DNA of 64,000 nt, taken from Hyphomicrobiales bacterium (GTDB lineage: Bacteria > Pseudomonadota > Alphaproteobacteria > Rhizobiales > Xanthobacteraceae). Position numbers and translations under genes: made by a program. Shown here piece by piece: positions 1 to 64,000 of the stretch. How positions within the stretch are numbered: position 1 is the first letter of the stretch; every line of letters begins with the position of its first letter. A model generated the notes under the pieces. The model searched no databases. It had not been told where the DNA came from and saw nothing but the letters and a program-made list of their open reading frames with translations. The stretch covers positions 186,001 through 250,000 of the forward strand of contig JAFKKN010000005.1 of assembly GCA_017305535.1 (NCBI GenBank), read 5' to 3'.

Positions 1-552
1 GAACGGGCGATAGGCCTCGATCTCGGCGGCGACGTAAGGCTCGCGGATATAGCCGTTGCGCAGGTGATCGCGAACCCGGCTGGCGAGTTGCGCCGGCGTG
101 AGGCCGCGTGCCTGCACCGATCCGATCAACGGCATGGTGATGGTGCCGCCGGCGCCGACCGCGTAGGAGTTGGTCAGGCCTTCCTGGCCGTAGACCACGA
201 TGCGCAGCTTGTCGCCGGCGTCGAGCCGATAGTCGGATGCATAGGCCGGCACCGTCATGCGCGGGCCGTAAGCCGCGCGGGCCGGGATCACCCGGGGTCC
301 GGGAGCCGCCGCATAGCGCGGATAGGCGGTGGAGGCGAAACTGTCGCGCACCGCCGCGATGGCGCCGCCGGTGGGAGCCGTGGCCGGATAGGGGGCATAA
401 GCGGGCGGCGGCGCGGGCTGGGCGCCGCCATAGGCGAGGCGGTCGAGGTCGCCTGGCGGATGCCCGGTCGCCACCGGCCCCGGCCGATGCATGCACCCCG
501 ACAACGCAACCGCGCTGAGCAGGCAAAGAGCGAGGGCACGAAAGCCGGACAT
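1..552 (-). CDS. Wza-type polysaccharide export lipoprotein (3' part outside window)
   Basis: This is the N-terminal 184 codons of an outer-membrane polysaccharide export protein; the gene runs off the left edge. It starts at the ATG at 552. The product opens with a lipoprotein signal ending in a lipobox (LSGC, Cys about residue 20), followed by a Pro/Ala/Tyr-rich linker of about 80 residues. From about residue 105 the Poly_export domain begins (YRLDAGDKLRIVVYGQEGLT), continuing into the typical ITMPLIGSVQARGLTPAQL segment. Family members form the outer-membrane channel for capsule or exopolysaccharide. It is divergent from the Wzc/GumC-like gene at 721, which fits an export pair sharing one control region. 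The SLBB repeats expected downstream cannot be seen here. Confidence 0.88.
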   Translation of the reverse strand, partial: MSGFRALALCLLSAVALSGCMHRPGPVATGHPPGDLDRLAYGGAQPAPPPAYAPYPATAPTGGAIAAVRDSFASTAYPRYAAAPGPRVIPARAAYGPRMTVPAYASDYRLDAGDKLRIVVYGQEGLTNSYAVGAGGTITMPLIGSVQARGLTPAQLASRVRDHLRNGYIREPYVAAEIEAYRPF

Positions 553-720
553 GACGCGATCCTATTGGAAAGTGACGGCGATTAAGTCCCCTTATGGTTA
601 AAAAAACATGACCCTGGATTGGGGCGCGCCGTCGCATGCCGCGCGGTTAACCGCCCGGAAACCATAATGTTCTCTAATCGGAGACGGCGTAAGAGTCTTG
701 GACGCCGGTAGGGGTATTCC
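553..720. promoter_or_regulatory. Divergent control region of the exopolysaccharide genes
   Basis: This 168-bp gap lies between the divergent export lipoprotein and the Wzc-like gene. It holds a perfect 12-bp palindrome GCGGTTAACCGC at 643-654. An 8-bp inverted repeat also spans it: TTATGGTT at 592-599 and AACCATAA at 660-667. Such symmetry in a shared upstream region is compatible with a regulator site, but I cannot name the regulator. A purine-rich ribosome site (AGGGG) precedes the ATG at 721. Confidence 0.4.
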
Positions 721-2940
721 ATGCGGTTCGATCTTTGGGACAAAATCAAGGGGAAATTGCCGGCCCGGCGGCCGCGCGTTGCCGCTGTGGTTGCACCGAA
801 GCCAAAAGCCAAGATCGAGCCCGAGTTCAAGCCGTCGACGCAACCGATCGCTCCGCTTCAAGCTACCCAATACGACGATCTCGATCTGCGCGTGATCTGG
901 CGCGCCATTGTCGTCAGGAAGAACTTGATCATCATGCCGACCCTGTTGGCAGCCGTGGTGTCGCTGGCGGTCGTCAATATGATTACGCCGCTGTACAAGT
1001 CCGAGGCGCGTGTTCTTGTCGACGGGCGAGAGAATGTGTTCCTCCGCCCTAATGGCGAACGCCCCGAGGAACGCAATGCGCTGGACCCCGAAGCTGTCAC
1101 CAGCCAGGTGCAACTTCTGTTGTCGCGCGATCTGGCGCGCATGGTCATCAAGCAGAACAAACTTGCCGAGCGCGCCGAATTCGATCCGGTGCTGAGCGGA
1201 ATCTCGCCGGTGAAAATGGTGCTCGGTCTGTTCGGTATCGGTCGCGATCCGTTCCGGATGACGCCGGAAGAACGCGTGCTCGATGCCTATTACGATCGGC
1301 TGACGGCGTTCGCCGTCGACAAGTCGCGCGTGATGGTGGTCGAATTCCAGTCGCGCGATCCGGAACTGGCCGCTCGGGTCGCCAATTCGATCGTCGACAA
1401 CTATCTCATCTTGCAGCAGGGTGCACGGCAACAGCAGGCCAAGGCGGCGAGCCAGTGGCTTTCAGGCGAGATCGACAGTCTGCGAAAGAAGGTCGCGGAC
1501 GCCGAGCAGCGCGCCGAGGCTTTTCGTTCGAAATCCAGCCTCTTCGTCGGGACCAACAACACCACGCTCTCCAATCAGCAGCTCGGCGAGTTCAACACCC
1601 AATTGAACAATGCGCGAGCGCTGAAGTCCGATGCCGAATCCAAGGCGCGTCTGATCCGGGACATGCTGAAGTCCGGCAAGCCGATCGAAGCATCGGAAGT
1701 GCTGAATTCCGAGTTGATCCGCCGCCTGTCCGAACAGCGGGTAACGCTACGGGCTCAACTCGCTGAACAGTCATCGACCTTGCTCGACGGCCATCCGCGC
1801 ATCAAGGAGTTAAAGGCGCAGATCGCCGACCTCGACAAGCAGATTCGGGAAGAGGCGGGCAAGTTGTCGCGCTCGCTCGAAAATGATGCGCGCATTGCCG
1901 AGGCGCGGGTTGAAAACCTGAATGCCAATCTCGATCAGCTCAAGCGTCAGGCGACTTCGACCAACGGTCAGGATGTCGAGCTCCGCGCGCTCGACCGCGA
2001 AGCCAAGGCGGAACGTGACCTCCTGGAATCCTATCTTGCCAAGTACCGCGAAGCGACGGCGCGTGAAAGCATCGACGCCGCGCCGGCCGATGGCCGCATC
2101 ATTTCCCGCGGGATCGTCTCCAATACGCCGAACTACCCGAAGAAATTGCCGATCGTTCTGATCGCCACGCTGGCGACGCTGATGCTGACCACGGGTTATG
2201 TCGCCAGCCGTGAGTTGTTGCGGATGACCTCGCCACGTGCGCTGATGACCGTGGCTCCGATGGCCGCGCCGTCGATGATGGCGGCCATGCCGGAGGCCGC
2301 CGCGCCGCAACCTGCGTTCCGTGAGGCAAGCAGGACGGGCATGAATGAGCTCGAGCAGCTCGCGGCTGATTTGCAGAAGGCGGGTGCCGCCGCGCGCAAG
2401 CTGTCGGTTCTCGGCTCCGGTTCAGCGGAAAAGACCAGCCGCACGGCGCTCGCATTGGCGCGGCTCCTGGCGCGGCGCGCAAAGGTTGTGCTGATTGATT
2501 TGTCGGCTTCCTCGCAGGTGGTGAAGGCGGCGTCGGTTGACAGTACGACCCCCGGGCTGACGGATCTGATGCTGGGCGATGTTTCCTTCGGTCAGGTCAT
2601 CAGTAAGGATCGATCGACGTCCCTGCATCTGGTGACGGCCGGGCGCGCCAGCGCCGACCGTGCGCTGTTGCAGTCGCCGCGTCTGACCTTGGCACTGGAT
2701 GCGCTGTTGCAGACCTATGACCATGTTGTCCTCGACGCCGGCGCCGCCGATGATTTGCCGGCGGCACTGCTGACGACCGGCGCGCGGGCTATCGTCGTTC
2801 CTGACGGCGCGATGAGCGCCGACGCGCGGCAGTCGATGTCCGATCAGTTGCGCAGGGTCGGTTTTGGCAACGTCACCATGCTCAGCGAGGCGGTGCCCGC
2901 TGATCCTGACGAGCGCGGGCCGCGCATTGTCGCAGCTTGA
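721..2940 (+). CDS. Wzc/GumC-like exopolysaccharide co-polymerase with degenerate kinase domain
   Basis: An inner-membrane polysaccharide co-polymerase of 739 aa. The first membrane helix is at about residues 69-88, followed by a Wzz-type periplasmic domain and a long coiled-coil (about 230-440). The second helix (about 477-497) precedes a cytoplasmic ATPase-like domain from about 560. That domain is degenerate. The Walker A position reads GSGSAEKTS (565-573), with Glu in place of the Gly before the Lys. Walker A' keeps Asp593 but lacks the usual DxR pattern. There is no C-terminal tyrosine cluster. Export or chain-length control is therefore likely, but tyrosine autokinase activity is doubtful. 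The ATG at 721 has AGGGG 8 bases upstream. Confidence 0.88.
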   Translation: MRFDLWDKIKGKLPARRPRVAAVVAPKPKAKIEPEFKPSTQPIAPLQATQYDDLDLRVIWRAIVVRKNLIIMPTLLAAVVSLAVVNMITPLYKSEARVLVDGRENVFLRPNGERPEERNALDPEAVTSQVQLLLSRDLARMVIKQNKLAERAEFDPVLSGISPVKMVLGLFGIGRDPFRMTPEERVLDAYYDRLTAFAVDKSRVMVVEFQSRDPELAARVANSIVDNYLILQQGARQQQAKAASQWLSGEIDSLRKKVADAEQRAEAFRSKSSLFVGTNNTTLSNQQLGEFNTQLNNARALKSDAESKARLIRDMLKSGKPIEASEVLNSELIRRLSEQRVTLRAQLAEQSSTLLDGHPRIKELKAQIADLDKQIREEAGKLSRSLENDARIAEARVENLNANLDQLKRQATSTNGQDVELRALDREAKAERDLLESYLAKYREATARESIDAAPADGRIISRGIVSNTPNYPKKLPIVLIATLATLMLTTGYVASRELLRMTSPRALMTVAPMAAPSMMAAMPEAAAPQPAFREASRTGMNELEQLAADLQKAGAAARKLSVLGSGSAEKTSRTALALARLLARRAKVVLIDLSASSQVVKAASVDSTTPGLTDLMLGDVSFGQVISKDRSTSLHLVTAGRASADRALLQSPRLTLALDALLQTYDHVVLDAGAADDLPAALLTTGARAIVVPDGAMSADARQSMSDQLRRVGFGNVTMLSEAVPADPDERGPRIVAA

Positions 2941-2945
2941 AATTG

Positions 2946-4142
2946 CTAGCGGTTCAATGAACCGCGGATGCTCTGGGCGGCTTTCATCAATGCCGGCGTC
3001 TGTTTCACCAGACGCTTGAGGTGAGCCATGGCCGAGAGGCCGCTTGCCGTCATCCTGCCGCGGGCGTTGAGGCCGATAAAGCTGTCGAAGATCGGTTCGT
3101 CGCTCTTGCAGAACAGGCGCTTGTAGTCGTCGGAGCCGATGCCGAGGTCGATCGCGGTATAGTTCAGTGCGGCATAGCGATCGACGATGTGACGCATGAG
3201 GATCAGGCCCGGACTGAAGTGGGCGTGAGCGGATAGCGTGTAGGTGTTGAACATCATCGAAAAGCGATCGCCGTCGGCAACGCCGGCGTAGATTGCGATC
3301 ACCTCTTCATCGCAAACCAGCGAATGAATCTCGATCGCGTGGCCGCCATCCGGAAGCTTCGCATGACAGGCCCGGCGCACGAATTCCTCGACGCCTGGAT
3401 CCGCGAAAACATTGGGCAGCTTCTGTAGGGCCATCCGTTGCGGTTTGATGACGAAGAACGCATCGAGCAGCCGCTTGATGTCGGCATCGGTTTCCGCCTT
3501 GAGATAGCGATAGCCGGAAAGCGCTTGCAGTTTCTTTTCCTTGCTCTTCAGCCGACGCCGGAATGAATTGCTGATCAGACTGGTTGGCGGTGCGTTGACC
3601 TCGATCGGCATCAGCGGGCAACCATTGACCGAAACCTGCGTGGGCAACAGCGCCAACGGGTTGGGAAGGTTCTGCCATTGACGCGGCTGCCGTTCGAAAG
3701 CGAGCGCGTCGATCGCGACATCCGGCGCGCGCAGCGCATCCAGGATGGTATCGATATCACCACGGGTCGCCGTCGCCAGAAAGTCGCGGCGGCAGATCGG
3801 CATGTTGAACGTGATGTGCTTGTCGCCGAGAAAGCCGGCGACCGTGGCGCTGCTCTTGCGCTGAACACCTAGCGGCAGCAACATCAGCGGCTCACTCTGC
3901 GCGTCGCGTGCGACCACGATCAGCGGCTCGACGCCGGTTTGCATGCCGATATGATTGTGCCAGCTGGCGAGCAGATCGAAGCGCTGATAGGACGTCAGCA
4001 CGGAATCGGGGCCTTCGAAGCCGCGCCAAGTTTGTTCCGCCGCGGCCATGTCGCGAAAGATCTCGACATTCGCAATCCGCGTGGTTTTGGCCTTGGCTCG
4101 GGTTTCAGTCACCCGGCTCTCGATGGCAGCCGCCATGGTCAT
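2946..4142 (-). CDS. CelD/BcsL-like GNAT acyltransferase
   Basis: About 398 aa, resembling the GNAT proteins (Acetyltransf_6 type) often found in cellulose and exopolysaccharide loci. The conserved C-terminal half contains FRRRLKSKEKKL, a run around FSPGLILMRHIVDRY, and the DLGIGSDDYKRLFC block that matches the family's typical D-x-x-x-G-x-x-x-YK motif. The open frame extends to 4265. I chose the ATG at 4142 because AGGG lies 7 bases upstream; an ATG at 4136 is also possible. It ends 5 bp from the convergent Wzc-like stop codon, which suggests a role in surface polysaccharide modification. The substrate cannot be told from sequence. Confidence 0.72.
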   Translation of the reverse strand: MTMAAAIESRVTETRAKAKTTRIANVEIFRDMAAAEQTWRGFEGPDSVLTSYQRFDLLASWHNHIGMQTGVEPLIVVARDAQSEPLMLLPLGVQRKSSATVAGFLGDKHITFNMPICRRDFLATATRGDIDTILDALRAPDVAIDALAFERQPRQWQNLPNPLALLPTQVSVNGCPLMPIEVNAPPTSLISNSFRRRLKSKEKKLQALSGYRYLKAETDADIKRLLDAFFVIKPQRMALQKLPNVFADPGVEEFVRRACHAKLPDGGHAIEIHSLVCDEEVIAIYAGVADGDRFSMMFNTYTLSAHAHFSPGLILMRHIVDRYAALNYTAIDLGIGSDDYKRLFCKSDEPIFDSFIGLNARGRMTASGLSAMAHLKRLVKQTPALMKAAQSIRGSLNR

Positions 4143-4265
4143 ACGCGCACCCTGTTCGTTAAGACATTTTTTATGTCTATTGTTGCCGAACCTTGGCAAA
4201 CAAACGTCAACAAAGCGTAAGGCGGTTTGTCGAGTGGGAGCCGCGCCGCTGCTCAAAGCCTGCAT

Positions 4266-4472
4266 TCAGGCGTCGGGGCGCGACATCCAGCTGATGATAG
4301 GCATGGCCGGCAGGACCCATCCGAGGCCGGCCACGACATAAAAGATCGCCTGATACCATCCGGAGGCGGCAAGCCACGGCGTCTGCGCCACCGTCATGCC
4401 GAGAAGGGACCATACGACGACGAGGACGAGCAGGGCGATCGTGCCAAGGAATTTCCGGGTGCGAATGGTCAT
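4266..4472 (-). CDS. DUF2842 small membrane protein
   Basis: A 68-aa protein with two predicted membrane helices (about residues 9-29 and 40-60) and the opening MTIRTRKFLGTIALL typical of DUF2842 proteins. Function is unknown. It is divergent from ctaA 104 bp away, a neighbourhood I associate with this family in Bradyrhizobiaceae. No strong ribosome site is visible before the ATG at 4472. Confidence 0.7.
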   Translation of the reverse strand: MTIRTRKFLGTIALLVLVVVWSLLGMTVAQTPWLAASGWYQAIFYVVAGLGWVLPAMPIISWMSRPDA

Positions 4473-4576
4473 GACGCGAACGTGTAGAGATTGCCCGCGG
4501 GGAGATCAAGCGTGGCTTGCACCGCCCCATCGCGCGGCTATAACGGACGCAAAATTCCTCTAAAATCGCGGCTGAA

Positions 4577-5689
4577 ATGACCGAAATTCTGACTTCGGCG
4601 GAACCTGGCGCCACCGCCGCGCCCGCTCGAATCCGCGCGGTGCGCTGGTGGCTTATCATCGTGGCCGCTCTGATCGCTCTGATGGTGCTGGTCGGCGGGG
4701 CGACGCGTCTCACCGAGTCCGGGCTTTCCATCGTCGAGTGGAAACCGGTGACCGGCACGTTGCCGCCCCTGAGCGACCAGCAATGGAATGAAGCGTTCGA
4801 GGGCTACAAGGCGATCCCGCAGTATCGTGAGCTTAATGCCGGCATGACGCTGCACGAGTTCAAGACCATATTCTGGTGGGAATGGAGCCATCGCCTGCTC
4901 GGCCGGGTCATCGGTCTCGTTTATCTGTTGCCATTCCTCTGGTTCATGTGGCGCGGCTTTTTGCCGAGCGACTTGAAACGACGATTGTGGGGCATTTTCG
5001 CGCTCGGCGCTTTGCAGGGGGCAGTCGGCTGGTGGATGGTCGCGTCGGGTCTGACGCAACGTGTCGAGGTCTCGCAGTATCGGCTGGCGACGCATCTGAT
5101 GTTGGCGCTGCTGATCTTCGCGGCGATTGTCTGGACGCTGCGGCGGCTGTCGGAGCATTCGCGGCTATCGGGCATTGTGCGGCTGAAGGTCACAAGCGCG
5201 GTTCTGCTCGGACTGGTGTTCCTGCAACTCTATCTTGGCGCGCTGGTGGCGGGCCTGCGCGCCGGAAAGGTGTTCAATACCTGGCCGCTGATCGATGGCG
5301 GTTTTATTCCCGACGCGGCGCGGCTGTTTTTCGAACAGCCGTGGTGGCGCAACCTGTTCGACAACACGCTGACGGTGCAATTCAATCACCGCATGGTGGC
5401 TTATACGCTGTGGGTGGTGGCGATCCTGCATCTGCTCGATGCAATCCGTGCGCGTGCCGGAACTGCAGTGATCAATGGCGCGTTGTGGCTCTTTCTCGCC
5501 ATGACGGTGCAGGCGACACTCGGTATTCTGACGCTGCTGCATCAGGTGCCCATCTCGCTCGGGTTGGCACATCAGGGCGTCGCTATCGTGGTGTTGACGC
5601 TGGCGATCGCGCAGGTTGAGCGGCTTGGTGCATCCGCGTCCGCGCGTGAGGCGAAGATGTCGCCATTCGCCGCCGACGCAGCGCGTTGA
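4577..5689 (+). CDS. ctaA: Heme A synthase CtaA (COX15 family)
   Basis: A 370-aa polytopic protein that oxidises the C8 methyl of heme O to make heme A for aa3-type cytochrome oxidase in the inner membrane. About eight membrane helices are visible. Heme-ligand candidate histidines sit in [31 protein letters not shown] and LAHQGVAIV. The N-terminal [12 protein letters not shown] and [12 protein letters not shown] motifs are diagnostic of the alphaproteobacterial/mitochondrial type. Length is normal for that group. It stands alone here; ctaB and the oxidase structural genes are not in the window. Confidence 0.95.
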
Positions 5690-5857
5690 ATGGAGCTATT
5701 CTAAATCCCCGGATCGTGCAGAAACCCGCTATTTTCAGGCATTATTTGCATTGTCCTGATGATGACGATCATGTGTGCCTGGGGTTTGCTTTCGCGCAAC
5801 ACATTCGCGGGTTAGAACGAGCATCGTTTTTCGATCCGTTCATCCGAGAGTTGAGAC

Positions 5858-6670
5858 ATGTCCAGCGCCTTCATTCAAGCCGCGATCATCCTTCTGCGCG
5901 AGGGACTGGAAGCGATGCTCGTGATCGCGGCGCTTGCGGCCTATCTGACCAAGGCCGGTGGCGGCCATCGCGTGAAATCGCTCTATGCTGGCGCGCTTGC
6001 GGCAGTCGGTGTCAGCATCGTCGCGGCGTGGTTGTTTGCCGTGCTCAATTCGGGCCAGCACAGCGATCTGATGGAAGGCGTCATCATCCTGTTTGCCGCC
6101 GCGCTGATGCTTTATGTCTCGGGCTGGCTGATGGTGAAACAGGATCCGCACGGCTGGAAGGAATATCTCGCCGCCAAAGCCGACAATGCGTTGGCGCAGG
6201 ATACCGCGTGGGCCGTGGCGGCGCTTGCGTTTCTCGCCGTGTTCCGCGAGGGGGCAGAGACCGTGCTCTTCATCAATGCGCTCGCGACTACCGAAGGCGG
6301 CTGGAGCGTTGGTTTGTTCGGTGGCCTTGCCGCGGCGACGCTCGGGCTCGCGGTGCTGTTCTACTTCATCAACCTGATCGCGCAGAAAATCCCGCTGCGG
6401 CCGTTATTCATCATTACCTCGGCGTTCCTGTTCGCAATGGCGATCAAGTTCATCGGCGAGGCAGTGCAGGAATTTCAGGAGCAATCGATCCTGCCGTTCA
6501 CGCAGGTCGCGGGCGCGGATTGGCTGGCTGCTATCGGCCTCAATCCCACGGTTGAGGCGCTGTCGCTCCAGCTGCTGGTGATCCTGTTCGCGCTCGCGAC
6601 CTATTCACTGGTGGTACGCAACAATCGCCTGACGCGAGTGGATAAGGCCGCACGGGCAGGGAAGGCGTAG
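5858..6670 (+). CDS. FTR1-family iron permease
   Basis: A 270-aa inner-membrane protein of the FTR1/EfeU family with about seven helices. Both signature iron-binding motifs are present: REGLE at residues 14-18 and REGAE at 130-134. These families move ferric iron after oxidation by a partner. No EfeO, EfeB or multicopper oxidase gene lies nearby, so the partner is either elsewhere or not needed. It lies 168 bp downstream of ctaA in the same direction, so an iron/heme link is plausible, but co-transcription is unproven. Confidence 0.9.
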   Translation: MSSAFIQAAIILLREGLEAMLVIAALAAYLTKAGGGHRVKSLYAGALAAVGVSIVAAWLFAVLNSGQHSDLMEGVIILFAAALMLYVSGWLMVKQDPHGWKEYLAAKADNALAQDTAWAVAALAFLAVFREGAETVLFINALATTEGGWSVGLFGGLAAATLGLAVLFYFINLIAQKIPLRPLFIITSAFLFAMAIKFIGEAVQEFQEQSILPFTQVAGADWLAAIGLNPTVEALSLQLLVILFALATYSLVVRNNRLTRVDKAARAGKA

Positions 6671-6695
6671 AGACAGAGACCAGCACTAGGTGATC

Positions 6696-6965
6696 CGTCA
6701 TGCCCGGGCATGGCGGTTCGAAGAACGGCGTGGCTTCGCTCGCCCGTAGCCGTTCGAAGAACGGCGTCGCTTCGCTCGCCCGTAGCCGTTCGAAGAACGG
6801 CGTCGCTTCGCTCGCCCGTAGCCGTTCGAAGAACGGCGTCGCTTCGCTCGCCCGTAGCCGTTCGAAGAACGGCGTCGCTTCGCTCGCCTATGACCCGACC
6901 ATCCACGCCTTGTTCATGGACTCTCCGCGAAGACGTGAATGCCCGCGACAAGCGCGGGCATGACG
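6696..6965. repeat. Family A palindromic element carrying a tandem array
   Basis: The only content of the 349-bp gap between the FTR1 gene and the PanE-like gene. Outer arms read CGTCATGCCCGGG on the left and GCGGGCATGACG on the right. Inside are five head-to-tail copies of a 36-bp unit. The right part keeps the CATCCACG and AAGACGTG blocks shared with other family A copies at 12406, 15844, 37887, 40783 and 52842. Confidence 0.85.
6713..6890. repeat. Five-fold 36-bp tandem repeat
   Basis: Units start at 6713, 6749, 6785, 6821 and 6857; the last is truncated to about 33 bp. Each unit begins GCCGTTCGAAGAACGGC, which is itself a near-perfect hairpin (CCGTTC-GAA-GAACGG), and continues GTCGCTTCGCTCGCCCGTA. 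The first unit differs by two bases and units 2-5 are identical apart from the truncated end, which indicates recent expansion. A single unit occurs at the equivalent place in the elements at 12406 and 15844. Because 36 is a multiple of three, several frames stay open, but nothing supports translation. Confidence 0.9.
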
Positions 6966-7019
6966 ATCTGGAGCGTCGGCCTTATTACAAAATGCTCGTC
7001 GCACCTGATCGGCAAAGGC

Positions 7020-7940
7020 TCACACCCGCTGCGCCTCATACGTTTTCAAATGCGCATAGGCCACGCGCAGGCGCGGTACGTCGATCTTCGCGGCGGCGGC
7101 GCGCGCGACCAGGTCGCCAACGATGTGATCGGCCTCGATCGGCAGGTTGCCCTGAATGTCGCGGAACATCGAGGCGGTGAAGGGTGACCCCTCGGTGGTC
7201 AGCATCGCGGTGATGCGCTCGATAAACGGCGCGCGCGGGTTGTGGCCGGCGGCGCTGGCGATGGCGCGGATTTCGTCGCGCACGCCGAGGATGTAATCGC
7301 GGCCACCCGGCGCTGCGAGAATCTTGCCGACCGGCCCGCGCATCAGGCAGGTCGAGCAGGCGAGCGTCGCCAGCAGCGTCCACTTCTCCCACATGTCCTG
7401 CACGATGGTGCTCGAAGCCTTGCCGTCGAAGTTGCCGCGCTGGAAAATGGCGTCGGCCTGGCGCACGCGGTCCGATAGGCTGCCGTCGCGTTCGCCGAAG
7501 CCGAGTGCCTGCATCGGTGACAACTGAACCACATGGCGGTCGGCGTTCAACGTTGCGGCGATGGAGCATTGCCCGCCCAGCACGTGTGCGTGGCCGAATT
7601 TGGAATCGAGCACCTCGAGATGACGCATGCCGTTCAGCATCGGCATGATCGCGGTCTGCGATCCGACTGCGGGCGCGATGGAGGCGATGGCGTCGTCGAG
7701 ATCGAACGCCTTGCAGGTCAGGAGCACGATATCGAAGGATTGTTTCAAATCCTGCGCCAGCACCGTCGGCGGCTTCGGCAGGGTGATATCGCCGTGCGGG
7801 CTCTTGATGACGAGGCCGTCGCGGGCCAATTCCTCGGCACGGCGCGGTCGCACCAGAAACGTCACGTCCGCGCCGGATTGCAGCAATCTTCCGCCGAAAT
7901 AGCCGCCGATTGCGCCGGCGCCGAGGACCAGAATGCGCAT
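7020..7940 (-). CDS. 2-dehydropantoate 2-reductase (PanE/ApbA) family protein
   Basis: A 306-aa NADPH-dependent oxidoreductase. The N-terminal Rossmann motif is GAGAIGGYFGGRL (residues 7-19). The conserved TCKAFD lysine, the LNGM block and the KWTLLATL lysine/helix region match ketopantoate reductases, which make pantoate for coenzyme A synthesis. Alphaproteobacteria carry several PanE-like paralogues, so the true substrate is uncertain. The ATG at 7940 has GGGAG 8 bases upstream. An SDR gene lies 73 bp upstream on the same strand, so the two may be co-transcribed. Confidence 0.85.
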   Translation of the reverse strand: MRILVLGAGAIGGYFGGRLLQSGADVTFLVRPRRAEELARDGLVIKSPHGDITLPKPPTVLAQDLKQSFDIVLLTCKAFDLDDAIASIAPAVGSQTAIMPMLNGMRHLEVLDSKFGHAHVLGGQCSIAATLNADRHVVQLSPMQALGFGERDGSLSDRVRQADAIFQRGNFDGKASSTIVQDMWEKWTLLATLACSTCLMRGPVGKILAAPGGRDYILGVRDEIRAIASAAGHNPRAPFIERITAMLTTEGSPFTASMFRDIQGNLPIEADHIVGDLVARAAAAKIDVPRLRVAYAHLKTYEAQRV

Positions 7941-8013
7941 GGGTTGCTCCCATTGTTAGCGAGTAGCGAAATTCTTACCCGCTCTTCGCTACTCTCTATT
8001 TGCCTCGCAGTCT

Positions 8014-8751
8014 CTACCACTTTTCGCCGAACGGGCGAATCTCCAGTTCGAAGGTCCACGCGCTTTTGGGTTGCTGATAAAGCTGCCAATAGGTTTCCGC
8101 GACGGACGACGGCGGCATCAGCAGGTCGGGATTGTTGAGCGCCTCCTTGCCCCAAAGCTGTTCGCGGCGCTCGCGCACCCAGGCGGTGTCGACACCCGAG
8201 TCGATAATGAGATGCGCGACGTGGATGTGCTTCGGCCCGAGTTCGCGGGCCATTGCCTGAGCCACCGCGCGCAGGCCAAATTTTGCGCTGGCGAAAGCCG
8301 CGAAGCCCGAGCCCCCGCGCAAGGACGCGGTCGCGCCGGTGAAGAAGATGTTGCCCTGTCCGCGCGGCAGCATCAACCGCGCCGACTCGCGCCCGGCGAG
8401 GAAGCCGGCCCAGCAGGCCATTTCCCAAACCTTGCGGAAGACTCGGTCTGTAGTTTCCAGAATCGGGAAATTGACGTTGGCGCCGACGTTGAAGATCGTT
8501 ACCTCCAACGGCGCGTGTTTGTCGGCGTCCTGCAGGAAGGCATTGATCTCGCCTTCCTCGCGGGCATCGAGCGAACGCGCGACGATGGAGCCGCCGGCAT
8601 CCTCGATCTCCTTCACCAGCGGTGCGAGCTTGTCGCCGTTGCGGCGGCCGGCGAATACGGTGAAGCCCTCGGCGGCGAATTTCTTGGCGATCTCGGCGCC
8701 GATGTAGTCGCCGGCGCCGATCACCGCGACGGTTGCGTTACGCTTTGACAT
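8014..8751 (-). CDS. SDR-family protein lacking the catalytic tyrosine
   Basis: A 245-aa short-chain dehydrogenase-like protein. The nucleotide-binding loop is unusual (GAGDYIG instead of the common GxxxGxG), and NVGAN replaces the NNAG block. At the YxxxK position the sequence is FASAK, with Phe in place of the catalytic Tyr, while the Lys remains. The region before it reads FFTGATAS. The fold is intact and the length is normal. Either it uses a different mechanism or it binds cofactor without classical catalysis. The ATG at 8751 has GGAG 7 bases upstream. It probably heads a two-gene unit with the PanE-like gene. Confidence 0.8.
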   Translation of the reverse strand: MSKRNATVAVIGAGDYIGAEIAKKFAAEGFTVFAGRRNGDKLAPLVKEIEDAGGSIVARSLDAREEGEINAFLQDADKHAPLEVTIFNVGANVNFPILETTDRVFRKVWEMACWAGFLAGRESARLMLPRGQGNIFFTGATASLRGGSGFAAFASAKFGLRAVAQAMARELGPKHIHVAHLIIDSGVDTAWVRERREQLWGKEALNNPDLLMPPSSVAETYWQLYQQPKSAWTFELEIRPFGEKW

Positions 8752-8773
8752 AGCATTCTCCGAGGCTGAGGCA

Positions 8774-8876
8774 CGTCATCCTGAGGTGCGAGCCATCTTG
8801 GCGAGCCTCGAAGGATGATGTCCCGTTGTACGCATCCTTCGAGACGCGCTCCTGCGGAGCGCTCCTCAGGATGACG
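8774..8876. repeat. Family B intergenic palindromic element
   Basis: An inverted element with left arm CGTCATCCTGAGGTGCGAGC and right arm GAGCGCTCCTCAGGATGACG. An inner inverted pair is GCCTCGAAGGATG and CATCCTTCGAGAC. It fills the space between the DsbA-like isomerase and the SDR gene. Only this copy is in the window. Its arms match a motif often seen between genes in Bradyrhizobiaceae; that statement is from memory. Confidence 0.75.
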
Positions 8877-8887
8877 CTGTCTTCGCT

Positions 8888-9499
8888 TTATTTCCCTGCA
8901 ATCAGTTCCTCGACTTCGCGCAACTGCTCCTTGCCGAAGAACATCTCGTCGCCGACGAAGAAGGTGGGTGAACCGAACGCGCCGCGCGCGACGGCGGCCT
9001 GGGTGTTCTCCAGCAGCTTGTTCTTGATCTCCGGCTCCTGCGCGCGGGCGAACAGTTTTGCTGCGTCCAATCCCGATGCGGTAAGTGCTTTGCCCAGCAC
9101 CTCGGGATCGTCCATCTTCTTCGGCTCCTCCCACATATGATGGAAGCCGGCTTCGACATATTTCTCGAACACGCCTTCCGCCTGCGCCGCGATGGCGCCG
9201 CGCATCAGCATCAGGGTGTTGACCGGGAAATTGGGGTTCCAGACGTAGGGCTTGACGTTGAATCGCTTCAGGAAGCGCTGCGTCTCAAGCTCCATGAATT
9301 CGCGCTTGTTCTTGATGCCCGCCAGCGTCTCGGCCGGCGACTTGTTGTTGGTGGCCTTGAACACGCCGCCGAGCAGGATCGGCACATACTCGAACGTGAC
9401 GCCGGTGCGCTTCTCAATGGCCGGAATAACCTTATGGCTGAGATAGGCGTTGGGGCTGCCGAAATCAAACAGGAATTGCGGGCGGGGCGGCTGACTCAT
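8888..9499 (-). CDS. DsbA-family 2-hydroxychromene-2-carboxylate isomerase-like protein
   Basis: A 203-aa thioredoxin-fold protein of the kappa-GST/HCCA isomerase group. It begins FLFDFGSPNAYLSHKVIP, where the Ser-Pro takes the place of the CxxC of disulfide oxidoreductases. The C-terminal GAFGSPTFFVGDEMFFGKEQL is the conserved cis-Pro/binding segment. Such enzymes isomerise chromene carboxylates with glutathione in naphthalene-type degradation, but many paralogues have unknown substrates. The frame is open to 9562; the ATG at 9499 is preferred because GGAG lies upstream and the homologous region begins there. No aromatic degradation genes are adjacent. Confidence 0.85.
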   Translation of the reverse strand: MSQPPRPQFLFDFGSPNAYLSHKVIPAIEKRTGVTFEYVPILLGGVFKATNNKSPAETLAGIKNKREFMELETQRFLKRFNVKPYVWNPNFPVNTLMLMRGAIAAQAEGVFEKYVEAGFHHMWEEPKKMDDPEVLGKALTASGLDAAKLFARAQEPEIKNKLLENTQAAVARGAFGSPTFFVGDEMFFGKEQLREVEELIAGK

Positions 9500-9606
9500 G
9501 GGAGGCTCCTCGAACGACGACGTCCGAGGAGTGTGACGCAGCCGCGCGGCCGCGTCCACCACTTTTTATGATGGATATCATATAAGGCCGGGTGCGGCTC
9601 GTGCCT

Positions 9607-10959
9607 TCAGATCAGGCGTTCGATCTTCTGCTTGCGCCAGACGAACCAGTAGAACGCCATCTGCAACAACAGCATGGCGCAGAAGGTGATCGGATAGGCG
9701 GTCCAGACGCCGCTCAAGCCGAGCACGCGGCTGAGCAGGATCGCCGCCGGCACTTCCACCGCGAGGATCGAGACGATCGACAACAGCGTCGGCACCAGCA
9801 CCGTGCCGCTGGCGCGCATTGTGGCCGAGAACACGCCGGCCATGCCGAACGGCACCGTGCTCCACAACACGATGTGCAGCGCGTGCTGCGCCAGTTCGAG
9901 CACGTTCTCGTCGATGATGAACAGGCCGATGATCAGCCGCGACAGCAGATAACCGAGGAGCACCAGCGCGCCGGTCATGATCAGGTTGAGCAGCAGGCCG
10001 GTCTTGACGATGGCGCCGAGGCGATCGACATGGCCGGCGCCAATCGCCTGCGCGGCGAAGATCGAGGCGGTGATGGCGATCGAGATTGCAGGAAACTGCA
10101 CATAGGCCAGTACCTGGTTGAGCGCGCCGTAAGCGGCGGTCGCATCCGAGCCGAAACTGTTGACGATGCCGAGCAGCACCAGTTCGGCGAGCGACATCAC
10201 CACCAGTTGCACGGCGGTCGGCAGGCCGATGCGCAGCACTTTGCGCAGCAGCGAAAAGTCGGGAATCATGCCCCGCAGGAAGGCGCGATCCGGCGCCAGC
10301 GCGTGCTTGGCGCGCCGCATGTAAATGGCGAGCCAGCACAGCGTGACGACGGAGGCGATTGCCGAGGCATAGGCGGCGCTGGCCACGCCCAGTTTGGGCA
10401 GGCCGAGCCACCCTTGGATGAGCGCGGGCGTGACAACGAGGCCAATCGCGGTGGAGAAGGCGAGCGCGAACAACGGCGTCATGGTGTCGCCGACGCCGCG
10501 CATCATTGAGGTCAGTAGGATGAAGGCAAAAGTCGCGGGGATCGCAATCATCATGATGCGGGCGTAGTCGGTCGCGGCATCGAGCACGTTGGCGGGCGTC
10601 GCCAGGGCGATCAGGAGGTCGCGGGTGAAGATGCCGCCGAACACGGCGATCACGGCACCGCCAAACAGCGCCAATGTCAGCGTGGTGCCCGCGACTTCCT
10701 TGACGCGTTCCGGTTCGCGCGCGCCCCAGGCCTGCCCGATCAGCACCGAGGCGCCGGCGCCGAGCCCGATGATGAAGGCGATGAAGAAGAACATCACCGG
10801 GAAGAAGCCGGCGACGGCGGCGAGCGCGTCGACGCCGATCATCTGGCCGAGATAGATGCTGTTGATGGTGCCGAACAGCGCTTGCAGGATGTTGCTCAGC
10901 ATCATCGGCAACAGGAAGACGATGTACGTCCTCCAGAGGGGAACGACGGGGGCGGTCAT
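9607..10959 (-). CDS. MATE-family multidrug efflux transporter
   Basis: A 450-aa inner-membrane transporter with about 12 helices in two homologous halves. MATE features include the N-terminal MLSNILQALFGTINSIYLG segment, the GQAWGAREPERVKEV block after helix 3 and the C-terminal FSATMRASGTVLVPT. MATE pumps expel cationic drugs and metabolites using Na+ or H+ gradients. The open frame reaches 11040, but the ATG at 10959 has AAGGA upstream and fits the family. It lies 20 bp downstream of the DUF2239 gene and so probably shares its promoter at 11591-11619. Confidence 0.9.
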   Translation of the reverse strand: MTAPVVPLWRTYIVFLLPMMLSNILQALFGTINSIYLGQMIGVDALAAVAGFFPVMFFFIAFIIGLGAGASVLIGQAWGAREPERVKEVAGTTLTLALFGGAVIAVFGGIFTRDLLIALATPANVLDAATDYARIMMIAIPATFAFILLTSMMRGVGDTMTPLFALAFSTAIGLVVTPALIQGWLGLPKLGVASAAYASAIASVVTLCWLAIYMRRAKHALAPDRAFLRGMIPDFSLLRKVLRIGLPTAVQLVVMSLAELVLLGIVNSFGSDATAAYGALNQVLAYVQFPAISIAITASIFAAQAIGAGHVDRLGAIVKTGLLLNLIMTGALVLLGYLLSRLIIGLFIIDENVLELAQHALHIVLWSTVPFGMAGVFSATMRASGTVLVPTLLSIVSILAVEVPAAILLSRVLGLSGVWTAYPITFCAMLLLQMAFYWFVWRKQKIERLI

Positions 10960-10979
10960 GAATGGTCCTTCTGCGCCGC

Positions 10980-11564
10980 TCAGCCGGCAACGTCGTTGAA
11001 TGCGAGTTTGACAATATGATCGCGAACGTCCGGAGGCCATGACGCGATCAGTTCGGCGAATCGATGGCGGTCGCTCGCGAACAGTGCGCGCGACGCCTCC
11101 TCGAAGCCAGGCCAGTTGCCGGCCATCGTCGACATGAAATGATAGGCGGCGTCGCGCGCCTTGCGGGCACGATCACGGTCGCCGTTGCGGCGGCGGGCCT
11201 CCTCGACCAGCTTGCGCAACGCCACCGAGGCGCCGCCCGGCTGCGCCGAGAGCCAATCCCAATGGCGCGGCAGCAGCGTCACCTCGCGGGCGACAACGCC
11301 GAGCTTCGGCCGGCCGCGACCACGCGGCGGCTCAGTGGCGGGGGCCGGCGGGGTTGGAGCGGGTTGCAGTCGCGCCACCACCTCGGCATCGCTGCCGCGC
11401 AGGTCGAGATCGATGGTGCGGCCGGTGGCGTCATCGAAAATCAGGATCGGTGACGTGCCCGGCCGGTCGGCCATCCATTTGACCACCAGCGCCACCTCGG
11501 CCAATGGCCCAGTGGCAACGCGGTGATCGTTCTCGAAGACGGTGAATTGGGCGGGGTTGGTCAT
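10980..11564 (-). CDS. DUF2239 family protein
   Basis: A 194-aa soluble protein. It matches DUF2239 by the GRGRPKLGVVAREVTLLPRH segment (about residues 81-100), the WDWLSAQPGGASVALRKLV block and the C-terminal helix region ending FNDVAG. The GRPKLGV-type stretch is AT-hook-like, and the following region resembles a ribbon-helix-helix DNA-binding layout, so DNA binding is possible but unproven. It is the first gene of a likely two-gene unit with the MATE pump. The 5' leader is only about 20 bases from the predicted start of transcription. Confidence 0.75.
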   Translation of the reverse strand: MTNPAQFTVFENDHRVATGPLAEVALVVKWMADRPGTSPILIFDDATGRTIDLDLRGSDAEVVARLQPAPTPPAPATEPPRGRGRPKLGVVAREVTLLPRHWDWLSAQPGGASVALRKLVEEARRRNGDRDRARKARDAAYHFMSTMAGNWPGFEEASRALFASDRHRFAELIASWPPDVRDHIVKLAFNDVAG

Positions 11565-11590
11565 AGCGGCATTCCGGAGAAAGGTGGCGC

Positions 11591-11619
11591 TTTTTATCCG
11601 GGCAAAAATAGCCTGTCAA
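11591..11619 (-). promoter_or_regulatory. Sigma-70 type promoter for DUF2239-MATE
   Basis: On the minus strand the sequence reads TTGACA (11619-11614), a 17-base spacer, then TAAAAA (11596-11591). The -35 is a perfect consensus and the spacing is ideal. Transcription would start about 20 bases before the DUF2239 ATG at 11564. This is the clearest promoter in the window. Confidence 0.65.
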
Positions 11620-11633
11620 TATTACCCGGATAA
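11594..11633. promoter_or_regulatory. Paired inverted operator sites around the DUF2239 promoter
   Basis: Two 12-bp sites in opposite orientation: TTATCCGGGCAA at 11594-11605 and TTACCCGGATAA at 11622-11633. They are reverse complements except for one base and their centres are 28 bp apart. The first overlaps the -10 of the minus-strand promoter and the second lies just upstream of its -35. That is the layout expected for a repressor that occludes RNA polymerase. The second site is also 88 bp upstream of the divergent GST start. The cognate regulator is not recognised. Confidence 0.6.
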
Positions 11634-11720
11634 ATATTTGCGATTGCAAAAGTGTTGAAATCGCTGCCTGATTTGGCACGGCGCTTTCGCGATCCAGCCC
11701 GCTGCCCAAGGAGTCATCTC

Positions 11721-12389
11721 ATGTTGACCGTGCATCACCTCAACAATTCCCGTTCGCAACGGGTGCTGTGGCTGCTGGAGGAACTCGGCGTGCCGTACGA
11801 GATCGTACGTTACCAGCGGCTGCCGACCATGCAGGCGCCGCGCGAACTGGCTGTGATCCATCCGCTCGGCAAATCGCCGGTGGTGACCGACGGCGGCAAC
11901 ACCATCGCGGAATCCGGTGCGATCATCGAATATATCGTCGGCAATTACGGCGAGGGCCGGCTGATCCCGCCGCCGAACACGCCGGAGCGGCTGCGCTACA
12001 CTTACTGGCTGCATTACGCCGAAGGCTCGGCGATGCCGCCGCTCCTGATGAAGCTGATCTTCTCGCTGATGCCGCGCCGTTCGCCAGTGTTGTTGCGGCC
12101 ACTGGTGAAGAAGATCACCGGGCAGGCGCTCGCCACTCTGGTCGATCCGCAGCTCAAGCAGCACATGGCGTTCTGGGAAACTGAACTCAACAAGAGCGAA
12201 TGGTTCGCCGGCAACGATTTTACTGCCGCCGACATTCAGATGAGTTTTCCGCTGGAAGCGGCGGCCTCGCGCGGCGGCCTCTCCGCGCATCATCCGAAGG
12301 CAATGGATTTCCTCAAACGCATCCACGCCCGCCCGGCCTATCAGCGCGCGTTGGAGAAGGGCGGGCCGTATACGGTGGGGAAGGCGTGA
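11721..12389 (+). CDS. Glutathione S-transferase
   Basis: A 222-aa cytosolic GST. The N-terminal thioredoxin-like domain begins MLTVHHLNNSRSQRVLWLLE, with the Ser/Arg cluster typical of bacterial GSTs near the active site. It contains HPLGKSPVVTDGG (cis-Pro) and the glutathione-binding ESGAIIEYI. The helical C-terminal domain includes FAGNDFTAADIQMSFPLE, the N-capping box region. AAGGAG lies 8 bases before the ATG at 11721, so this start is firm even though the frame opens at 11652. It is divergent from DUF2239-MATE across a shared operator region, suggesting a joint detoxification response. Confidence 0.9.
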   Translation: MLTVHHLNNSRSQRVLWLLEELGVPYEIVRYQRLPTMQAPRELAVIHPLGKSPVVTDGGNTIAESGAIIEYIVGNYGEGRLIPPPNTPERLRYTYWLHYAEGSAMPPLLMKLIFSLMPRRSPVLLRPLVKKITGQALATLVDPQLKQHMAFWETELNKSEWFAGNDFTAADIQMSFPLEAAASRGGLSAHHPKAMDFLKRIHARPAYQRALEKGGPYTVGKA

Positions 12390-12405
12390 TGCGTTGAGGG
12401 GCTTC

Positions 12406-12531
12406 CGTCATGCCCGCGGATAGCCGTTCGAAGAACGGCGGCGCTTTGCTCGCCTATGTCGCGGGCATCCACGTCCTTACAAACGGTCGGCAAAAAAGAC
12501 GTGGATGGCCGGGACAAGCCCGGCCATGACG
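12406..12531. repeat. Family A palindromic element with one 36-bp-type unit
   Basis: Arms CGTCATGCCCGCGG and GGCCGGGACAAGCCCGGCCATGACG are present. The internal pair is CATCCACGTC and GACGTGGATG. One copy of the CCGTTCGAAGAACGG unit begins at 12423, in the position where the 6.7-kb element has five. It lies between the convergent GST and gamma-glutamyltransferase genes. Confidence 0.85.
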
Positions 12532-12541
12532 AGCGGAGAGA

Positions 12542-14293
12542 TCAATACCCCGCCGCCTCCGCGCCGCGCGTGCGCGGGTCAGGGCCACCTTCCAAGCCGT
12601 TCGATGTGATCGCGATGGAGTTGGCGGAGGTCTGCCCCATCGGTGTCACGATACGATGGCCTTTTGCCTTCAGCTCATCGAGCACATCTTGCGGAAAACC
12701 TTGTTCGACGCGCACTTCGTCCGGCAGCCACTGATGATGCAAGCGCGGTGCATCGACGGCGGCGGCGACGTTCATGCCGTAGTCGAGCACGTTGACGACC
12801 ACCTGCAACACCGTGGAGATGATGCGGCTGCCGCCGGGGGAGCCCGCGACCAGCACCGGTTTGCCGTCCTTGAGCACGATGGTCGGCGTCATCGACGACA
12901 GCGGCCGCTTGCCAGGGCCGGGAAGATTGGCCTCGAAGCCGACGAGGCCGTAAGCATTGGATGCGCCCGGCGCGGCAGTGAAATCGTCGAGTTCGTTGTT
13001 GAGCAGCACGCCGGTGCCCTCCGCGACGAGGCCGACGCCGTAGCTGAAGTTCAAGGTGTAGGTGTTGCTCACCGCGTTGCCATGGCTGTCGACCACGGAG
13101 AAGTGCGTGGTGTTGTCGCCCTCGTGCGGCTGCTTCAGCGGCAGCATGTCGCTCCATGGCGTCGCGCGATTGACGTCGATGCTGGCACGTTGCCGTGCGG
13201 CGTAGTCCTTCGACGTCAGTTTGGTGATCGGCGCGTTGACGAAAGCGGGATCGCCGAGAAATCGCGCGCGGTCGGCATAAGCGCGCTTCATGGTTTCGAT
13301 GAGCAGGTGAAGCGACGGGGCCGAGCCCTGTTTGAGATCGCGTAGCGGAAAACCTTCGAGCATGTTCAGCGTCTCGATCAGCACCACGCCGCCAGAGGAC
13401 GGCAGCGGCATCGAGACGATGTCGTAGCCGCGATAGGTGCCTCGCACCGGCTCGCGTTCAATCGCGCGATAATTCTTCAAGTCGTCGCGCGTGATGATGC
13501 CGCCGGCGGCCTGAATACCTTGCGCGAGCTTGTCGGCGACCGGGCCTTCGTAGAAGCCGCGCGGCCCCTGCGCGGCGATGGCTTGCAGCGTCGCGGCGAG
13601 GTCGGTTTGAATCAATTTGTCGCCTTCGCGCAGCGACGTGCCGTCATCGCGCGAGAATATCTTCGCGCTCGCGGGCCAGCGCGCCAACCGCTTGTGCCAA
13701 TTGGGTAACGTGTCCGCGCCGTCGTCGGTAACGACAAAACCGTCACGGGCCAGTGCGATGGCGGGCAGCAACAATTGCGCCAGCGTCAATTTGCCGGAGC
13801 CGTATTTTTCCAATGCCAGCGTCAGCCCCGCCACCGTGCCGGGCACGCCGATGCCGAGCGCGGAATCGCGGGACTTCGCCGGATCAGGCTTGCCGTCGGC
13901 GCCGAGAAACATATCGCGCGTCGCGGCAACGGGCGCCGTCTCGCGATAGTCGATGCTGATATCCTTGTTGCCATCCGCGAGGTGAATCAGCATGAAGCCG
14001 CCACCGCCGATGTTGCCGGCGCGCGGATAAGTTACCGCCATGGCGAAGCCGGTGGCAACCGCGGCATCGATGGCGTTGCCGCCTTGCGCTAACACATCGC
14101 GGCCGATTCGCGCGGCGAGTTTCTCCTGTGCCACCACCATGCCGTGCGTGGCGGTGACAGGATGAATCGACGCAGCGGGTGGCGGCGTGTACGCGCCGCG
14201 CCGCATGTCCTGCGCCGTCGCGGTGATGCCAAACGCCAGCAGCCATGCGAATCCACCCAACAGCGCGCGGCGATCGAAGCAGCGGAATATCAT
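12542..14293 (-). CDS. ggt: Gamma-glutamyltransferase (glutathione hydrolase)
   Basis: A 583-aa secreted N-terminal nucleophile hydrolase that cleaves or transfers the gamma-glutamyl group of glutathione in the periplasm. An N-terminal signal peptide is visible (LLGGFAWLLAFGITATAQ). The autocleavage and catalytic Thr lies in DNTTHFSVVDSHGNAV, and downstream are SSMTPTIV and GSPGGSRI, both conserved in the small subunit. Length fits the family. The frame opens at 14332, but GAGGAG precedes the ATG at 14293. With the GST at 11721 it adds to local glutathione chemistry, although no operon links them. Confidence 0.94.
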   Translation of the reverse strand: MIFRCFDRRALLGGFAWLLAFGITATAQDMRRGAYTPPPAASIHPVTATHGMVVAQEKLAARIGRDVLAQGGNAIDAAVATGFAMAVTYPRAGNIGGGGFMLIHLADGNKDISIDYRETAPVAATRDMFLGADGKPDPAKSRDSALGIGVPGTVAGLTLALEKYGSGKLTLAQLLLPAIALARDGFVVTDDGADTLPNWHKRLARWPASAKIFSRDDGTSLREGDKLIQTDLAATLQAIAAQGPRGFYEGPVADKLAQGIQAAGGIITRDDLKNYRAIEREPVRGTYRGYDIVSMPLPSSGGVVLIETLNMLEGFPLRDLKQGSAPSLHLLIETMKRAYADRARFLGDPAFVNAPITKLTSKDYAARQRASIDVNRATPWSDMLPLKQPHEGDNTTHFSVVDSHGNAVSNTYTLNFSYGVGLVAEGTGVLLNNELDDFTAAPGASNAYGLVGFEANLPGPGKRPLSSMTPTIVLKDGKPVLVAGSPGGSRIISTVLQVVVNVLDYGMNVAAAVDAPRLHHQWLPDEVRVEQGFPQDVLDELKAKGHRIVTPMGQTSANSIAITSNGLEGGPDPRTRGAEAAGY

Positions 14294-14432
14294 CGGGACT
14301 CCTCGGGCCGTGGCAGGTGGATTGCAACACATTTGTGATGCGGGGAGCGCATCGGCAAGTTCATATCCGTCATGCTATACGGGGACAGATGCGCTACGCA
14401 AAAAGCATCGATGATTCGCAAGGGGCTGGTCC

Positions 14433-15812
14433 ATGTCGATAGCGGCTGCCGTACGCGCAGATGTGCCCGCAACCTATCCGCCGCGTTCGGCGGTGGTCTC
14501 GTGGATTTTCTTCGACTGGGCGGCGCAGCCTTATTTCACGCTGATCACAACCTTCGTGTTCGCGCCGTATTTCGCGACCTTCGTGGCGGCGACGCCGGCG
14601 GAAGGGCAATCGCTGTGGGGTTTCGCGACGGCGGCGGCGGGATTCCTCATTGCGCTGATGTCGCCGATTCTCGGCGCTATCGCGGATGCCAGCGGACGGC
14701 GCAAGCCATGGATCGCGGTGTTCGGGGCGCTCTTGGTGCTTGGATCGAGCCTGATGTGGATCGGCAAGCCGGGCGATCCATCGGTGATCCTGCCGGTGCT
14801 GATCGCCTATGCGATTGCGACTGTCGGTGTCGAGTTCGCCACCGTGTTCAACAATGCGATGATGCCGTCGCTGGTGCCGCCGGAGAAGATCGGCCGATTG
14901 TCCGGCACCGGCTGGGCCACCGGTTACATCGGCGGTATTCTCAGTCTCGTGCTGGTGTTGGGGTTTCTCGCCGGAAGTCCGGACAACGGGCGCACGCTGT
15001 TCGGGTTGATGCCGCTGTTCGGGCTCGATCCGGCCACGCATCAGGGCGACCGCATCACCGGGCCACTCACCGGCCTGTGGTTCGTCGTGTTCGTTCTGCC
15101 GATGTTTTTGCTGACACCGGATTTCCCGTCGAAGCGGCCAGTGCGCGAAGCATTGCGCGAGGGCCTGCGCGAGTTGCGGCAAACGCTGAGTGAACTGCCG
15201 AGACGTAAATCGATCGCGACGTTCCTGCTCGCCAACATGCTCTACACCGACGGACTGATTTCGCTGTTCGCCTTCGGCGGCATCTATGCGGCGGGCACTT
15301 TCGGCTGGCGCACCATCCAGATGGGCACCTTCGGCATTTTGCTGGCGATCGCCGGCACCTTCGGCGCATGGATGGGTGGCAAGCTTGACGATCGGTTCGG
15401 GCCGAAACGGGTAATTACCGGCGCGCTCACCGTGCTGCTGTTGGCGAGCTTCACCATCCTCTTGGTGGATCGCGATTCCATCCTGTTCATTCCGGTCATG
15501 CCACCGCAGCCGGGCGGGGCGCTGTTCGCTTCGCCGGCGGAGAAAGCCTATCTCGTGCTGGGCGGCCTGATCGGCATGATGGGCGGACCGTTGCAGGCGG
15601 CGTCGCGCTCGCTGTTGATCCGCATGGCGCCGAAGGATCGCATCACGCAATTCTTCGGTCTGTTCGCGCTGACCGGAAAGGTGACGTCGTTCGTGGGCCC
15701 GCTCCTGATCGGCATCGTCACCGCCGCCACCGCCAGCCAGAAGGCCGGCATGGGCGTGATCGTGGTGCTGTTCCTGATGGGCCTGACACTGCTGACGCGG
15801 GTGCGGGAGTAG
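14433..15812 (+). CDS. MFS transporter, UMF1/Atg22-like family
   Basis: A 459-aa membrane protein with about 12 helices. The opening SWIFFDWAAQPYFTLITTF is the signature of the UMF1 group (relatives of yeast vacuolar effluxer Atg22). The loop ADASGRRKPWI between helices 2 and 3 is the MFS A-like motif. A long cytoplasmic loop (about residues 228-262, Arg/Glu-rich) separates the halves. The substrate is unknown; amino-acid export is only an analogy with Atg22. AAGGGG lies upstream of the ATG at 14433. Confidence 0.82.
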   Translation: MSIAAAVRADVPATYPPRSAVVSWIFFDWAAQPYFTLITTFVFAPYFATFVAATPAEGQSLWGFATAAAGFLIALMSPILGAIADASGRRKPWIAVFGALLVLGSSLMWIGKPGDPSVILPVLIAYAIATVGVEFATVFNNAMMPSLVPPEKIGRLSGTGWATGYIGGILSLVLVLGFLAGSPDNGRTLFGLMPLFGLDPATHQGDRITGPLTGLWFVVFVLPMFLLTPDFPSKRPVREALREGLRELRQTLSELPRRKSIATFLLANMLYTDGLISLFAFGGIYAAGTFGWRTIQMGTFGILLAIAGTFGAWMGGKLDDRFGPKRVITGALTVLLLASFTILLVDRDSILFIPVMPPQPGGALFASPAEKAYLVLGGLIGMMGGPLQAASRSLLIRMAPKDRITQFFGLFALTGKVTSFVGPLLIGIVTAATASQKAGMGVIVVLFLMGLTLLTRVRE

Positions 15813-15843
15813 AGTGCTTCTGCTCTCGAACCGACTTGGCTTT

Positions 15844-15968
15844 CGTCATACCTGTGCATCGCCGTTCGAAGAACGGCGTCGCCTCGCTCACCTATGTCAC
15901 GGGCATCCACGTCTTTGCAGCGGCTCATCCGGAAAGACGTGGATGGCCGGGACGAGCCCGGCCATGAC
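15844..15968. repeat. Family A palindromic element with one 36-bp-type unit
   Basis: A copy between the convergent MFS and purH genes. The single CCGTTCGAAGAACGG unit starts at 15861. It is followed by CGGGCATCCACGTC, its partner GACGTGGATG, and the right arm GGCCGGGACGAGCCCGGCC. The layout is the same as the 12406 copy, with scattered substitutions in the left arm. Confidence 0.85.
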
Positions 15969-15988
15969 AACTGGAGAAGCTATTTCTC

Positions 15989-17581
15989 TTAATGCCGGAA
16001 ATGCCGGGTGCCGGTGAGCACCATGGCGATGTTGTGCTCGTCAGCGGCCTTGATCACTTCATCGTCGCGCACCGAACCGCCGGGCTGGATCACCGCCGTA
16101 GCTCCCGCCTCGATACAAGCCAGCATACCGTCCGCGAACGGGAAGAACGCATCAGACGCCACTACCGAGCCGCGCGTCATTGGCTGCGCGAGCTTCAATT
16201 CGCGTGCGGCATCTTCCGCCTTGCGGGCAGCGATGCGCGCGGAATCGACCCGGCTCATCTGGCCCGCGCCGATGCCGACGGTGGCGAGGTCCTTCGCATA
16301 GATGATGGTGTTCGACTTCACATGCTTGGCGACGCGGAAGGCGAAGCGCAGGTCGCGCAATTCGGCCTCGCTCGGTGCCCGCTTGGTGACGACCTTCAGC
16401 GTCATGTCATCGACCGACGCATTGTCGCGGCTCTGCACGAGCAAGCCGCCGGCAACGGTCTTCGCGGTGAGGCCGAGCGCGCGCGGATCGGGCAGGCCGC
16501 CGGCGAGCAACAGGCGCAGGTTCTTCTTCGCGGCGACGATGGCGATGGCTTCCTCGCTCGCATCCGGCGCGATGATCACCTCGGTGAAGATTTCAGTGAT
16601 GGCGCGCGCGGCCTCCGCATCCAGTGTACGGTTCAGCGCGACGATGCCGCCAAAGGCCGATGTGGAATCGCAGGCGAGCGCCTTGCGGTAGGCCGAGACG
16701 AGATCGCTGCCTTCCGCCACGCCGCAGGGATTGGCGTGCTTGATGATGGCGACGGCGGCGGTGCGTTTCGCATCGAACTCGGCGACGCATTCGTAAGCGG
16801 CGTCGGTATCGTTGATGTTGTTGTAGGACAATTCCTTGCCCTGCACCTGCCGCGCGGTGGCGACGCCGAAGCGGTGATCCGGCGTGCGGTAGAACGCTGC
16901 GATCTGGTGCGGGTTCTCGCCGTAACGCAGCGATTGCACGAGGCGGCCGCCGAAGGCGCGGTAGTCCGGCGCGTTGTCCTTCAGTTGCACGGCGAACCAG
17001 TTGGAGATCGCGGCGTCGTAGGCGGCGGTGCGCGCGTAGGCCTTGGCGGCGAGGCGACGGCGCAGCGCGAGCGTGGTCGCGCCGTTGTTGGCGGCGAGTT
17101 CATCCAACACCGCCTGATAGTCGCTGGCCTCGACCACCACCGCGACGTCGTCGTGGTTCTTGGCGGCGGCGCGGATCATCGCCGGCCCGCCGATGTCGAT
17201 GTTCTCGATGCAGTCGTCGTAAGGCGCGCCTTTGTCGACGGTGGCCTCGAACGGATAGAGATTGACGACGAGCAGATCGATCGGCGCGATGCCGTGATCG
17301 GTCATCGCCTTGGCGTGCTCGGCGTTGTCGCGAATCGCCAGCAGGCCGCCATGCACCTTCGGATGCAGCGTCTTGACGCGGCCGTCCATCATCTCCGGGA
17401 AACCGGTGAGTTCGGAGACGTCGCGCACCTTGAGCCCGGCCGCTGCGATTGCCTTGGCGGTTCCGCCGGTCGAGACCAGTTCGACGCCGTGGGCGGCGAG
17501 CGCCTTGGCGAAATCGATCAGGCCGATCTTGTCGGAAACGGAAAGCAGTGCGCGGGTCACGCGGCGCGGAGTGTCGGACAT
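15989..17581 (-). CDS. purH: Bifunctional AICAR formyltransferase/IMP cyclohydrolase PurH
   Basis: A 530-aa enzyme for the last two steps of de novo IMP synthesis in the cytosol. The N-terminal cyclohydrolase domain (MGS-like) contains [27 protein letters not shown] and [15 protein letters not shown]. The C-terminal transformylase domain carries the catalytic [12 protein letters not shown] (Lys-His) and ends with the conserved [10 protein letters not shown] and [13 protein letters not shown]. Length is normal. AGGA lies 9 bases before the ATG at 17581. Confidence 0.98.
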
Positions 17582-17697
17582 GGCTGTGGTTCCTGGGGGA
17601 TTTTATGGCCGTCGGGTAGCACGGTTTGACAGTCGACGGAACCACATTGGGCGATTTCGCCCCTGAATTTGTCACCTGCCTCGATAGTACAACCGCT

Positions 17698-17770
17698 GTC
17701 ATGCGCGGACTTGATCCGCGCATCCATCTTTTGAAGAGGATGGATTGCCGGGTCGAGCCCGGCAATGACG
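17698..17770. repeat. Short family A-like palindromic element
   Basis: The arms are GTCATGCGCGGACTTGATCC and GGGTCGAGCCCGGCAATGACG. The internal pair is CATCCATC and GATGGATTG. It is diverged from the main family and lacks the 36-bp unit. It lies in the gap between the CitE-like gene and purH. Confidence 0.7.
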
Positions 17771-17808
17771 CCTCGAGAATACTTTCGCCGTCGTAGAGAG
17801 AGTTTTAG

Positions 17809-18690
17809 CTAACCCTGTTCCAGCGCGGCGATGGCGTCCGAGATGGCGATGGTGCGGCGGGCGATCTCGGCGTGCAGGCGCTCCACCATCCGGCCGTCGA
17901 GTTGGATGGCGCCGCGCGAGGCGTTCTCCGGCTGGTCGAAAGCGGCGACGATCTTGCGGGCGTTGGCGACTTCATCCGCCGGCGGCGTGAAGGCGGCGTT
18001 GCAGATCGCGAGGTGGCTCGGGTGGATCAGCGTTTTGCCGTCGAAGCCGAGATCGAGACTCTGCGCGCATTCCTGCTTGAGGCCGTCCATGTTGCCGATG
18101 TCGCCGTAAGGCCCGTCGAGCATCTCGAGGCCGTGGGCGTGGGCCGCCAGCACGCACTGAGTGATGATCGGCAGCATGGTGGCGCGGCCCGGCACCATGC
18201 GGATGCGAGTTTCGCGCGCGATGTCGTTGGGGCCGAACACGAAGCCGGCAAGCCGCATGGCCGGATCGCGGGCCTGCGCAGCGAGCTTGTCGGCGTCGAG
18301 AATGGCGCGCGCGGTCTCGATCATCGCCCACACTTTCACGGCCGGATCGGCGTTGGCTTCCTTGAGCCGGTCGGCGACCAGCTTGAGATCTTCCACGGTG
18401 GAGACCTTCGGCACCAGGATGCCGTCGGGCCGCGCCGTTGCGGCCATGTTGAGATCGTCGAGCCACCACGGCGAATCGAGACTGTTGATGCGGATCAGCA
18501 CCTCGCGCTTGCCGAACCCTCGTGCCGCCACCGCGCGCGCGATCTGATCGCGCGCCAGCGACTTGGCGTCCGGCGCCACCGCGTCTTCGAGGTCGAGGAT
18601 CAGGCCATCGGCGGCGAGCGTCTGCGCCTTCTCCAGCGCCCGCGCATTGGAACCCGGCATGAACAGAAGGCTGCGACGGGGACGGGTCAT
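17809..18690 (-). CDS. HpcH/HpaI aldolase/citrate lyase family protein (CitE/malyl-CoA lyase-like)
   Basis: A 293-aa TIM-barrel lyase-like protein. It begins RPRRSLLFMPGSNARALEKA and contains DGLILDLEDAVAPDAK, the conserved Arg of VLIRINSLDSPW, the Mg-ligand Glu of AMIETARAI and FGPNDIA. The C-terminus has GKTLIHPSHL. Relatives cleave citryl-, malyl- or methylmalyl-CoA or hydrolyse malyl-CoA. The exact substrate cannot be set, and CitD/CitF partners are absent, so true citrate lyase is unlikely. GAGGAA precedes the ATG at 18690. Confidence 0.85.
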   Translation of the reverse strand: MTRPRRSLLFMPGSNARALEKAQTLAADGLILDLEDAVAPDAKSLARDQIARAVAARGFGKREVLIRINSLDSPWWLDDLNMAATARPDGILVPKVSTVEDLKLVADRLKEANADPAVKVWAMIETARAILDADKLAAQARDPAMRLAGFVFGPNDIARETRIRMVPGRATMLPIITQCVLAAHAHGLEMLDGPYGDIGNMDGLKQECAQSLDLGFDGKTLIHPSHLAICNAAFTPPADEVANARKIVAAFDQPENASRGAIQLDGRMVERLHAEIARRTIAISDAIAALEQG

Positions 18691-18848
18691 GATGCAATTC
18701 CTCAATCATTCGCGCAGCTTGAGCGCGGTCAACTGCTGGTGTCAGGGACAGACTCAAAGCCCTAACATTGCGCGCCGCCGAGAGAAAGCCTTGTTCCGGT
18801 GGGATCGCTATGGTTCATGAGGCCATCATTCATCATCAGGCCACGCTC

Positions 18849-19499
18849 ATGCTGACGTTCCCGAAACATTTGATCGCGGGATACCGCGATTTCGCCGCCA
18901 CCCGGTTGCCCGCCGAACAATCGCGCTATCGCGAACTCTCCGAGCACGGCCAGTCGCCTGAAACCATGCTGATCGGTTGTTCCGACTCGCGCGTTGCGCC
19001 CGAAACGATTTTCGGCGCCGGGCCGGGAGAGCTGTTTACGGTGCGCAACGTCGCCAACCTGGTGCCGCCTTACGCGCCGGACGGCGAAGCGCATGGCGTT
19101 TCAGCCGCGCTCGAATTCGCGGTGCAGGTGCTGCGCGTCAAGCACATCGTGGTGATGGGTCATGCCCAGTGCGGCGGCGTCAAGGCGCTGACGCAGGACA
19201 GCGCGCCGCTGTCGCCCGGCGATTTCATCGGCCGCTGGATGTCGATCATCGAGCCGGATACGTCGAAGCTGAAGCCGCTCGCCGGCGAGGATCAGGAAAC
19301 CTTTATCACCCGGCTCGAGCATGGCGTCATCAAACGCAGCCTGCAAAACCTGATGACGTTCCCGTGCATCCGCATCAAGGTCGAGCGCGGCTCGCTGCAA
19401 CTGCACGGCGCTTATTTCGGCGTCGCCAAGGGCGACCTCTATATCCTCGACAAGGCCAGCGGCGAATTCCGCACGCCGACGAACGCGGTGGCGGTGTAG
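18849..19499 (+). CDS. Beta-class carbonic anhydrase
   Basis: A 216-aa zinc enzyme that interconverts CO2 and bicarbonate. The zinc ligands are in IGCSDSRVAPE (Cys, with the Asp-Arg dyad) and MGHAQCGGVKAL (His, Cys). VRNVANLVPP is the conserved segment between them. I chose the ATG at 18849 because family members begin with a sequence like MLTFPKHLIAGY; an ATG at 18810 would add 13 residues. It supplies bicarbonate for carboxylations and shares a bidirectional terminator with the convergent asd gene. Confidence 0.94.
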   Translation: MLTFPKHLIAGYRDFAATRLPAEQSRYRELSEHGQSPETMLIGCSDSRVAPETIFGAGPGELFTVRNVANLVPPYAPDGEAHGVSAALEFAVQVLRVKHIVVMGHAQCGGVKALTQDSAPLSPGDFIGRWMSIIEPDTSKLKPLAGEDQETFITRLEHGVIKRSLQNLMTFPCIRIKVERGSLQLHGAYFGVAKGDLYILDKASGEFRTPTNAVAV

Positions 19500-19507
19500 G
19501 CCACAGT

Positions 19508-19588
19508 CGTCATTGCGAGCGCAGCGAAGCAATCCAGTTCTTGCTTCGCGGCTTCTGGGTTACTTCGTCGCTCCGCCTCGCAATGACG
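19508..19588. repeat. Family C intergenic inverted element
   Basis: The element begins CGTCATTGCGAGCGCAGCGA and ends CTCCGCCTCGCAATGACG, so the ends are inverted copies. It sits just after the carbonic anhydrase stop codon. It is a single copy in this window and resembles a motif widespread between genes in many alphaproteobacteria (from memory). Confidence 0.7.
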
Positions 19589-19610
19589 AGGAGATTCATC
19601 TACCCAAACA

Positions 19611-19638
19611 AAAACGGGCGGCTCGCACCGCCCGTTTT
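19611..19638. terminator. Bidirectional intrinsic terminator between carbonic anhydrase and asd
   Basis: A GC-rich stem ACGGGCGG/CCGCCCGT with loop CTCGCA, flanked by AAAA on the left and TTTT on the right. It can act on either strand, ending both convergent transcripts. Confidence 0.75.
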
Positions 19639-19666
19639 GCATTCGTGATTGTAACCGGCTCTCGCC

Positions 19667-20701
19667 TTACGCCGCCTTCTGCTTCGGTTGCAGCAGCTTG
19701 CGGTTGATCAGGCATTCCGCGATCTGGATCGCGTTGAGCGCCGCGCCCTTGCGCAGGTTGTCCGACACGCACCACAGCGCGAGGCCGTTCTCCACCGTCG
19801 CGTCCTCGCGGATGCGGCTGATGTAGGTGGCGTCCTCGCCCGCCGATTCATACGGCGTGACGTAGCCGCCCGGCTCGCGCTTGTCGATCACCAGGCAGCC
19901 CGGCGCCTTGCGCAACACTTCGCGCGCTTCATCGACGCTGATCGGCTTCTCGAACTCGATGTTGACCGCTTCCGAGTGGCCGATGAACACCGGCACGCGC
20001 ACGCAGGTGGCGGTGAGTTTGATCTTCGGATCGAGGATCTTCTTGGTCTCGGCCACCATCTTCCACTCTTCCTTGGTGTAGCCGTCTTCCATGAAGACAT
20101 CGATGTGCGGGATCACGTTGAAGGCGATCCGCTTCGGGAATTTCTTGGTGACGAGATCGCTGGCCGTGTAGACCGCCTTGGTCTGCGCGAACAGTTCATC
20201 CATGCCTTCCTTGCCGGCGCCCGACACCGACTGATAGGTCGAAACCACGACGCGCTTGATTCCCGCCCTGTCGTGCAGCGGCTTTAGCGCGACGACGAGT
20301 TGCGCCGTCGAGCAGTTCGGGTTGGCGATAATGTTCTTCCTGGTGTAGCCGGCGACCGCGTCGGCGTTGACCTCGGGCACGATCAGCGGCACATCGGCGT
20401 CGTAACGCCACGCCGAGGAGTTATCGATCACGACCGTGCCCTGCGCGCCGATCTTGGGCGACCATTCCTTCGACACGTCGCCGCCGGCCGACATCAGGCA
20501 GATGTCGACATCGCTGAAATCGTAGTTCTCGAGAGCTTTCACTTTCAGGGTGCGGTCGCCAAAGGACACTTCAGTGCCCACGCTGCGCCGTGAGGCCAGC
20601 GCCACGACTTCGTCCGCCGGGAATTTGCGCTCATCCAGGATGTTGAGCATTTCCCGTCCGACATTGCCGGTCGCCCCGGCGATCGCAACCTTGTAACCCA
20701 T
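19667..20701 (-). CDS. asd: Aspartate-semialdehyde dehydrogenase
   Basis: A 344-aa NADPH enzyme that reduces aspartyl phosphate to the semialdehyde, the branch point to lysine/diaminopimelate, threonine and methionine. The N-terminal Rossmann motif is AIAGATGNVGREML. The active-site Cys is in NPNCSTAQLV, and the catalytic His is in RVPVFIGHSEAV. Length is typical. GGAGAG lies 7 bases before the ATG at 20701. It is near leuB but separated from it by two genes on the opposite strand. Confidence 0.97.
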   Translation of the reverse strand: MGYKVAIAGATGNVGREMLNILDERKFPADEVVALASRRSVGTEVSFGDRTLKVKALENYDFSDVDICLMSAGGDVSKEWSPKIGAQGTVVIDNSSAWRYDADVPLIVPEVNADAVAGYTRKNIIANPNCSTAQLVVALKPLHDRAGIKRVVVSTYQSVSGAGKEGMDELFAQTKAVYTASDLVTKKFPKRIAFNVIPHIDVFMEDGYTKEEWKMVAETKKILDPKIKLTATCVRVPVFIGHSEAVNIEFEKPISVDEAREVLRKAPGCLVIDKREPGGYVTPYESAGEDATYISRIREDATVENGLALWCVSDNLRKGAALNAIQIAECLINRKLLQPKQKAA

Positions 20702-20816
20702 CGTTCACTCTCCGAGCAAAAATGCCGCCTCGCCGCGCGCTGCGGCAAGCAAGCGGGAGCGCTTCTATGCGAGAAACGCCCACAATACAACATTGCCACG
20801 TTATTCGGGCTTTTCC

Positions 20817-21659
20817 ATGCATATCCTTCCCGCCAGCCGTGCGGGCTTTCCGCACCTGAGCGGGATAGGTCCAGCCTTGCTCCCGGCCTTGCGCCGCTTC
20901 GCGATGGAATGCGGCGCGGTCGCCACATGCATCGCGGCATATATGGTGGCGGTGGCGCTGATCGCTATCGGCGGTATTGCTGTCGTGATGCAGTGGAATT
21001 TCGACGACAGCCTCGCGGAGTTGCATCTCGACGCCATGCTGAACGCCGGCGCGCCGCATGAAGGCTGGCGGCTGGCCACCCTTGCATCGCCGGCCTTTGC
21101 CGTCAGCCAGTTCGATACGGCTGGCGCCACAGCCAGTTACGAGGTCTTTTTGAATGCGGACGAGGGCCGCAGGGATATTTTGCGCTGGTCCACCGGCCGG
21201 GAGCCGATCGCCGGGCTCCGGATCGACCGGCCGGGCCCGGAACTCGCGGCCTCCGCGACCGCGGCCGTTTTGGTGGAGGCCGGTTTCCACGCGGGTCACC
21301 TCGGAGAGGTTGAAGCCGCTGGCGTAGCCGACAGCAAGTTCGGCCCGGTGAAACTGTTGAGCCTGATCGACCGCACCGGGGCTGCCGTACCCTGCCTCGG
21401 CTTCACGAAGACTTTCGCCAGCCCCAGCCTGCGCCTCGAGGGCTGGTCCTGTCAGGGCGAGACCACGGCCGCCCAGCGCGCCGCGATCTCCTGCCTGCTG
21501 AACCGGCTGGTGTTGCTGAAGGCCGGCAACGACGCCGGGCTGGCGGAATTGTTCGCCCGCGCCGAGCTGCGCCGGCCCGATTGCGGGAACGGCGGGGCGC
21601 GGGAGGCCGGCGACTGGATCGTCAGCGCGCAGAATCCGCGATTACGCGGGGCGCTGTAG
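20817..21659 (+). CDS. Membrane-anchored hypothetical protein
   Basis: About 280 aa that I do not recognise. A hydrophobic segment at about residues 36-58 (VATCIAAYMVAVALIAIGG) would anchor it, leaving roughly 220 residues outside the membrane. That part holds Cys residues in AAVPCLGF, GWSCQGET, ISCLLNRL and RRPDCGNG, possible disulfides if periplasmic. The frame opens with a TTG at 20793; I prefer the ATG at 20817, and an ATG near residue 30 is another option. Codon use matches its neighbours, so it is probably real. It is divergent from asd. Confidence 0.6.
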   Translation: MHILPASRAGFPHLSGIGPALLPALRRFAMECGAVATCIAAYMVAVALIAIGGIAVVMQWNFDDSLAELHLDAMLNAGAPHEGWRLATLASPAFAVSQFDTAGATASYEVFLNADEGRRDILRWSTGREPIAGLRIDRPGPELAASATAAVLVEAGFHAGHLGEVEAAGVADSKFGPVKLLSLIDRTGAAVPCLGFTKTFASPSLRLEGWSCQGETTAAQRAAISCLLNRLVLLKAGNDAGLAELFARAELRRPDCGNGGAREAGDWIVSAQNPRLRGAL

Positions 21660-21833
21660 CGCCAGCCATGCGCAAGCCGCTGGTACTCATGCAACATTTT
21701 GCGCTTCAAGGCATTATTGTCGACGGGTGTGGCCGGAATGACCTTGTGGCGATGGCCGCCCGGCCGCTAAAGTGACCTGTAAATGGCGGGACCGATTCCG
21801 CCCGATCAAGATTCGCCTGACCGTGAGGACCCG

Positions 21834-22214
21834 ATGATCTCGAATTTGCTCGCCGCTCCGAACCTGACCGCGCTGCGCCGCGCGGCGTTGCTGGCGGCGG
21901 TGGCCGTGTTGGCCGTTGGCGTCAGCGTGCCGCAGGCCGATGCCGCCCCACGCAAGCGCGGCGAGCGGGGCTATACCCAGCGTGGGCCCAATGTCTCGTA
22001 CCAGTCCGGGCCGCGAACCCGCATCTATGTCACCAAGCGCTCCTGGCTCGATGCCGGCACCGAGGTGCTGCCGGGCGAGCGCAAGTTCATGGACTACGCG
22101 ATTCCGCCGGGTCAGTCGTTCGCCAACCAGAACCTGAACCGCCCGCTGGACCGCCAGCCGTTGAGCCCCGCCCAAGACCTCGGCGGCTTCCCGCAGCAGT
22201 TCCCGCTGTACTGA
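21834..22214 (+). CDS. Small secreted hypothetical protein
   Basis: A 126-aa protein with a clear signal peptide (hydrophobic run LLAAVAVLAVGVSVPQADA; cleavage near residue 37). The mature part is short and basic at first (PRKRGERGYTQRG), contains a TRIYVTKRSWLDAGTEVLPG segment, and ends PQQFPLY. I do not recognise a characterised family. GAGGAC precedes the ATG at 21834, which fixes the start over the upstream ATG at 21783. A strong terminator follows 20 bp after the stop codon, so it is a genuine single-gene unit. Confidence 0.75.
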   Translation: MISNLLAAPNLTALRRAALLAAVAVLAVGVSVPQADAAPRKRGERGYTQRGPNVSYQSGPRTRIYVTKRSWLDAGTEVLPGERKFMDYAIPPGQSFANQNLNRPLDRQPLSPAQDLGGFPQQFPLY

Positions 22215-22233
22215 GCGGCGTTCGTTTCAAACA

Positions 22234-22262
22234 AAAATGCCCCGCAATGCGGGGCATTTTTT
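22234..22262 (+). terminator. Intrinsic terminator
   Basis: A perfect stem ATGCCCCGC/GCGGGGCAT with loop AAT, followed by a T tract of six. It lies 20 bp after the stop codon of the small secreted protein. Confidence 0.85.
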
Positions 22263-22288
22263 ATGGAAATCGCCAACCACACTCTCGG

Positions 22289-22413
22289 CGTCGTCCCCGC
22301 GTAGGCGGGGACCCATTACCCCTGGCCTTGATTGTGATCGCAGGCGCGGGCAACAGGCGTTTTTCGTATCACTGCCGTTGCGGAGTCTGGGTCCCCGCCT
22401 GCGCGGGGACGAC
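22289..22413. repeat. Family D intergenic inverted element
   Basis: The left arm reads CGTCGTCCCCGCGTAGGCGG with GGACCC after it. The right arm is GGGTCCCCGCCTGCGCGGGG followed by ACGAC. Each arm is itself a hairpin and the arms are inverted to each other. The same arms occur at 55508-55626, but the roughly 75 bases between them are not conserved. It sits downstream of leuB. Confidence 0.8.
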
Positions 22414-22443
22414 TCCGTCGCGATTTTTGCAGAAAGTACGGCC

Positions 22444-23556
22444 TCAGCCGTGCAGCGCCTGGATTTCCTTGACGATGGCTTCGCCCATGCCGGCGGTGGA
22501 GACGATGGTAGCGCCTTCCGATTGCAGGTCGGCGGTACGCAGGCCCTTTGCCAGCACGGCGGCGATGGCTTGATCGAGCTTGTCGGCCAGGTCGCCCATG
22601 TCGAACGAATAGCGCAGCGCCATGCCGAATGAGGCCAGCATCGCGATCGGGTTGGCCTTGCCCTGTCCGGCAATGTCCGGCGCGGAGCCATGAACCGGCT
22701 CGTACAGCGCCTTGCGCTTCTTGGTCTTCACGTCGGTTTCGCCGAGCGAGGCGGAGGGCAGCATGCCGAGCGAGCCGGTCAGCATCGCCGCGATGTCGGA
22801 CAGCATGTCGCCGAACAGGTTGTCGGTGACGATGACGTCGAACTGCTTCGGCCAACGCACCAGTTGCATGCCGCCGGAATCCGCGAGCTGGTGATCGAGC
22901 GCGACGTCCTTGTATTCGCGCTGATGCACTTGCGTCACCACCTCGTTCCAAAGAACGCCGCTCTTCATGACGTTGCGCTTTTCCATCGAGGTCAGCTTGT
23001 TGCGCCGCTTGCGCGCGAGATCGAACGCGACGCGCGCGATGCGCTCGATTTCATAGGTATCGTAGACCTGGGTATCGACGGCGCGCTTCTGGCCGTTACC
23101 GAGATCGGTGATGGTCTTCGGTTCCCCGAAATAGACGCCGCCGGTCAATTCGCGCACGATCATGATGTCGAGGCCTTCGACCACCTCGGGCTTCAAGCTC
23201 GAGGACTGCGCCAGCGCCGGATAGCAGATCGCCGGGCGCAGGTTGGCGAACAGCGCGAGGTCCTTGCGCAGCCGCAACAGGCCGGCTTCCGGGCGCACTT
23301 CGTAAGGCACCGGGTCCCACTTCGGGCCGCCGACCGCGCCGAATAGCACGGCATCGGCGGCAAGCGCCTTCGCCATGGTGGCGTCGGTGATGCTGACCTT
23401 GTCGGCGTCGTAGGAGGCGCCGCCCACCAGGCCTTCCTCGGTCTCGAACTTGGCGATGCCCTGCGCGTTCAGCCAGCCGATCAGGCGCTTCACTTCGCCC
23501 ATGACTTCGGGGCCGATGCCGTCGCCGGGAAGAAGCAGCAGTTTATGGGTGGTCAT
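22444..23556 (-). CDS. leuB: 3-isopropylmalate dehydrogenase
   Basis: A 370-aa NAD-dependent decarboxylating dehydrogenase of leucine synthesis. Seen motifs are [13 protein letters not shown] at the start, [13 protein letters not shown] (substrate Arg residues), [13 protein letters not shown] (catalytic Tyr), [14 protein letters not shown] (Mg Asp residues) and the NAD-site [14 protein letters not shown]. The reading frame extends upstream to 23799, but the ATG at 23556 with AAGG upstream matches the family length. It is divergent from the MFS gene at 23684. Confidence 0.97.
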
Positions 23557-23683
23557 GATCGCCTTGCCTGATGAACGTTGCGGGAATGCGGGAAAATCCG
23601 CGCTTTTGCTAAAGCCCCATTGCGCAAATGGCAAGACACTGTTGAGCAAGGCGGACTGTGCAAAGCGGCGGGACGCTGCCACA

Positions 23684-24904
23684 ATGGCGGTGCTTCTGGA
23701 GTTGCCCGTGACATTCCCGAAATCAGATTCCGCCGAGCGCGTGCATGTCGCACGGGTAATTCTCATTCTGTCGCTGGCACCGACCATCGGCCTTGGCATC
23801 GGCCGCTTCGCCTATTCGCTTGTCCTGCCCGATATGCGCGACTCGCTGGGCTGGTCCTATGCGGCCGCAGGGTTCATGAACACCATCAACGCTGCCGGAT
23901 ATCTCGGCGGTGCGCTGATCGCATCGAAGCTGTGCAACCGCTTCGGGCTGGCGCGGGTGCTGCGCGACGGCACGCTCGCCTGCGTCGCGGCGCTGATCCT
24001 CTCCGGCCTGTCGGGCAACTTCGTCGTGCTGAGTTTTGCACGTCTCTTGATCGGTGTCGGTGCGGCGGTGGCGTTCGTGTCCGGCGGCGCGATGGCGGCG
24101 CGGCTGGCGCAATCGCAGCCGGCGCGCGCAAGCCTGCTGCTGAGCCTGTTCTATGCCGGCCCCGGCGTCGGCATTTTCGCATCCGGTGTGTTGGCACCGT
24201 TCATGCTGCAATACTTCGGCCCCGGTTCGTGGTGGATCGTGTGGCTGGCGATGGCGGCGATCTCGATCGCGATGATGATCGTGCTGTTGCAAAATTCCGT
24301 CGATGTCTCGACCACCGTTGCCGATGCCGCGACGGGAAAGTTCGCGATCCGGCCGGTGCTGATCTATCTCGTCGGCTACTTCCTGTTCGGCGCCGGCTAC
24401 ATCGCCTACATGACGTTCATGATCGCGTTCGTGCGCGATGCCGGCGGCGGCGCGGCAGCGCAAAGCGCGTTCTGGTGCCTGATCGGATTGAGTGCGTTCG
24501 CGTCGCCCTGGGTGTGGCGCGGTGTGCTGGCGCGCGGGCAAAGCGGCGTCTCCACCGCGATCATTCTCAGCTTCAATGCCATCGGCGCGGCGCTGCCGCT
24601 GTTCAGCCAGTCGCCGTTAATGCTCGGAATCTCGGCGCTGGTGTTCGGCGTGGCATTCTTCGCGGTGGTCACCGCGACCACCGCCTATGTACGGTTCAAC
24701 TATCCGACAGCGCTGTGGCCTTCGGCGATCGCGGCGATGACCATTGCCTTCGGCATCGGGCAGACGCTTGGACCGATCGTCACCGGCATGATCACCGACG
24801 CCACCGGCAGCCTGTCGTCGGGCCTCGGCGTCTCCGCGGCGACATTGGCGGTCGGCGCGGTCGCGGCCGCGTTTCAGCGGCCGCTCAAGTCCTCGGCGTC
24901 GTAA
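23684..24904 (+). CDS. MFS transporter, YbfB/YjiJ family
   Basis: About 406 aa with about 12 membrane helices. The N-terminal segment [20 protein letters not shown] followed by [18 protein letters not shown] is the hallmark of YbfB/YjiJ-type permeases. Substrate is unknown for the family. The frame is open back to 23450, across the divergent leuB start. I prefer the ATG at 23684, which leaves a short cytoplasmic N-terminus before the first helix, although the ribosome site is weak. It ends next to the convergent sodC. Confidence 0.82.
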
Positions 24905-25414
24905 TTACTCGATCACCGCGCAGGCGATGCGGCCGCCGGCATTGCCGGCCGGGTCGGACTTGTAGTCGTCGACGGTGGCGTGGATCACCAGCGCGGTGCC
25001 GTCCGATTTCAGCAGCGAATTCGGCTCGCCTTTCGCCAGCGTCACCGCCGGGTTGAGGACTTCGAGTTTGAGTTCGCCCGAAGCCGGCACATCGAGGTTC
25101 GGCATGTCGCCGGCGTGGGGGCCGTCGCTCGTCATCATGCCGTGTTTCTTGTTCGCGGGATTGAAATGCCCTCCCGCCGTGGTGAACGGCGCTTCGCACT
25201 TGCCGACGGCATGGACGTGAAAGGCGTGGCCGCCGGGTGGTAGTCCTTTCAGCGCCAGCTTGATCAGGACGCCGTCATTGACCTGAACCAGTTCGGCGCT
25301 GCCGACGCTGGTGCCTTCGGCGTTCTTGAACGTTGCCTTGGCGCTCTCGGCCGAGGCCGTCGTCGCGGCCAGCGTGGAGATAAGTGCGGTGGCAAACACG
25401 GTACGAAGCAGCAT
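24905..25414 (-). CDS. sodC: Periplasmic Cu/Zn superoxide dismutase
   Basis: A 169-aa protein with a signal peptide (VFATALISTLAATTASA). It dismutates superoxide in the periplasm. Copper ligands lie in HAFHVHAVGKC, the bridging and zinc His region in GGHFNPANKKHG, and the last copper His in ALVIHATVDDY. The paired Cys residues are in GKCEAPF and GRIACAVIE, and GNAGGRIACAVI is the family C-terminal signature. GGAGGT lies 4 bases before the ATG at 25414; the frame itself opens at 25441. Confidence 0.95.
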   Translation of the reverse strand: MLLRTVFATALISTLAATTASAESAKATFKNAEGTSVGSAELVQVNDGVLIKLALKGLPPGGHAFHVHAVGKCEAPFTTAGGHFNPANKKHGMMTSDGPHAGDMPNLDVPASGELKLEVLNPAVTLAKGEPNSLLKSDGTALVIHATVDDYKSDPAGNAGGRIACAVIE

Positions 25415-25655
25415 GTGACCTCCGTTGTGAAATCGCGACACGTGCGCCTGCCAGTGATTTCCGGACAGGCCAGTCGTTGCATGTCGTGAACTTTGAACCC
25501 GATCGTTCTGATAGAACCCGGCTGAATGAAGAGAGTTTCAACCTGATTATCCGATATCACCGTAACAGAGCTGCCGCGAGGTGACTATCGGCCGCGCAGC
25601 CGGCGGCGAGGCCATGCTCTTTCCATCGATGGATCGGTGTTCTAGGTATTTCGTC

Positions 25656-26282
25656 ATGATGGATATCGGGGGAATTGCGTTTCCGACACTGGCGTCATTT
25701 CTGGTGACGTCACTGGTGATCGAACTGACGCCGGGGCCGAACATGACCTATCTGGCGCTGGTGTCGGCCACCGACGGCCGCCGTGCCGGCTTCATGACCG
25801 TCGCGGGCGTCACGCTGGGCCTCGCGATTATCGGCGTGATCGCCGCGTTCGGCGTGGCGGAAGCCATCCAGGCCTCCGACATTCTTTATGGACTGCTGCG
25901 GTGGGCCGGCGTTCTGTTTCTACTCTACCTCGCATGGGACGGCTGGAAATCCTCGGCGGTGACGACGGCCACCGAAGGGGAGGGGCGCTATTTCGCGCGC
26001 GGACTGATCACCAACCTGCTTAATCCAAAGGCAGGCGTGTTCTACATTGCCGTGTTGCCGACCTTCATCGTGCCGCATCTGCCGCCGGTGCCGCAGGCAA
26101 TGACGCTGACGGCGGTCTATGTCTGCGTCAGCACCATCGTGCATTCGACCATCGTGATACTGGCCGGCACGCTCGAGCCCGTGCTCAACGATCCGCGCCG
26201 CGAGACCATCGTGCGAAGGGTGCTGTCGGTGCTCTTGGCGCTGGTTGCGCTATGGTTCGCGTGGTCGACTTCCCCCACGTGA
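25656..26282 (+). CDS. LysE/RhtB-family amino-acid exporter
   Basis: About 208 aa with five to six membrane helices. The N-terminal ELTPGPNMTYLALVSATDGR is the LysE-family signature, with the conserved GxxAGFMTVAGVTLG after it, and LLNPKAGVFYIAVLPTFI is the second conserved block. Members export amino acids or small metabolites; the substrate is not predictable. The frame opens at 25581; the tandem ATGs at 25656 and 25659 are the likely starts, with a weak ribosome site. Confidence 0.87.
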   Translation: MMDIGGIAFPTLASFLVTSLVIELTPGPNMTYLALVSATDGRRAGFMTVAGVTLGLAIIGVIAAFGVAEAIQASDILYGLLRWAGVLFLLYLAWDGWKSSAVTTATEGEGRYFARGLITNLLNPKAGVFYIAVLPTFIVPHLPPVPQAMTLTAVYVCVSTIVHSTIVILAGTLEPVLNDPRRETIVRRVLSVLLALVALWFAWSTSPT

Positions 26283-26328
26283 GCGGATCGCACCTGGAGC
26301 AGGTTTCATTCAGATAGAATCAACAACT

Positions 26329-26360
26329 CGTCATGGCCGGGGCTTGTCCCGGCCATGACA
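26329..26360. repeat. Minimal family A palindrome
   Basis: Only the outer arms, brought together: CGTCATGGCCGGGGC, TTG, then TCCCGGCCATGACA. It forms one long hairpin between the convergent LysE-type and SDR genes and could serve as a terminator-like structure. Confidence 0.75.
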
Positions 26361-26391
26361 GATTGGGTGTCCCGTCAAAACGCAAATCGTT

Positions 26392-27150
26392 TTAGTTGCT
26401 CGACATCGCGACAAAACCGCGATTCCAGGTCGGGCTGATGAGGATTTCGTTGACGCAGACGTGCGGCGGCATGCTGGCGACGAAGGCGATGGTGCGGCCG
26501 AGATCCTCCGGTTGCAACATCCGCGCCTGTTCCTCCGCGCTCGGCACCACCGGGCGCAGCTTGAGGATCGGCGTCGCGACCTCCGCTGGCGACAGGCAAC
26601 AGGCGCGCAAGCCGTTGACGCATTCGTCCATGTTGAAGGAATGTGTCAGCGCCAGCACGGCGTGCTTGGTCGTGGTGTAGGCCGGCCCCGGCATCTTGGA
26701 GACATGACGCCCCGCCCATGAGGCGACGTTGATGATGCAGCCGTCTTTCTGCGCGCGCATGGTCGGCAGCACCGCGCGCATGCAGTACAACACGCCACTG
26801 AGATTGATGTCGACCAGTTTGTCCCAGCCGGCGATCTCCATGTCGGCCCAGCTTCGCTTCGGCACGTTGATGCCGGCGCTGTTGACCAGAAGATCGATGC
26901 GGCCATGCTTGGCCACGATTTTCTGCGCGGCGGCTTCGACGTCGGCGGCGTTGCTGACGTCGAGCGGCATCGTCTCGGCCCGCCCGCCCGTACCGGCGTT
27001 GATGCCGTTCGCCACCGCGTCGAGCGCATCCTTGCGTCGTCCCGAAATGATCACGGTCCAGCCATCCGCCGCCAGCGCCTCGGCGCCGGCTTGCCCGATG
27101 CCGCTGCCGCCGCCCGTCACCCACGCGACACGTTTTGTTGTGTTTGTCAT
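26392..27150 (-). CDS. Short-chain dehydrogenase/reductase
   Basis: A 252-aa classical SDR. It has the cofactor motif TGGGSGIGQAG (residues 12-22), DVSNAAD, NSAGIN, the catalytic Ser in NVASWAG, and YTTTK (Tyr, Lys) as the active site. The Arg-Arg after the second strand (SGRRKDAL) suggests NADP preference. The substrate is unknown. It is divergent from matB with a 106-bp shared upstream region. Confidence 0.9.
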   Translation of the reverse strand: MTNTTKRVAWVTGGGSGIGQAGAEALAADGWTVIISGRRKDALDAVANGINAGTGGRAETMPLDVSNAADVEAAAQKIVAKHGRIDLLVNSAGINVPKRSWADMEIAGWDKLVDINLSGVLYCMRAVLPTMRAQKDGCIINVASWAGRHVSKMPGPAYTTTKHAVLALTHSFNMDECVNGLRACCLSPAEVATPILKLRPVVPSAEEQARMLQPEDLGRTIAFVASMPPHVCVNEILISPTWNRGFVAMSSN

Positions 27151-27256
27151 TCCGCCCGCCTTTTATTTGCGCTCGCAAGCGCGTTCTTGCTATTGATGGG
27201 GGATCAATCCCGCCGGAACTAACGCTCCAGCTCATCCAGCCATTTTGGAATGATGC

Positions 27257-28783
27257 ATGAATAGCACCGCAAACGCCAATCTGTTTTCCCGCCTGTTCGA
27301 CAACCTCGACGACCCGTCGCGATTGGCGATCGAAACCCTCGACGGCCAGCACATCAGCTATGGCGACCTGATCGCGCGTTCCGGGCAGATCGCGAATTTT
27401 CTGGTGAAGCGCGGCGTCAAGCCAGGTGATCGCGTCGCGGTGCAGGTCGAGAAGTCGGTTCAGAATCTGATCCTGTATCTCGCGGTGGTGCGCGCGGGCG
27501 CGGTCTATCTGCCGCTCAACACCGCCTATACGCTCAATGAGTTGGATTATTTTATTACCGACGCCGAGCCGTCGCTGGTGGTTTGCGATCCTGCGAAAGC
27601 GGAGGGGCTTCGCGCTATCGCTGGCAAGGTCAATGCGACAGTGGAAACATTGGATGCCAATGGCAAAGGTTCGCTCACCGATGGCGCCGATCGGGAAAAA
27701 TCCGAATTCGCGACTGTGATGCGCGGCAACGACGACCTCGCCGCGATCCTTTACACCTCCGGCACCACCGGTCGCTCCAAGGGCGCGATGCTGTCGCACG
27801 ACAATCTCGCTTCCAATTCGCTGACGCTGGTGGATTACTGGCGCTTTACCGACAAGGACGTGCTGATCCACGCGCTGCCGATTTATCATACCCACGGCCT
27901 GTTCGTGGCGAGTAACGTCACGCTGTTCGCGCGCGCCGCGATGATCTTCCTGCCGAAGCTCGATCCCGAACTGATCATCAAACTGATGCCGCGCGCGACC
28001 GTGCTGATGGGCGTTCCGACGTTTTACACGCGCTTGCTGCAAAGCCCGAACCTGACGAAAGAGACGACCAGCCACATGCGGCTGTTCATTTCCGGCTCCG
28101 CGCCGCTGCTGGCCGACACCCATCGTGAATGGTCGGCGCGTACCGGCCATGCCGTGCTGGAACGCTACGGCATGACCGAAACCAACATGAACACCTCGAA
28201 TCCGTATGACGGCGAGCGCGTGCCGGGTGCGGTCGGTTTCCCGTTGCCGGGTGTATCCGCGCGCGTGGTCGATCCTGAAACCGGCAAGGCGCTCGCGGCC
28301 GACGAGATCGGCATGATCGAGGTGAAAGGCCCGAACGTGTTCAAGGGCTACTGGCGGATGCCGGAGAAGACCAAGTCGGAATTTCGCGACGACGGTTTCT
28401 TCATCACCGGCGATCTCGGCAAGATCGACGCCAAGGGCTACGTCCATATCGTCGGGCGCGGCAAGGACCTCGTGATTTCCGGCGGTTTCAACGTCTACCC
28501 GAAGGAGATCGAGAGCGAGATCGACGCCATCGACGGCGTGGTCGAGTCCGCCGTGATCGGCGTGCCGCACGCCGATTTCGGCGAGGGCGTCACCGCCGTC
28601 GTGGTGCCGCAGAAGGGCGCGAAACTCGACGAAGCCGCGATCCTTCACGCGCTCGACGGCCGCCTCGCCAAGTTCAAGATGCCGAAGCGTGTGCTGTTCG
28701 AAGACGACCTGCCGCGCAACACCATGGGCAAGGTGCAGAAGAATGTTCTGCGCGAGAAGTACAAGGGCCTCTACACAAAGTAG
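27257..28783 (+). CDS. matB: Malonyl-CoA synthetase
   Basis: A 508-aa adenylate-forming ligase that makes malonyl-CoA from malonate, ATP and CoA. Core motifs are YTSGTTGRSKGAMLSHDN (ATP loop), YGMTETNMNTSNPYDG (adenine/malonate region), GFFITGDLGKID and the catalytic Lys in RNTMGKVQKNVL. Blocks such as DYWRFTDKDVLIHALPIYHT match my memory of Rhodopseudomonas MatB nearly residue for residue. No malonyl-CoA decarboxylase (matA) or malonate transporter (matC) is adjacent, so it likely works as a stand-alone malonate or methylmalonate activator. Confidence 0.93.
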   Translation: MNSTANANLFSRLFDNLDDPSRLAIETLDGQHISYGDLIARSGQIANFLVKRGVKPGDRVAVQVEKSVQNLILYLAVVRAGAVYLPLNTAYTLNELDYFITDAEPSLVVCDPAKAEGLRAIAGKVNATVETLDANGKGSLTDGADREKSEFATVMRGNDDLAAILYTSGTTGRSKGAMLSHDNLASNSLTLVDYWRFTDKDVLIHALPIYHTHGLFVASNVTLFARAAMIFLPKLDPELIIKLMPRATVLMGVPTFYTRLLQSPNLTKETTSHMRLFISGSAPLLADTHREWSARTGHAVLERYGMTETNMNTSNPYDGERVPGAVGFPLPGVSARVVDPETGKALAADEIGMIEVKGPNVFKGYWRMPEKTKSEFRDDGFFITGDLGKIDAKGYVHIVGRGKDLVISGGFNVYPKEIESEIDAIDGVVESAVIGVPHADFGEGVTAVVVPQKGAKLDEAAILHALDGRLAKFKMPKRVLFEDDLPRNTMGKVQKNVLREKYKGLYTK

Positions 28784-28801
28784 GGACCCGCGAAGAGACG
28801 A

Positions 28802-29752
28802 TCAGACCGTTTCCGGCTGAGCCAGCACGCAGCGCGCCGCGTCGGTCTCGATCTGAAGGGTGGCGTGTTCGATGCCGAACCGGTCCTTCAGCTTCTGTGC
28901 AAGCTCTATCAGATAGTCGTCGCCCGGCGCGCCGGTCGGGATTACCAGATGGCAGGTGAGTACCAGTTCGGTGGTGCTCATCGGCCAGATGTGTAGGTCG
29001 TGCAGGGTGGTGACGCGCGGCTGCGACGTCAGGAAATCGCGCACTGCTTCGGCATCAACCCAGCGCGGCACCGCGTTTAGCGACATGGCAATGCTGTCTT
29101 TCATCAATCCCCAGGTGCCGGCGACGATCACCACGCCGATGATGAGACTGATCACCGGGTCGATCCAGGTCCAGCCCGTCGCCATGATGGCGAGCGCGCC
29201 CGCCACCACGCCGACCGAGACCGCGGCGTCGGCCGCCATGTGCAGGTAGGCGCCGCGGATATTGATGTCGCTCTTGCTACCGGAGGCGAACAGCCATGCG
29301 GTGAAGCCGTTGATGACGATGCCGACGGTCGCGACCACCAGCACGGTGCCGCTTGCCACCGGCGCGGGATCGAAGAGGCGCAGGATCGCTTCCCAACTGA
29401 TCGCGCCGACCGCAACCAGCAGGAATACCGCGTTGAACAGTGCCGCCAGGATCGACGATCCGCGCAGGCCGTAGGTGTAACGAGGGGAGGGCGGCCGCTT
29501 CGCCAGCACAATGGCGATCCATGCGACAATCAATCCGAGCACATCGGAGAGATTGTGTCCGGCGTCGGCGATCAGCGCCATCGAGTTGCTGAGATAGCCA
29601 TAGAGCGCCTCGACGATCACGAAAGCCGTGTTGAGGCCGATGCCGATGGCGAAGGCCGCGCCGAATTGCGCGGGTGCATGGACGTGGCCGCCGGCCCCAT
29701 GATCATGCTGGGCGTGTGCGTGCGGCGGATGACCATGGTCGGTTTGTGGCAT
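28802..29752 (-). CDS. Cation diffusion facilitator (CzcD/ZitB-like zinc exporter)
   Basis: A 316-aa inner-membrane metal/proton antiporter. The N-terminal His-rich tail (HGHPPHAHAQHDHG) is a metal-binding feature. Six helices follow; the metal sites are in the SMALIADAGHNLSDVLG (HxxxD) and YLHMAADAAVSVGVV pairs. The cytoplasmic C-terminal domain contains LHDLHIWPMSTTELVLTCHL. Likely substrates are Zn, Co or Cd. The frame reaches 29947, but the ATG at 29752 starts the His-rich tail as in the family. Confidence 0.93.
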   Translation of the reverse strand: MPQTDHGHPPHAHAQHDHGAGGHVHAPAQFGAAFAIGIGLNTAFVIVEALYGYLSNSMALIADAGHNLSDVLGLIVAWIAIVLAKRPPSPRYTYGLRGSSILAALFNAVFLLVAVGAISWEAILRLFDPAPVASGTVLVVATVGIVINGFTAWLFASGSKSDINIRGAYLHMAADAAVSVGVVAGALAIMATGWTWIDPVISLIIGVVIVAGTWGLMKDSIAMSLNAVPRWVDAEAVRDFLTSQPRVTTLHDLHIWPMSTTELVLTCHLVIPTGAPGDDYLIELAQKLKDRFGIEHATLQIETDAARCVLAQPETV

Positions 29753-30164
29753 GTCGGACTCGCTGCGGGGGAATGGCGCGAGGAGGATAATCGGCATCCG
29801 GATGCGAATACTATCACGCGACCCCGCGCGGCGACGTTGACCGCCGAGCCCCCGCCCCGGAATGCGCGCCGGCCGCGGGATGGGCGGCGCGGGTTTGCGA
29901 TCGATCCTTCGGACTTGGTCGATGAAACCATGATCCGCGATTCTCAAGCAGATCCGGCGCGATACCGCACCGTGGTCCGGGGCAGTGTCCGGCGGCGCCG
30001 AAAGTGCCCGCGCAAGGAACGGCCAAAGAAATGAAATTGTATTCAGTGCAGGCGAATTGATCGTTGCACTCAGGCTTTTGACTTCGTAAATAGAATTGCT
30101 CTACCCGATCCCACTTCATCGGGCAGCGTGTCGCGCTTGCAACCGAAATCAACCAAAAGCAGCC
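29753..30164. other. 412-bp gap upstream of the sdh operon
   Basis: The left 250 bp are GC-rich with no recognisable gene or family A-D element. The right end is AT-richer and carries the candidate sdh promoter at 30064-30092. Long frames on both strands here lack start sites, family resemblance and normal codon use. Confidence 0.5.
30064..30092 (+). promoter_or_regulatory. Candidate sdh promoter
   Basis: TTGCAC at 30064-30069, a 17-base spacer, and TAAATA at 30087-30092. It would give a leader of about 65 bases to the sdhC ATG at 30165. This is the best sigma-70-like match in the AT-rich stretch before the operon. Confidence 0.45.
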
Positions 30165-30563
30165 ATGACCGCCAGGATCGATCGACCTCTCTCGCCGCAC
30201 CTGCAAACCTACCGCTGGACCTTGACGATGGCGATGTCCATCGTCCATCGCGTCACTGGCATCGCGCTCTACTTCGGCACGATCCTGCTGGCGTGGTGGC
30301 TGATGGCGGTCGCGTCCGGGCCGGGTGCCTATGCCATCTTCTCGGGCTTCATCGGAAGCTGGATCGGCCGCCTGATCGTATTCGGATATACGTGGGCGCT
30401 GATGCACCACCTGCTGAGCGGCATCCGCCATTTCGTCTGGGACCTCGGCTACGGCTTCGGCCCCTCCGAGCGTGAAGGGTTGACCTGGGCGGCGCTTATC
30501 GGCGGCATCGTGCTCACGGTGCTGCTCTGGGTCCTGGCCTATGCCTTCGGAGGCGGACGATGA
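30165..30563 (+). CDS. sdhC: Succinate dehydrogenase cytochrome b556 subunit
   Basis: A 132-aa membrane anchor of complex II. It begins RPLSPHLQTYRWTLTMAMSI and has the diagnostic SIVHRVTGIALYFG (quinone-site Ser/Arg region). HHLLSGIRHFVWD carries the heme-ligand His. Three membrane helices are visible. The frame opens at 30096, but the ATG at 30165 gives the family N-terminus. It overlaps sdhD by 4 bp, so the two are translationally coupled. Confidence 0.95.
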   Translation: MTARIDRPLSPHLQTYRWTLTMAMSIVHRVTGIALYFGTILLAWWLMAVASGPGAYAIFSGFIGSWIGRLIVFGYTWALMHHLLSGIRHFVWDLGYGFGPSEREGLTWAALIGGIVLTVLLWVLAYAFGGGR

Positions 30564-30967
30564 GCGACGCAACCCGTTCCAATTCGTCGATCCGCACCGC
30601 GCTGAAGCGGGTGCGTGGCCTCGGCGCCTCCGGCTCGCACGCCACCTCGGATTTCTGGTGGCAGCGTGTCACCGCCGTCGGCATGTTGCTGCTTACCGTG
30701 CCGGTCATCGTCATCGTCATGATGCTGCTCGGCCGCAATCAGGCCGGCGCGGGCCAGATCCTCGGCACTCCGGTGATCGCCCTGATCATGCTGTTGTTCG
30801 TGGTCGCCAGCAGCTGGCACATGAAGATCGGCATGCAGGTGGTGATTGAAGACTACATCCATGGCGAGAAGGTCAAACTCGTCGCCATCCTCGCCAACAA
30901 CTTCTTCGCGCTCGCAGTCGCGCTGGCGTCGGCGTACGCGATTTTCAAACTGTCATCTGGAGTGTAG
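30560..30967 (+). CDS. sdhD: Succinate dehydrogenase membrane anchor subunit
   Basis: A 135-aa protein with three membrane helices. The conserved WHMKIGMQVVIEDYIHGEKVK block contains the heme/quinone-site His and the Asp-Tyr pair. GLGASGSHATSDFWWQRVTA near the N-terminus is typical of the alphaproteobacterial form. Its start overlaps the sdhC stop, and its stop is 3 bp before sdhA. Confidence 0.95.
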   Translation: MSDATRSNSSIRTALKRVRGLGASGSHATSDFWWQRVTAVGMLLLTVPVIVIVMMLLGRNQAGAGQILGTPVIALIMLLFVVASSWHMKIGMQVVIEDYIHGEKVKLVAILANNFFALAVALASAYAIFKLSSGV

Positions 30968-30970
30968 CGC

Positions 30971-32800
30971 ATGGCTGCTCAGGGCAACGGCAGCGGAGCT
31001 CCCGCCACCAACGGACGCGCCTATCCGCTTGAGGATCACACTTACGACGTCGTCGTGGTCGGCGCCGGCGGCGCGGGTCTCCGCGCTGTGGTGGGATGCA
31101 GCGAAGCGGGCTTGCGTACCGCCTGCATCACCAAGGTTTTCCCGACGCGTTCGCACACCGTCGCCGCGCAGGGCGGCATCTCCGCCTCGCTCGGCAACAT
31201 GCATCCGGACGATTGGCGCTGGCACATGTACGACACCGTCAAGGGGTCGGACTGGCTCGGCGATCAGGACTCGATCGAATACATGGTGCGCCACGCGCCG
31301 AAGGCCGTCTACGAACTTGAGCACTGGGGCGTGCCCTTCTCGCGCACCGAGGAAGGCAAGATCTATCAGCGCCCGTTCGGCGGCATGACCGTCGACTTCG
31401 GCAAGTCGCAGGCGCAGCGCACCTGCGCCGCCGCCGACCGCACCGGCCACGCCATGCTCCATACGATGTACGGGCAGGCGCTGCGCCATTCGGCGGAGTT
31501 CTTCATCGAGTTCTTCGCCATCGACCTGATCATGGACGATCAGGGCGTCTGCCGGGGTGTCATCGCGCTCAAGCTCGACGACGGCACGCTGCATCGCTTC
31601 AAGGCGCAGACCACCATTCTCGCCACCGGCGGCTACGGCCGCGCCTATCAGTCCTGCACCTCGGCGCACACCTGCACCGGCGACGGCGGTGGCATGGCGC
31701 TACGCGCCGGCATCGCCTTGCAGGACATGGAATTCGTGCAATTCCACCCGACCGGCATCTACGGGTCGGGCTGTCTCGTCACCGAAGGCGCGCGCGGCGA
31801 AGGCGGTTATCTCGTCAACTCCGAAGGCGAGCGCTTCATGGAGCGCTACGCACCGTCCGCCAAGGACCTTGCCTCGCGTGACGTCGTCTCGCGCGCGATG
31901 ACCATCGAAATTCGCGAGGGTCGCGGCGTCGGCAAGAAGAAGGATCACATCTACCTGCACCTCGATCATCTCGATCCGAAGGTGCTGCATGAGCGGCTGC
32001 CGGGCATTTCCGAATCCGCGCGCATCTTCGCCAATGTCGATGTGACGCGCGAGCCGATCCCGATGATCCCGACCGTGCACTACAACATGGGCGGCATCCC
32101 GACCAATTATCACGGCGAAGTCGTGACCAAGAAGAACGGCGACGACAACGCGGTGGTGCCCGGCCTGATGGCGGTGGGCGAGGCGGCCTGCGTCTCGGTG
32201 CACGGCGCCAACCGTCTCGGCTCCAACTCGCTGATCGACCTCGTGGTGTTCGGCCGCGCCGCCGCGCTACGGCTGGCGGAGAAGCTCACCGCCGGTGCCG
32301 AACAGCCGGACCTGCCGGCGGATTCCGCCGACAAGGCGCTGGGCCGGCTCGACCGTTTCCGCAACGCCAAGGGTGGCACGCCGACCGCGAAGCTGCGCGA
32401 GAACATGCAGCACGTCATGCAGAACAACTGCGCGGTGTTCCGCACCGGCGACGTGCTGAAGGAAGGCCAGGAACTGATCCACAAGGTGTTCGGCGGCATC
32501 GGCGATATCGCCACCTTCGATCGCACGCTGGTCTGGAATACCGACCTGATGGAAACGCTGGAATACGACAACCTCATCGCTCAGGCGGTGGTGACGATGG
32601 ATTCCGCGGCCAACCGCACCGAGAGCCGTGGCGCGCACGCGCGCGAGGACTTCTCGGCGCGCGACGACCAGAACTGGATGAAGCATACGCTGGCGTGGCT
32701 CGACGACCGTGGCACCACCACGATCGATTACCGCCCGGTGCATGACTACACGATGACGAACGACGTTCAGTACATTCCGCCGAAGGCGCGCGTGTACTGA
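30971..32800 (+). CDS. sdhA: Succinate dehydrogenase flavoprotein subunit
   Basis: A 609-aa FAD subunit that oxidises succinate to fumarate in complex II, linking the TCA cycle to the quinone pool. Seen are the FAD-binding [13 protein letters not shown], the [15 protein letters not shown] segment with the His that covalently binds [30 protein letters not shown], and the active-site and C-terminal block [17 protein letters not shown]. Length is normal. It is followed by sdhB after a 107-bp gap filled by a degenerate repeat. Confidence 0.98.
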
Positions 32801-32801
32801 G

Positions 32802-32880
32802 GCAATGACGGCCGTGCGCGGGCAGCTCCCGCGCATCCATCCTGGCTGGACGATGGATTGCCGCCTTCGACGCGGCAACG
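32802..32880. repeat. Degenerate family A-like element inside the sdh operon
   Basis: The sequence between the sdhA stop and sdhB start contains GGCAATGACGGCCGTGCGCG and later GGACGATGGATTGCCG. These match the CATCCATC/GATGGATTGCC core of the 17698 element but with decayed arms. It widens the sdhA-sdhB spacer to 107 bp. Confidence 0.55.
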
Positions 32881-32907
32881 GCAAGGCGAACGACAAGGGC
32901 AAGACCG

Positions 32908-33693
32908 ATGGTTGAATTTGCGCTTCCGAAGAACTCCAGGATCACCGGCGGCAAGAGCTGGCCGAAGCCGGAGGGCGCGACCGAGACGCGCGAATTCCGT
33001 ATCTATCGCTGGAGCCCGGACGACGGCAAGAATCCCAGCGTCGACACCTATCATGTCGACATCAACGATTGCGGCCCGATGGTGCTCGACGGCCTGATCT
33101 GGATCAAGAACCACATCGATCCGACGCTGTCGTTCCGCCGTTCCTGTCGTGAAGGCGTCTGCGGCTCCTGCGCCATGAACATCGACGGCCAGAACACGCT
33201 GGCCTGTACCAAGTCGATGCACGACGTCGCCGACGGCGGCGCGGTGAAGGTCAATCCGCTGCCGCATCAGCCGGTAGTCCGCGACCTGATTCCCGATCTC
33301 ACCAACTTCTACGCGCAATATGCTTCGATCGAGCCGTGGCTGCACACCACCACGCCGACGCCGCAGAAGGAGTGGAAGCAGAGCAAGGAAGACCGCGAGA
33401 AGCTCGACGGCCTCTACGAATGCATTCTCTGCGCCTGCTGCTCGACCTCGTGCCCGAGCTACTGGTGGAATTCCGATCGTTACCTCGGCCCGGCGGCGTT
33501 GTTGCAGGCCAATCGCTGGGTGATGGACAGCCGCGACGAAGCGACCGGCGAACGGCTCGACAACGTCGAGGACGCGTTCCGCCTCTATCGGTGCCATACC
33601 ATCATGAACTGCACCAAGGCGTGCCCGAAGGGCCTCAACCCGGCCAAGGCCATCGCCAATCTGAAGCTGAAGCTGGTCGAGCGGCAGAGCTGA
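32908..33693 (+). CDS. sdhB: Succinate dehydrogenase iron-sulfur subunit
   Basis: A 261-aa subunit that passes electrons from FAD to quinone. The [2Fe-2S] ligands are in [13 protein letters not shown] with a later Cys in TLACTKS. The [4Fe-4S] and [3Fe-4S] clusters use [16 protein letters not shown] and [13 protein letters not shown]. Length and motif order are normal. It completes the sdhCDAB operon, and a hairpin follows about 30 bp after the stop codon. Confidence 0.98.
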
Positions 33694-33725
33694 TCTGCAA
33701 ACGCACCTTCGGTTATGATTTTCGC

Positions 33726-33760
33726 AAGGGGCTTCGTCATCGACGGAGCCCTTTGTGTTT
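33726..33760 (+). terminator. Probable intrinsic terminator of sdhCDAB
   Basis: Stem AAGGGGCTTCGTC with GACGGAGCCCTTT (two G-T pairs), loop ATC, followed by TGTGTTT. The U tract is interrupted, so efficiency is uncertain. Confidence 0.55.
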
Positions 33761-33796
33761 CCGGGCCTGGAGCGACGGCTTACGTTTCGTTCGGCA

Positions 33797-34180
33797 TCAC
33801 GCTCCGCTGAACAGTGGCAGCACGAAGATCGCGATGTTGATGAGCCACGCCACGCTGAACACGGCCGAGCGTGGTGTTGCATAGTCGGCGATATAAAGCG
33901 CCGCATGGGCGATGCGCAGCACGATGTAGATCGCGGCGAGAATATTGAGCATGCCGAGCGGCGCGCCTTGCGTCTTCGCGATGATCACCGCAGCGGCAAA
34001 AAACGGGAAATTCTCATACGCATTGAGGTGAGCGGCGTAGGCCCGCCGATTCGCGGGCGGCAGCCGCTCGATGTTGTCGCGAGGAAGGTGATTATCACCG
34101 TCGCCGCCGGCCTTGGCGAAGATCACGATAACAAGCGGCAAGATCGCCGCAACGAGGACGCACCAATAGGCCAATGGCAT
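33797..34180 (-). CDS. MAPEG-family membrane protein
   Basis: A 127-aa protein with four membrane helices. RAYAAHLNAYENFPFFAAAV is the MAPEG signature (Glu-Asn-Phe-Pro), followed by LRIAHAALYIAD. Bacterial MAPEG proteins resemble microsomal glutathione transferases, but activity is rarely shown. The frame reaches 34423; GGAG upstream of the ATG at 34180 supports the shorter form. It is divergent from the YjaB-like pseudogene. Confidence 0.85.
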   Translation of the reverse strand: MPLAYWCVLVAAILPLVIVIFAKAGGDGDNHLPRDNIERLPPANRRAYAAHLNAYENFPFFAAAVIIAKTQGAPLGMLNILAAIYIVLRIAHAALYIADYATPRSAVFSVAWLINIAIFVLPLFSGA

Positions 34181-34310
34181 CGAAATCGTCTCCGTTCGTT
34201 CCGCCGAATGCGGCTCCTGCGCAGCTTGAACCAGAATCGTGTGTGGTTGGTAAGTCTCTTTCGACAGGGGCTGAGTTGCGAGCTTGGTTGAAACGAAATA
34301 TGCGTTGGCG

Positions 34311-34710
34311 ATGATTGCGATTAGATCTTCCCGGCCCGGAGAGGGTGATCGCGCCGTCGAGATTTGGCGGCGCGCGGTTGACGCCACACATGACTTTCTG
34401 TCGTCGCAGGATCGTCTTGCCATCGACGAGATGGTGTGCGGCTTTCTGCCCCAGGCGCCGCTCTGGCTTGCGGTGGATGCTCATGATTACCCGCTGGCCT
34501 TCATGTTGATCGACAACGGACACGGGTATTGGCGCCGCGCTCGTGCGTCACGGCCTTGCGCTTCATCCAAACATGACGACCGATGTCAATGAGCAGAACC
34601 GTCAAGCAGTCGGCTTCTATGAAAAAACGGGATTCGGGCGCACAGGCCGTTCGCCGCTCGATGGGCAAGGGGGGCCTTATCCTCTCATCCATCTGGAATA
34701 CATGAATTAA
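34311..34710 (+). pseudogene. YjaB-like GNAT acetyltransferase, deleted and frameshifted
   Basis: The first frame encodes IRSSRPGEGDRAVEIWRRA, VDATHDFLSSQDRLAIDE, GFLPQAPLWLAVDA and FMLIDNG, closely following E. coli YjaB as I remember it. From about 34522 homology continues in a different frame with GIGAALVRHGLALHP, TTDVNEQNRQAVGFYEKTGF and GGPYPLIHLEYMN, stopping at 34710. About 20 residues covering the central strand and the start of the acetyl-CoA loop are missing at the junction. The first frame alone ends at 34592 without the cofactor site. A sequencing error alone would not explain the missing residues. Confidence 0.75.
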
Positions 34711-35039
34711 GTGATCGGTCGCCAACTGATTAACCCCGATAACTCGGGACGTTGAGTTTTATAAGTTCGCGCGCTGAAGAGATAAGTTAGTTGTCACTGT
34801 CGACGGGCTTGGAACCATGACGTGATTTGGCGGTTAAGGATGTGGTCTGCATTCGCGGGCGACGTGAATGCGCCATGAACAATGCGGTATCGGCGCGCCG
34901 CCCGAACGAAAATAAAAATCAACGAAACGGAAATCGACGTGCATCGACCGCCACATTGCGGCCGCACCTCTATCGACTCATCGCAAGATCGCGCGATGGA
35001 ACATTGTCGCGCATCAGACTTCGGGAGAATGATACGATC
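34711..35039. other. 329-bp leader region of the OmpA-family gene
   Basis: AT-richer than the surroundings, with stretches such as GAAAATAAAAATCAACG near 34908-34924. No repeat family element, terminator or convincing small gene is seen. The frame that joins this region to the OmpA gene lacks a plausible signal peptide, so it is treated as untranslated leader. Confidence 0.45.
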
Positions 35040-36965
35040 ATGACCAAGCTGCGTCTCGTCATGCTGACGACCACCGCGCTAACCCTCGGCCAGTGGGCCA
35101 CGTATCCGGTGCATGCCGAGGATGCACGCGGCGCGTCCGCCACCATCCTGATGGCGCAGGCCGCGACAGGAGAGGGCAAGCCCGAGGATAGAGCGAAGGG
35201 GCGCGAGCGTGGTCCGCGCGAACAGGGCCCGCGCGAAGCGCCGCGTGGCGGACCTCCCGGCGGTGCCCCGCCTCATGGCGCCGCGCCTGGAGCAGCGCCG
35301 CAGCGTCCGACGCCGCCGGCCGCGCCCGCGCCGCATGCGGCTCCGCCAGCCGCTCGCCCGGCTCCTCCCGCGCCACCCGCGGCAGCTCCACAACATACGC
35401 CACCGGCGGCCGTGCGCCCGGCGCAGCCCGAACGTCCGGCCGCTCCGCCGCCGCCAGCGGCACCGGCGCCCAAGGCTCCGGCCGCACAGCCTCCTGCCGC
35501 ACAGCCTCCGGCAGTGCCGCCGGCGGCAGGCGGTGCCAACCGTCCGTCTGCCTACGGCACGCCCAAGGGAGCCCAGCCTCCTGCCGAAAGACCTGCCGCT
35601 CCCGCTGCGCCGCAGCCTGCCCCGAACGGCCGACAGGGTGTTGCCCCGACGCCTCCCGCTGCCGGTGGGGCTCATCCGCCGCCAGCCTACGGCACGCCGA
35701 AATCGGTCCAGCCTCCCGCGGCGCAGCCTGTCGCGCCCACCCCGCCGCAGCCGGCGCCGAACGGCCGGCAGGGCGTTGCTCCGACGCCTCCCGCAGCCGG
35801 CGGTGCCGCTCCGCCGACCGCTTATGGCGCGCCGAAGGGTGTTCCCGGCGCGGCGCAGCCCGCTACCCCGTCGCCGGCTCCCGGCAACCAGACCGCCGTG
35901 CCTCCGCAGCAGGTGAGGCCGCCGCAGGTGTCCGCGCCGTTGCCGCCGCCGCCGCCGGTCACCGATAAAGTGATCGCGCCGGGCTCGCCGCCGCAGGGGC
36001 CGCGCCGGATCGAGGATTTCCGCTCGGAACGACGTGAAACACAACAAGGCGGCCGCACCGTCATCACCGAGCCGGGCCGCGTCATCGTGCGCGATCCGAG
36101 CGGGCAGTCGTTCATTCGGCACAATGAGGAAGATCGCTTCCGCTACGGCGCGCGCGATATCCGTCAGGAGCGCGTCGGCAACGACACCCGCACCGTGGTG
36201 GTGCGGCCGGACGGCACGCAGATCATCACCGTCAACGATCGCGACGGGCGGATGCTGCGGCGAATCCGCCGTGACCAGCGCGGTCAGGAAGTCATCATCA
36301 TCGACAACAGCTACCATGATCGCGATCGTGGCGGCCGCGGCGGGTCGATCGCGGCAGGCGTTGCTGCTGGCGTAGTGGCCGGTGCGATCGGAGGTTACTT
36401 CGTGTCGCTGCCGCCGCCGCGGATCGATATCCCGCGCAATCGTTATATCGTCGAGGCGGAAGATGCGCCGCCGGAGGTGATCTACGATACCTTGATGGCT
36501 CCGCCGGTGGAGCGGATCGAGCGCGCTTACACGCTCGACGAGGTCCGCTACAGCCCGATGGTGCGCGCGCGGATGCCGAGTATCGATCTCGACACCATCA
36601 ACTTCGCGACCGGATCGTGGGACATTCCACAGGATCAGGCGGCGAAGCTGCAAGTGATCGCGGACGGCATCAATCGTGCGATCCAGCGCAATCCGCGTGA
36701 GGTGTTCCTGATCGAGGGCCACACCGATGCGGTCGGCAACGACGTCGACAACCTGTCGCTGTCGGATCGACGCGCGCAGTCCGCCGCTGAATTGCTGACG
36801 CAGCAATTCCAGGTGCCGCCGGAAAATCTCGTGACGCAAGGTTACGGCGAGCAGAACCTGAAGGTGCAGACCGACGGCCCGTCGCGGGAGAACCGCCGCG
36901 TCACCGTCCGCCGCATTACGCCGCTTTTGAACGGCGGAACGGCCTCCGCTGCACCGCCGCGCTAA
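35040..36965 (+). CDS. OmpA-family protein with Pro/Ala-rich repeat region
   Basis: 641 aa with four zones. A signal peptide (MTKLRLVMLTTTALTLGQWA...HAED). A Pro/Ala/Gly-rich stretch to about residue 320 containing two full 45-residue repeats and a partial third. A central domain with VTDKVIAPGSPP, an RRIEDFRSERRE segment, YD-type strands (TRTVVVRPDGTQIITVNDRDGR) and a Gly/Ala hydrophobic helix (about 437-455). A C-terminal OmpA-like peptidoglycan-binding domain with INFATGSWDI, IEGHTDAVGNDVDN and LSLSDRRAQSAAELL. It probably tethers the envelope to peptidoglycan. A strong terminator follows. Confidence 0.85.
   Translation: MTKLRLVMLTTTALTLGQWATYPVHAEDARGASATILMAQAATGEGKPEDRAKGRERGPREQGPREAPRGGPPGGAPPHGAAPGAAPQRPTPPAAPAPHAAPPAARPAPPAPPAAAPQHTPPAAVRPAQPERPAAPPPPAAPAPKAPAAQPPAAQPPAVPPAAGGANRPSAYGTPKGAQPPAERPAAPAAPQPAPNGRQGVAPTPPAAGGAHPPPAYGTPKSVQPPAAQPVAPTPPQPAPNGRQGVAPTPPAAGGAAPPTAYGAPKGVPGAAQPATPSPAPGNQTAVPPQQVRPPQVSAPLPPPPPVTDKVIAPGSPPQGPRRIEDFRSERRETQQGGRTVITEPGRVIVRDPSGQSFIRHNEEDRFRYGARDIRQERVGNDTRTVVVRPDGTQIITVNDRDGRMLRRIRRDQRGQEVIIIDNSYHDRDRGGRGGSIAAGVAAGVVAGAIGGYFVSLPPPRIDIPRNRYIVEAEDAPPEVIYDTLMAPPVERIERAYTLDEVRYSPMVRARMPSIDLDTINFATGSWDIPQDQAAKLQVIADGINRAIQRNPREVFLIEGHTDAVGNDVDNLSLSDRRAQSAAELLTQQFQVPPENLVTQGYGEQNLKVQTDGPSRENRRVTVRRITPLLNGGTASAAPPR
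35517..35900 (+). repeat. In-frame 135-bp repeats in the OmpA-family gene
   Basis: Units start at 35517, 35652 and 35787 (the last partial). Each encodes 45 residues of the pattern PPAAGGA-x-x-P-x-AYG-x-PK, a Pro/Ala-rich middle, then QPAPNGRQGVAPT. The spacing keeps the frame, so copy number can change without breaking the gene. Confidence 0.85.
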
Positions 36966-36985
36966 GCGCGCGCAAAGACGACGTC

Positions 36986-37016
36986 AAAAATGGCCGGGAG
37001 CGATCCCGGCCATTTC
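36986..37016 (+). terminator. Intrinsic terminator of the OmpA-family gene
   Basis: Stem AATGGCCGGGA and TCCCGGCCATT with loop GCGA, flanked by an A run on the left and TTTCT on the right. It begins about 20 bp after the stop codon. Confidence 0.75.
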
Positions 37017-37067
37017 TCCATAATGAAGACATCGCGGCTCGCTAAACGATGCGCGATGGAGATTGTC

Positions 37068-37850
37068 ATGGACGACGGCAAAAACGACATTCATCGCTCC
37101 GCCGCGCAGGGCTTTTCAGCAAAGGCCGATGTCTACGCGCGCGGACGTCCCGACTATCCCGATGCCATCGTCGACTGGCTACGCGATCGGCTCGGCCTGC
37201 GCGATGGGCGAACCGTGATTGATCTTGGTGCCGGCACGGGAAAATTCACGGCCTATCTTCTGAAGACCGGCGCGCAGGTGATCGCCGTCGAGCCGGTCAG
37301 GGAGATGCGTGCCAAGATCGTGCAGGCGCAGCCGAACGTTGTGACCTATGATGGTACGGCCACGTCGATTCCCCTGCCTGATGACAGCGTCGACGTCGTG
37401 ATTTGCGCGCAGGCCTTTCACTGGTTCGCAACCAGAGAGGCGCTCGCCGAAATTCGGCGCGTGCTGAAGCCCGGCGGCAGGCTCGGCCTGATCTGGAATG
37501 TACGTGACGAAAGCGTCGATTGGATCAAGGCGCTGACCGCAATCATCGCGCCTCACGAGGGCGACACGCCGCGCTACGCCAGCGGCGCATGGCGCAGCGT
37601 CTTTCCCGCCGATGGGTTCAGTCCGGTGCAGGAAGAGCGCTTCCCGCATTCTCACGTGGGTTCGCCGGACGAAACGATTATCGATCGCGTGTGCTCGACA
37701 AGCTTCATCGCCGCATTGCCCGCTGATGAGACGACGAAGGTTGTCGCGCAACTGCGTGCCTTGATCGCGGCGACGCCGGCACTTGCCGGCAAGGATATGA
37801 TCAGCGTGCCTTATACGACGGCGGCATATTGGACGGAGAAGGTGGGATAG
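37068..37850 (+). CDS. Class I SAM-dependent methyltransferase
   Basis: A 260-aa methyltransferase of the Methyltransf_11/25 type. It begins with a GFSAKADVYARGRPDYP block common in this group. Motif I is VIDLGAGTGKFT, followed by the acidic ribose contact VIAVEPV, the CAQAFHWF motif and RRVLKPGGRLGLIWN. The methyl acceptor is unknown. GGAG precedes the ATG at 37068; the upstream frame overlaps the terminator and is not used. Confidence 0.88.
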   Translation: MDDGKNDIHRSAAQGFSAKADVYARGRPDYPDAIVDWLRDRLGLRDGRTVIDLGAGTGKFTAYLLKTGAQVIAVEPVREMRAKIVQAQPNVVTYDGTATSIPLPDDSVDVVICAQAFHWFATREALAEIRRVLKPGGRLGLIWNVRDESVDWIKALTAIIAPHEGDTPRYASGAWRSVFPADGFSPVQEERFPHSHVGSPDETIIDRVCSTSFIAALPADETTKVVAQLRALIAATPALAGKDMISVPYTTAAYWTEKVG

Positions 37851-37886
37851 TTTGCCGCCCTCGCTATCGTCGTCCCTGCGTGTGTT

Positions 37887-37971
37887 CGTCATCACCGGGC
37901 TTGTCCCGGTGATCCACGTCTTTATTCCTGCATCAAAATCGTGGATGGCCGGGACGAGCCCGGCCATGACG
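37887..37971. repeat. Family A palindromic element
   Basis: Arms CGTCATCACCGGGCTTGTCC and GGCCGGGACGAGCCCGGCC plus ATGACG. The internal CCACGTC pairs with the ATCGTGG block. The 36-bp unit is absent. It lies between the convergent methyltransferase and argG genes. Confidence 0.8.
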
Positions 37972-38013
37972 CGTGGATAGGCGTTGCGATGGTTGAAGGC
38001 GCATTCGCGCCAC

Positions 38014-39402
<1,389 letters not shown>

Positions 39403-39440
39403 TCAAACTTCGCGCTACCGGGCACGCGTTTAAACGAGGT

Positions 39441-40217
39441 TCACCGCGATGGCGCGGGTCCGACGTCGCGGCCGCGCCAGCGCTGCATCATCCGGTAGCC
39501 GGGCCAGGCGAACCGCGTCAGCGCCGCGTCGATCCGCTCGTCGGTCGTTCGTGTCGATGGCCAGCGGTAGAAATAGCCGTGCAGCAGCCAGATCACGAAG
39601 AAAGTCACCAGCCCGGCGATCGAGACGTCGGTGAAGAAGTGGCCACCGAACGCCATCCGCAGCCCGCTGGTCACCGCGCCGAAAATCACCGCGCCGGTAT
39701 AGGCCAGTGGCCGCCACGTCGGCGGCGCCAGCGCTGCCGGGGCTAGCGTCCAGAACGCGGTGGCGCCCTCGCCGGAGAAGAACGAGCAGTTTTTTGGACA
39801 CTGGCCGCGATGATCCCACCACGCCACGAACGGCAGTTTGCCGTTGAATTCCGTCACCGTCACCGGGCGCGGGCGGCCCCAGAAGCTCTTGAAAGTAAAG
39901 TTGGTCAGCACGCCGGCAGAGAGCAGCAGCGTCAGCAGCAGGAAGGCGACAGTGCGGCCGCGCACCAGCAGCGGGCGATCCGGGCGGAACATCTTCACCA
40001 CCAGCGCGACGATGGCGGGCAGGGCAAAGGCCCATGCCACCCACATAGCCGCGTCGCGCGCGAAGTTGGCGAGCGGATTGAGCCGTGCCGGAAAGTCCTT
40101 GATTGCCGGATCGTAGAACAGCGCAGCCAGCTTCAGGTCAAGTTCGGGATGGACGCCAAAGGCGACGCCGATAACCAGCGCGAGGCCGAGCGCGATGAAA
40201 AGTCCGGTGCGGTTCAT
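39441..40217 (-). CDS. PAP2-family phosphatase with altered active-site motif
   Basis: A 258-aa inner-membrane protein with about six helices, related to lipid phosphatases. Motif 1 is KSFWGRPRP (K-x6-RP). Motif 2, normally PSGH, reads FSGE in CSFFSGEGATAF. Motif 3 is SGLRMAFGGHFFTD (R-x5-H-x3-D). Replacement of the PSGH His by Glu occurs in a subset of PAP2 proteins, some acting on lipid A or undecaprenyl phosphates, so function is probably retained. The extra Cys pair in QCPKNCSF could form a periplasmic disulfide. Confidence 0.82.
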   Translation of the reverse strand: MNRTGLFIALGLALVIGVAFGVHPELDLKLAALFYDPAIKDFPARLNPLANFARDAAMWVAWAFALPAIVALVVKMFRPDRPLLVRGRTVAFLLLTLLLSAGVLTNFTFKSFWGRPRPVTVTEFNGKLPFVAWWDHRGQCPKNCSFFSGEGATAFWTLAPAALAPPTWRPLAYTGAVIFGAVTSGLRMAFGGHFFTDVSIAGLVTFFVIWLLHGYFYRWPSTRTTDERIDAALTRFAWPGYRMMQRWRGRDVGPAPSR

Positions 40218-40273
40218 GGCGGGGGTTTAGCCGAGCTATGGGGGCGAGGGAAGCGGGGGCGTCGTCCCGCCGC

Positions 40274-40747
40274 TCAGGCCGGCGGTGGCGCGGGAGGTGG
40301 CTGCGGAGTCGGTGGCTCGCGCCACAGGCCCGCCTTGCGCCCCGCGATCAGCCAGTAGACCGCGCCGGCGATGACGCCCGCGCCCATCATGATTTCAAGA
40401 TGCCGCCGCACGATGCCGTCGAAGCTCATGGTTGCCGGATCGAACGGCACCAGGCCGAGATAGCAGGCCAGCCCGGTGAGCGCGCCGCCGACAGCATAGG
40501 TCAATGCACTGCGGATGCTGAAGGCCTCGGTGATAAGCACGATCAAGAGTGCAGGCAGCAGCGCGAAGCCGCTGACAAAGATGAAGCCGAAAGCGAACAG
40601 CACATTGAGCGCATCGGGATCGATCGGGCCGAGCGCCATGTCGCTCCAGTCCGGAAACAGGATCGCCAGTACGATCACCATGCCGGCGGCGAAACACGCC
40701 AGCAGGAGACCGATCACGATCGCGAACAGATGGCCGATCAGGGACAT
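40274..40747 (-). CDS. Conserved membrane protein of unknown function
   Basis: A 157-aa protein with four predicted helices, beginning MSLIGHLFAIVIGLLLACFA. It has PDPDA-like loops (GPIDPDALNVLFAFG) and a C-terminal Pro-rich tail (PPTPQPPPAPPPA). I do not recognise a characterised family. The frame extends to 40924 through a repeat element, so the ATG at 40747 is preferred despite a weak ribosome site. It may be co-transcribed with the PAP2 gene downstream (56 bp gap). Confidence 0.7.
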   Translation of the reverse strand: MSLIGHLFAIVIGLLLACFAAGMVIVLAILFPDWSDMALGPIDPDALNVLFAFGFIFVSGFALLPALLIVLITEAFSIRSALTYAVGGALTGLACYLGLVPFDPATMSFDGIVRRHLEIMMGAGVIAGAVYWLIAGRKAGLWREPPTPQPPPAPPPA

Positions 40748-40782
40748 GAATACATGCTCGTGAAGGCGATAGACTTCCCATT

Positions 40783-40893
40783 CGTCATGCCCGGGCAAAA
40801 GCGCGACTTCGCGCTTGCAGTCCCGGGTATCCACGTCTTTCTTGTTTCGTTGTGTGCAAGACGTGGATGGCCGGAACAAGTCCGGCCATGACG
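40783..40893. repeat. Family A palindromic element, variant core
   Basis: Arms CGTCATGCCCGGGC and GGCCGGAACAAGTCCGGCC plus ATGACG. The internal pair is ATCCACGTCTT and AAGACGTGGAT. Where other copies have the CCGTTCGAAGAACGG unit, this copy has AAAAGCGCGACTTCGCGCTT, another hairpin. It lies between rlmN and the membrane protein gene. Confidence 0.8.
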
Positions 40894-40924
40894 AGGAAAC
40901 GTGACGAGTCTGATGCGCACCCAA

Positions 40925-42175
40925 TCAATCCGTCATCGCCATGGCGCGGAGCGCCTGACGCTCGCGAGCCGACAGCTTTTCCGTTTCCGACTTGAGTTGG
41001 CCGCAGGCGGCGAGAATGTCGCGGCCGCGCGGGGTGCGCACCGGCGACGAGTAGCCGGCATTGAAAACGTATTCGGAGAACTTCTCGATCTGATCCCAGT
41101 CGGAGCATTCGTAGCGGGTGCCCGGCCACGGATTGAACGGGATCAGGTTGATCTTGGCGGGAATGCCCTTGAGCAATTTCACCAGCAGTTTCGCATCGTC
41201 GAGCGAATCGTTGACGCCCTTCAGCATCACATATTCGAATGTGATGCGGCGCGCGTTCGATGCGCCGGGATAGTCGCGGCAGGCTTGCAGCAATTCGGCC
41301 AGCGGATATTTGCGATTGAGTGGCACCAGTTCGTTGCGCAACTCGTCGCGCACGGCGTGCAGCGAGATCGCCAGCGACACGCCGATCTCCGCGCCGGTAC
41401 GCACGATGTTCGGCACCACGCCGGAAGTCGACAATGTGACGCGGCGCCTGGAGATGCCGATGCCGTCGCCGTCGGTCACGATCAGCAGCGCATCGCGCAC
41501 CGCGTCGAAATTGTAGAGCGGCTCGCCCATGCCCATCATCACGATGTTGGTGACGCGGCGGTTGCCGGTCGGAGTAGTGCGATCGGCCCAGTCGTCGAGG
41601 CGGTCGCGCGCCACCATGATCTGGCCGACGATCTCGCCGGCGGTGAGATTGCGCACCAGCCGCTGCGTGCCGGTGTGGCAGAACGAGCAGTTCAGCGTGC
41701 AGCCGACCTGTGAGGAGACGCACAGCGTGCCGCGGTCGGTCTCCGGAATGTAGACGCACTCGACTTCATGCGGGTTCTCGCCGGCGGTGCCGCTCGGCAG
41801 CCGCAGCAGCCACTTGCGCGTGCCGTCGTTGGAAATCTGTTCGGCGACGACCTCCGGCCGGGCCACGGTAAAATGTTCGGCAAGCTGCGCGCGCATCTCC
41901 TTCGAGATCGTGGTCATGGCCTCGAAATCGGCGACGCCGCGCACATACATCCAGTGCCAGAGCTGCTGTACCCGCATCTTGCGCTGGGCCGGCGCGACGC
42001 CGATGCCGCCGAGCAAGTCGGTGAGTTCCGTGCGCGACAGCCCGACCAGCGACGGCACCGCCGGCGGCACGTAGCTTTCCAGCGGGGTCTTCTCCAGCGG
42101 CATGTCGCCGGGCGGTAGCGCCCGGGAGCGCGTCGCATGGCTGGTGGAACCGGCTTCGGCAGGCGAAACAGTCAT
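40925..42175 (-). CDS. rlmN: 23S rRNA/tRNA A2503/A37 C2-methyltransferase RlmN
   Basis: A 416-aa radical-SAM enzyme that methylates C2 of A2503 in 23S rRNA and A37 in some tRNAs. The cluster motif is [11 protein letters not shown] (Cx3Cx2C). The methyl-carrying Cys is expected in the C-terminal TRYECSDWD block, and the partner Cys in [17 protein letters not shown] and [14 protein letters not shown] are further signatures. Length includes a short N-terminal extension (about 30 residues) compared with E. coli. Confidence 0.96.
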
Positions 42176-42284
42176 GGAACTCGGTCTGTCTAAGGGATGT
42201 CGGGCTTTCTGCCGTTCAAATAAGCCTTCCTGCGCCCGCTGGAAAGGCGCAAATCGCCGAATCCGCCCGAGGGACGGGCAAGGG

Positions 42285-42857
42285 TTACCGGCGGCAGTCC
42301 TGCGCCATGCGGTCCAGCGCCTGCGACAGGCCTTTCAGCGAGAACACGTCGGTGGTCTGGGTGCCCTTGCCGGAGGTCGCCTTCACGGTAATCTCGCCGC
42401 TCTTGCGCATGGCCTCGACCAGTTTTTCTTCCTCGGCGGCGTTCTTGATCCAGAGCCCGTCGCCCTGCGTGTACATCGCATAGCGCGCGCCGCCGACCTC
42501 GAGCGTCGATTCCGAACCCGGCTTGGCCGGATAGCCGATCATGATCGAGACTTCGTTGATCACCTTCTCGGCCGGCCGGCTGGAGATGAAGGCATAGGCC
42601 GGATCGCGCGGGCGATTGGCCGGATGGGTCTTCGACGACGATGGCTTGGCCAGCGCGAAGCAGACCTTCTTGCCGTTGGGCGAGGCGGTGTAGGCGCCCC
42701 AGCTTCCGTATTGACCGAGCAGCGTCGGCTCGCTGCCGCCGGTGGCGTGATGGGCTTCCGGCCTGGCCGATTTCGCGCCGCGCTGTGCCAGCGCAAGCGT
42801 CGAACTCGCGCACAGCATCGCGCCTGCCAGAAGAATCAGCGTACCCCGCACCGACAT
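42285..42857 (-). CDS. Invasion-associated locus B (IalB) family protein
   Basis: A 190-aa secreted protein. It has a signal peptide ([18 protein letters not shown]) followed by a basic linker. The IalB core includes [28 protein letters not shown] and the conserved [14 protein letters not shown] and C-terminal [10 protein letters not shown] with paired Cys residues. In Bartonella IalB aids erythrocyte invasion; in free-living relatives the role is unknown. The frame opens at 43028, but the ATG at 42857 has GAGG upstream and starts the signal peptide. Confidence 0.85.
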
Positions 42858-42961
42858 CACCGGGCCTCGTTCTCGTAGCATTGTGACTGGAAGATGGCTT
42901 CGCCTTGAATTGCCCCGAATCTGCATGATGGGGACATAGCATTTTGCGCCGATGATGGCGA

Positions 42962-43813
42962 TTACCGTTTGGTCATGTTGCGTGCGTGCGCGGCCTCGCG
43001 CTGCTCGGCCCATTGCGCGTCGGTCCACTGCAGCAGGTCTTCGGCACCCGACGAGCGCAGATGCGCGCCGCCGTCCTGCACCACCATCTCGCCGTTGATG
43101 TAACCGGCGCGATCCGAGATGAGATAGCTTGCAAGATCGGCAAGCTCGCCGTGATCGCCGACGCGCCCGAGCGGATTTCTTGCGGTGCTGTCGCTACGCC
43201 CCTTGGCTTGCAATTGTCCTGATGCGCCCGGCGTCGGAAACGAGCCGGGCGCAATCGCAACGAGGCGAACGCCTTTCGGCCCCCATTCCACCGCGAGGCT
43301 CTTGGTCATCGCCAGCACGGCGGATTTCGCCATCGCCGACGGCACCGTGAAGGCGCGGCCGGTGATGGTCGATGTCGAGAGGATGCTCAGCACCACGCCG
43401 CGATGCTGCGATTCGATCCAGCGTTTGCCGGCGGCGAGCGTGCAATACATCGTGCCGTGCAATGTCGGCGCGAGGATCGCATCCGCCGCGCGCGGCGACA
43501 GATGCTCGCTCTGCGCGATGAAGGTCGCGGCGGCGTTGTTGATCAGCACATCGAGCGGTGCGTCGCGCCAGATCGCATCCATCATGTCGTCAACGGCGGC
43601 GGCATCGCGAATGTCGCACGACACAGCGTGAACCGTCGCGCCGGTTTCATCGCGCAAACGTTGCGCCGTCTCGTTCAGCATTTCGCGCCGTCGCCCGCAG
43701 ATCACCAGCTCCGCGCCAAGTTCGCCAAAGCGTTTCGCCATCGCCGCGCCGAGGCCGGAGCCGCCACCGGTGACGAGAATGCGCTTGCCCGCCAGCAATG
43801 TCTTTTCGAACAT
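42962..43813 (-). CDS. SDR of the 2,4-dienoyl-CoA reductase type
   Basis: A 283-aa oxidoreductase. It has TGGGSGLGAAMA (residues 15-26), DIRDAAAV, NNAAATF and a C-terminal extension. The active-site region reads SAMAKSAVLAMTKSLAVEWGP, with Ser in the place of the usual Tyr. This is the known pattern for 2,4-dienoyl-CoA reductases, which use other residues, so it supports a role in unsaturated fatty acid beta-oxidation. AAGGA lies upstream of the ATG at 43813. Confidence 0.85.
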   Translation of the reverse strand: MFEKTLLAGKRILVTGGGSGLGAAMAKRFGELGAELVICGRRREMLNETAQRLRDETGATVHAVSCDIRDAAAVDDMMDAIWRDAPLDVLINNAAATFIAQSEHLSPRAADAILAPTLHGTMYCTLAAGKRWIESQHRGVVLSILSTSTITGRAFTVPSAMAKSAVLAMTKSLAVEWGPKGVRLVAIAPGSFPTPGASGQLQAKGRSDSTARNPLGRVGDHGELADLASYLISDRAGYINGEMVVQDGGAHLRSSGAEDLLQWTDAQWAEQREAAHARNMTKR

Positions 43814-43842
43814 CGTTTGAATCCTTCCACGACCCGGAATAA

Positions 43843-43855
43843 CCGCAAGTTGCGG
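43843..43855. promoter_or_regulatory. Inverted repeat between the SDR and quinone reductase genes
   Basis: CCGCAA-G-TTGCGG, a perfect 6-1-6 inverted repeat in the 171-bp divergent region. It lies 30 bp upstream of the SDR start and 130 bp upstream of the reductase start. A regulator site is possible. Confidence 0.3.
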
Positions 43856-43984
43856 CTTGCCGTGCATCTTGCAACGCGCGCGACTTTCGAATCAGATTGT
43901 AGCCTGCGGCCAAATCCGGCAAGAAGCCCCGACATCCCGCTTCGATCGTGTCATCCAGTCTGTCTGGCAACTTCAGGTGTGTTC

Positions 43985-44959
43985 ATGAAAGCCATCCTCT
44001 GCTCCCAATATTGCGGCCCCGACGATCTCGTGCTGGCGGATATTCCCGATCCGGTCGCGGGTCCCGGCGAGGCGGTGATCGCGATCAAGGCGGCGGCGCT
44101 GAATTTCTTCGATCTCCTGATGATTCAGGGCAAGTACCAGATCAAGCCGCCGTTCCCGTTCTCGCCATCGGCGGAAGTGGCCGGCGTGATCGAGAGCGTC
44201 GGCGCCGGCGTCACTGATCTCAAGGTCGGCGACCGCGTGATGGCGTCGTGCGGACACAATGGCGCGCGCGAGAAGATCGCGCTGCCGGCCTCCGCGATCA
44301 TCAAGATTCCGGACAATCTCGATTTCGACCGCGCCGCCGGCATCACCATCATCTACGGCACTACGCTGCATGCGTTGGAAGATCGCGCCAGCCCGAAGCC
44401 GGGCGAGACGCTCGCGGTGTTAGGGGCCGCCGGCGGCACCGGCCTCGCCGCCTGCGAGATCGGCAAGTTGCTGGGGCTCAAAGTGATCGCCTGCGCTTCG
44501 TCCGACGAAAAGCTGGCGTTCGCGAAAGAGCACGGCGCCGAATTGACGCTGAACTACAGCAAGGAAGATCTCAAGGAAGGGCTGAAGAAGCTGACCGGCG
44601 GCAAGGGTGTCGATATTGTCTATGATCCGGTCGGCGGCAGCTATTCGGAAGCCGCGCTGCGCGCTATTGCGTGGGAAGGCCGCTTCCTCGTGATCGGTTT
44701 CGCCGCCGGCGAAATTCCGAAGATGCCGCTCAACCTCGCGCTGCTGAAGGGCTGCGATATCCGCGGCGTGTTCTGGGGCGCGTGGACCAGGATCAATCCC
44801 GCGAAGAACCGCGCCAACCTCGAGCGGCTGGCGAAGTGGACCGCCGAAGGCAAGCTGTCGTCGCACGTCGATCGCACCTTCCCGTTGGCCCAGACCACCG
44901 ACGCATTGAAGGTGCTCGCCGGCCGTCAGGCGATGGGCAAGGTGATCCTGCATCCGTAA
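43985..44959 (+). CDS. NADPH:quinone oxidoreductase family protein
   Basis: A 324-aa medium-chain reductase without structural zinc Cys residues. It has ALNFFDLLMIQGKYQ and the nucleotide-binding VLGAAGGTGLAACEIGKLLG. GKGVDIVYDPVGG and VIGFAAGEIPKMPLNLALLK match the QOR branch. A possible substrate is an acyl or enoyl compound, given the divergent dienoyl-CoA reductase-like gene. The frame opens far upstream at 43403, inside the antisense of the SDR gene. The ATG at 43985 with AGG upstream is the family start. Confidence 0.9.
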   Translation: MKAILCSQYCGPDDLVLADIPDPVAGPGEAVIAIKAAALNFFDLLMIQGKYQIKPPFPFSPSAEVAGVIESVGAGVTDLKVGDRVMASCGHNGAREKIALPASAIIKIPDNLDFDRAAGITIIYGTTLHALEDRASPKPGETLAVLGAAGGTGLAACEIGKLLGLKVIACASSDEKLAFAKEHGAELTLNYSKEDLKEGLKKLTGGKGVDIVYDPVGGSYSEAALRAIAWEGRFLVIGFAAGEIPKMPLNLALLKGCDIRGVFWGAWTRINPAKNRANLERLAKWTAEGKLSSHVDRTFPLAQTTDALKVLAGRQAMGKVILHP

Positions 44960-45001
44960 GGACGCGGGGACACGGTTCTTGGCGGCAACAGAAGTTACTT
45001 T

Positions 45002-45032
45002 CGTCATGCCCGGGACAAGCCCGGGCATGACG
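45002..45032. repeat. Minimal family A palindrome
   Basis: CGTCATGCCCGGG, ACA, AGCCCGGGCATGACG. It is a near-perfect hairpin of the outer arms only, between the convergent quinone reductase and YkvA-like genes, where it may also act on transcript ends. Confidence 0.8.
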
Positions 45033-45088
45033 AGTTGCTCATTCGATCTGAGCGAAATCTGCTCTAGCTTCGTTTGAATGTTGTCTTG

Positions 45089-45466
45089 CTAGAAGGCATC
45101 ATCCTCCAGCCCGCGCTTCAACGCCGCGTGGGCGGCATCGCGATGCTCGGGCTTGATGTGGCTGGCGACCATGCGGAGCGCGGTGGCGAGCACCGCGGCG
45201 TCGTCGGTGAAGCCGAGGACCGGCATCAGGTCGGGCACGAAATCGAACGGCAGGATGAAATAGGCCAGCGCGCCGAGCAGCGCCGCCTGGACATGGCGCG
45301 GCGTCTGCCGGTCGAACGCGCAGTAATAGGCCGCCAGCAGATCCTCGACAAAAGGCAGTTTGGCGGCGACGCGCTTTAGTTTCTTCCAGAATTCCTTGCG
45401 CACCCGCGCCGGGTCTTCCGCCAGACGTGCGGCTGGGTCGAAGTCCATGGTCTGCTCGGTTGCCAT
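45089..45466 (-). CDS. YkvA/DUF1232 family protein
   Basis: A 125-aa protein with the DUF1232 core ALLGALAYFILPFDFVPDLM followed by GFTDDAAVLATAL. This is a short membrane-embedded motif with a conserved Pro-Phe-Asp and Pro-Asp. Function is unknown. GAGG precedes the ATG at 45466. It lies 86 bp downstream of the pterin dehydratase gene on the same strand, so the two may be co-transcribed. Confidence 0.88.
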   Translation of the reverse strand: MATEQTMDFDPAARLAEDPARVRKEFWKKLKRVAAKLPFVEDLLAAYYCAFDRQTPRHVQAALLGALAYFILPFDFVPDLMPVLGFTDDAAVLATALRMVASHIKPEHRDAAHAALKRGLEDDAF

Positions 45467-45552
45467 CGCAAGAATCCTCGAACGGTGCGGCAGTAGGGCC
45501 GAAGCCTCGTGCCTATTATTTGGTCATGACCCAGAGCCGGCGCAAGCCGCCA

Positions 45553-45858
45553 TCAGGTGACGCCGAGTTGTGCGGCGGCGGCGTTCATGACTTTTGCCAG
45601 ATCAATGTCGCGCACCGTGATGCCGCCGGCATCGTGGGTCGCAAGAACCACCTCCACCGTCTTGTAGACGTTGCGCCATTCCGGGTGGTGGTCGGCCTTC
45701 TCGGCGGCGAGCGCCACCCGCGCCATGAAGCCGAATGCCTCGTTGAAATCCTTGAAGACGAAAGTCCGGGCGATGGCGTCGCGGCCCTGCACTTCGGTCC
45801 AGCCCTTGAGTTCCTTTAGCGCGCTCGCCCGCGCCTCCGTCGATAGCCGTTCCACCAT
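45553..45858 (-). CDS. Pterin-4a-carbinolamine dehydratase
   Basis: A 101-aa PCD/PhhB protein. The active-site signature is [18 protein letters not shown], preceded by [19 protein letters not shown]. It dehydrates 4a-hydroxytetrahydropterin for recycling after aromatic amino-acid hydroxylation; no hydroxylase gene is in the window. Two ATGs lie close together: GGAGG is only 1 base before the one at 45864 but 7 bases before the one at 45858, so the latter is chosen. Confidence 0.93.
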
Positions 45859-46024
45859 GACCATACCTCCACGCTGGTGACCTGAGTTGATGGGCGTCTT
45901 CACGCGAACTTTATTCTAACACCGAAACGGTCGGTATCGATCCGTGCCACAATATTGAACCAAAGCCGTTCCAAGCCTTTGGTGGCGAGGTTCGCCATGG
46001 ACCGCTCGATTTGCCAACCTCTGT

Positions 46025-47515
46025 TTGCCAAACTTTCACGGGGAGACGACTGTTGACACGATCGGGTCGCCGACATTGAGCGCCGCACAGGAGAGCGCAC
46101 CTGCGCCGTTGTCGCCGCGCTCCGCCAAGCGCAAGGTCATGCTGATCACGCTGGCGGGCACCCTCGCGCTGATCGGACTGGTGGCCGGCGCCTATTACTT
46201 CGCGATGCGCCCGGTGACGCTGCGGATTGCGGTCGGCCCAACCAACAGCGACGACGTCAAGGTGATCCAGACCATGGCGCAGGCATTCGCGCGCCAGCAC
46301 GAATCGGTCCGGCTGCGTCCGGTGCTTACCGATAATGTTAACGCCAGCGCCACGGCGATCAAGGACGGCGCGGCGGATCTCGCGGTTGTGCGCGGCGATC
46401 TCGATATTCCCAAGAATGCGCAGGCGGTGGCGACGCTGCGCAAGAATGTGGCGATGCTGCTGGTGCCGTCGCAGCCTGCGGCAGACCCGGCCGCGCAGAA
46501 CGGTGACGCGAAAATCACCAGCATCCCGCAACTCGCCGGTCGTCGCATCGGCGTGATCGGGCGGACGCAGGCGAACGTGAAGCTGCTCGAGGTTATCCTG
46601 CGGCAATACGGCATCGAGCCCGACAAGGTCACGGTGGTCCAGTTCGCGCCGCCGGAAATCTCCGACGCCATCCGAAACCACAAAGCCGATGCCTATCTGG
46701 CGGCGGGTCCAATCGGCGGCCGGCTGATTTCGGAAACCATCGCGGCGGCATTGCGCGATGCCGGCTCACCGATATTCCTGCCGATCGATGCCGCCGATGC
46801 CATCGCGCAAAACTATCCGGTTTACGAGACGGCGGAAATTCCCGCCGGCGTTTTCGGCGGCTCGCCGGCACGCCCTCAGAGTGAAATCAAGACTATCAGC
46901 TTCGCCCATCACATCGTGGCGCGCGACAGTCTCTCCGAGGTCACGGTGGCGAACCTGACGCGGCAGATCTTCGCGATCCGGCAGGAGGTGGCGACCGATT
47001 TCCCGCTCGCGGCGAAGATTGAAACGCCCGATACTGACAAGGATGCCGTGTTGCCTGCGCATCCTGGAGCCGCCGCCTATGTCGACGGCGAGGAAAAATC
47101 TTTCCTCGACCGCTACAGCGATTACATCTGGTGGGGCCTGATGGGGCTTTCGGCGCTGGGTTCGCTCGGTGCGTGGTTCGCGAGTTACTTCCGACGCGAC
47201 GAGCGCACCAGCAATACTTCGCAGCGCGGGCGGCTGCTCGACATGCTGGCGCTGGCGCGGCGCAGCGAGTCCATCGAGGAACTCGACCGCATGCAGACGG
47301 AAGCTGACGATATCATGCGCAGCACCCTCGACTGCTTCGAGCGTGGCGGCATCGAGGAGGGATCGCTTACCGCGTTTCAGATCGCGCTGGAGCAGTTCCA
47401 CAACGCGGTGGCGGATCGCAAGGCGTGGCTGGCGACGCGGCCGCCGGATACGCCCGGGGATTCCTCCAAGGATGCCGTTGCGGCGCCCGTGCAGCTGGTC
47501 GCCAGTTCATCGTAG
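46025..47515 (+). CDS. TAXI-family TRAP-type solute-binding protein, membrane-anchored
   Basis: Up to 496 aa. An N-terminal membrane helix (about residues 37-60) precedes a TAXI-type periplasmic binding domain with RIAVGPTNSDDVKVIQTMA, GAADLAVVRGDLDIP and RRIGVIGRTQANVKLL. A second helix (about 360-382, WWGLMGLSALGSLGAWFASYF) is followed by a cytoplasmic tail of about 110 residues, unusual for a binding protein. No TRAP permease genes (dctQ/dctM fusion) adjoin. The frame begins with TTG at 46025 and no ATG lies before the first helix except at its edge (46139), so the start is uncertain. Confidence 0.8.
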   Translation: MPNFHGETTVDTIGSPTLSAAQESAPAPLSPRSAKRKVMLITLAGTLALIGLVAGAYYFAMRPVTLRIAVGPTNSDDVKVIQTMAQAFARQHESVRLRPVLTDNVNASATAIKDGAADLAVVRGDLDIPKNAQAVATLRKNVAMLLVPSQPAADPAAQNGDAKITSIPQLAGRRIGVIGRTQANVKLLEVILRQYGIEPDKVTVVQFAPPEISDAIRNHKADAYLAAGPIGGRLISETIAAALRDAGSPIFLPIDAADAIAQNYPVYETAEIPAGVFGGSPARPQSEIKTISFAHHIVARDSLSEVTVANLTRQIFAIRQEVATDFPLAAKIETPDTDKDAVLPAHPGAAAYVDGEEKSFLDRYSDYIWWGLMGLSALGSLGAWFASYFRRDERTSNTSQRGRLLDMLALARRSESIEELDRMQTEADDIMRSTLDCFERGGIEEGSLTAFQIALEQFHNAVADRKAWLATRPPDTPGDSSKDAVAAPVQLVASSS

Positions 47516-47600
47516 TCAATCTGTCACGCAAACGTCCCGCGGCTGTCAGAGACCCGCTGCATAGAGGTTGCCTCCCTTAAACGATTCCAAGGAGGCACCG

Positions 47601-49160
47601 ATGACGCTTCGCCTGTCCCGCCGCCGTTTTCTCACCACCGCGACTGCGACCGGTATCGGTCTGGCCGGCAACATCGCGATGCCATATCTCAGCCGCGCGG
47701 CGGACCGCCCACTGATCGGTCATGGCGTGCAGTCCGGCGATGTTGGCATCGACGGCGGCGTGATCTGGTCGCGTACAGATCGCCCCTCGCAGATGCTGGT
47801 TGAAGTTTCCACCACGGAATCGTTTCGCAATGCCCGGGCATTGCCGCCGATCGCGGCGTTGCCGGAAACCGATTTCACCGCGAAATTGCTGGTCGACAAT
47901 CTGCCGTCGGATCAGGATATTTTCTACCGCGTCAAATTTCGCGATCTCTCGCATTCGAGTGTCGAGAGCGAGCCGGTGGTCGGTCGTTTCCGCACCGCGC
48001 CGGCGGGACGTCGCGACGTTAGCTTTGTCTGGGGCGGTGACGTTGCGGGGCAGGGCTGGGGCATCAATCCCGATGATGGCGGCATGTTCACTTTCGCCAC
48101 CATGCGCAAGTACAAGCCGGATTTCCTGCTGCATTCCGGCGATACGATTTACGCTGACGGGCCGATTGTCAGCGAAGTGAAATTGCCGGACGGCAAGGTA
48201 TGGAAGAATATCGTCGTCGAGGAGAAGGCCAAGGTCGCGGAAACGCTCGCCGAGTTTCGTGCCGCGCACAAATATAATCTGCTCGATGAGCACGTCCGTG
48301 CCTTCAACGCCGAAGTGCCGATCTTCGTGCAGTGGGACGATCACGAGATCACCAACAACTGGTCGCTATCGAAGGAATTGCCGGCGGCCTACAAGGTTCG
48401 CGATATTTCGCTACTGGCGGCGCGTGGGGCGCGGGCGTTTCACGAGATGTATCCGATCCGCGAAAGCATTCAGGAGCCGAGTCGGGTCTATCGCACCATT
48501 CACTACGGGCCGCATCTCGACGTCTTCATGCTCGACGAGCGCAGCTATCGCGGGCCGAACGGTCCCAATCTGCAAACCGAGTATGGACCCGACAGTTACT
48601 TCATCGGTCCGGATCAACTGGCGTGGTTGAAGCGCGAACTGCTGAATTCCAAGGCGACGTGGAAAGTGATCGCGTCCGACATGCCGATCAGCCTCATCGT
48701 CTATGATGACGCGCCGAACAAGCGCGGTTCCGAAGCCGTCGCGCAAGGCGACGGCCCGGCGCGCGGCCGCGAACTCGAGATCGCCGATCTGCTGCGCTTC
48801 ATCAAGACTTCCGGAATCATCAATACCGTGTGGCTGACGGCGGACGTCCACTACGCGGCGGCGCACTTCTATAATCCGGACAAGGCGCAGTTTCAGGATT
48901 TCGATCCGTTCTGGGAGTTCGTGTCCGGGCCGCTGCATGCCGGCACCTTCGGTCCCGCCGATCTCGACAATACGTTCGGTCCTGAAGTGCGTTTCGTGAA
49001 GGCGCCCGGCGCCGACCGGCAGAACCTGCCGCCGACCGAGGGCATGCAGTTCTTCGGCCACGTTCACATCGAGGGTACGTCCGGGCAGATGACCGTCAGC
49101 CTGCGTGACCGCGCTGATGCGCTGTTGTGGTCGACCAAGCTCGATCCCAGGATGGGATGA
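47601..49160 (+). CDS. PhoD-family alkaline phosphatase (Tat substrate)
   Basis: A 519-aa secreted phosphodiesterase/phosphatase. The signal RLSRRRFLTTATATGIGLAG is a twin-arginine signal (SRRRFL). PhoD motifs are RFRTAPAG, SFVWGGDVAGQGWG, HSGDTIYADGP, FVQWDDHEITNNW and MLDERSYRGPNG, with late metal-site residues in WLTADVHYAAAHFY. PhoD uses Fe3+/Ca2+ to release phosphate from esters. AAGGAGG lies 6 bases before the ATG at 47601. No pho-box could be confidently read upstream. Confidence 0.93.
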   Translation: MTLRLSRRRFLTTATATGIGLAGNIAMPYLSRAADRPLIGHGVQSGDVGIDGGVIWSRTDRPSQMLVEVSTTESFRNARALPPIAALPETDFTAKLLVDNLPSDQDIFYRVKFRDLSHSSVESEPVVGRFRTAPAGRRDVSFVWGGDVAGQGWGINPDDGGMFTFATMRKYKPDFLLHSGDTIYADGPIVSEVKLPDGKVWKNIVVEEKAKVAETLAEFRAAHKYNLLDEHVRAFNAEVPIFVQWDDHEITNNWSLSKELPAAYKVRDISLLAARGARAFHEMYPIRESIQEPSRVYRTIHYGPHLDVFMLDERSYRGPNGPNLQTEYGPDSYFIGPDQLAWLKRELLNSKATWKVIASDMPISLIVYDDAPNKRGSEAVAQGDGPARGRELEIADLLRFIKTSGIINTVWLTADVHYAAAHFYNPDKAQFQDFDPFWEFVSGPLHAGTFGPADLDNTFGPEVRFVKAPGADRQNLPPTEGMQFFGHVHIEGTSGQMTVSLRDRADALLWSTKLDPRMG

Positions 49161-49190
49161 CGTCCGCGTGTCGCGTTGCGCCCGGGCCGG

Positions 49191-49550
49191 TCATTCGGCC
49201 GGCTCGGGGCTACCGCGTAATGCGGCCTCCAGCTCTTCGCGCAGGCACGGCTTGCTCAGCACCGGCTTGCCGGCGAACCGGCTCGCCAGGGCGACATCGG
49301 CGCGATAGCCGGTGACGAAGGCATACGGAATTCTCAGCGCATCCAATCGGTCGGCCACCTCGAAGCTGGTTTCGTCGCCGAGACCGACATCGAGCAGCGC
49401 GAAATCCGGCGCGCGTTCCGCGATCATCGCCAGCGCATCGGCGGCATGGATGGCTGTCCGCACCTGTCGAACCCCCAATTCCATGATCGTCGCTTCGAAA
49501 TCGATGGCGATGATGGCGTCGTCTTCGACAATCAGCACGTCATTCGGCAT
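49191..49550 (-). CDS. Single-domain response regulator
   Basis: A 119-aa receiver domain with no output domain. The acidic pair is in IVEDDAIIAID, the phospho-acceptor Asp in FALLDVGLGDE (about residue 54), the Thr in AFVTGYRAD, and the Lys in VLSKPC. It presumably relays or quenches phosphate from a histidine kinase encoded elsewhere. It is divergent from the Crp/Fnr gene across 234 bp with an inverted repeat between them. Confidence 0.92.
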   Translation of the reverse strand: MPNDVLIVEDDAIIAIDFEATIMELGVRQVRTAIHAADALAMIAERAPDFALLDVGLGDETSFEVADRLDALRIPYAFVTGYRADVALASRFAGKPVLSKPCLREELEAALRGSPEPAE

Positions 49551-49667
49551 GGCGAAGGGAACTCTCGTGACGAAAGAACATCAGCCGGGCAACGGCACGG
49601 CATCGAGTGAGTTTTTGAAAGCAAAGGGATGGTGCGGCGTGCCGAAGATGCCTCGCAAGCGCAAATC

Positions 49668-49685
49668 CGGTTCCGTATGGAACCG
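49668..49685. promoter_or_regulatory. Inverted repeat between the response regulator and Crp/Fnr genes
   Basis: CGGTTCC-GTAT-GGAACCG, a perfect 7-4-7 inverted repeat about 100 bp upstream of the Crp/Fnr start and 118 bp upstream of the response regulator start. It could bind the product of the adjacent regulator gene. The sequence does not resemble the TTGAT-type FNR site. Confidence 0.45.
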
Positions 49686-49784
49686 ACCATAATCCCCAGC
49701 GGCTGTCTGTTCACTTGTGCACACAATAGGCGGTGCTTTTCACCTACATTGGGCTTCGACCTTGAGACCCAATGAGGAACGCGA

Positions 49785-50549
49785 ATGTATCAACGGCGCA
49801 CCATGGTGGAACGGGGAACGGATCGACCTCACAACAACCTTCTTCGCAAACTGAACGACCGCGACTACGCGCTGATCGTCGCGCACATCGAGATGGGTAA
49901 CGCTGCGCCCGGATATCTGCTCTACAATCAGGGCGATAACGTCGAGACCATTTATTTTCCCTGTGACGCTAGTCTCGCCTCGTTTCTCATCACCACCGAG
50001 GACGGCCGGGACGTTGAGACGATCCTGGTGGGACGCGAAGGGGCGGTCGGCGGTGTCGTCAGCCAGGGAGACCTTCCGGCCTATTCCCGGATCACCGTGA
50101 AGTTCGGCGGTCCGTTCGCGCGGCTCCGGGTCGCGGCGCTGGAAGCAGCAAAGCTCGAGTCGTCCAGCTTGCGCAACATTTTCGCGCGCTACGCGGATTG
50201 CATGCTGGCGCAGGTGTTTCAGTCCATCGCATGCAATGCGGTGCACACCATTGAGCAGCGGGCGGCCAAATGGATCGTTTCCGCGATGGAGCGCACCGAC
50301 AGCGATCTGCTTCCGCTGACGCACGAGCAGTTGGCCACAATGCTCGGCGTCGGCCGCAGCTACGCAAGCCGTGTGATTCAGAGTTTCAAGACGGATGGGA
50401 TTCTCGAAACCCGGCGTGGTTCCTTGCTTGTTCGCGATCGTGCCGCCCTCGTGGCGCGAGCCTGTCCTTGTAACCAGTCGGTCAAGGCGCACTTCGAGGA
50501 GGTGCTGAGCGGCGCATATCCGGATTCCGCCGAAGTCGAGTCGGCGTGA
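49785..50549 (+). CDS. Crp/Fnr-family transcriptional regulator
   Basis: A 254-aa protein. The N-terminal cyclic-nucleotide-like beta-barrel includes GYLLYNQGDNVETIYFP and VGREGAVGG. A connecting helix (AVHTIEQRAAKWIVSAMER) leads to the HTH_Crp winged helix LTHEQLATMLGVGRSYASRV and LETRRGSLLV. N-terminal FNR cysteines are absent, so it is not an FNR-type oxygen sensor; the residues needed for cAMP binding are not obvious. A Cys-x-Cys near the C-terminus (ACPCNQ) is notable. It may regulate the divergent response regulator gene. Confidence 0.92.
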   Translation: MYQRRTMVERGTDRPHNNLLRKLNDRDYALIVAHIEMGNAAPGYLLYNQGDNVETIYFPCDASLASFLITTEDGRDVETILVGREGAVGGVVSQGDLPAYSRITVKFGGPFARLRVAALEAAKLESSSLRNIFARYADCMLAQVFQSIACNAVHTIEQRAAKWIVSAMERTDSDLLPLTHEQLATMLGVGRSYASRVIQSFKTDGILETRRGSLLVRDRAALVARACPCNQSVKAHFEEVLSGAYPDSAEVESA

Positions 50550-50603
50550 TCCCGGTTGCCGGCCGCCGCCCAAGGCTCAGGGCTTCGCATCGCATGAAAT
50601 AAT

Positions 50604-50622
50604 CGCCAAAGGCGTTGTTTTT
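50604..50622 (+). terminator. Short hairpin with T tract after the Crp/Fnr gene
   Basis: Stem CGCC/GGCG with loop AAA, followed by TTGTTTTT. The stem is only 4 bp, so it would be a weak terminator. Confidence 0.35.
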
Positions 50623-50656
50623 AGTCGCATATGGGAATATATTGCACCGCAGCGCA

Positions 50657-50695
50657 GGGTGCCCGGTTCAATTCAGAGCCGGGCACCCGCTTTTT
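50657..50695 (+). terminator. Strong intrinsic terminator
   Basis: Stem GGGTGCCCGG with CCGGGCACCC (10 bp), loop about 13 bases, then GC and five Ts. It lies 108 bp after the Crp/Fnr stop codon and could end that transcript or a short independent RNA. Confidence 0.8.
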
Positions 50696-50981
50696 AACCA
50701 TGTCCTTGCCTATCGGTTCGGAACGATTCGGCGCACCAGCCGTTCGTGGGATCGCTTACGGCGAACATCGATCCCCGCCAGCGGGCATGCCCCGGGGGAC
50801 GCAGGAAACGGGCCTTATCCATGACCTGGCCAAGCCAGACCGGATACTGATCGAGCCTCCGCCGGCATGTGCCGGACGGCGCGTCGCCATGCGCCATTCT
50901 GTCTTTCAAACCCCATGTCCCGCATTCCGGCGCTGAACGCAGCGCCGGCCACGGCCATTGAGAACCTGAAGAAGCAATCCC

Positions 50982-52802
50982 ATGAACCTCCGCAACATTG
51001 CCATCATCGCTCACGTCGACCATGGCAAGACCACCCTCGTTGACAAGTTGCTGCAACAGTCCGGCACCTACCGCGACAACCAGCGGCAGGTCGAACGCGC
51101 CATGGACTCCAACGATATCGAGCGCGAGCGCGGCATCACCATTCTCGCCAAGTGCACCTCGGTGCATTGGGGCGACACCCAGATCAATATCGTTGACACC
51201 CCCGGCCACGCCGATTTCGGCGGAGAGGTCGAGCGCATCCTGTCGATGGTCGACGGCGTCATCGTGCTGGTCGACGCTGCCGAAGGCCCGATGCCGCAGA
51301 CCAAATTCGTGGTCGGCAAGGCGCTGAAGCTCGGCCTCAAGCCGGTCGTCGCCATCAACAAGGTCGATCGCCCGGATGCGCGCGTCACCGAAGTGCTCAA
51401 CGAGGTGTTCGATCTGTTCGCCGCGCTCGATGCCACCGACGAGCAACTCGATTTCCCGATTCTCTACGGGTCGGGCAAACACGGTTGGATGGGAACGACC
51501 CCCGAGGACAACGGCAATGGCATGACGCCGCTGTTCGATTTGGTGCTCAAGCATGTCGCCCCGCCGGTGGTCGAGGAAGGCCCGTTCCGCCTGCTCGGCA
51601 CCATTCTCGAAGCCAATCCCTATCTCGGCCGCATCATCACCGGCCGTATCGCCTCGGGCACCGTGAAGCCGAACCAGTCGGTGAAGGTGCTGTCGCGCGA
51701 CGGCAAAACGGTGGAGACCGGCCGCATTTCGAAGATTCTCGCGTTTCGCGGCCTGGAGCGCGTGCCGCTGGACATCGCCGAAGCCGGCGACATCGTCGCC
51801 ATTGCCGGCCTGACCAAGGGCACCGTGGCCGACACCTTCTGCGATCCGACCGTCGAGACGCCGATTCAGGCGCAAGCGATCGATCCGCCGACGGTGTCGA
51901 TGTCGTTCATCGTCAACAACTCGCCGCTCGCCGGTACCGAAGGCGACAAGGTGACGAGCCGCATGATCCGCGATCGACTGTTGCGCGAAGCCGAGGGCAA
52001 CGTCGCGCTGCGTGTGGTCGAGGCCAGCGACAAGGATTCGATGGAAGTGTCCGGCCGCGGCGAATTACAGCTTGCGATCCTGATAGAGAATATGCGCCGC
52101 GAAGGGTTCGAACTATCGGTATCGCGTCCGCGCGTGGTGCTGACCAAGGACGACAGCGGCCAGTTGCTGGAGCCGATCGAGGAAGTCGTCATCGACGTCG
52201 ACGAGGAGTTCTCCGGCGTCGTCGTGCAGAAGATGAGCGAGCGCAAGGCCGAGATGATCGAGATGCGGCCGTCCGGCGGCAATCGCCTGCGGCTGGTGTT
52301 CTACGCGCCGACCCGTGGCCTGATCGGCTATCAGGGCGAGCTGATGACCGACACCAAGGGCACCGCGATCATGAACCGCCTGTTCCACGATTACTTGCCG
52401 TTCAAGGGCGAGATCGCGGGACGCCGCAACGGCGTGCTGATTTCCAACGATCAGGGCGAGGCCGTTGCCTATGCGATGTTCAAGCTGGAAGATCGCGGCC
52501 CGATGATGATCGAGCCCGGCTGGAAAGTGTACAAGGGCATGATTGTCGGCGAGCACACCCGCGACAACGATCTCGAGATCAACGTGCTCAAGGGCAAGCA
52601 GCTCACCAACATCCGCACCACCTCGAAGGATGAAGCGGTGCGCCTGACGCCGCCGATCCGCATGACGCTGGAAAAGGCGCTGGCCTACATCGAGGACGAC
52701 GAACTGGTGGAGATCACACCGAAGTCGATCCGCCTGCGCAAGAAGCATCTCGATCCGAACGAGCGCAAGCGCGCGGAGAAGGCCAAGGACATGGTGGCGT
52801 AA
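50982..52802 (+). CDS. typA: Ribosome-associated GTPase TypA/BipA
   Basis: A 606-aa translational GTPase that aids 50S assembly and stress adaptation. G motifs are [10 protein letters not shown] (G1), RGITI (G2), [14 protein letters not shown] (G3) and NKVDRPDAR (G4). [20 protein letters not shown] and the C-terminal [14 protein letters not shown] are characteristic of BipA over EF-G or LepA. Length is normal. The AAGAAG ribosome site precedes the ATG at 50982. Confidence 0.98.
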
Positions 52803-52841
52803 CGCCGTCCCTCCCTTCATACAAAACACAAACGGAAATTT

Positions 52842-52925
52842 GTCATGGCCGGGCTTGTCCCGGCCATCCACGTCTTTAAATCCGCTCTATAGTCGAAGAC
52901 GTGGATGCCCGGTACCGCTGACGAC
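52842..52925. repeat. Family A palindromic element, right arm decayed
   Basis: The left hairpin GTCATGGCCGGGCTTGTCCC with GGCCATCCACGTC is intact. The matching GACGTGGATGCCCGG is present, but the right arm degrades to TACCGCTGACGAC. It lies between typA and the flavoprotein gene. Confidence 0.75.
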
Positions 52926-52975
52926 TCAACATAGTCTGCGATAGCTGTGATCGGGCATGATTGCGGCAGGTGTTA

Positions 52976-54211
52976 ATGTCATTTCCTTCCGAAGTAGATG
53001 TCGCGATCATTGGCGCTGGTGCCGCCGGACTCGGCGCGGCCCATGCGCTGAAAGACTCTGATCTTTCAGTCGTCGTCTTGGAAGCGCGTGATCGTCTGGG
53101 CGGGCGCAGCCAGAGTGTCCTTGCGGCGCCGGATGTGGTGTTCGATGTCGGCTGCGGTTGGCTGCACTCCGCCGACAAGAACTCGTTCGTCGCTATCGCC
53201 GAAAAACTCGGCCTCGAAATCGACCGCAACCGCCCGCCGTGGCGCGAGCAATCGTCGCACCCGGCCTTTCCGCCACGGGAGCGCGCCGAATTTCTCGGTT
53301 CACTCGATGCGTTCTACGAGCGCGCCGAGGATGCCTCCGACGCGCCGCACGACAGCGTTGCCAGCGAATGGCTGGAGCCGGGCAATCGCTGGAATCCGAT
53401 GATCGATGCGATCTCGACTTACATCAACGGTTGCGAACTCGACCAGGTGTCGATCTACGACATGGACGCCTACGAGGACACCGAGATCAACTGGCGGGTG
53501 CGGCGCGGCTACGGTGCGCTGATCGCCGCCTATGGCGAGGGCCTTAACGTCGCGCTCAACACCAACGTGACGCTGATCGATCATTCCGGCGCGCGCGTGT
53601 GCGTCGAGACGTCACGCGGGACACTGAGCGCGGCGAAAGTGATTATCACGGTACCCACCAATCTGATCGCGGATGAAGCGATTCGTTTCTCGCCGGCATT
53701 GCCCGCGAAGGTCGGCGCCGCGCGAGGTCTGCCGCTCGGGCTGGCCGACAAAGTGATGCTGCGGCTCGACCAGCCGGAGGCATTGCCCGTCGATGGCAGC
53801 CTGCGCGGCGCATTGATGCGGACCGCGATGGGAACCTATCACACCCGACCGTTCGGCCAGCCGTGCATCGAGGGCTTCTTCGGCGGTCGATTCGCGCAAG
53901 AACTGGAAGATGCCGGCGAGGGCGCACTGGCGGCGCAGAGCATCGACGAAATCGTGTCCATGCTGGGTTCGGATTTTCGCCGCAGACTGACGCCGTTGGC
54001 GTCGTCACGCTGGGCGCACGATCCGTTCGCGCGGGGATCCTATTCGCACGCGATGCCCGGTTGCGCCGATTGCCGCGCGGTGCTGGCCGCGCCGGTGGAG
54101 AATCGGTTGTTCTTCGCGGGCGAAGCAACGTCGCCGAATTTCTTCTCGACCGCGCATGGCGCGCGCGACAGCGGCGAACGCGCCGCGCGCGAACTGTTGG
54201 GCGGTCGATAA
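52976..54211 (+). CDS. FAD-dependent amine oxidase-like flavoprotein
   Basis: A 411-aa protein of the flavin monoamine oxidase family. The FAD motif DVAIIGAGAAGLGAAHAL starts near residue 8, followed by VVLEARDRLGGRSQSV and a substrate-domain start FDVGCGWLHSADKN. The C-terminal flavin-binding RLFFAGEATSPNFFSTAHGA is the family signature. Covalent-FAD Cys is not evident. Likely substrates are amines or amino acids, but this is not predictable. The frame opens with TTG at 52961; the ATG at 52976 with AGG upstream is preferred. Confidence 0.87.
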   Translation: MSFPSEVDVAIIGAGAAGLGAAHALKDSDLSVVVLEARDRLGGRSQSVLAAPDVVFDVGCGWLHSADKNSFVAIAEKLGLEIDRNRPPWREQSSHPAFPPRERAEFLGSLDAFYERAEDASDAPHDSVASEWLEPGNRWNPMIDAISTYINGCELDQVSIYDMDAYEDTEINWRVRRGYGALIAAYGEGLNVALNTNVTLIDHSGARVCVETSRGTLSAAKVIITVPTNLIADEAIRFSPALPAKVGAARGLPLGLADKVMLRLDQPEALPVDGSLRGALMRTAMGTYHTRPFGQPCIEGFFGGRFAQELEDAGEGALAAQSIDEIVSMLGSDFRRRLTPLASSRWAHDPFARGSYSHAMPGCADCRAVLAAPVENRLFFAGEATSPNFFSTAHGARDSGERAARELLGGR

Positions 54212-54374
54212 GACCCCATCCGCTCCCGCATTGTGCGATGCAAGGGGCCGGCGCATCCGTTGGCTGTGCCTTTTCGGTACAATGCATGTCCCACTGATGC
54301 AGGAAATCCACATATTAACCGAATATTAACGATGGAGCTTGAAGCCGGGCCGATGTCTTGCTTTGATTAGGGTC

Positions 54375-54884
54375 ATGAGCACAACCCTGATCGAGGTCCG
54401 GCCGGCCAAAACTGCGGATGCATCCGCGGTAGCGTCAACACATGACGATGCCTGGCGATCAGCCTATCAGGGCATCATCCCCGGCGCGGAGCTGGACAAG
54501 CTGATCAACCGGCGTGGCCCGCATTGGTGGCAGAGCGCAATCCGCAAGGGTAGCCGCGTCAGCGTGCTGGTGTTCGGCGACAAGGTCGCGGGCTACGCTA
54601 ACTACGGCCGCAACCGTGCGCGTAGCCTGCATTTCGAAGGCGAGATTTACGAACTCTATCTGCGGCCGGAATTCCAGGGTCTCGGATTCGGTCGTCGTCT
54701 CTTCACCGCCGCGCGTCGTGATCTGGTGCAGAGCGGGCTCAAGAGCATGGTGATCTGGGCGTTGTCCGACAACGAGCCCGCCACCGAGTTCTATCGCGCG
54801 CTCGGCGGCCGCATGGTGGCGCGCTCGTCGGAGCAGTTCGGCCCCAAGACGCTCGACAAGGTCGCGTTCGCCTGGACCAACTGA
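54375..54884 (+). CDS. GNAT-family N-acetyltransferase
   Basis: A 169-aa acetyltransferase. It begins with a Ser/Thr-x-Arg-Pro-Ala strand (IEVRPAKTADASAV), then THDDAWRSAYQGIIPG. The acetyl-CoA loop is LRPEFQGLGFGRRLF (Q/R-x-x-G-x-G/A) and the C-terminal motif is SDNEPATEFYRALGG. The acceptor is unknown. The ATG at 54375 is chosen over the upstream 54339 start because GGG lies close before it and homologues start there. Confidence 0.88.
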   Translation: MSTTLIEVRPAKTADASAVASTHDDAWRSAYQGIIPGAELDKLINRRGPHWWQSAIRKGSRVSVLVFGDKVAGYANYGRNRARSLHFEGEIYELYLRPEFQGLGFGRRLFTAARRDLVQSGLKSMVIWALSDNEPATEFYRALGGRMVARSSEQFGPKTLDKVAFAWTN

Positions 54885-54928
54885 CGGTTATATTCGCACC
54901 GTTCCGATAATCCTCAGTCTGCTCGTTT

Positions 54929-55492
54929 TCAGCCGGAAAATCCACCGCTCGTCAGGAAGGCTTGTTCGGCTTCCGTCGTGTCGCGCCCCAGCACCGGGTT
55001 GCGATGCGGGAAACGGCCGAACTTGCGGATAATGTCTTCATGGATCTCGGCGTAGCGCAGGTTCTCCGCATCGCCGAGCGCCTTGAACAACGCGACGCTG
55101 CGTTGTTGATCCGCCAGCTCTTCGGAGTGTTCGAACGGCAGGTAGATGAATTGCCGCATCACGCTGTCGAGGCGCTGATCGACGCCGCGCGCGATGGCGC
55201 GGTCCGCCACCTCGCGGGCCTTCGGATCGCTGGCGAAAGTGCGCGGATCGCCGCGAAACATATTGCGGGGAAACTGATCCAGCACGATCAACAACGCCAG
55301 CGCGCCGTCGTCGCTGTCCTGCCAGTGGTCGCGTTGCCCGGCCAGCGCCGCTTCCCAGGTCGCGAGAAAGCGCCGCCGAATCTCGGCGTCGAATGCATCG
55401 TCCTTCTTGTACCAGCGTTCATAGCCGGCCTCGCGCCAGAACGTGATGATCTCGGTGGGGATGACCAGAGATGAGTTATGATTCTCGGTCAT
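54929..55492 (-). CDS. DUF924 family protein
   Basis: A 187-aa protein with the DUF924 pattern: ITFWREAGYERWYKKDDAFD, then LALLIVLDQFPRNMFRG, FIYLPFEHSEEL and KFGRFPHRNPVLGR near the end. The fold is thought to resemble TPR-like helices; function is unknown. A GTG at 55504 could add four residues. Confidence 0.9.
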   Translation of the reverse strand: MTENHNSSLVIPTEIITFWREAGYERWYKKDDAFDAEIRRRFLATWEAALAGQRDHWQDSDDGALALLIVLDQFPRNMFRGDPRTFASDPKAREVADRAIARGVDQRLDSVMRQFIYLPFEHSEELADQQRSVALFKALGDAENLRYAEIHEDIIRKFGRFPHRNPVLGRDTTEAEQAFLTSGGFSG

Positions 55493-55507
55493 CGCAACAC
55501 CCACCGG

Positions 55508-55626
55508 CGTCGTCCCCGCGCAGGCGGGGACCCATACGCCGCAGCGTTGCTGTTGGGCAATGAAGCGAATGCCATCTGCATTTCAGGTACTCAGGGAGTC
55601 TGGGTCCCCGCCTGCGCGGGGACGAC
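55508..55626. repeat. Family D intergenic inverted element
   Basis: Arms CGTCGTCCCCGCGCAGGCGG and GGGTCCCCGCCTGCGCGGGG plus ACGAC match the copy at 22289. The central 60-70 bases differ. It lies upstream of the DUF924 gene and 50 bp downstream of fadD. Confidence 0.8.
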
Positions 55627-55674
55627 TCGTTGAGAGTGAGAGCGCAAACCGAGCTTCTGCATAAGGCGACGCTC

Positions 55675-57360
55675 TTACGCCGCCGCCTGCTTCTTCTCGT
55701 CGCGCAATTCGCGGCGCAGAATCTTGCCGACGTTGGTTTTCGGCAGTTCGGTGCGGAATTCGACGTACTTGGGCACCTTGTAGCCGGTGAGCTGGGTGGC
55801 GCAGAACTTGATGACATCCTCGGCGGTGAGGTTGGGGTCCTTCTTCACCACGAAGGCTTTCACCGCTTCGGTGGACTTCGCATCGGGGACACCGATCACC
55901 GCGCATTCCAGTACGCCCGGATGGCTGGCGATCACTTCCTCGATCTCGTTCGGATAGACGTTGAAGCCGGAGACCAGGATCATGTCCTTCTTGCGATCGA
56001 CGATCTTGGTGTAGCCGCGCTCGTCCATCACACCGACGTCGCCGGTACGGAAGTAACCGTCCGGTGTCATCACCTTGGCGGTTTCGTCCGGCCGGTTCCA
56101 GTAACCCGCCATGACCTGCGGACCCTTCGCGCAGATCTCGCCGGCTTCGCCAAGCGGCAGCTCGTTGCCGTCGTCGTCGCGGATCGACAGCCAGGTGGAA
56201 GGCACCGGCAGACCGATGGTGCCGGTGAACTTGTCGGTGTCGGCCGGGTTGCAGGTCAGCGTCGGCGAGGTTTCCGACAGGCCGTAACCTTCCGACAGCG
56301 CGCAGCCGGTGGCTTTCAGCCAGGCTTCGGCGACCGGCTTCTGCGTCGCCATGCCGCCACCGAACGACGCCTTCAACTTGGAGAAATCGATCTTGGAGAA
56401 ATCCGGATGGTTCACCAGCGCGTTGTAGAGCGTATTGACCGCCGGGAAGCTGTTGACCTGATACTTCTGCAATTCCTTGATGAAGCCGCCGATGTCGCGC
56501 GGATTGGGAATCAGGAGATTGACGCCGCCCGCGCGCACGCCGAGGAGGAAGCACGCGGTCAGCGCGAAGATGTGGTAGAGCGGCAGCGCGCAGACGATGA
56601 AGAGCTGATCGACCACCGGTGGTTTCTTCAGCGCGGGCTGGAGCCACGCGTCGTTTTGCAGCATGTTGGCGATGATGTTGCTGTGAAGCAGCGTCGCGCC
56701 TTTGGAAACGCCGGTGGTGCCGCCGGTATACTGCAGGAAGGCAACGTCCTCGCGGGTGATCGCGGGCTTGGCGAGCTTCATGCCGCGCCCCGCCGCAAGC
56801 GCGTCGTTGAAGGCCACCGCGCCCGGCAGCGAATAGGCCGGCACCATCTTCTTCACGCGCCGGACCACCAGATTGACGATGACGCCCTTGAAGCCGAGCA
56901 GATCGCCCATGCTGCCGACGATGACATGCTTGACGTTGGTTTTCGCTATGACCTTCTCGACGGTGGTCGCGAAATTCTCCAGCACGATGACGGCTTCGGC
57001 ACCGGAGTCCTTGAGCTGATGCTCAAGCTCGCGCGGTGTATAGAGCGGATTGACGTTGACCACCGCGTACCCGGCGCGCAGCACCGCAGCGGTCGACACC
57101 GGATATTGCAGCACGTTCGGCATCATCAGCGCGACGCGCGCGCCCTTCGCCAGCCCCCTGCTTTGCAGATAGGCCGCGAGCGCCAGCGACATCTCGTCGA
57201 GTTCGCGATAGGTGATGGCCTTGTCCATGCAGATGAAGGCCTTGCGGTCGCGGAACTTGGTGAAGCTTTCCTCCAGCAGTTCGACCAGCGACCCGTACTG
57301 CGTGACGTCGATATCCGCGGGCACTCCCGCCGGGTATTGCTTCAGCCAGATACGTTCCAT
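55675..57360 (-). CDS. fadD: Long-chain fatty acyl-CoA ligase
   Basis: A 561-aa adenylate-forming enzyme that activates fatty acids for beta-oxidation. It has the ATP loop YTGGTTGVSKGATLLH, the linker motif DGYFRTGDVGVMDERGY, the FACS-like DMILVSGFNVYPNEIEEV, and the catalytic Lys near the C-terminus (TNVGKILRRELRD). YGLSETSPTLTCNP is the fatty-acyl channel/adenine region. The ATG at 57360 has AGGGGAA upstream; the longer frame to 57426 is not needed. Length fits E. coli FadD. Confidence 0.94.
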   Translation of the reverse strand: MERIWLKQYPAGVPADIDVTQYGSLVELLEESFTKFRDRKAFICMDKAITYRELDEMSLALAAYLQSRGLAKGARVALMMPNVLQYPVSTAAVLRAGYAVVNVNPLYTPRELEHQLKDSGAEAVIVLENFATTVEKVIAKTNVKHVIVGSMGDLLGFKGVIVNLVVRRVKKMVPAYSLPGAVAFNDALAAGRGMKLAKPAITREDVAFLQYTGGTTGVSKGATLLHSNIIANMLQNDAWLQPALKKPPVVDQLFIVCALPLYHIFALTACFLLGVRAGGVNLLIPNPRDIGGFIKELQKYQVNSFPAVNTLYNALVNHPDFSKIDFSKLKASFGGGMATQKPVAEAWLKATGCALSEGYGLSETSPTLTCNPADTDKFTGTIGLPVPSTWLSIRDDDGNELPLGEAGEICAKGPQVMAGYWNRPDETAKVMTPDGYFRTGDVGVMDERGYTKIVDRKKDMILVSGFNVYPNEIEEVIASHPGVLECAVIGVPDAKSTEAVKAFVVKKDPNLTAEDVIKFCATQLTGYKVPKYVEFRTELPKTNVGKILRRELRDEKKQAAA

Positions 57361-57555
57361 GGTGTTTCCCCTGTTGACGCCCGCTCGCGGGAATCGCGAA
57401 AGGCGTCGGAATCCAATTCTCCGCATGGCCTGCCCGTTCTGTCGCGGACTGCCAATTCGTCTGAAGTATCGGGCAAAGCTCGCACAATTGGCAAGCGGCC
57501 TGCGCTCTAACGACGCATGGCCGGGCGTGCCTGGGGCGGTGTCAGGGGAAGGAGA

Positions 57556-59043
57556 TTAATTTTTCGGCTTGGTTTCGCTGGCGGCGTGCTTGGGCTTGCC
57601 CTTCGGCGCGGGCTTTGCGGCGGTCGCCGGTTTGGCTGCGGGTTTTTCCGCTGGTTTAGCCGATGCGCGAGCAGCCGGTTTCGCGGCCGGCTTTGCCGAG
57701 GGCTTGGTCCTGGCGTCGCCCGCATCCGCGCTCTTGGTGCCGGCGGCCGGCTTCCTGGTATCGATCGTGACGGTGGTTCGCTTGTTGCCCTTGCTGTCGG
57801 TGCTGGCGTGGGCCTTGCCGCCCCGGCGCTTGGCGGCGCGCGATTTGCGGTAGTTTTCCGCTGCGGCTTCCTGCGCGGCCGCATCGGCTGCGGCCGTCGC
57901 GATAAGGTCTGCGCCAGTCCTGGTCGGCCCTGTATAGACGATCACCGGATCGGCAGCGGCGGGGGCCGCGGCCAGCATGTCCTCCGGCCGCAGGGTCGGC
58001 GGCTTGAGGCCGTCGGCGAAGAAGCTTAGCGCCGGATTGTTAGTGACGACGCTGGCGATGGTATCGTCCTCGGGATCGTCGCTGGCGGGCCGCTTGCGGC
58101 GCGGACCGCAGACGTCATCGCGCAAATCCGGCGGTGCGGCGGCAATCGGTGCGAGGTTGTCGACCGTGCCCAACGCCGGCCGCAGCCAGGTCAGGTTGGT
58201 CGTGCCGGCAAAGCCGCGCTCCAGCAGCTTGATTGCCTTGATCGAACGCATCTGTGAGGAGGATGCGCCGAGCACCACGGCGATCAGGCGACGGCCGTTC
58301 TGCGTCGCCGTGGCCATCAGGTTGAAGCCGGAGGCGCAGATGAAGCCGGTTTTCATGCCATCCGCCCCGGGAAAGCGGCCGATCAGCTTGTTGAAGTTCT
58401 GGGTTACGCGGCGACCGTAGCGGATCGCGGGAATGTGCACGAAGTATTCGTATTCCGGCAGATCGCGGATGAAGGCGCGGGCGAGAATCGCGAGGTCACG
58501 CGCCGATGTCACCTGGCGGTCGTCGGGCAGGCCGTTCGGATTGACGTAGGTGGTCTGTGTCATGCCGAGCCGTGCGGCGGTCTCGTTCATCATCGCCGAG
58601 AAACCGTCAACCGATCCACCGACGCCTTCGGCGAGCACCACCGCCATGTCGTTGGCCGACTTCACCATCATCATCTTCAGCGCGTTATCGACGGTGACTT
58701 GCGTGCCGGGCGGGAACCCCATCTTCGAGGGCTTTTCGGCGGCGGCGTGCGGCGACACCGTGATGAGCTTGTCGAGTGTGATCCTGCCGTCCTTGACGGC
58801 TTTCAGGGTGACATAGGCCGTCATCACCTTGGTCAGCGATGCCGGATGCCAGGGGAACGTCGCATTCTCCGCCTCAAGCACCTTGCCGCTATCGGCCTCG
58901 ACCAGCAGCGTGGCTTCGGCATGCGCCCGCGCCGGTGTGGCGGACGTCACGGCAAATCCCGCGATGAGGAGAAGGCAACTCAGAAAGGTGGCAGGCGCAG
59001 CGCGGAAAAAATGCACGATCCGAATCCGGTCCTTTGCGATCAA
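57556..59043 (-). CDS. D-alanyl-D-alanine carboxypeptidase (DacA/PBP5 family) with basic tail
   Basis: A 495-aa secreted S11 peptidase that trims D-Ala from peptidoglycan stem peptides. A signal anchor lies at residues 17-39. The catalytic triad motifs are SLTK (Ser69, Lys72), SAN in MVKSANDMAVVLAEG and KTG in ADGMKTGFICASG. After the peptidase domain come about 120 mixed residues. The last 100 (from about 396) are Lys/Ala/Pro-rich with AKPAAKPAA-type repeats like histone H1. The usual amphipathic C-terminal anchor is not seen. Confidence 0.9.
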   Translation of the reverse strand: MIAKDRIRIVHFFRAAPATFLSCLLLIAGFAVTSATPARAHAEATLLVEADSGKVLEAENATFPWHPASLTKVMTAYVTLKAVKDGRITLDKLITVSPHAAAEKPSKMGFPPGTQVTVDNALKMMMVKSANDMAVVLAEGVGGSVDGFSAMMNETAARLGMTQTTYVNPNGLPDDRQVTSARDLAILARAFIRDLPEYEYFVHIPAIRYGRRVTQNFNKLIGRFPGADGMKTGFICASGFNLMATATQNGRRLIAVVLGASSSQMRSIKAIKLLERGFAGTTNLTWLRPALGTVDNLAPIAAAPPDLRDDVCGPRRKRPASDDPEDDTIASVVTNNPALSFFADGLKPPTLRPEDMLAAAPAAADPVIVYTGPTRTGADLIATAAADAAAQEAAAENYRKSRAAKRRGGKAHASTDSKGNKRTTVTIDTRKPAAGTKSADAGDARTKPSAKPAAKPAARASAKPAEKPAAKPATAAKPAPKGKPKHAASETKPKN

Positions 59044-59239
59044 TCAACGAAGACCGGACCTCGACAATGGTGGGGTCTTCGCGTTGTCAGGCTATGGAGC
59101 GCTCGGTGAAGCGCGAGCGTTTTCGCGGGATGGCAGAGCCTATACCCACAGGTTGCCCCAGAATAGAGGCGAAGGCGTTAATTCGTAGATGAAAGGGGCT
59201 GAATTTCGACGATGCCGCGACAATCGGAATGATGCGTGC

Positions 59240-61045
59240 TCAGGACGGTTCCGTTGATGCGGAAATCGCCGTGGCATCGATGGCTGCATTGTCCTGCACC
59301 ATGAACTGTGCTTTCGCCAGGCCGGCGAAGTGACCGCCCTGAGCGACGAGTTCATCGAATGTTCCGCTCTCGATCACGCGGCCGTGTTCGAACACCAGAA
59401 TCATCGTGGCGTTGCGAATGGTCGACAGTCGGTGCGCGATTACGAAAGTGGTGCGGCCCTTCATCACCTCGTCAAGCGCGGCGTTGACCTTGGCCTCGGT
59501 CACTGCATCGAGCGCGGAGGTGGCTTCGTCGAGAATCAGTATCGGTGGGTCTTTCAGCAACGCGCGTGCGATCGAAAGCCGCTGGCGTTCGCCGCCCGAC
59601 AGCATACGGCCGCGCTCACCGGCGTTGGTGTCAAATTGCTGGTCACCTCGCTCGATGAAGTCGAGCGCTTGCGCGCGCGCCGCGGCGGTGCGCATCTCCT
59701 CGATCGTAGCGTCCGGTTTGCCGACCCGCAGGTTGTCGGCAATCGAGCGGTTGAACAGCAGCGCCTCCTGAAACACCACGCCGATGTTCCGGCGCAGCGC
59801 CGACAGCGTCATGCCGCGGATGTCCATGCCGTCGACCTTGATGATGCCGGACTGCGGATCAAAGGCGCGATGCAACAGCGCGATCGCGGTCGACTTGCCG
59901 GCGCCGGTGGGGCCGACCAGCGCGATGGTCTGGCCGGGCAGCGCGGTGAAGGAGACGTCCTCGACCGCCGGACGTTTGCCGTCATAGGAGAACGAGACGT
60001 TGTTGAATTCGACCAGGCCCTGCACGCGGCCGGGATCGATGGCGTCGGGGCGGTCGCGCACGGCGGGCACGGCATCAAGCACATTGAAGAATTCCTGGAG
60101 CCGCGGCGCTTCCATGAACACGTTATTGATGAAGGCGACGACCTGCTCGAGCTTCTGGATCAGCATGGTCGCGAACGAGACGAACATCACGATCTCGCCG
60201 ACGCTGGTGAGGCCCTGCTGATGCAGCACGATACCGACGGTGAAGATCGCCAGCACGGTGATGGTGGTGGAGGCGCGCGTCATCACCGTGACCAGCGCCC
60301 ACCACGACAGCACCGGCAATTGCGCCGCCAGCAGCTTGTCGGCAATGCCGCGCAGGCCCTGCACCTCGGCGTCGATGCGCACAAAACTCTGCACCAGCGC
60401 GACGTTGCCCAGCGCGTCGGACGCGCGCGCGGAAAGGTTGCTGTACTGCTCCTCGACCTCGTTCTGCATCTCGAACGTCTTGCGCACCACCAGCGTCGTG
60501 AGGACAGTGAAGACGATGCACAGCGCGAACAGCAGGATCGCAAGCCGCCAGTTGATGTAGAGCGACAGTGGCAGCAGCACGATCAGCGACATGATCGCCG
60601 CGAAGTGCTCGCGGAAGAAACCGAGCCACAATCGCCACAGCGCATCGGTGCCTTGCAGCATCACTTTCATCAGCCGGCCGGAATGGGTGCCGGTGTGGAA
60701 GGTCAGCGGCAGTTGCATGATGTGCTCGAAGTAACTGGTCAGCACCGCCTGCCGCTGGCGGTGCGACAGCCGGTCGGCGTTCAGCGCCACGATCACGCCG
60801 CAGAGGATGGTGAACAGGCCGAACGCCACCCACGCCGCCAGCAGCGGCCACGGCGAGGTTGAAACTCCGGCCAGCGGGCCGTTGGTCGGATTGCCGGACA
60901 GCACGTCGACGATGCGGCCGAACAGCACCGGTTCGGCGAATTGTGCGCCGGCCAACAGCAGATTGGCGCCGGCGAGGATCCAGCCGAGCCGCGCCTCCTT
61001 GCCGAGCAGTTCGAGCACGCGGGCATAGAGGCGGAGCAGGGACAT
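59240..61045 (-). CDS. ndvA: NdvA/ChvA-type glucan ABC exporter (fused permease-ATPase)
   Basis: A 601-aa half-transporter that works as a homodimer. The N-terminal six-helix ABC_membrane domain begins with [15 protein letters not shown]. The ATPase has Walker [10 protein letters not shown], signature [15 protein letters not shown], Walker [13 protein letters not shown] and the H-loop VIAHRLST. The first 40 residues and the AEPxLFGRIxD block follow NdvA as I recall it, so export of cyclic beta-glucan is likely; an MsbA-like lipid exporter is the alternative. No ndvB synthase lies in the window. Confidence 0.82.
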
Positions 61046-61155
61046 CGATCAGGCTCGTGCGACGTGGACCGGTGGATGCAACGCGGGGTCCACCGAACGG
61101 CGGCCCAGCAGCGATTCGCAGCATTTAAGCCGGACCCGTGGCGGAATGCAGCCGT

Positions 61156-62229
61156 TTATTTGGTGGCCTGCTCGAACTGGCGCTCGGTGGCGGGCGGCAG
61201 GAAGGCCGGGTCGAAGATATCGCTGGCCAATGGCTTCTCGCGGAACTTGCGGTCATGCGCAAGGGCCGTGATCGACTGGTTCAGCCGTGTTGTGTCGGCG
61301 GCACCGAAGCCGTTGCGGCGGACATCGTTGGTGAGGATGTTGTCACGCAAGACGATCCGCAAGCGCTCCAGTTCAAGCAGGCGTTCGCCGCCATTCATCT
61401 GTGCCATCACTGCGTCGATCGCCGCGCCGGGGTTTTTTATGGTTTGCCGCAGACCCTTCATTGTCGCACGAAGGAACGCACGTACGGCTTCCGGTTTCTC
61501 CGCCGCGAATTTCGGATTGACGATCAGCACGGCGCCATAGGCCGGGCAGCCGTAGTCGGCGAACCGCAACACGGTGAGATCGTCCGCCGGAATGCCGCGG
61601 TCGCGCAGATTGACCGCCGACAGATAGGAGAAGCCGGTGACGGCGTCGACCTGGCCCGCCGCCAGCATCGGTTCGCGCACCGCCGCGCCGATGGCCTGTT
61701 GCTTAACCGTGGCAATGGCGATGCCGTTACGGTCCGCAAGCGCCGGCCACAGTCGAATCGAGAGATCGCCGGTGGCCACGCCGAGCGTCTTGCCGCCCAG
61801 ATCGGACAGCGTCGCGATGCCTCGGCTCTTGCGCGCGATGATCGCATAGGGCGCGGTATTGAACAGCACGAACACCGCCTTCACGGCGGGCGCGTTCGGT
61901 GTGTCGCGAAAGCGGATCAGGGCATTGAGGTCGGCCACCGCGATGTCGCTGGCGCCTTGCGCGATTCGGGTGATGGCGTCGTCGGGAGTCTTTGCGATAT
62001 CGGTGGTCACGCCCAATGCCTCGGATCGGAAATACCCTTTCGCGGAAGCGACGACAAAGGGGGCGGACGCGCCGTCAACCGGGCGGTCGAACGTGAAACG
62101 GACCGGTGTTGTGGTGGCCGCAGCGTCGGCGACGCTTTGTTCGGCCGCGAGAGACACGCCGGCTGCGCTTGCGGCCCATAATGTGGCCACGAACCAAGTC
62201 AGCAGAGTGTGTCGGAGCACTGTCGTCAC
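61156..62229 (-). CDS. NMT1/SsuA-like periplasmic substrate-binding protein
   Basis: About 357 aa if it starts at the GTG at 62229, which directly gives a signal peptide (HTLLTWFVATLWAASAAG). The binding domain resembles ABC nitrate/sulfonate/thiamine-precursor receptors: FVVASAKGYFRSEALGV, GASDIAVADLNALIRF, GGKTLGVATGDLSIRLWPAL and PEAVRAFLRATMKGLRQ. An ATG at 62406 or 62415 would add an Arg-rich 60-residue leader and is less likely. No ABC permease or ATPase of this type adjoins. The ligand is unknown. Confidence 0.8.
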   Translation of the reverse strand: MTTVLRHTLLTWFVATLWAASAAGVSLAAEQSVADAAATTTPVRFTFDRPVDGASAPFVVASAKGYFRSEALGVTTDIAKTPDDAITRIAQGASDIAVADLNALIRFRDTPNAPAVKAVFVLFNTAPYAIIARKSRGIATLSDLGGKTLGVATGDLSIRLWPALADRNGIAIATVKQQAIGAAVREPMLAAGQVDAVTGFSYLSAVNLRDRGIPADDLTVLRFADYGCPAYGAVLIVNPKFAAEKPEAVRAFLRATMKGLRQTIKNPGAAIDAVMAQMNGGERLLELERLRIVLRDNILTNDVRRNGFGAADTTRLNQSITALAHDRKFREKPLASDIFDPAFLPPATERQFEQATK

Positions 62230-62467
62230 TGAAAGCACACCAGAGATAGCCGAAACGGCGACGCGCCTTCGGCGGGCCGGCCTCGACGATAAAGCCGCGA
62301 ATGTGCGCGGGCGGAGATGAACGAGGGATGACTGAGGTATCCGGGGGATGACGTCAACCGTCGCCTGCGGGAACCCATGGCTCTCGGTTTGGTTGTTATC
62401 AGTCATTGAATGCATGACAGTCGATCACAGGTATCCGTTTGGCGGTTTGAACCGGAAGGGTAGCGAC

Positions 62468-62914
62468 ATGATGACGCGCACAGGATTGCCTCTGGCAATG
62501 GGACGGACGATGGCGTTCGCCGCCGCGGCGGCGCTGACTTTCACGCTGTCTCCCGCCCAGGCCGCTTCGAGCGGCGCGGCGGCGGGAGCCGGCAGAGTCT
62601 CCACCGCGGTGACGCCGCCGACCAGCACGGCGACCGATTTCAGCGCCGCGCGCCGGCATCGTCACTATCGCCGGCATGGCAATGGCGGCGCGGCGGCGGC
62701 CGCCGCCTTCGCGGGCATTGTCGGCACCATCGGCGTGATCGCCGCGGCGCAAGCACGCCGCGATGCCTATTACGACGGCCCATATGGTTATTATGGTGGC
62801 GGCCCCGCTTATTACGGATCGCCGTATTACGGCCGCCCGTACTACGGCCGGCACTATCACTATCATGGTGGCGCGTACGGCCATGGTGGCCATGGCTGGC
62901 ACCGGCACCACTAG
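62468..62914 (+). CDS. Gly/Tyr/His-rich secreted protein
   Basis: A 148-aa protein with a signal peptide (MAFAAAAALTFTLSPAQAA) and a basic RRHRHYRRHGNGG segment. A short Ala-rich hydrophobic stretch follows (AAAAAFAGIVGTIGVIAAA), then a tail of repeated YYG/PYYG and His-Gly pairs (GRHYHYHGG, GHGGHGWHRHH). Such tails bind metals in other proteins, but here that is only inference. AAGGG lies 9 bases before the ATG at 62468. No characterised family is recognised. Confidence 0.72.
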   Translation: MMTRTGLPLAMGRTMAFAAAAALTFTLSPAQAASSGAAAGAGRVSTAVTPPTSTATDFSAARRHRHYRRHGNGGAAAAAAFAGIVGTIGVIAAAQARRDAYYDGPYGYYGGGPAYYGSPYYGRPYYGRHYHYHGGAYGHGGHGWHRHH

Positions 62915-63002
62915 GACGATCGACGCCTTTCCCTGAAGGCGGCGGCGCGACATATGGCGGGCGTTAACACGCTCGCCATATGTTTGGTCTAGGCTTGCCG
63001 GT

Positions 63003-63395
63003 ATGAGTGATTCGCTCGATCGGCTTTATGAGGCGGTGCTGGCGGCGCGGGACCTGGATCCCGAGGTGTCGCGCACGGCGCGTTTGCTCCGGCAGGGTCC
63101 CGCCAAGATGGCGAAGAAGCTCGCCGAGGAAGCCATCGAGGTGGCGATCGACGCGGTCAACGCCAAGCCGGATGCGGTGATCCGGGAAAGCGCCGATCTG
63201 TTCTACAATCTCATGGTGCTATGGGCCGGGGCCGGGGTTCGCCCGGAAGACGTCTGGCATGAGATGGATCGTCGTGAGCAGATGCTGGGTATCGCCGAGA
63301 AGCTGCCGAAATCGTCGGACAAGGTCGCCGCGCTGCGGCCGGTACGGCGACCGATCGTCGCGCTGGACGGTGAGCGCCGCCGCGAGCGGCGTTGA
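63003..63395 (+). CDS. HisE/MazG-fold pyrophosphohydrolase (phosphoribosyl-ATP diphosphatase-like)
   Basis: A 130-aa all-alpha NTP pyrophosphohydrolase. The metal-binding signature is AKKLAEEAIEVAIDAV plus ESADLFYNLMVLWAGAG (E-x-x-E then E-x-x-D), as in HisE. The C-terminal RRPIVALDGERRRERR tail is extra. It is not in a his operon, and bacteria of this group usually carry another hisE beside hisF, so this may be a paralogue with a house-cleaning role. It lies 114 bp before the YqaA-like gene. Confidence 0.8.
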   Translation: MSDSLDRLYEAVLAARDLDPEVSRTARLLRQGPAKMAKKLAEEAIEVAIDAVNAKPDAVIRESADLFYNLMVLWAGAGVRPEDVWHEMDRREQMLGIAEKLPKSSDKVAALRPVRRPIVALDGERRRERR

Positions 63396-63509
63396 AGGGC
63401 GGCATCGCCGCAATTCCTGACAGATTGGGCAATACGAGAGGCGGGCGGACCCTTCGGTCCGGCGCAGTAATCTCATGGACAAATGCGATGCGGAGTGCTT
63501 GATCGCGGC

Positions 63510-64000
63510 ATGTTGAAACGCCTCTACGACTGGTTCATCGCCGCCGCCGACAAGCCCTCCGCCCTCTGGATCATGGGAGCGGTGTCGTTCGCGGAAAGCT
63601 CGTTCTTCCCGATCCCGCCGGATGTGATGCTGGTCCCGATGTCGCTGGCGCGGCCGCAGCGCGCCTGGCTTTACGCGATTGTCTGCACGCTGACCTCAGT
63701 GGCCGGCGGCATTGTCGGATATGCCATCGGCGCCGGTCTCTACGACTCGGTCGGGCTCTGGCTGATGCATCTCTACGGCTTGACCGACAAGGTCGAGGCG
63801 TTTCGCGCTTCCTATGCGGAATGGGGTGCCTGGATCATCATCGGCAAGGGCCTCACGCCGATTCCCTACAAGCTGGTGACGATCACCTCCGGGTTCGCCG
63901 GCTATAACGTGTGGCTTTTCATTCTGTGTTCGCTGATCGCGCGGGGCGGCCGGTTCTTCATCGTCGCGGTACTGCTCAATCGGTACGGCGACGTGATCCG
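63510..64000 (+). CDS. YqaA/DedA-like membrane protein (3' end outside window)
   Basis: The first 163 codons of a membrane protein; the frame is open to the window edge. It begins MLKRLYDWFIAAADKPSALW, then VSFAESSFFPIPPDVMLVPM (the E-x3-PIPPD signature), VAGGIVGYAIGAGLYD and GKGLTPIPYKLVTITSGFAG. These are hallmarks of the YqaA branch of the SNARE-associated/DedA superfamily, suspected lipid or ion transporters. No ribosome site is close to the ATG at 63510; an upstream in-frame GTG at 63495 is possible. Confidence 0.85.
   Translation, partial: MLKRLYDWFIAAADKPSALWIMGAVSFAESSFFPIPPDVMLVPMSLARPQRAWLYAIVCTLTSVAGGIVGYAIGAGLYDSVGLWLMHLYGLTDKVEAFRASYAEWGAWIIIGKGLTPIPYKLVTITSGFAGYNVWLFILCSLIARGGRFFIVAVLLNRYGDVI

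Follow-up and report, generated by a model that had tools for sequence, protein, structure and literature searches.

The locus and its features

The window is a stretch of 64,000 nucleotides (G000:C4:186001-250000) from a genome, hereafter G000, assembled as 15 contigs totalling 4.73 Mb. Between an iron permease gene and a ketopantoate reductase gene lies a palindromic element that contains an array of short repeats, and two related elements with a single repeat unit are found further along the window. The features are listed below.

5858-6670 (+): iron permease gene, Pfam FTR1
6696-6905 (+): CGTC-REP no. 1 of a head-head dimer, from the sequence and the arm test
6696-6699: CGTC tag of REP no. 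1, from the sequence
6700-6708: left arm of REP no. 1, ATGCCCGGG, from the sequence
6716-6888 (+): chimeric array of five direct 29-nt unit cores, at 6716, 6752, 6788, 6824 and 6860
6894-6902: right arm of REP no. 1, CCCGACCAT, from the sequence
6903-6905: CCA tail of REP no. 1, from the sequence
6906-6935: dimer spacer, resembling in alignment the spacer of the panE-cytochrome c REP dimers in the relatives G002, G003 and G006
6936-6965 (-): CGTC-REP no. 2 of the dimer, with empty loop CTTGT, 9-bp stem ATGCCCGCG and tail TCA
7020-7940 (-): ketopantoate reductase gene, Pfam ApbA/PanE (panE)
12406-12471 (+): CGTC-REP with one unit (12426-12454) in its loop; partner REP at 12502-12531 (-), loop CTTGT
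15844-15909 (+): CGTC-REP with one unit (15864-15892) in its loop; partner REP at 15940-15969 (-), loop CTCGT

The initial annotation had described five direct 36-bp units inside a palindromic element, and this description was confirmed. Tandem Repeats Finder reported 6716-6888 as a tandem repeat with a period of 36, 4.8 copies and 99% matches, the 29-base unit core was found seven times in the window at up to 3 mismatches (0 in 100 shuffles), and the element edges at 6696 and 6965 were exact, with inverted 20-nt arms that are 85% complementary. Four of the array cores are exact and one carries a single mismatch, with CGTA at all four joints. The single copies at 12426 and 15864 each show 2 mismatches to the core and do sit at the same internal position as the array, in the REP loops at 12406 and 15844. 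The array is covered by open frames, one of 156 aa on the plus strand and one of 116 aa on the minus strand; their array peptide is the translated repeat and nothing else pointed to a gene, and a coding gene was rejected.

A CGTC-REP dimer encloses the array

The enclosing element belongs to a published class, the CGTC-tagged REPs, two of which form a head-head dimer here. Nine canonical CGTC-tagged hairpins (9-bp stem, 5-nt loop) were found in the window, including the minus-strand partners at 6936, 12502 and 15940, each of which forms a dimer with one of the three unit-bearing hairpins. The window partner REPs have 9-bp stems, and the filled REPs retain the stem. The 4-5-nt loop of the class is seen in the partner REP at 6936-6965 (CTTGT), while the loop of a filled REP holds the unit or units; the CCA tail is present at 6903-6905, with TCA in the oppositely oriented partner. 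It was also noted that unit-free REP dimers lie at 17697-17770 and 37887-37971, and further single canonical REPs at 40864 and 52841.

In the passages of Di Nocera et al. 2013 (PMC3733652) that describe CGTC-REPs, the shared features are the CGTC tag, a 9-bp stem starting AT, the 5-nt loop of the partner, the CCA tail, the head-head dimer, a location at gene 3' ends and no dedicated transposase. The elements described here differ from those passages in that the filled loop is 41 nt or longer, the unit also occurs without a REP, and tandem arrays are formed, whereas clusters and head-tail dimers are rare or negligible there.

This arrangement extends across the genome. CGTCAT (up to 1 mismatch) was found within 22 nt of the unit in 64 of the 74 unit-bearing elements of G000, the other 10 being degenerate at the tag or, in one case (L005), cut by a contig end. 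In 69 of the 72 testable elements (two of the 74 have no flank at a contig end) at least 7 of the 9 arm positions beside the unit are paired, and in 64 of 72 at least 8, with a shuffled mean of 6.1. For 40 loci of other genomes, chosen among the matches listed in the family search, the counts were 39 and 33 (shuffled mean 3.3). In REP no. 1 itself the array occupies the loop and the arms pair 7/9. Across the 62 single-unit G000 elements, 94.1% of the stem cells are paired, compared with 33-42% when the structure is slid, and 37 double-change cells were counted against 9.7 in shuffles (0 of 500 shuffles as high). Pairs that show a two-sided change numbered 7, no more than in slid structures (5-9). 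The covariation supports a REP stem around the unit.

Form and abundance of the unit

The unit has a body of about 34 bp between AT dinucleotides, and its ends read CATAG..CTATG. Inside it one hairpin is clear and a second is possible. Terminal inverted repeats (CATAG/CTATG) of the kind expected of a MITE are present at most sites and span only about 5 bp. AT stands on both sides of the unit and none of the 77 empty loops collected below contains ATG or CAT; the flanking AT..AT could be a 2-bp duplication or part of the element. Of 62 single G000 copies, 37 read CATAGCC and 3 have GTAG, which occurs chiefly at array joints.

The hairpin CCGTTC-GAA-GAACGG, proposed earlier as the fold of each unit, does form, but its stability is not exceptional against shuffles. 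Folding z-scores were -1.65 for the array as RNA (14 of 200 shuffles equally good) and -1.26 for the 40-nt unit as DNA (20 of 200). In its typed consensus forms, a single REP gave -4.81 when its loop held the unit and -4.98 when it was empty, each with 0 of 200 shuffles as good. The unit's own hairpins are weakly tested in G000 because few pairs inside the unit vary; a two-sided change (GTCCGAAGGAC for GTTCGAAGAAC) was found in the arrays of G184 and the units of G024.

G000 contains 97 units at up to 3 mismatches (reversed control, 0), and refetching the places of these matches at up to 5 mismatches gave 98 units in 74 elements. One unit is present in 62 elements, two in 5, three in 3, four in 3 and five in 1. 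At up to 2 mismatches the unit was found in 74 of the 296 family genomes drawn and in 15 of 47 genera. The 40-mer had no match in INPHARED or PLSDB, nor the 73-mer in PLSDB, and exact-pattern scans of IMG/VR returned four contigs in total, with the unit in REP-like stems in three. Four strings of the unit or its peptide were not found in the paper texts searched, which did not extend to subscription journals and supplements.

Occupied and empty REP loops

The 77 empty REP loops comprise CTTGT (37), CTTGA (14), TTTAT (12), CTCGT (7) and others, and come from the window and G000 loci chosen around units (271,073 bases with overlaps). In filled REPs with ATGGCC/ATGCCC stems the loop ends in GT in 36 of 40 cases, and the commonest empty loop of these stems is CTTGT; in filled ATTGCC REPs it ends in GA in 6 of 10, where the empty loops are CTTGA/CTCGA, only 4 having been seen. 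The filled consensus loop is 41 nt long against 5 nt when empty, a difference of +36.

Occupancy also differs between orthologous sites, as was directly observed in relatives several of which are metagenome assemblies. A REP dimer with a similar spacer is common to the panE side of four genomes (G000, G002, G003 and G006). Both of its loops are empty in G002 and G006; in G003 one unit lies in the panE-proximal REP loop, as an exact 36-column gap with one substitution beside it; and in G000 the panE-proximal loop is empty and the array lies in the other REP. The other panE orthologues carry no unit, with a different REP pair in G007, a TTGCGAG-type repeat in G001 and nothing of the kind in G005, and in G004 no panE orthologue passed the search. 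Downstream of FTR1, where G000 is filled, the unit is missing from the REP dimers of G002 and G003 and from the degenerate pair of G007. Copy number at orthologous REPs thus varies among relatives between none, one and an array, as the initial annotation had suggested it might. The same annotation had treated the unit as an integral part of the element that was amplified here; the comparison argues instead for an insertion in the REP loop, and the unit is also present outside REPs.

The occupancy pattern may fit repeated insertion and gene conversion among REPs after a first insertion alike, with loss of units as another option. One alternative weighed is that the unit is a long-loop CGTC-REP subtype, inherited or spread only with REPs or by gene conversion of loops, and not mobile by itself. 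It agrees with the finding that nearly all copies lie in REP-like stems (the 69 of 72 and 39 of 40 loci at 7 or more pairs), identical units in diverged stems fit gene conversion, and Bradyrhizobium CGTC-1 loops of other length and composition are mentioned in the relevant passage of Di Nocera 2013 (PMC3733652). However, two REP stem types have each kept their own residual loop bases, the G003 REP is filled where its orthologues in G000, G002 and G006 are empty, and units are also present within two genes, one of a phage and one for an aldo/keto reductase, and elsewhere outside REPs. We consider this alternative unlikely.

Units outside CGTC-REPs

Two in-frame gains of 36 bp within genes were directly observed. 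In the viral contig L239 an in-frame unit lies in a phage scaffolding-protein gene, whose product is 42% identical to its counterpart in Pseudanabaena phage Pam5. The unit is absent from 8 of 8 relatives in a DNA alignment that left out L343, L348, L350, L352-L354 and the self-hit L340; five of the eight lack exactly 36 nt, and the three more distant ones have 12 other bases at the unit site. In the genome G080, an aldo/keto reductase (PF00248; site L381) has 12 extra residues in frame from the unit, and both homologues above the cut-off (61% and 51% identity) are without them. Both gene insertions were compared with diverged homologues, not with strains. At 36 bp, each copy amounts to 12 whole codons, so that a gene can keep its frame across an insertion.

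G080 holds 181 copies of the unit. Of 65 distinct sites examined among the matches listed, 35 lie in a different CGTC-REP (CGTCATTGCGAG..GAAGCAATCCAG), 3 were scored as CCGGG-type and 27 as other, by a rough scoring in which the L381 insertion itself fell in the CCGGG class and several "other" sites are next to degenerate units or belong to additional repeat families. Most of the non-REP sites are from this one genome (27 of 65 by the rough rule). A preference for hairpins outside REPs was not significant (mean stem 2.96 vs 2.62; p = 0.06; 25 sites), so the hairpin at the joined L239 site was not used as evidence.

Several further contexts were noted in G080. L362, L374, L408 and L410 belong to a repeat of about 530-710 bp in matching length, 79-89% identical and present in at least 4 copies, with one unit each. 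L372, L401, L424 and L427 form another repeat family, in which the matches span 128-177 bp at 84-93% identity and the unit holds a constant internal position. At L358/L291 (C1:176.8 kb) four units lie upstream of a gene, inside its extended open frame; we take its product to be aspartate carbamoyltransferase-like. Two units at L383 lie in a 592-codon frame, just before or within an apparent signal peptide.

Tandem arrays

Arrays with a 36-bp period recur, as was directly observed in four genera including that of the window. A search of the genome for other arrays, proposed in the initial annotation, found them inside contigs at nine other G000 elements, eight with 36-bp spacing. All tandem spacings in G000 are 36 except for a single one of 31 bp, and fifty arrays in seven genomes, counted among the loci fetched and distinguished by their downstream flank, gave 86 of 97 spacings at 36, the next being 37 (6). 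Because many of these loci were found by tandem-pair searches, the set is uninformative on how frequent arrays are. Of the 8 genus genomes 4 have tandem pairs, as do 3 of 13 further genomes, one genus each, that were picked mainly for their counts.

Of 47 pairs of neighbouring joints within an array 31 agree, where 14.8 were expected (0 of 2000 in the null), and in one G151 array the joints alternate CATA, TATA, CATA, TATA. The likeness of neighbouring joints and this alternation argue that copies multiply in place.

A junction of two loci at the window array

The adjacency of FTR1 and panE in the window (6671-7019) conflicts with the gene order in relatives. In three of them (G002, G003 and G007) FTR1 is followed by a REP or REP-like pair and then by a Cys/Met-metabolism PLP-enzyme gene (Pfam), presumably an O-acetylhomoserine sulfhydrylase. 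In G002, G003 and G006, panE is followed by a REP dimer and then by the gene that in G000 is a cytochrome c gene (Pfam). In G000 the PLP enzyme has its best match (87%) at C9:219-1496, next to an array that the C9 start truncates (L005). The G000 cytochrome c gene is found where contig C15 ends, and the adjoining array is likewise truncated by that contig end (L282).

The flanks are chimeric, as was directly observed. Each arm of REP no. 1 pairs 9/9 with an arm at the end of another contig (the left arm at FTR1 with the right arm at C9, the panE-side arm with the left arm at C15), whereas the assembled combination and its reciprocal each pair 7/9. With units omitted, over about 200 aligned bases, the FTR1/PLP-enzyme combination aligns best to the relatives' FTR1 loci (71-72%) and the cytochrome c/panE combination to the G002 panE locus (74%); the assembled FTR1/panE combination reaches less, 59-68%. 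The window array joins halves of two loci, FTR1-array-PLP enzyme and cytochrome c-array-panE. We lean to a misassembly of the junction, since both leftover ends are contig ends, and regard a real array-mediated rearrangement as the lesser but still substantial possibility. The copy number at the window is unreliable on either account, misassembly or recombination. The earlier deduction that near-identical copies indicate recent amplification does not follow at this locus, the array being chimeric.

A collapse by assembly, with long reads expected to show a single unit, had been named beforehand as the artefact to exclude. The problem found is of another kind, a chimeric junction of two arrays. 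That the five-copy array is wholly an assembly artefact could be suspected from the joined flanks of two loci and from the two other contigs that end inside arrays. Yet both broken contig ends carry units of their own (at least 3 and at least 4), arrays lie within contigs at the nine other G000 elements, and tandem copies occur in six other genomes, which leaves a wholly artefactual array very unlikely. The contig ends at C41 (end), C25 (start) and C30 (start) of G080 were also noted to fall within or near units, as in G000, and unit arrays seem to break assemblies. Arrays flag unreliable assembly spots in the family, and real rearrangements may happen there.

Gene context and possible host function

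Gene context was assessed for 72 of the 74 G000 elements from simple codon-usage gene calls, not annotation. Elements lie between convergent genes in 44 cases and between co-directional genes in 24, with 1 divergent, 1 inside a frame (L267) and 2 at contig ends. The 728-codon frame at L267 was judged to be an antisense shadow and was not counted as an insertion. The two elements outside the 72, the single copies at 12426 and 15864, lie between convergent frames. As a baseline, the window has 38 intergenic regions that reach 100 bp or more, 15 divergent, 14 co-directional and 9 convergent, and unit elements avoid divergent regions (1/69 vs 15/38; Fisher exact test; p = 2.5e-7). No clear strand preference relative to transcription was found (13 same, 11 opposite).

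We assessed whether the array might be a functional hairpin ladder under selection, acting in transcription end, as an mRNA stabiliser or as a protein-binding array. The shortage of divergent sites and the covariation that maintains the REP stem would suit such a role, and a passage of PMC5082802 reports transcription of REPs that lie in 3' untranslated regions of Bradyrhizobium japonicum. The positional bias is, however, reported for REPs generally where PMC3733652 treats their location, 62 of 74 elements have one unit only, orthologous loci have no unit, no T-run terminator is present, and the strand counts show no clear preference. A selected hairpin ladder is very unlikely on these observations. 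No terminator-like or promoter-like site was found in 6500-7100, and the one Rfam match in 6400-7200 is below the gathering score and outside the element; a terminator or small RNA was rejected as a candidate. The role at mRNA ends that had been suggested earlier finds no backing in the terminator scan of 6500-7100 or in the strand counts. A host function is not needed for the explanation that follows.

Mobility of the unit and relation to known elements

We consider it probable that the unit is a small mobile palindrome, residing mostly in CGTC-REP loops and multiplying in tandem, and that the window array is a junction of two loci. The unit would move independently of the REP, with a net gain of 36 bp per copy. 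A hairpin-forming fragment would enter exposed loops by a transposition-like insertion, the reaction type and the action on exposed loops both being our inference. Once placed, it would multiply in the same orientation with a period of 36, probably by slippage or unequal crossing-over. The result would be a small minisatellite at which chromosomes may recombine and assemblies break, and the window array would be one such site, joining the FTR1-array-PLP-enzyme and cytochrome c-array-panE loci. More tentatively, and as a serious possibility, the 36-bp palindrome may move alone through a reaction favouring single-stranded hairpin loops, as a REP parasite nested in another repeat family. If so, the unit would be among the smallest mobile elements that could be proposed, and an occupied loop could receive or generate further copies.

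The array joint CGTAG had suggested a GTAG foot, and a GTAG-REP/RAYT system was considered. It was rejected because most single copies read CATAG and because a RAYT-type Y1_Tnp transposase (PF01797) is absent from 8 of 8 genus genomes, in a profile search for PF01797 only; among 14 reference genomes used as a control, 5 have the domain.

BIME-2 and mycobacterial MIRU-VNTR arrays are interspersed short repeats with tandem multiplication and variable copy number; the unit array differs in being mostly confined to the loop of another palindrome. Each half of the unit's behaviour has precedent, since REPs are targeted by insertion sequences and RPEs (Rickettsia palindromic elements) enter genes in frame. 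REPs are described as insertion targets of IS1397, IS621 and ISPpu9/10 in a passage of PMC1525189, and the REP hairpin as a target is shared with the unit, but these are full insertion sequences with a transposase and the unit is 36 bp. RPEs are described as inserting in frame into genes in passages of PMC10969869. Like them the unit is a short palindrome found in frame in unrelated genes (here two); it is likened by description, not sequence, and is 36 bp long instead of about 150 bp. Nesting in REP loops is not described in those RPE passages. No prior description of a 36-bp element nested in REP loops was found in keyword literature searches by title and abstract, with subscription journals and supplements outside their scope.

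Two layers can be told apart within one palindrome, a known REP dimer and a smaller element in its loop. With occupied and empty orthologous REPs, and with gene insertions of fixed size, the movement of so small an element can be tested directly. By eye, GCGAGCGAAGCGAC (reverse strand of the unit, second half of the core) resembles the loop region of TTGCGAG-type REPs, which may hint at the origin of the unit.
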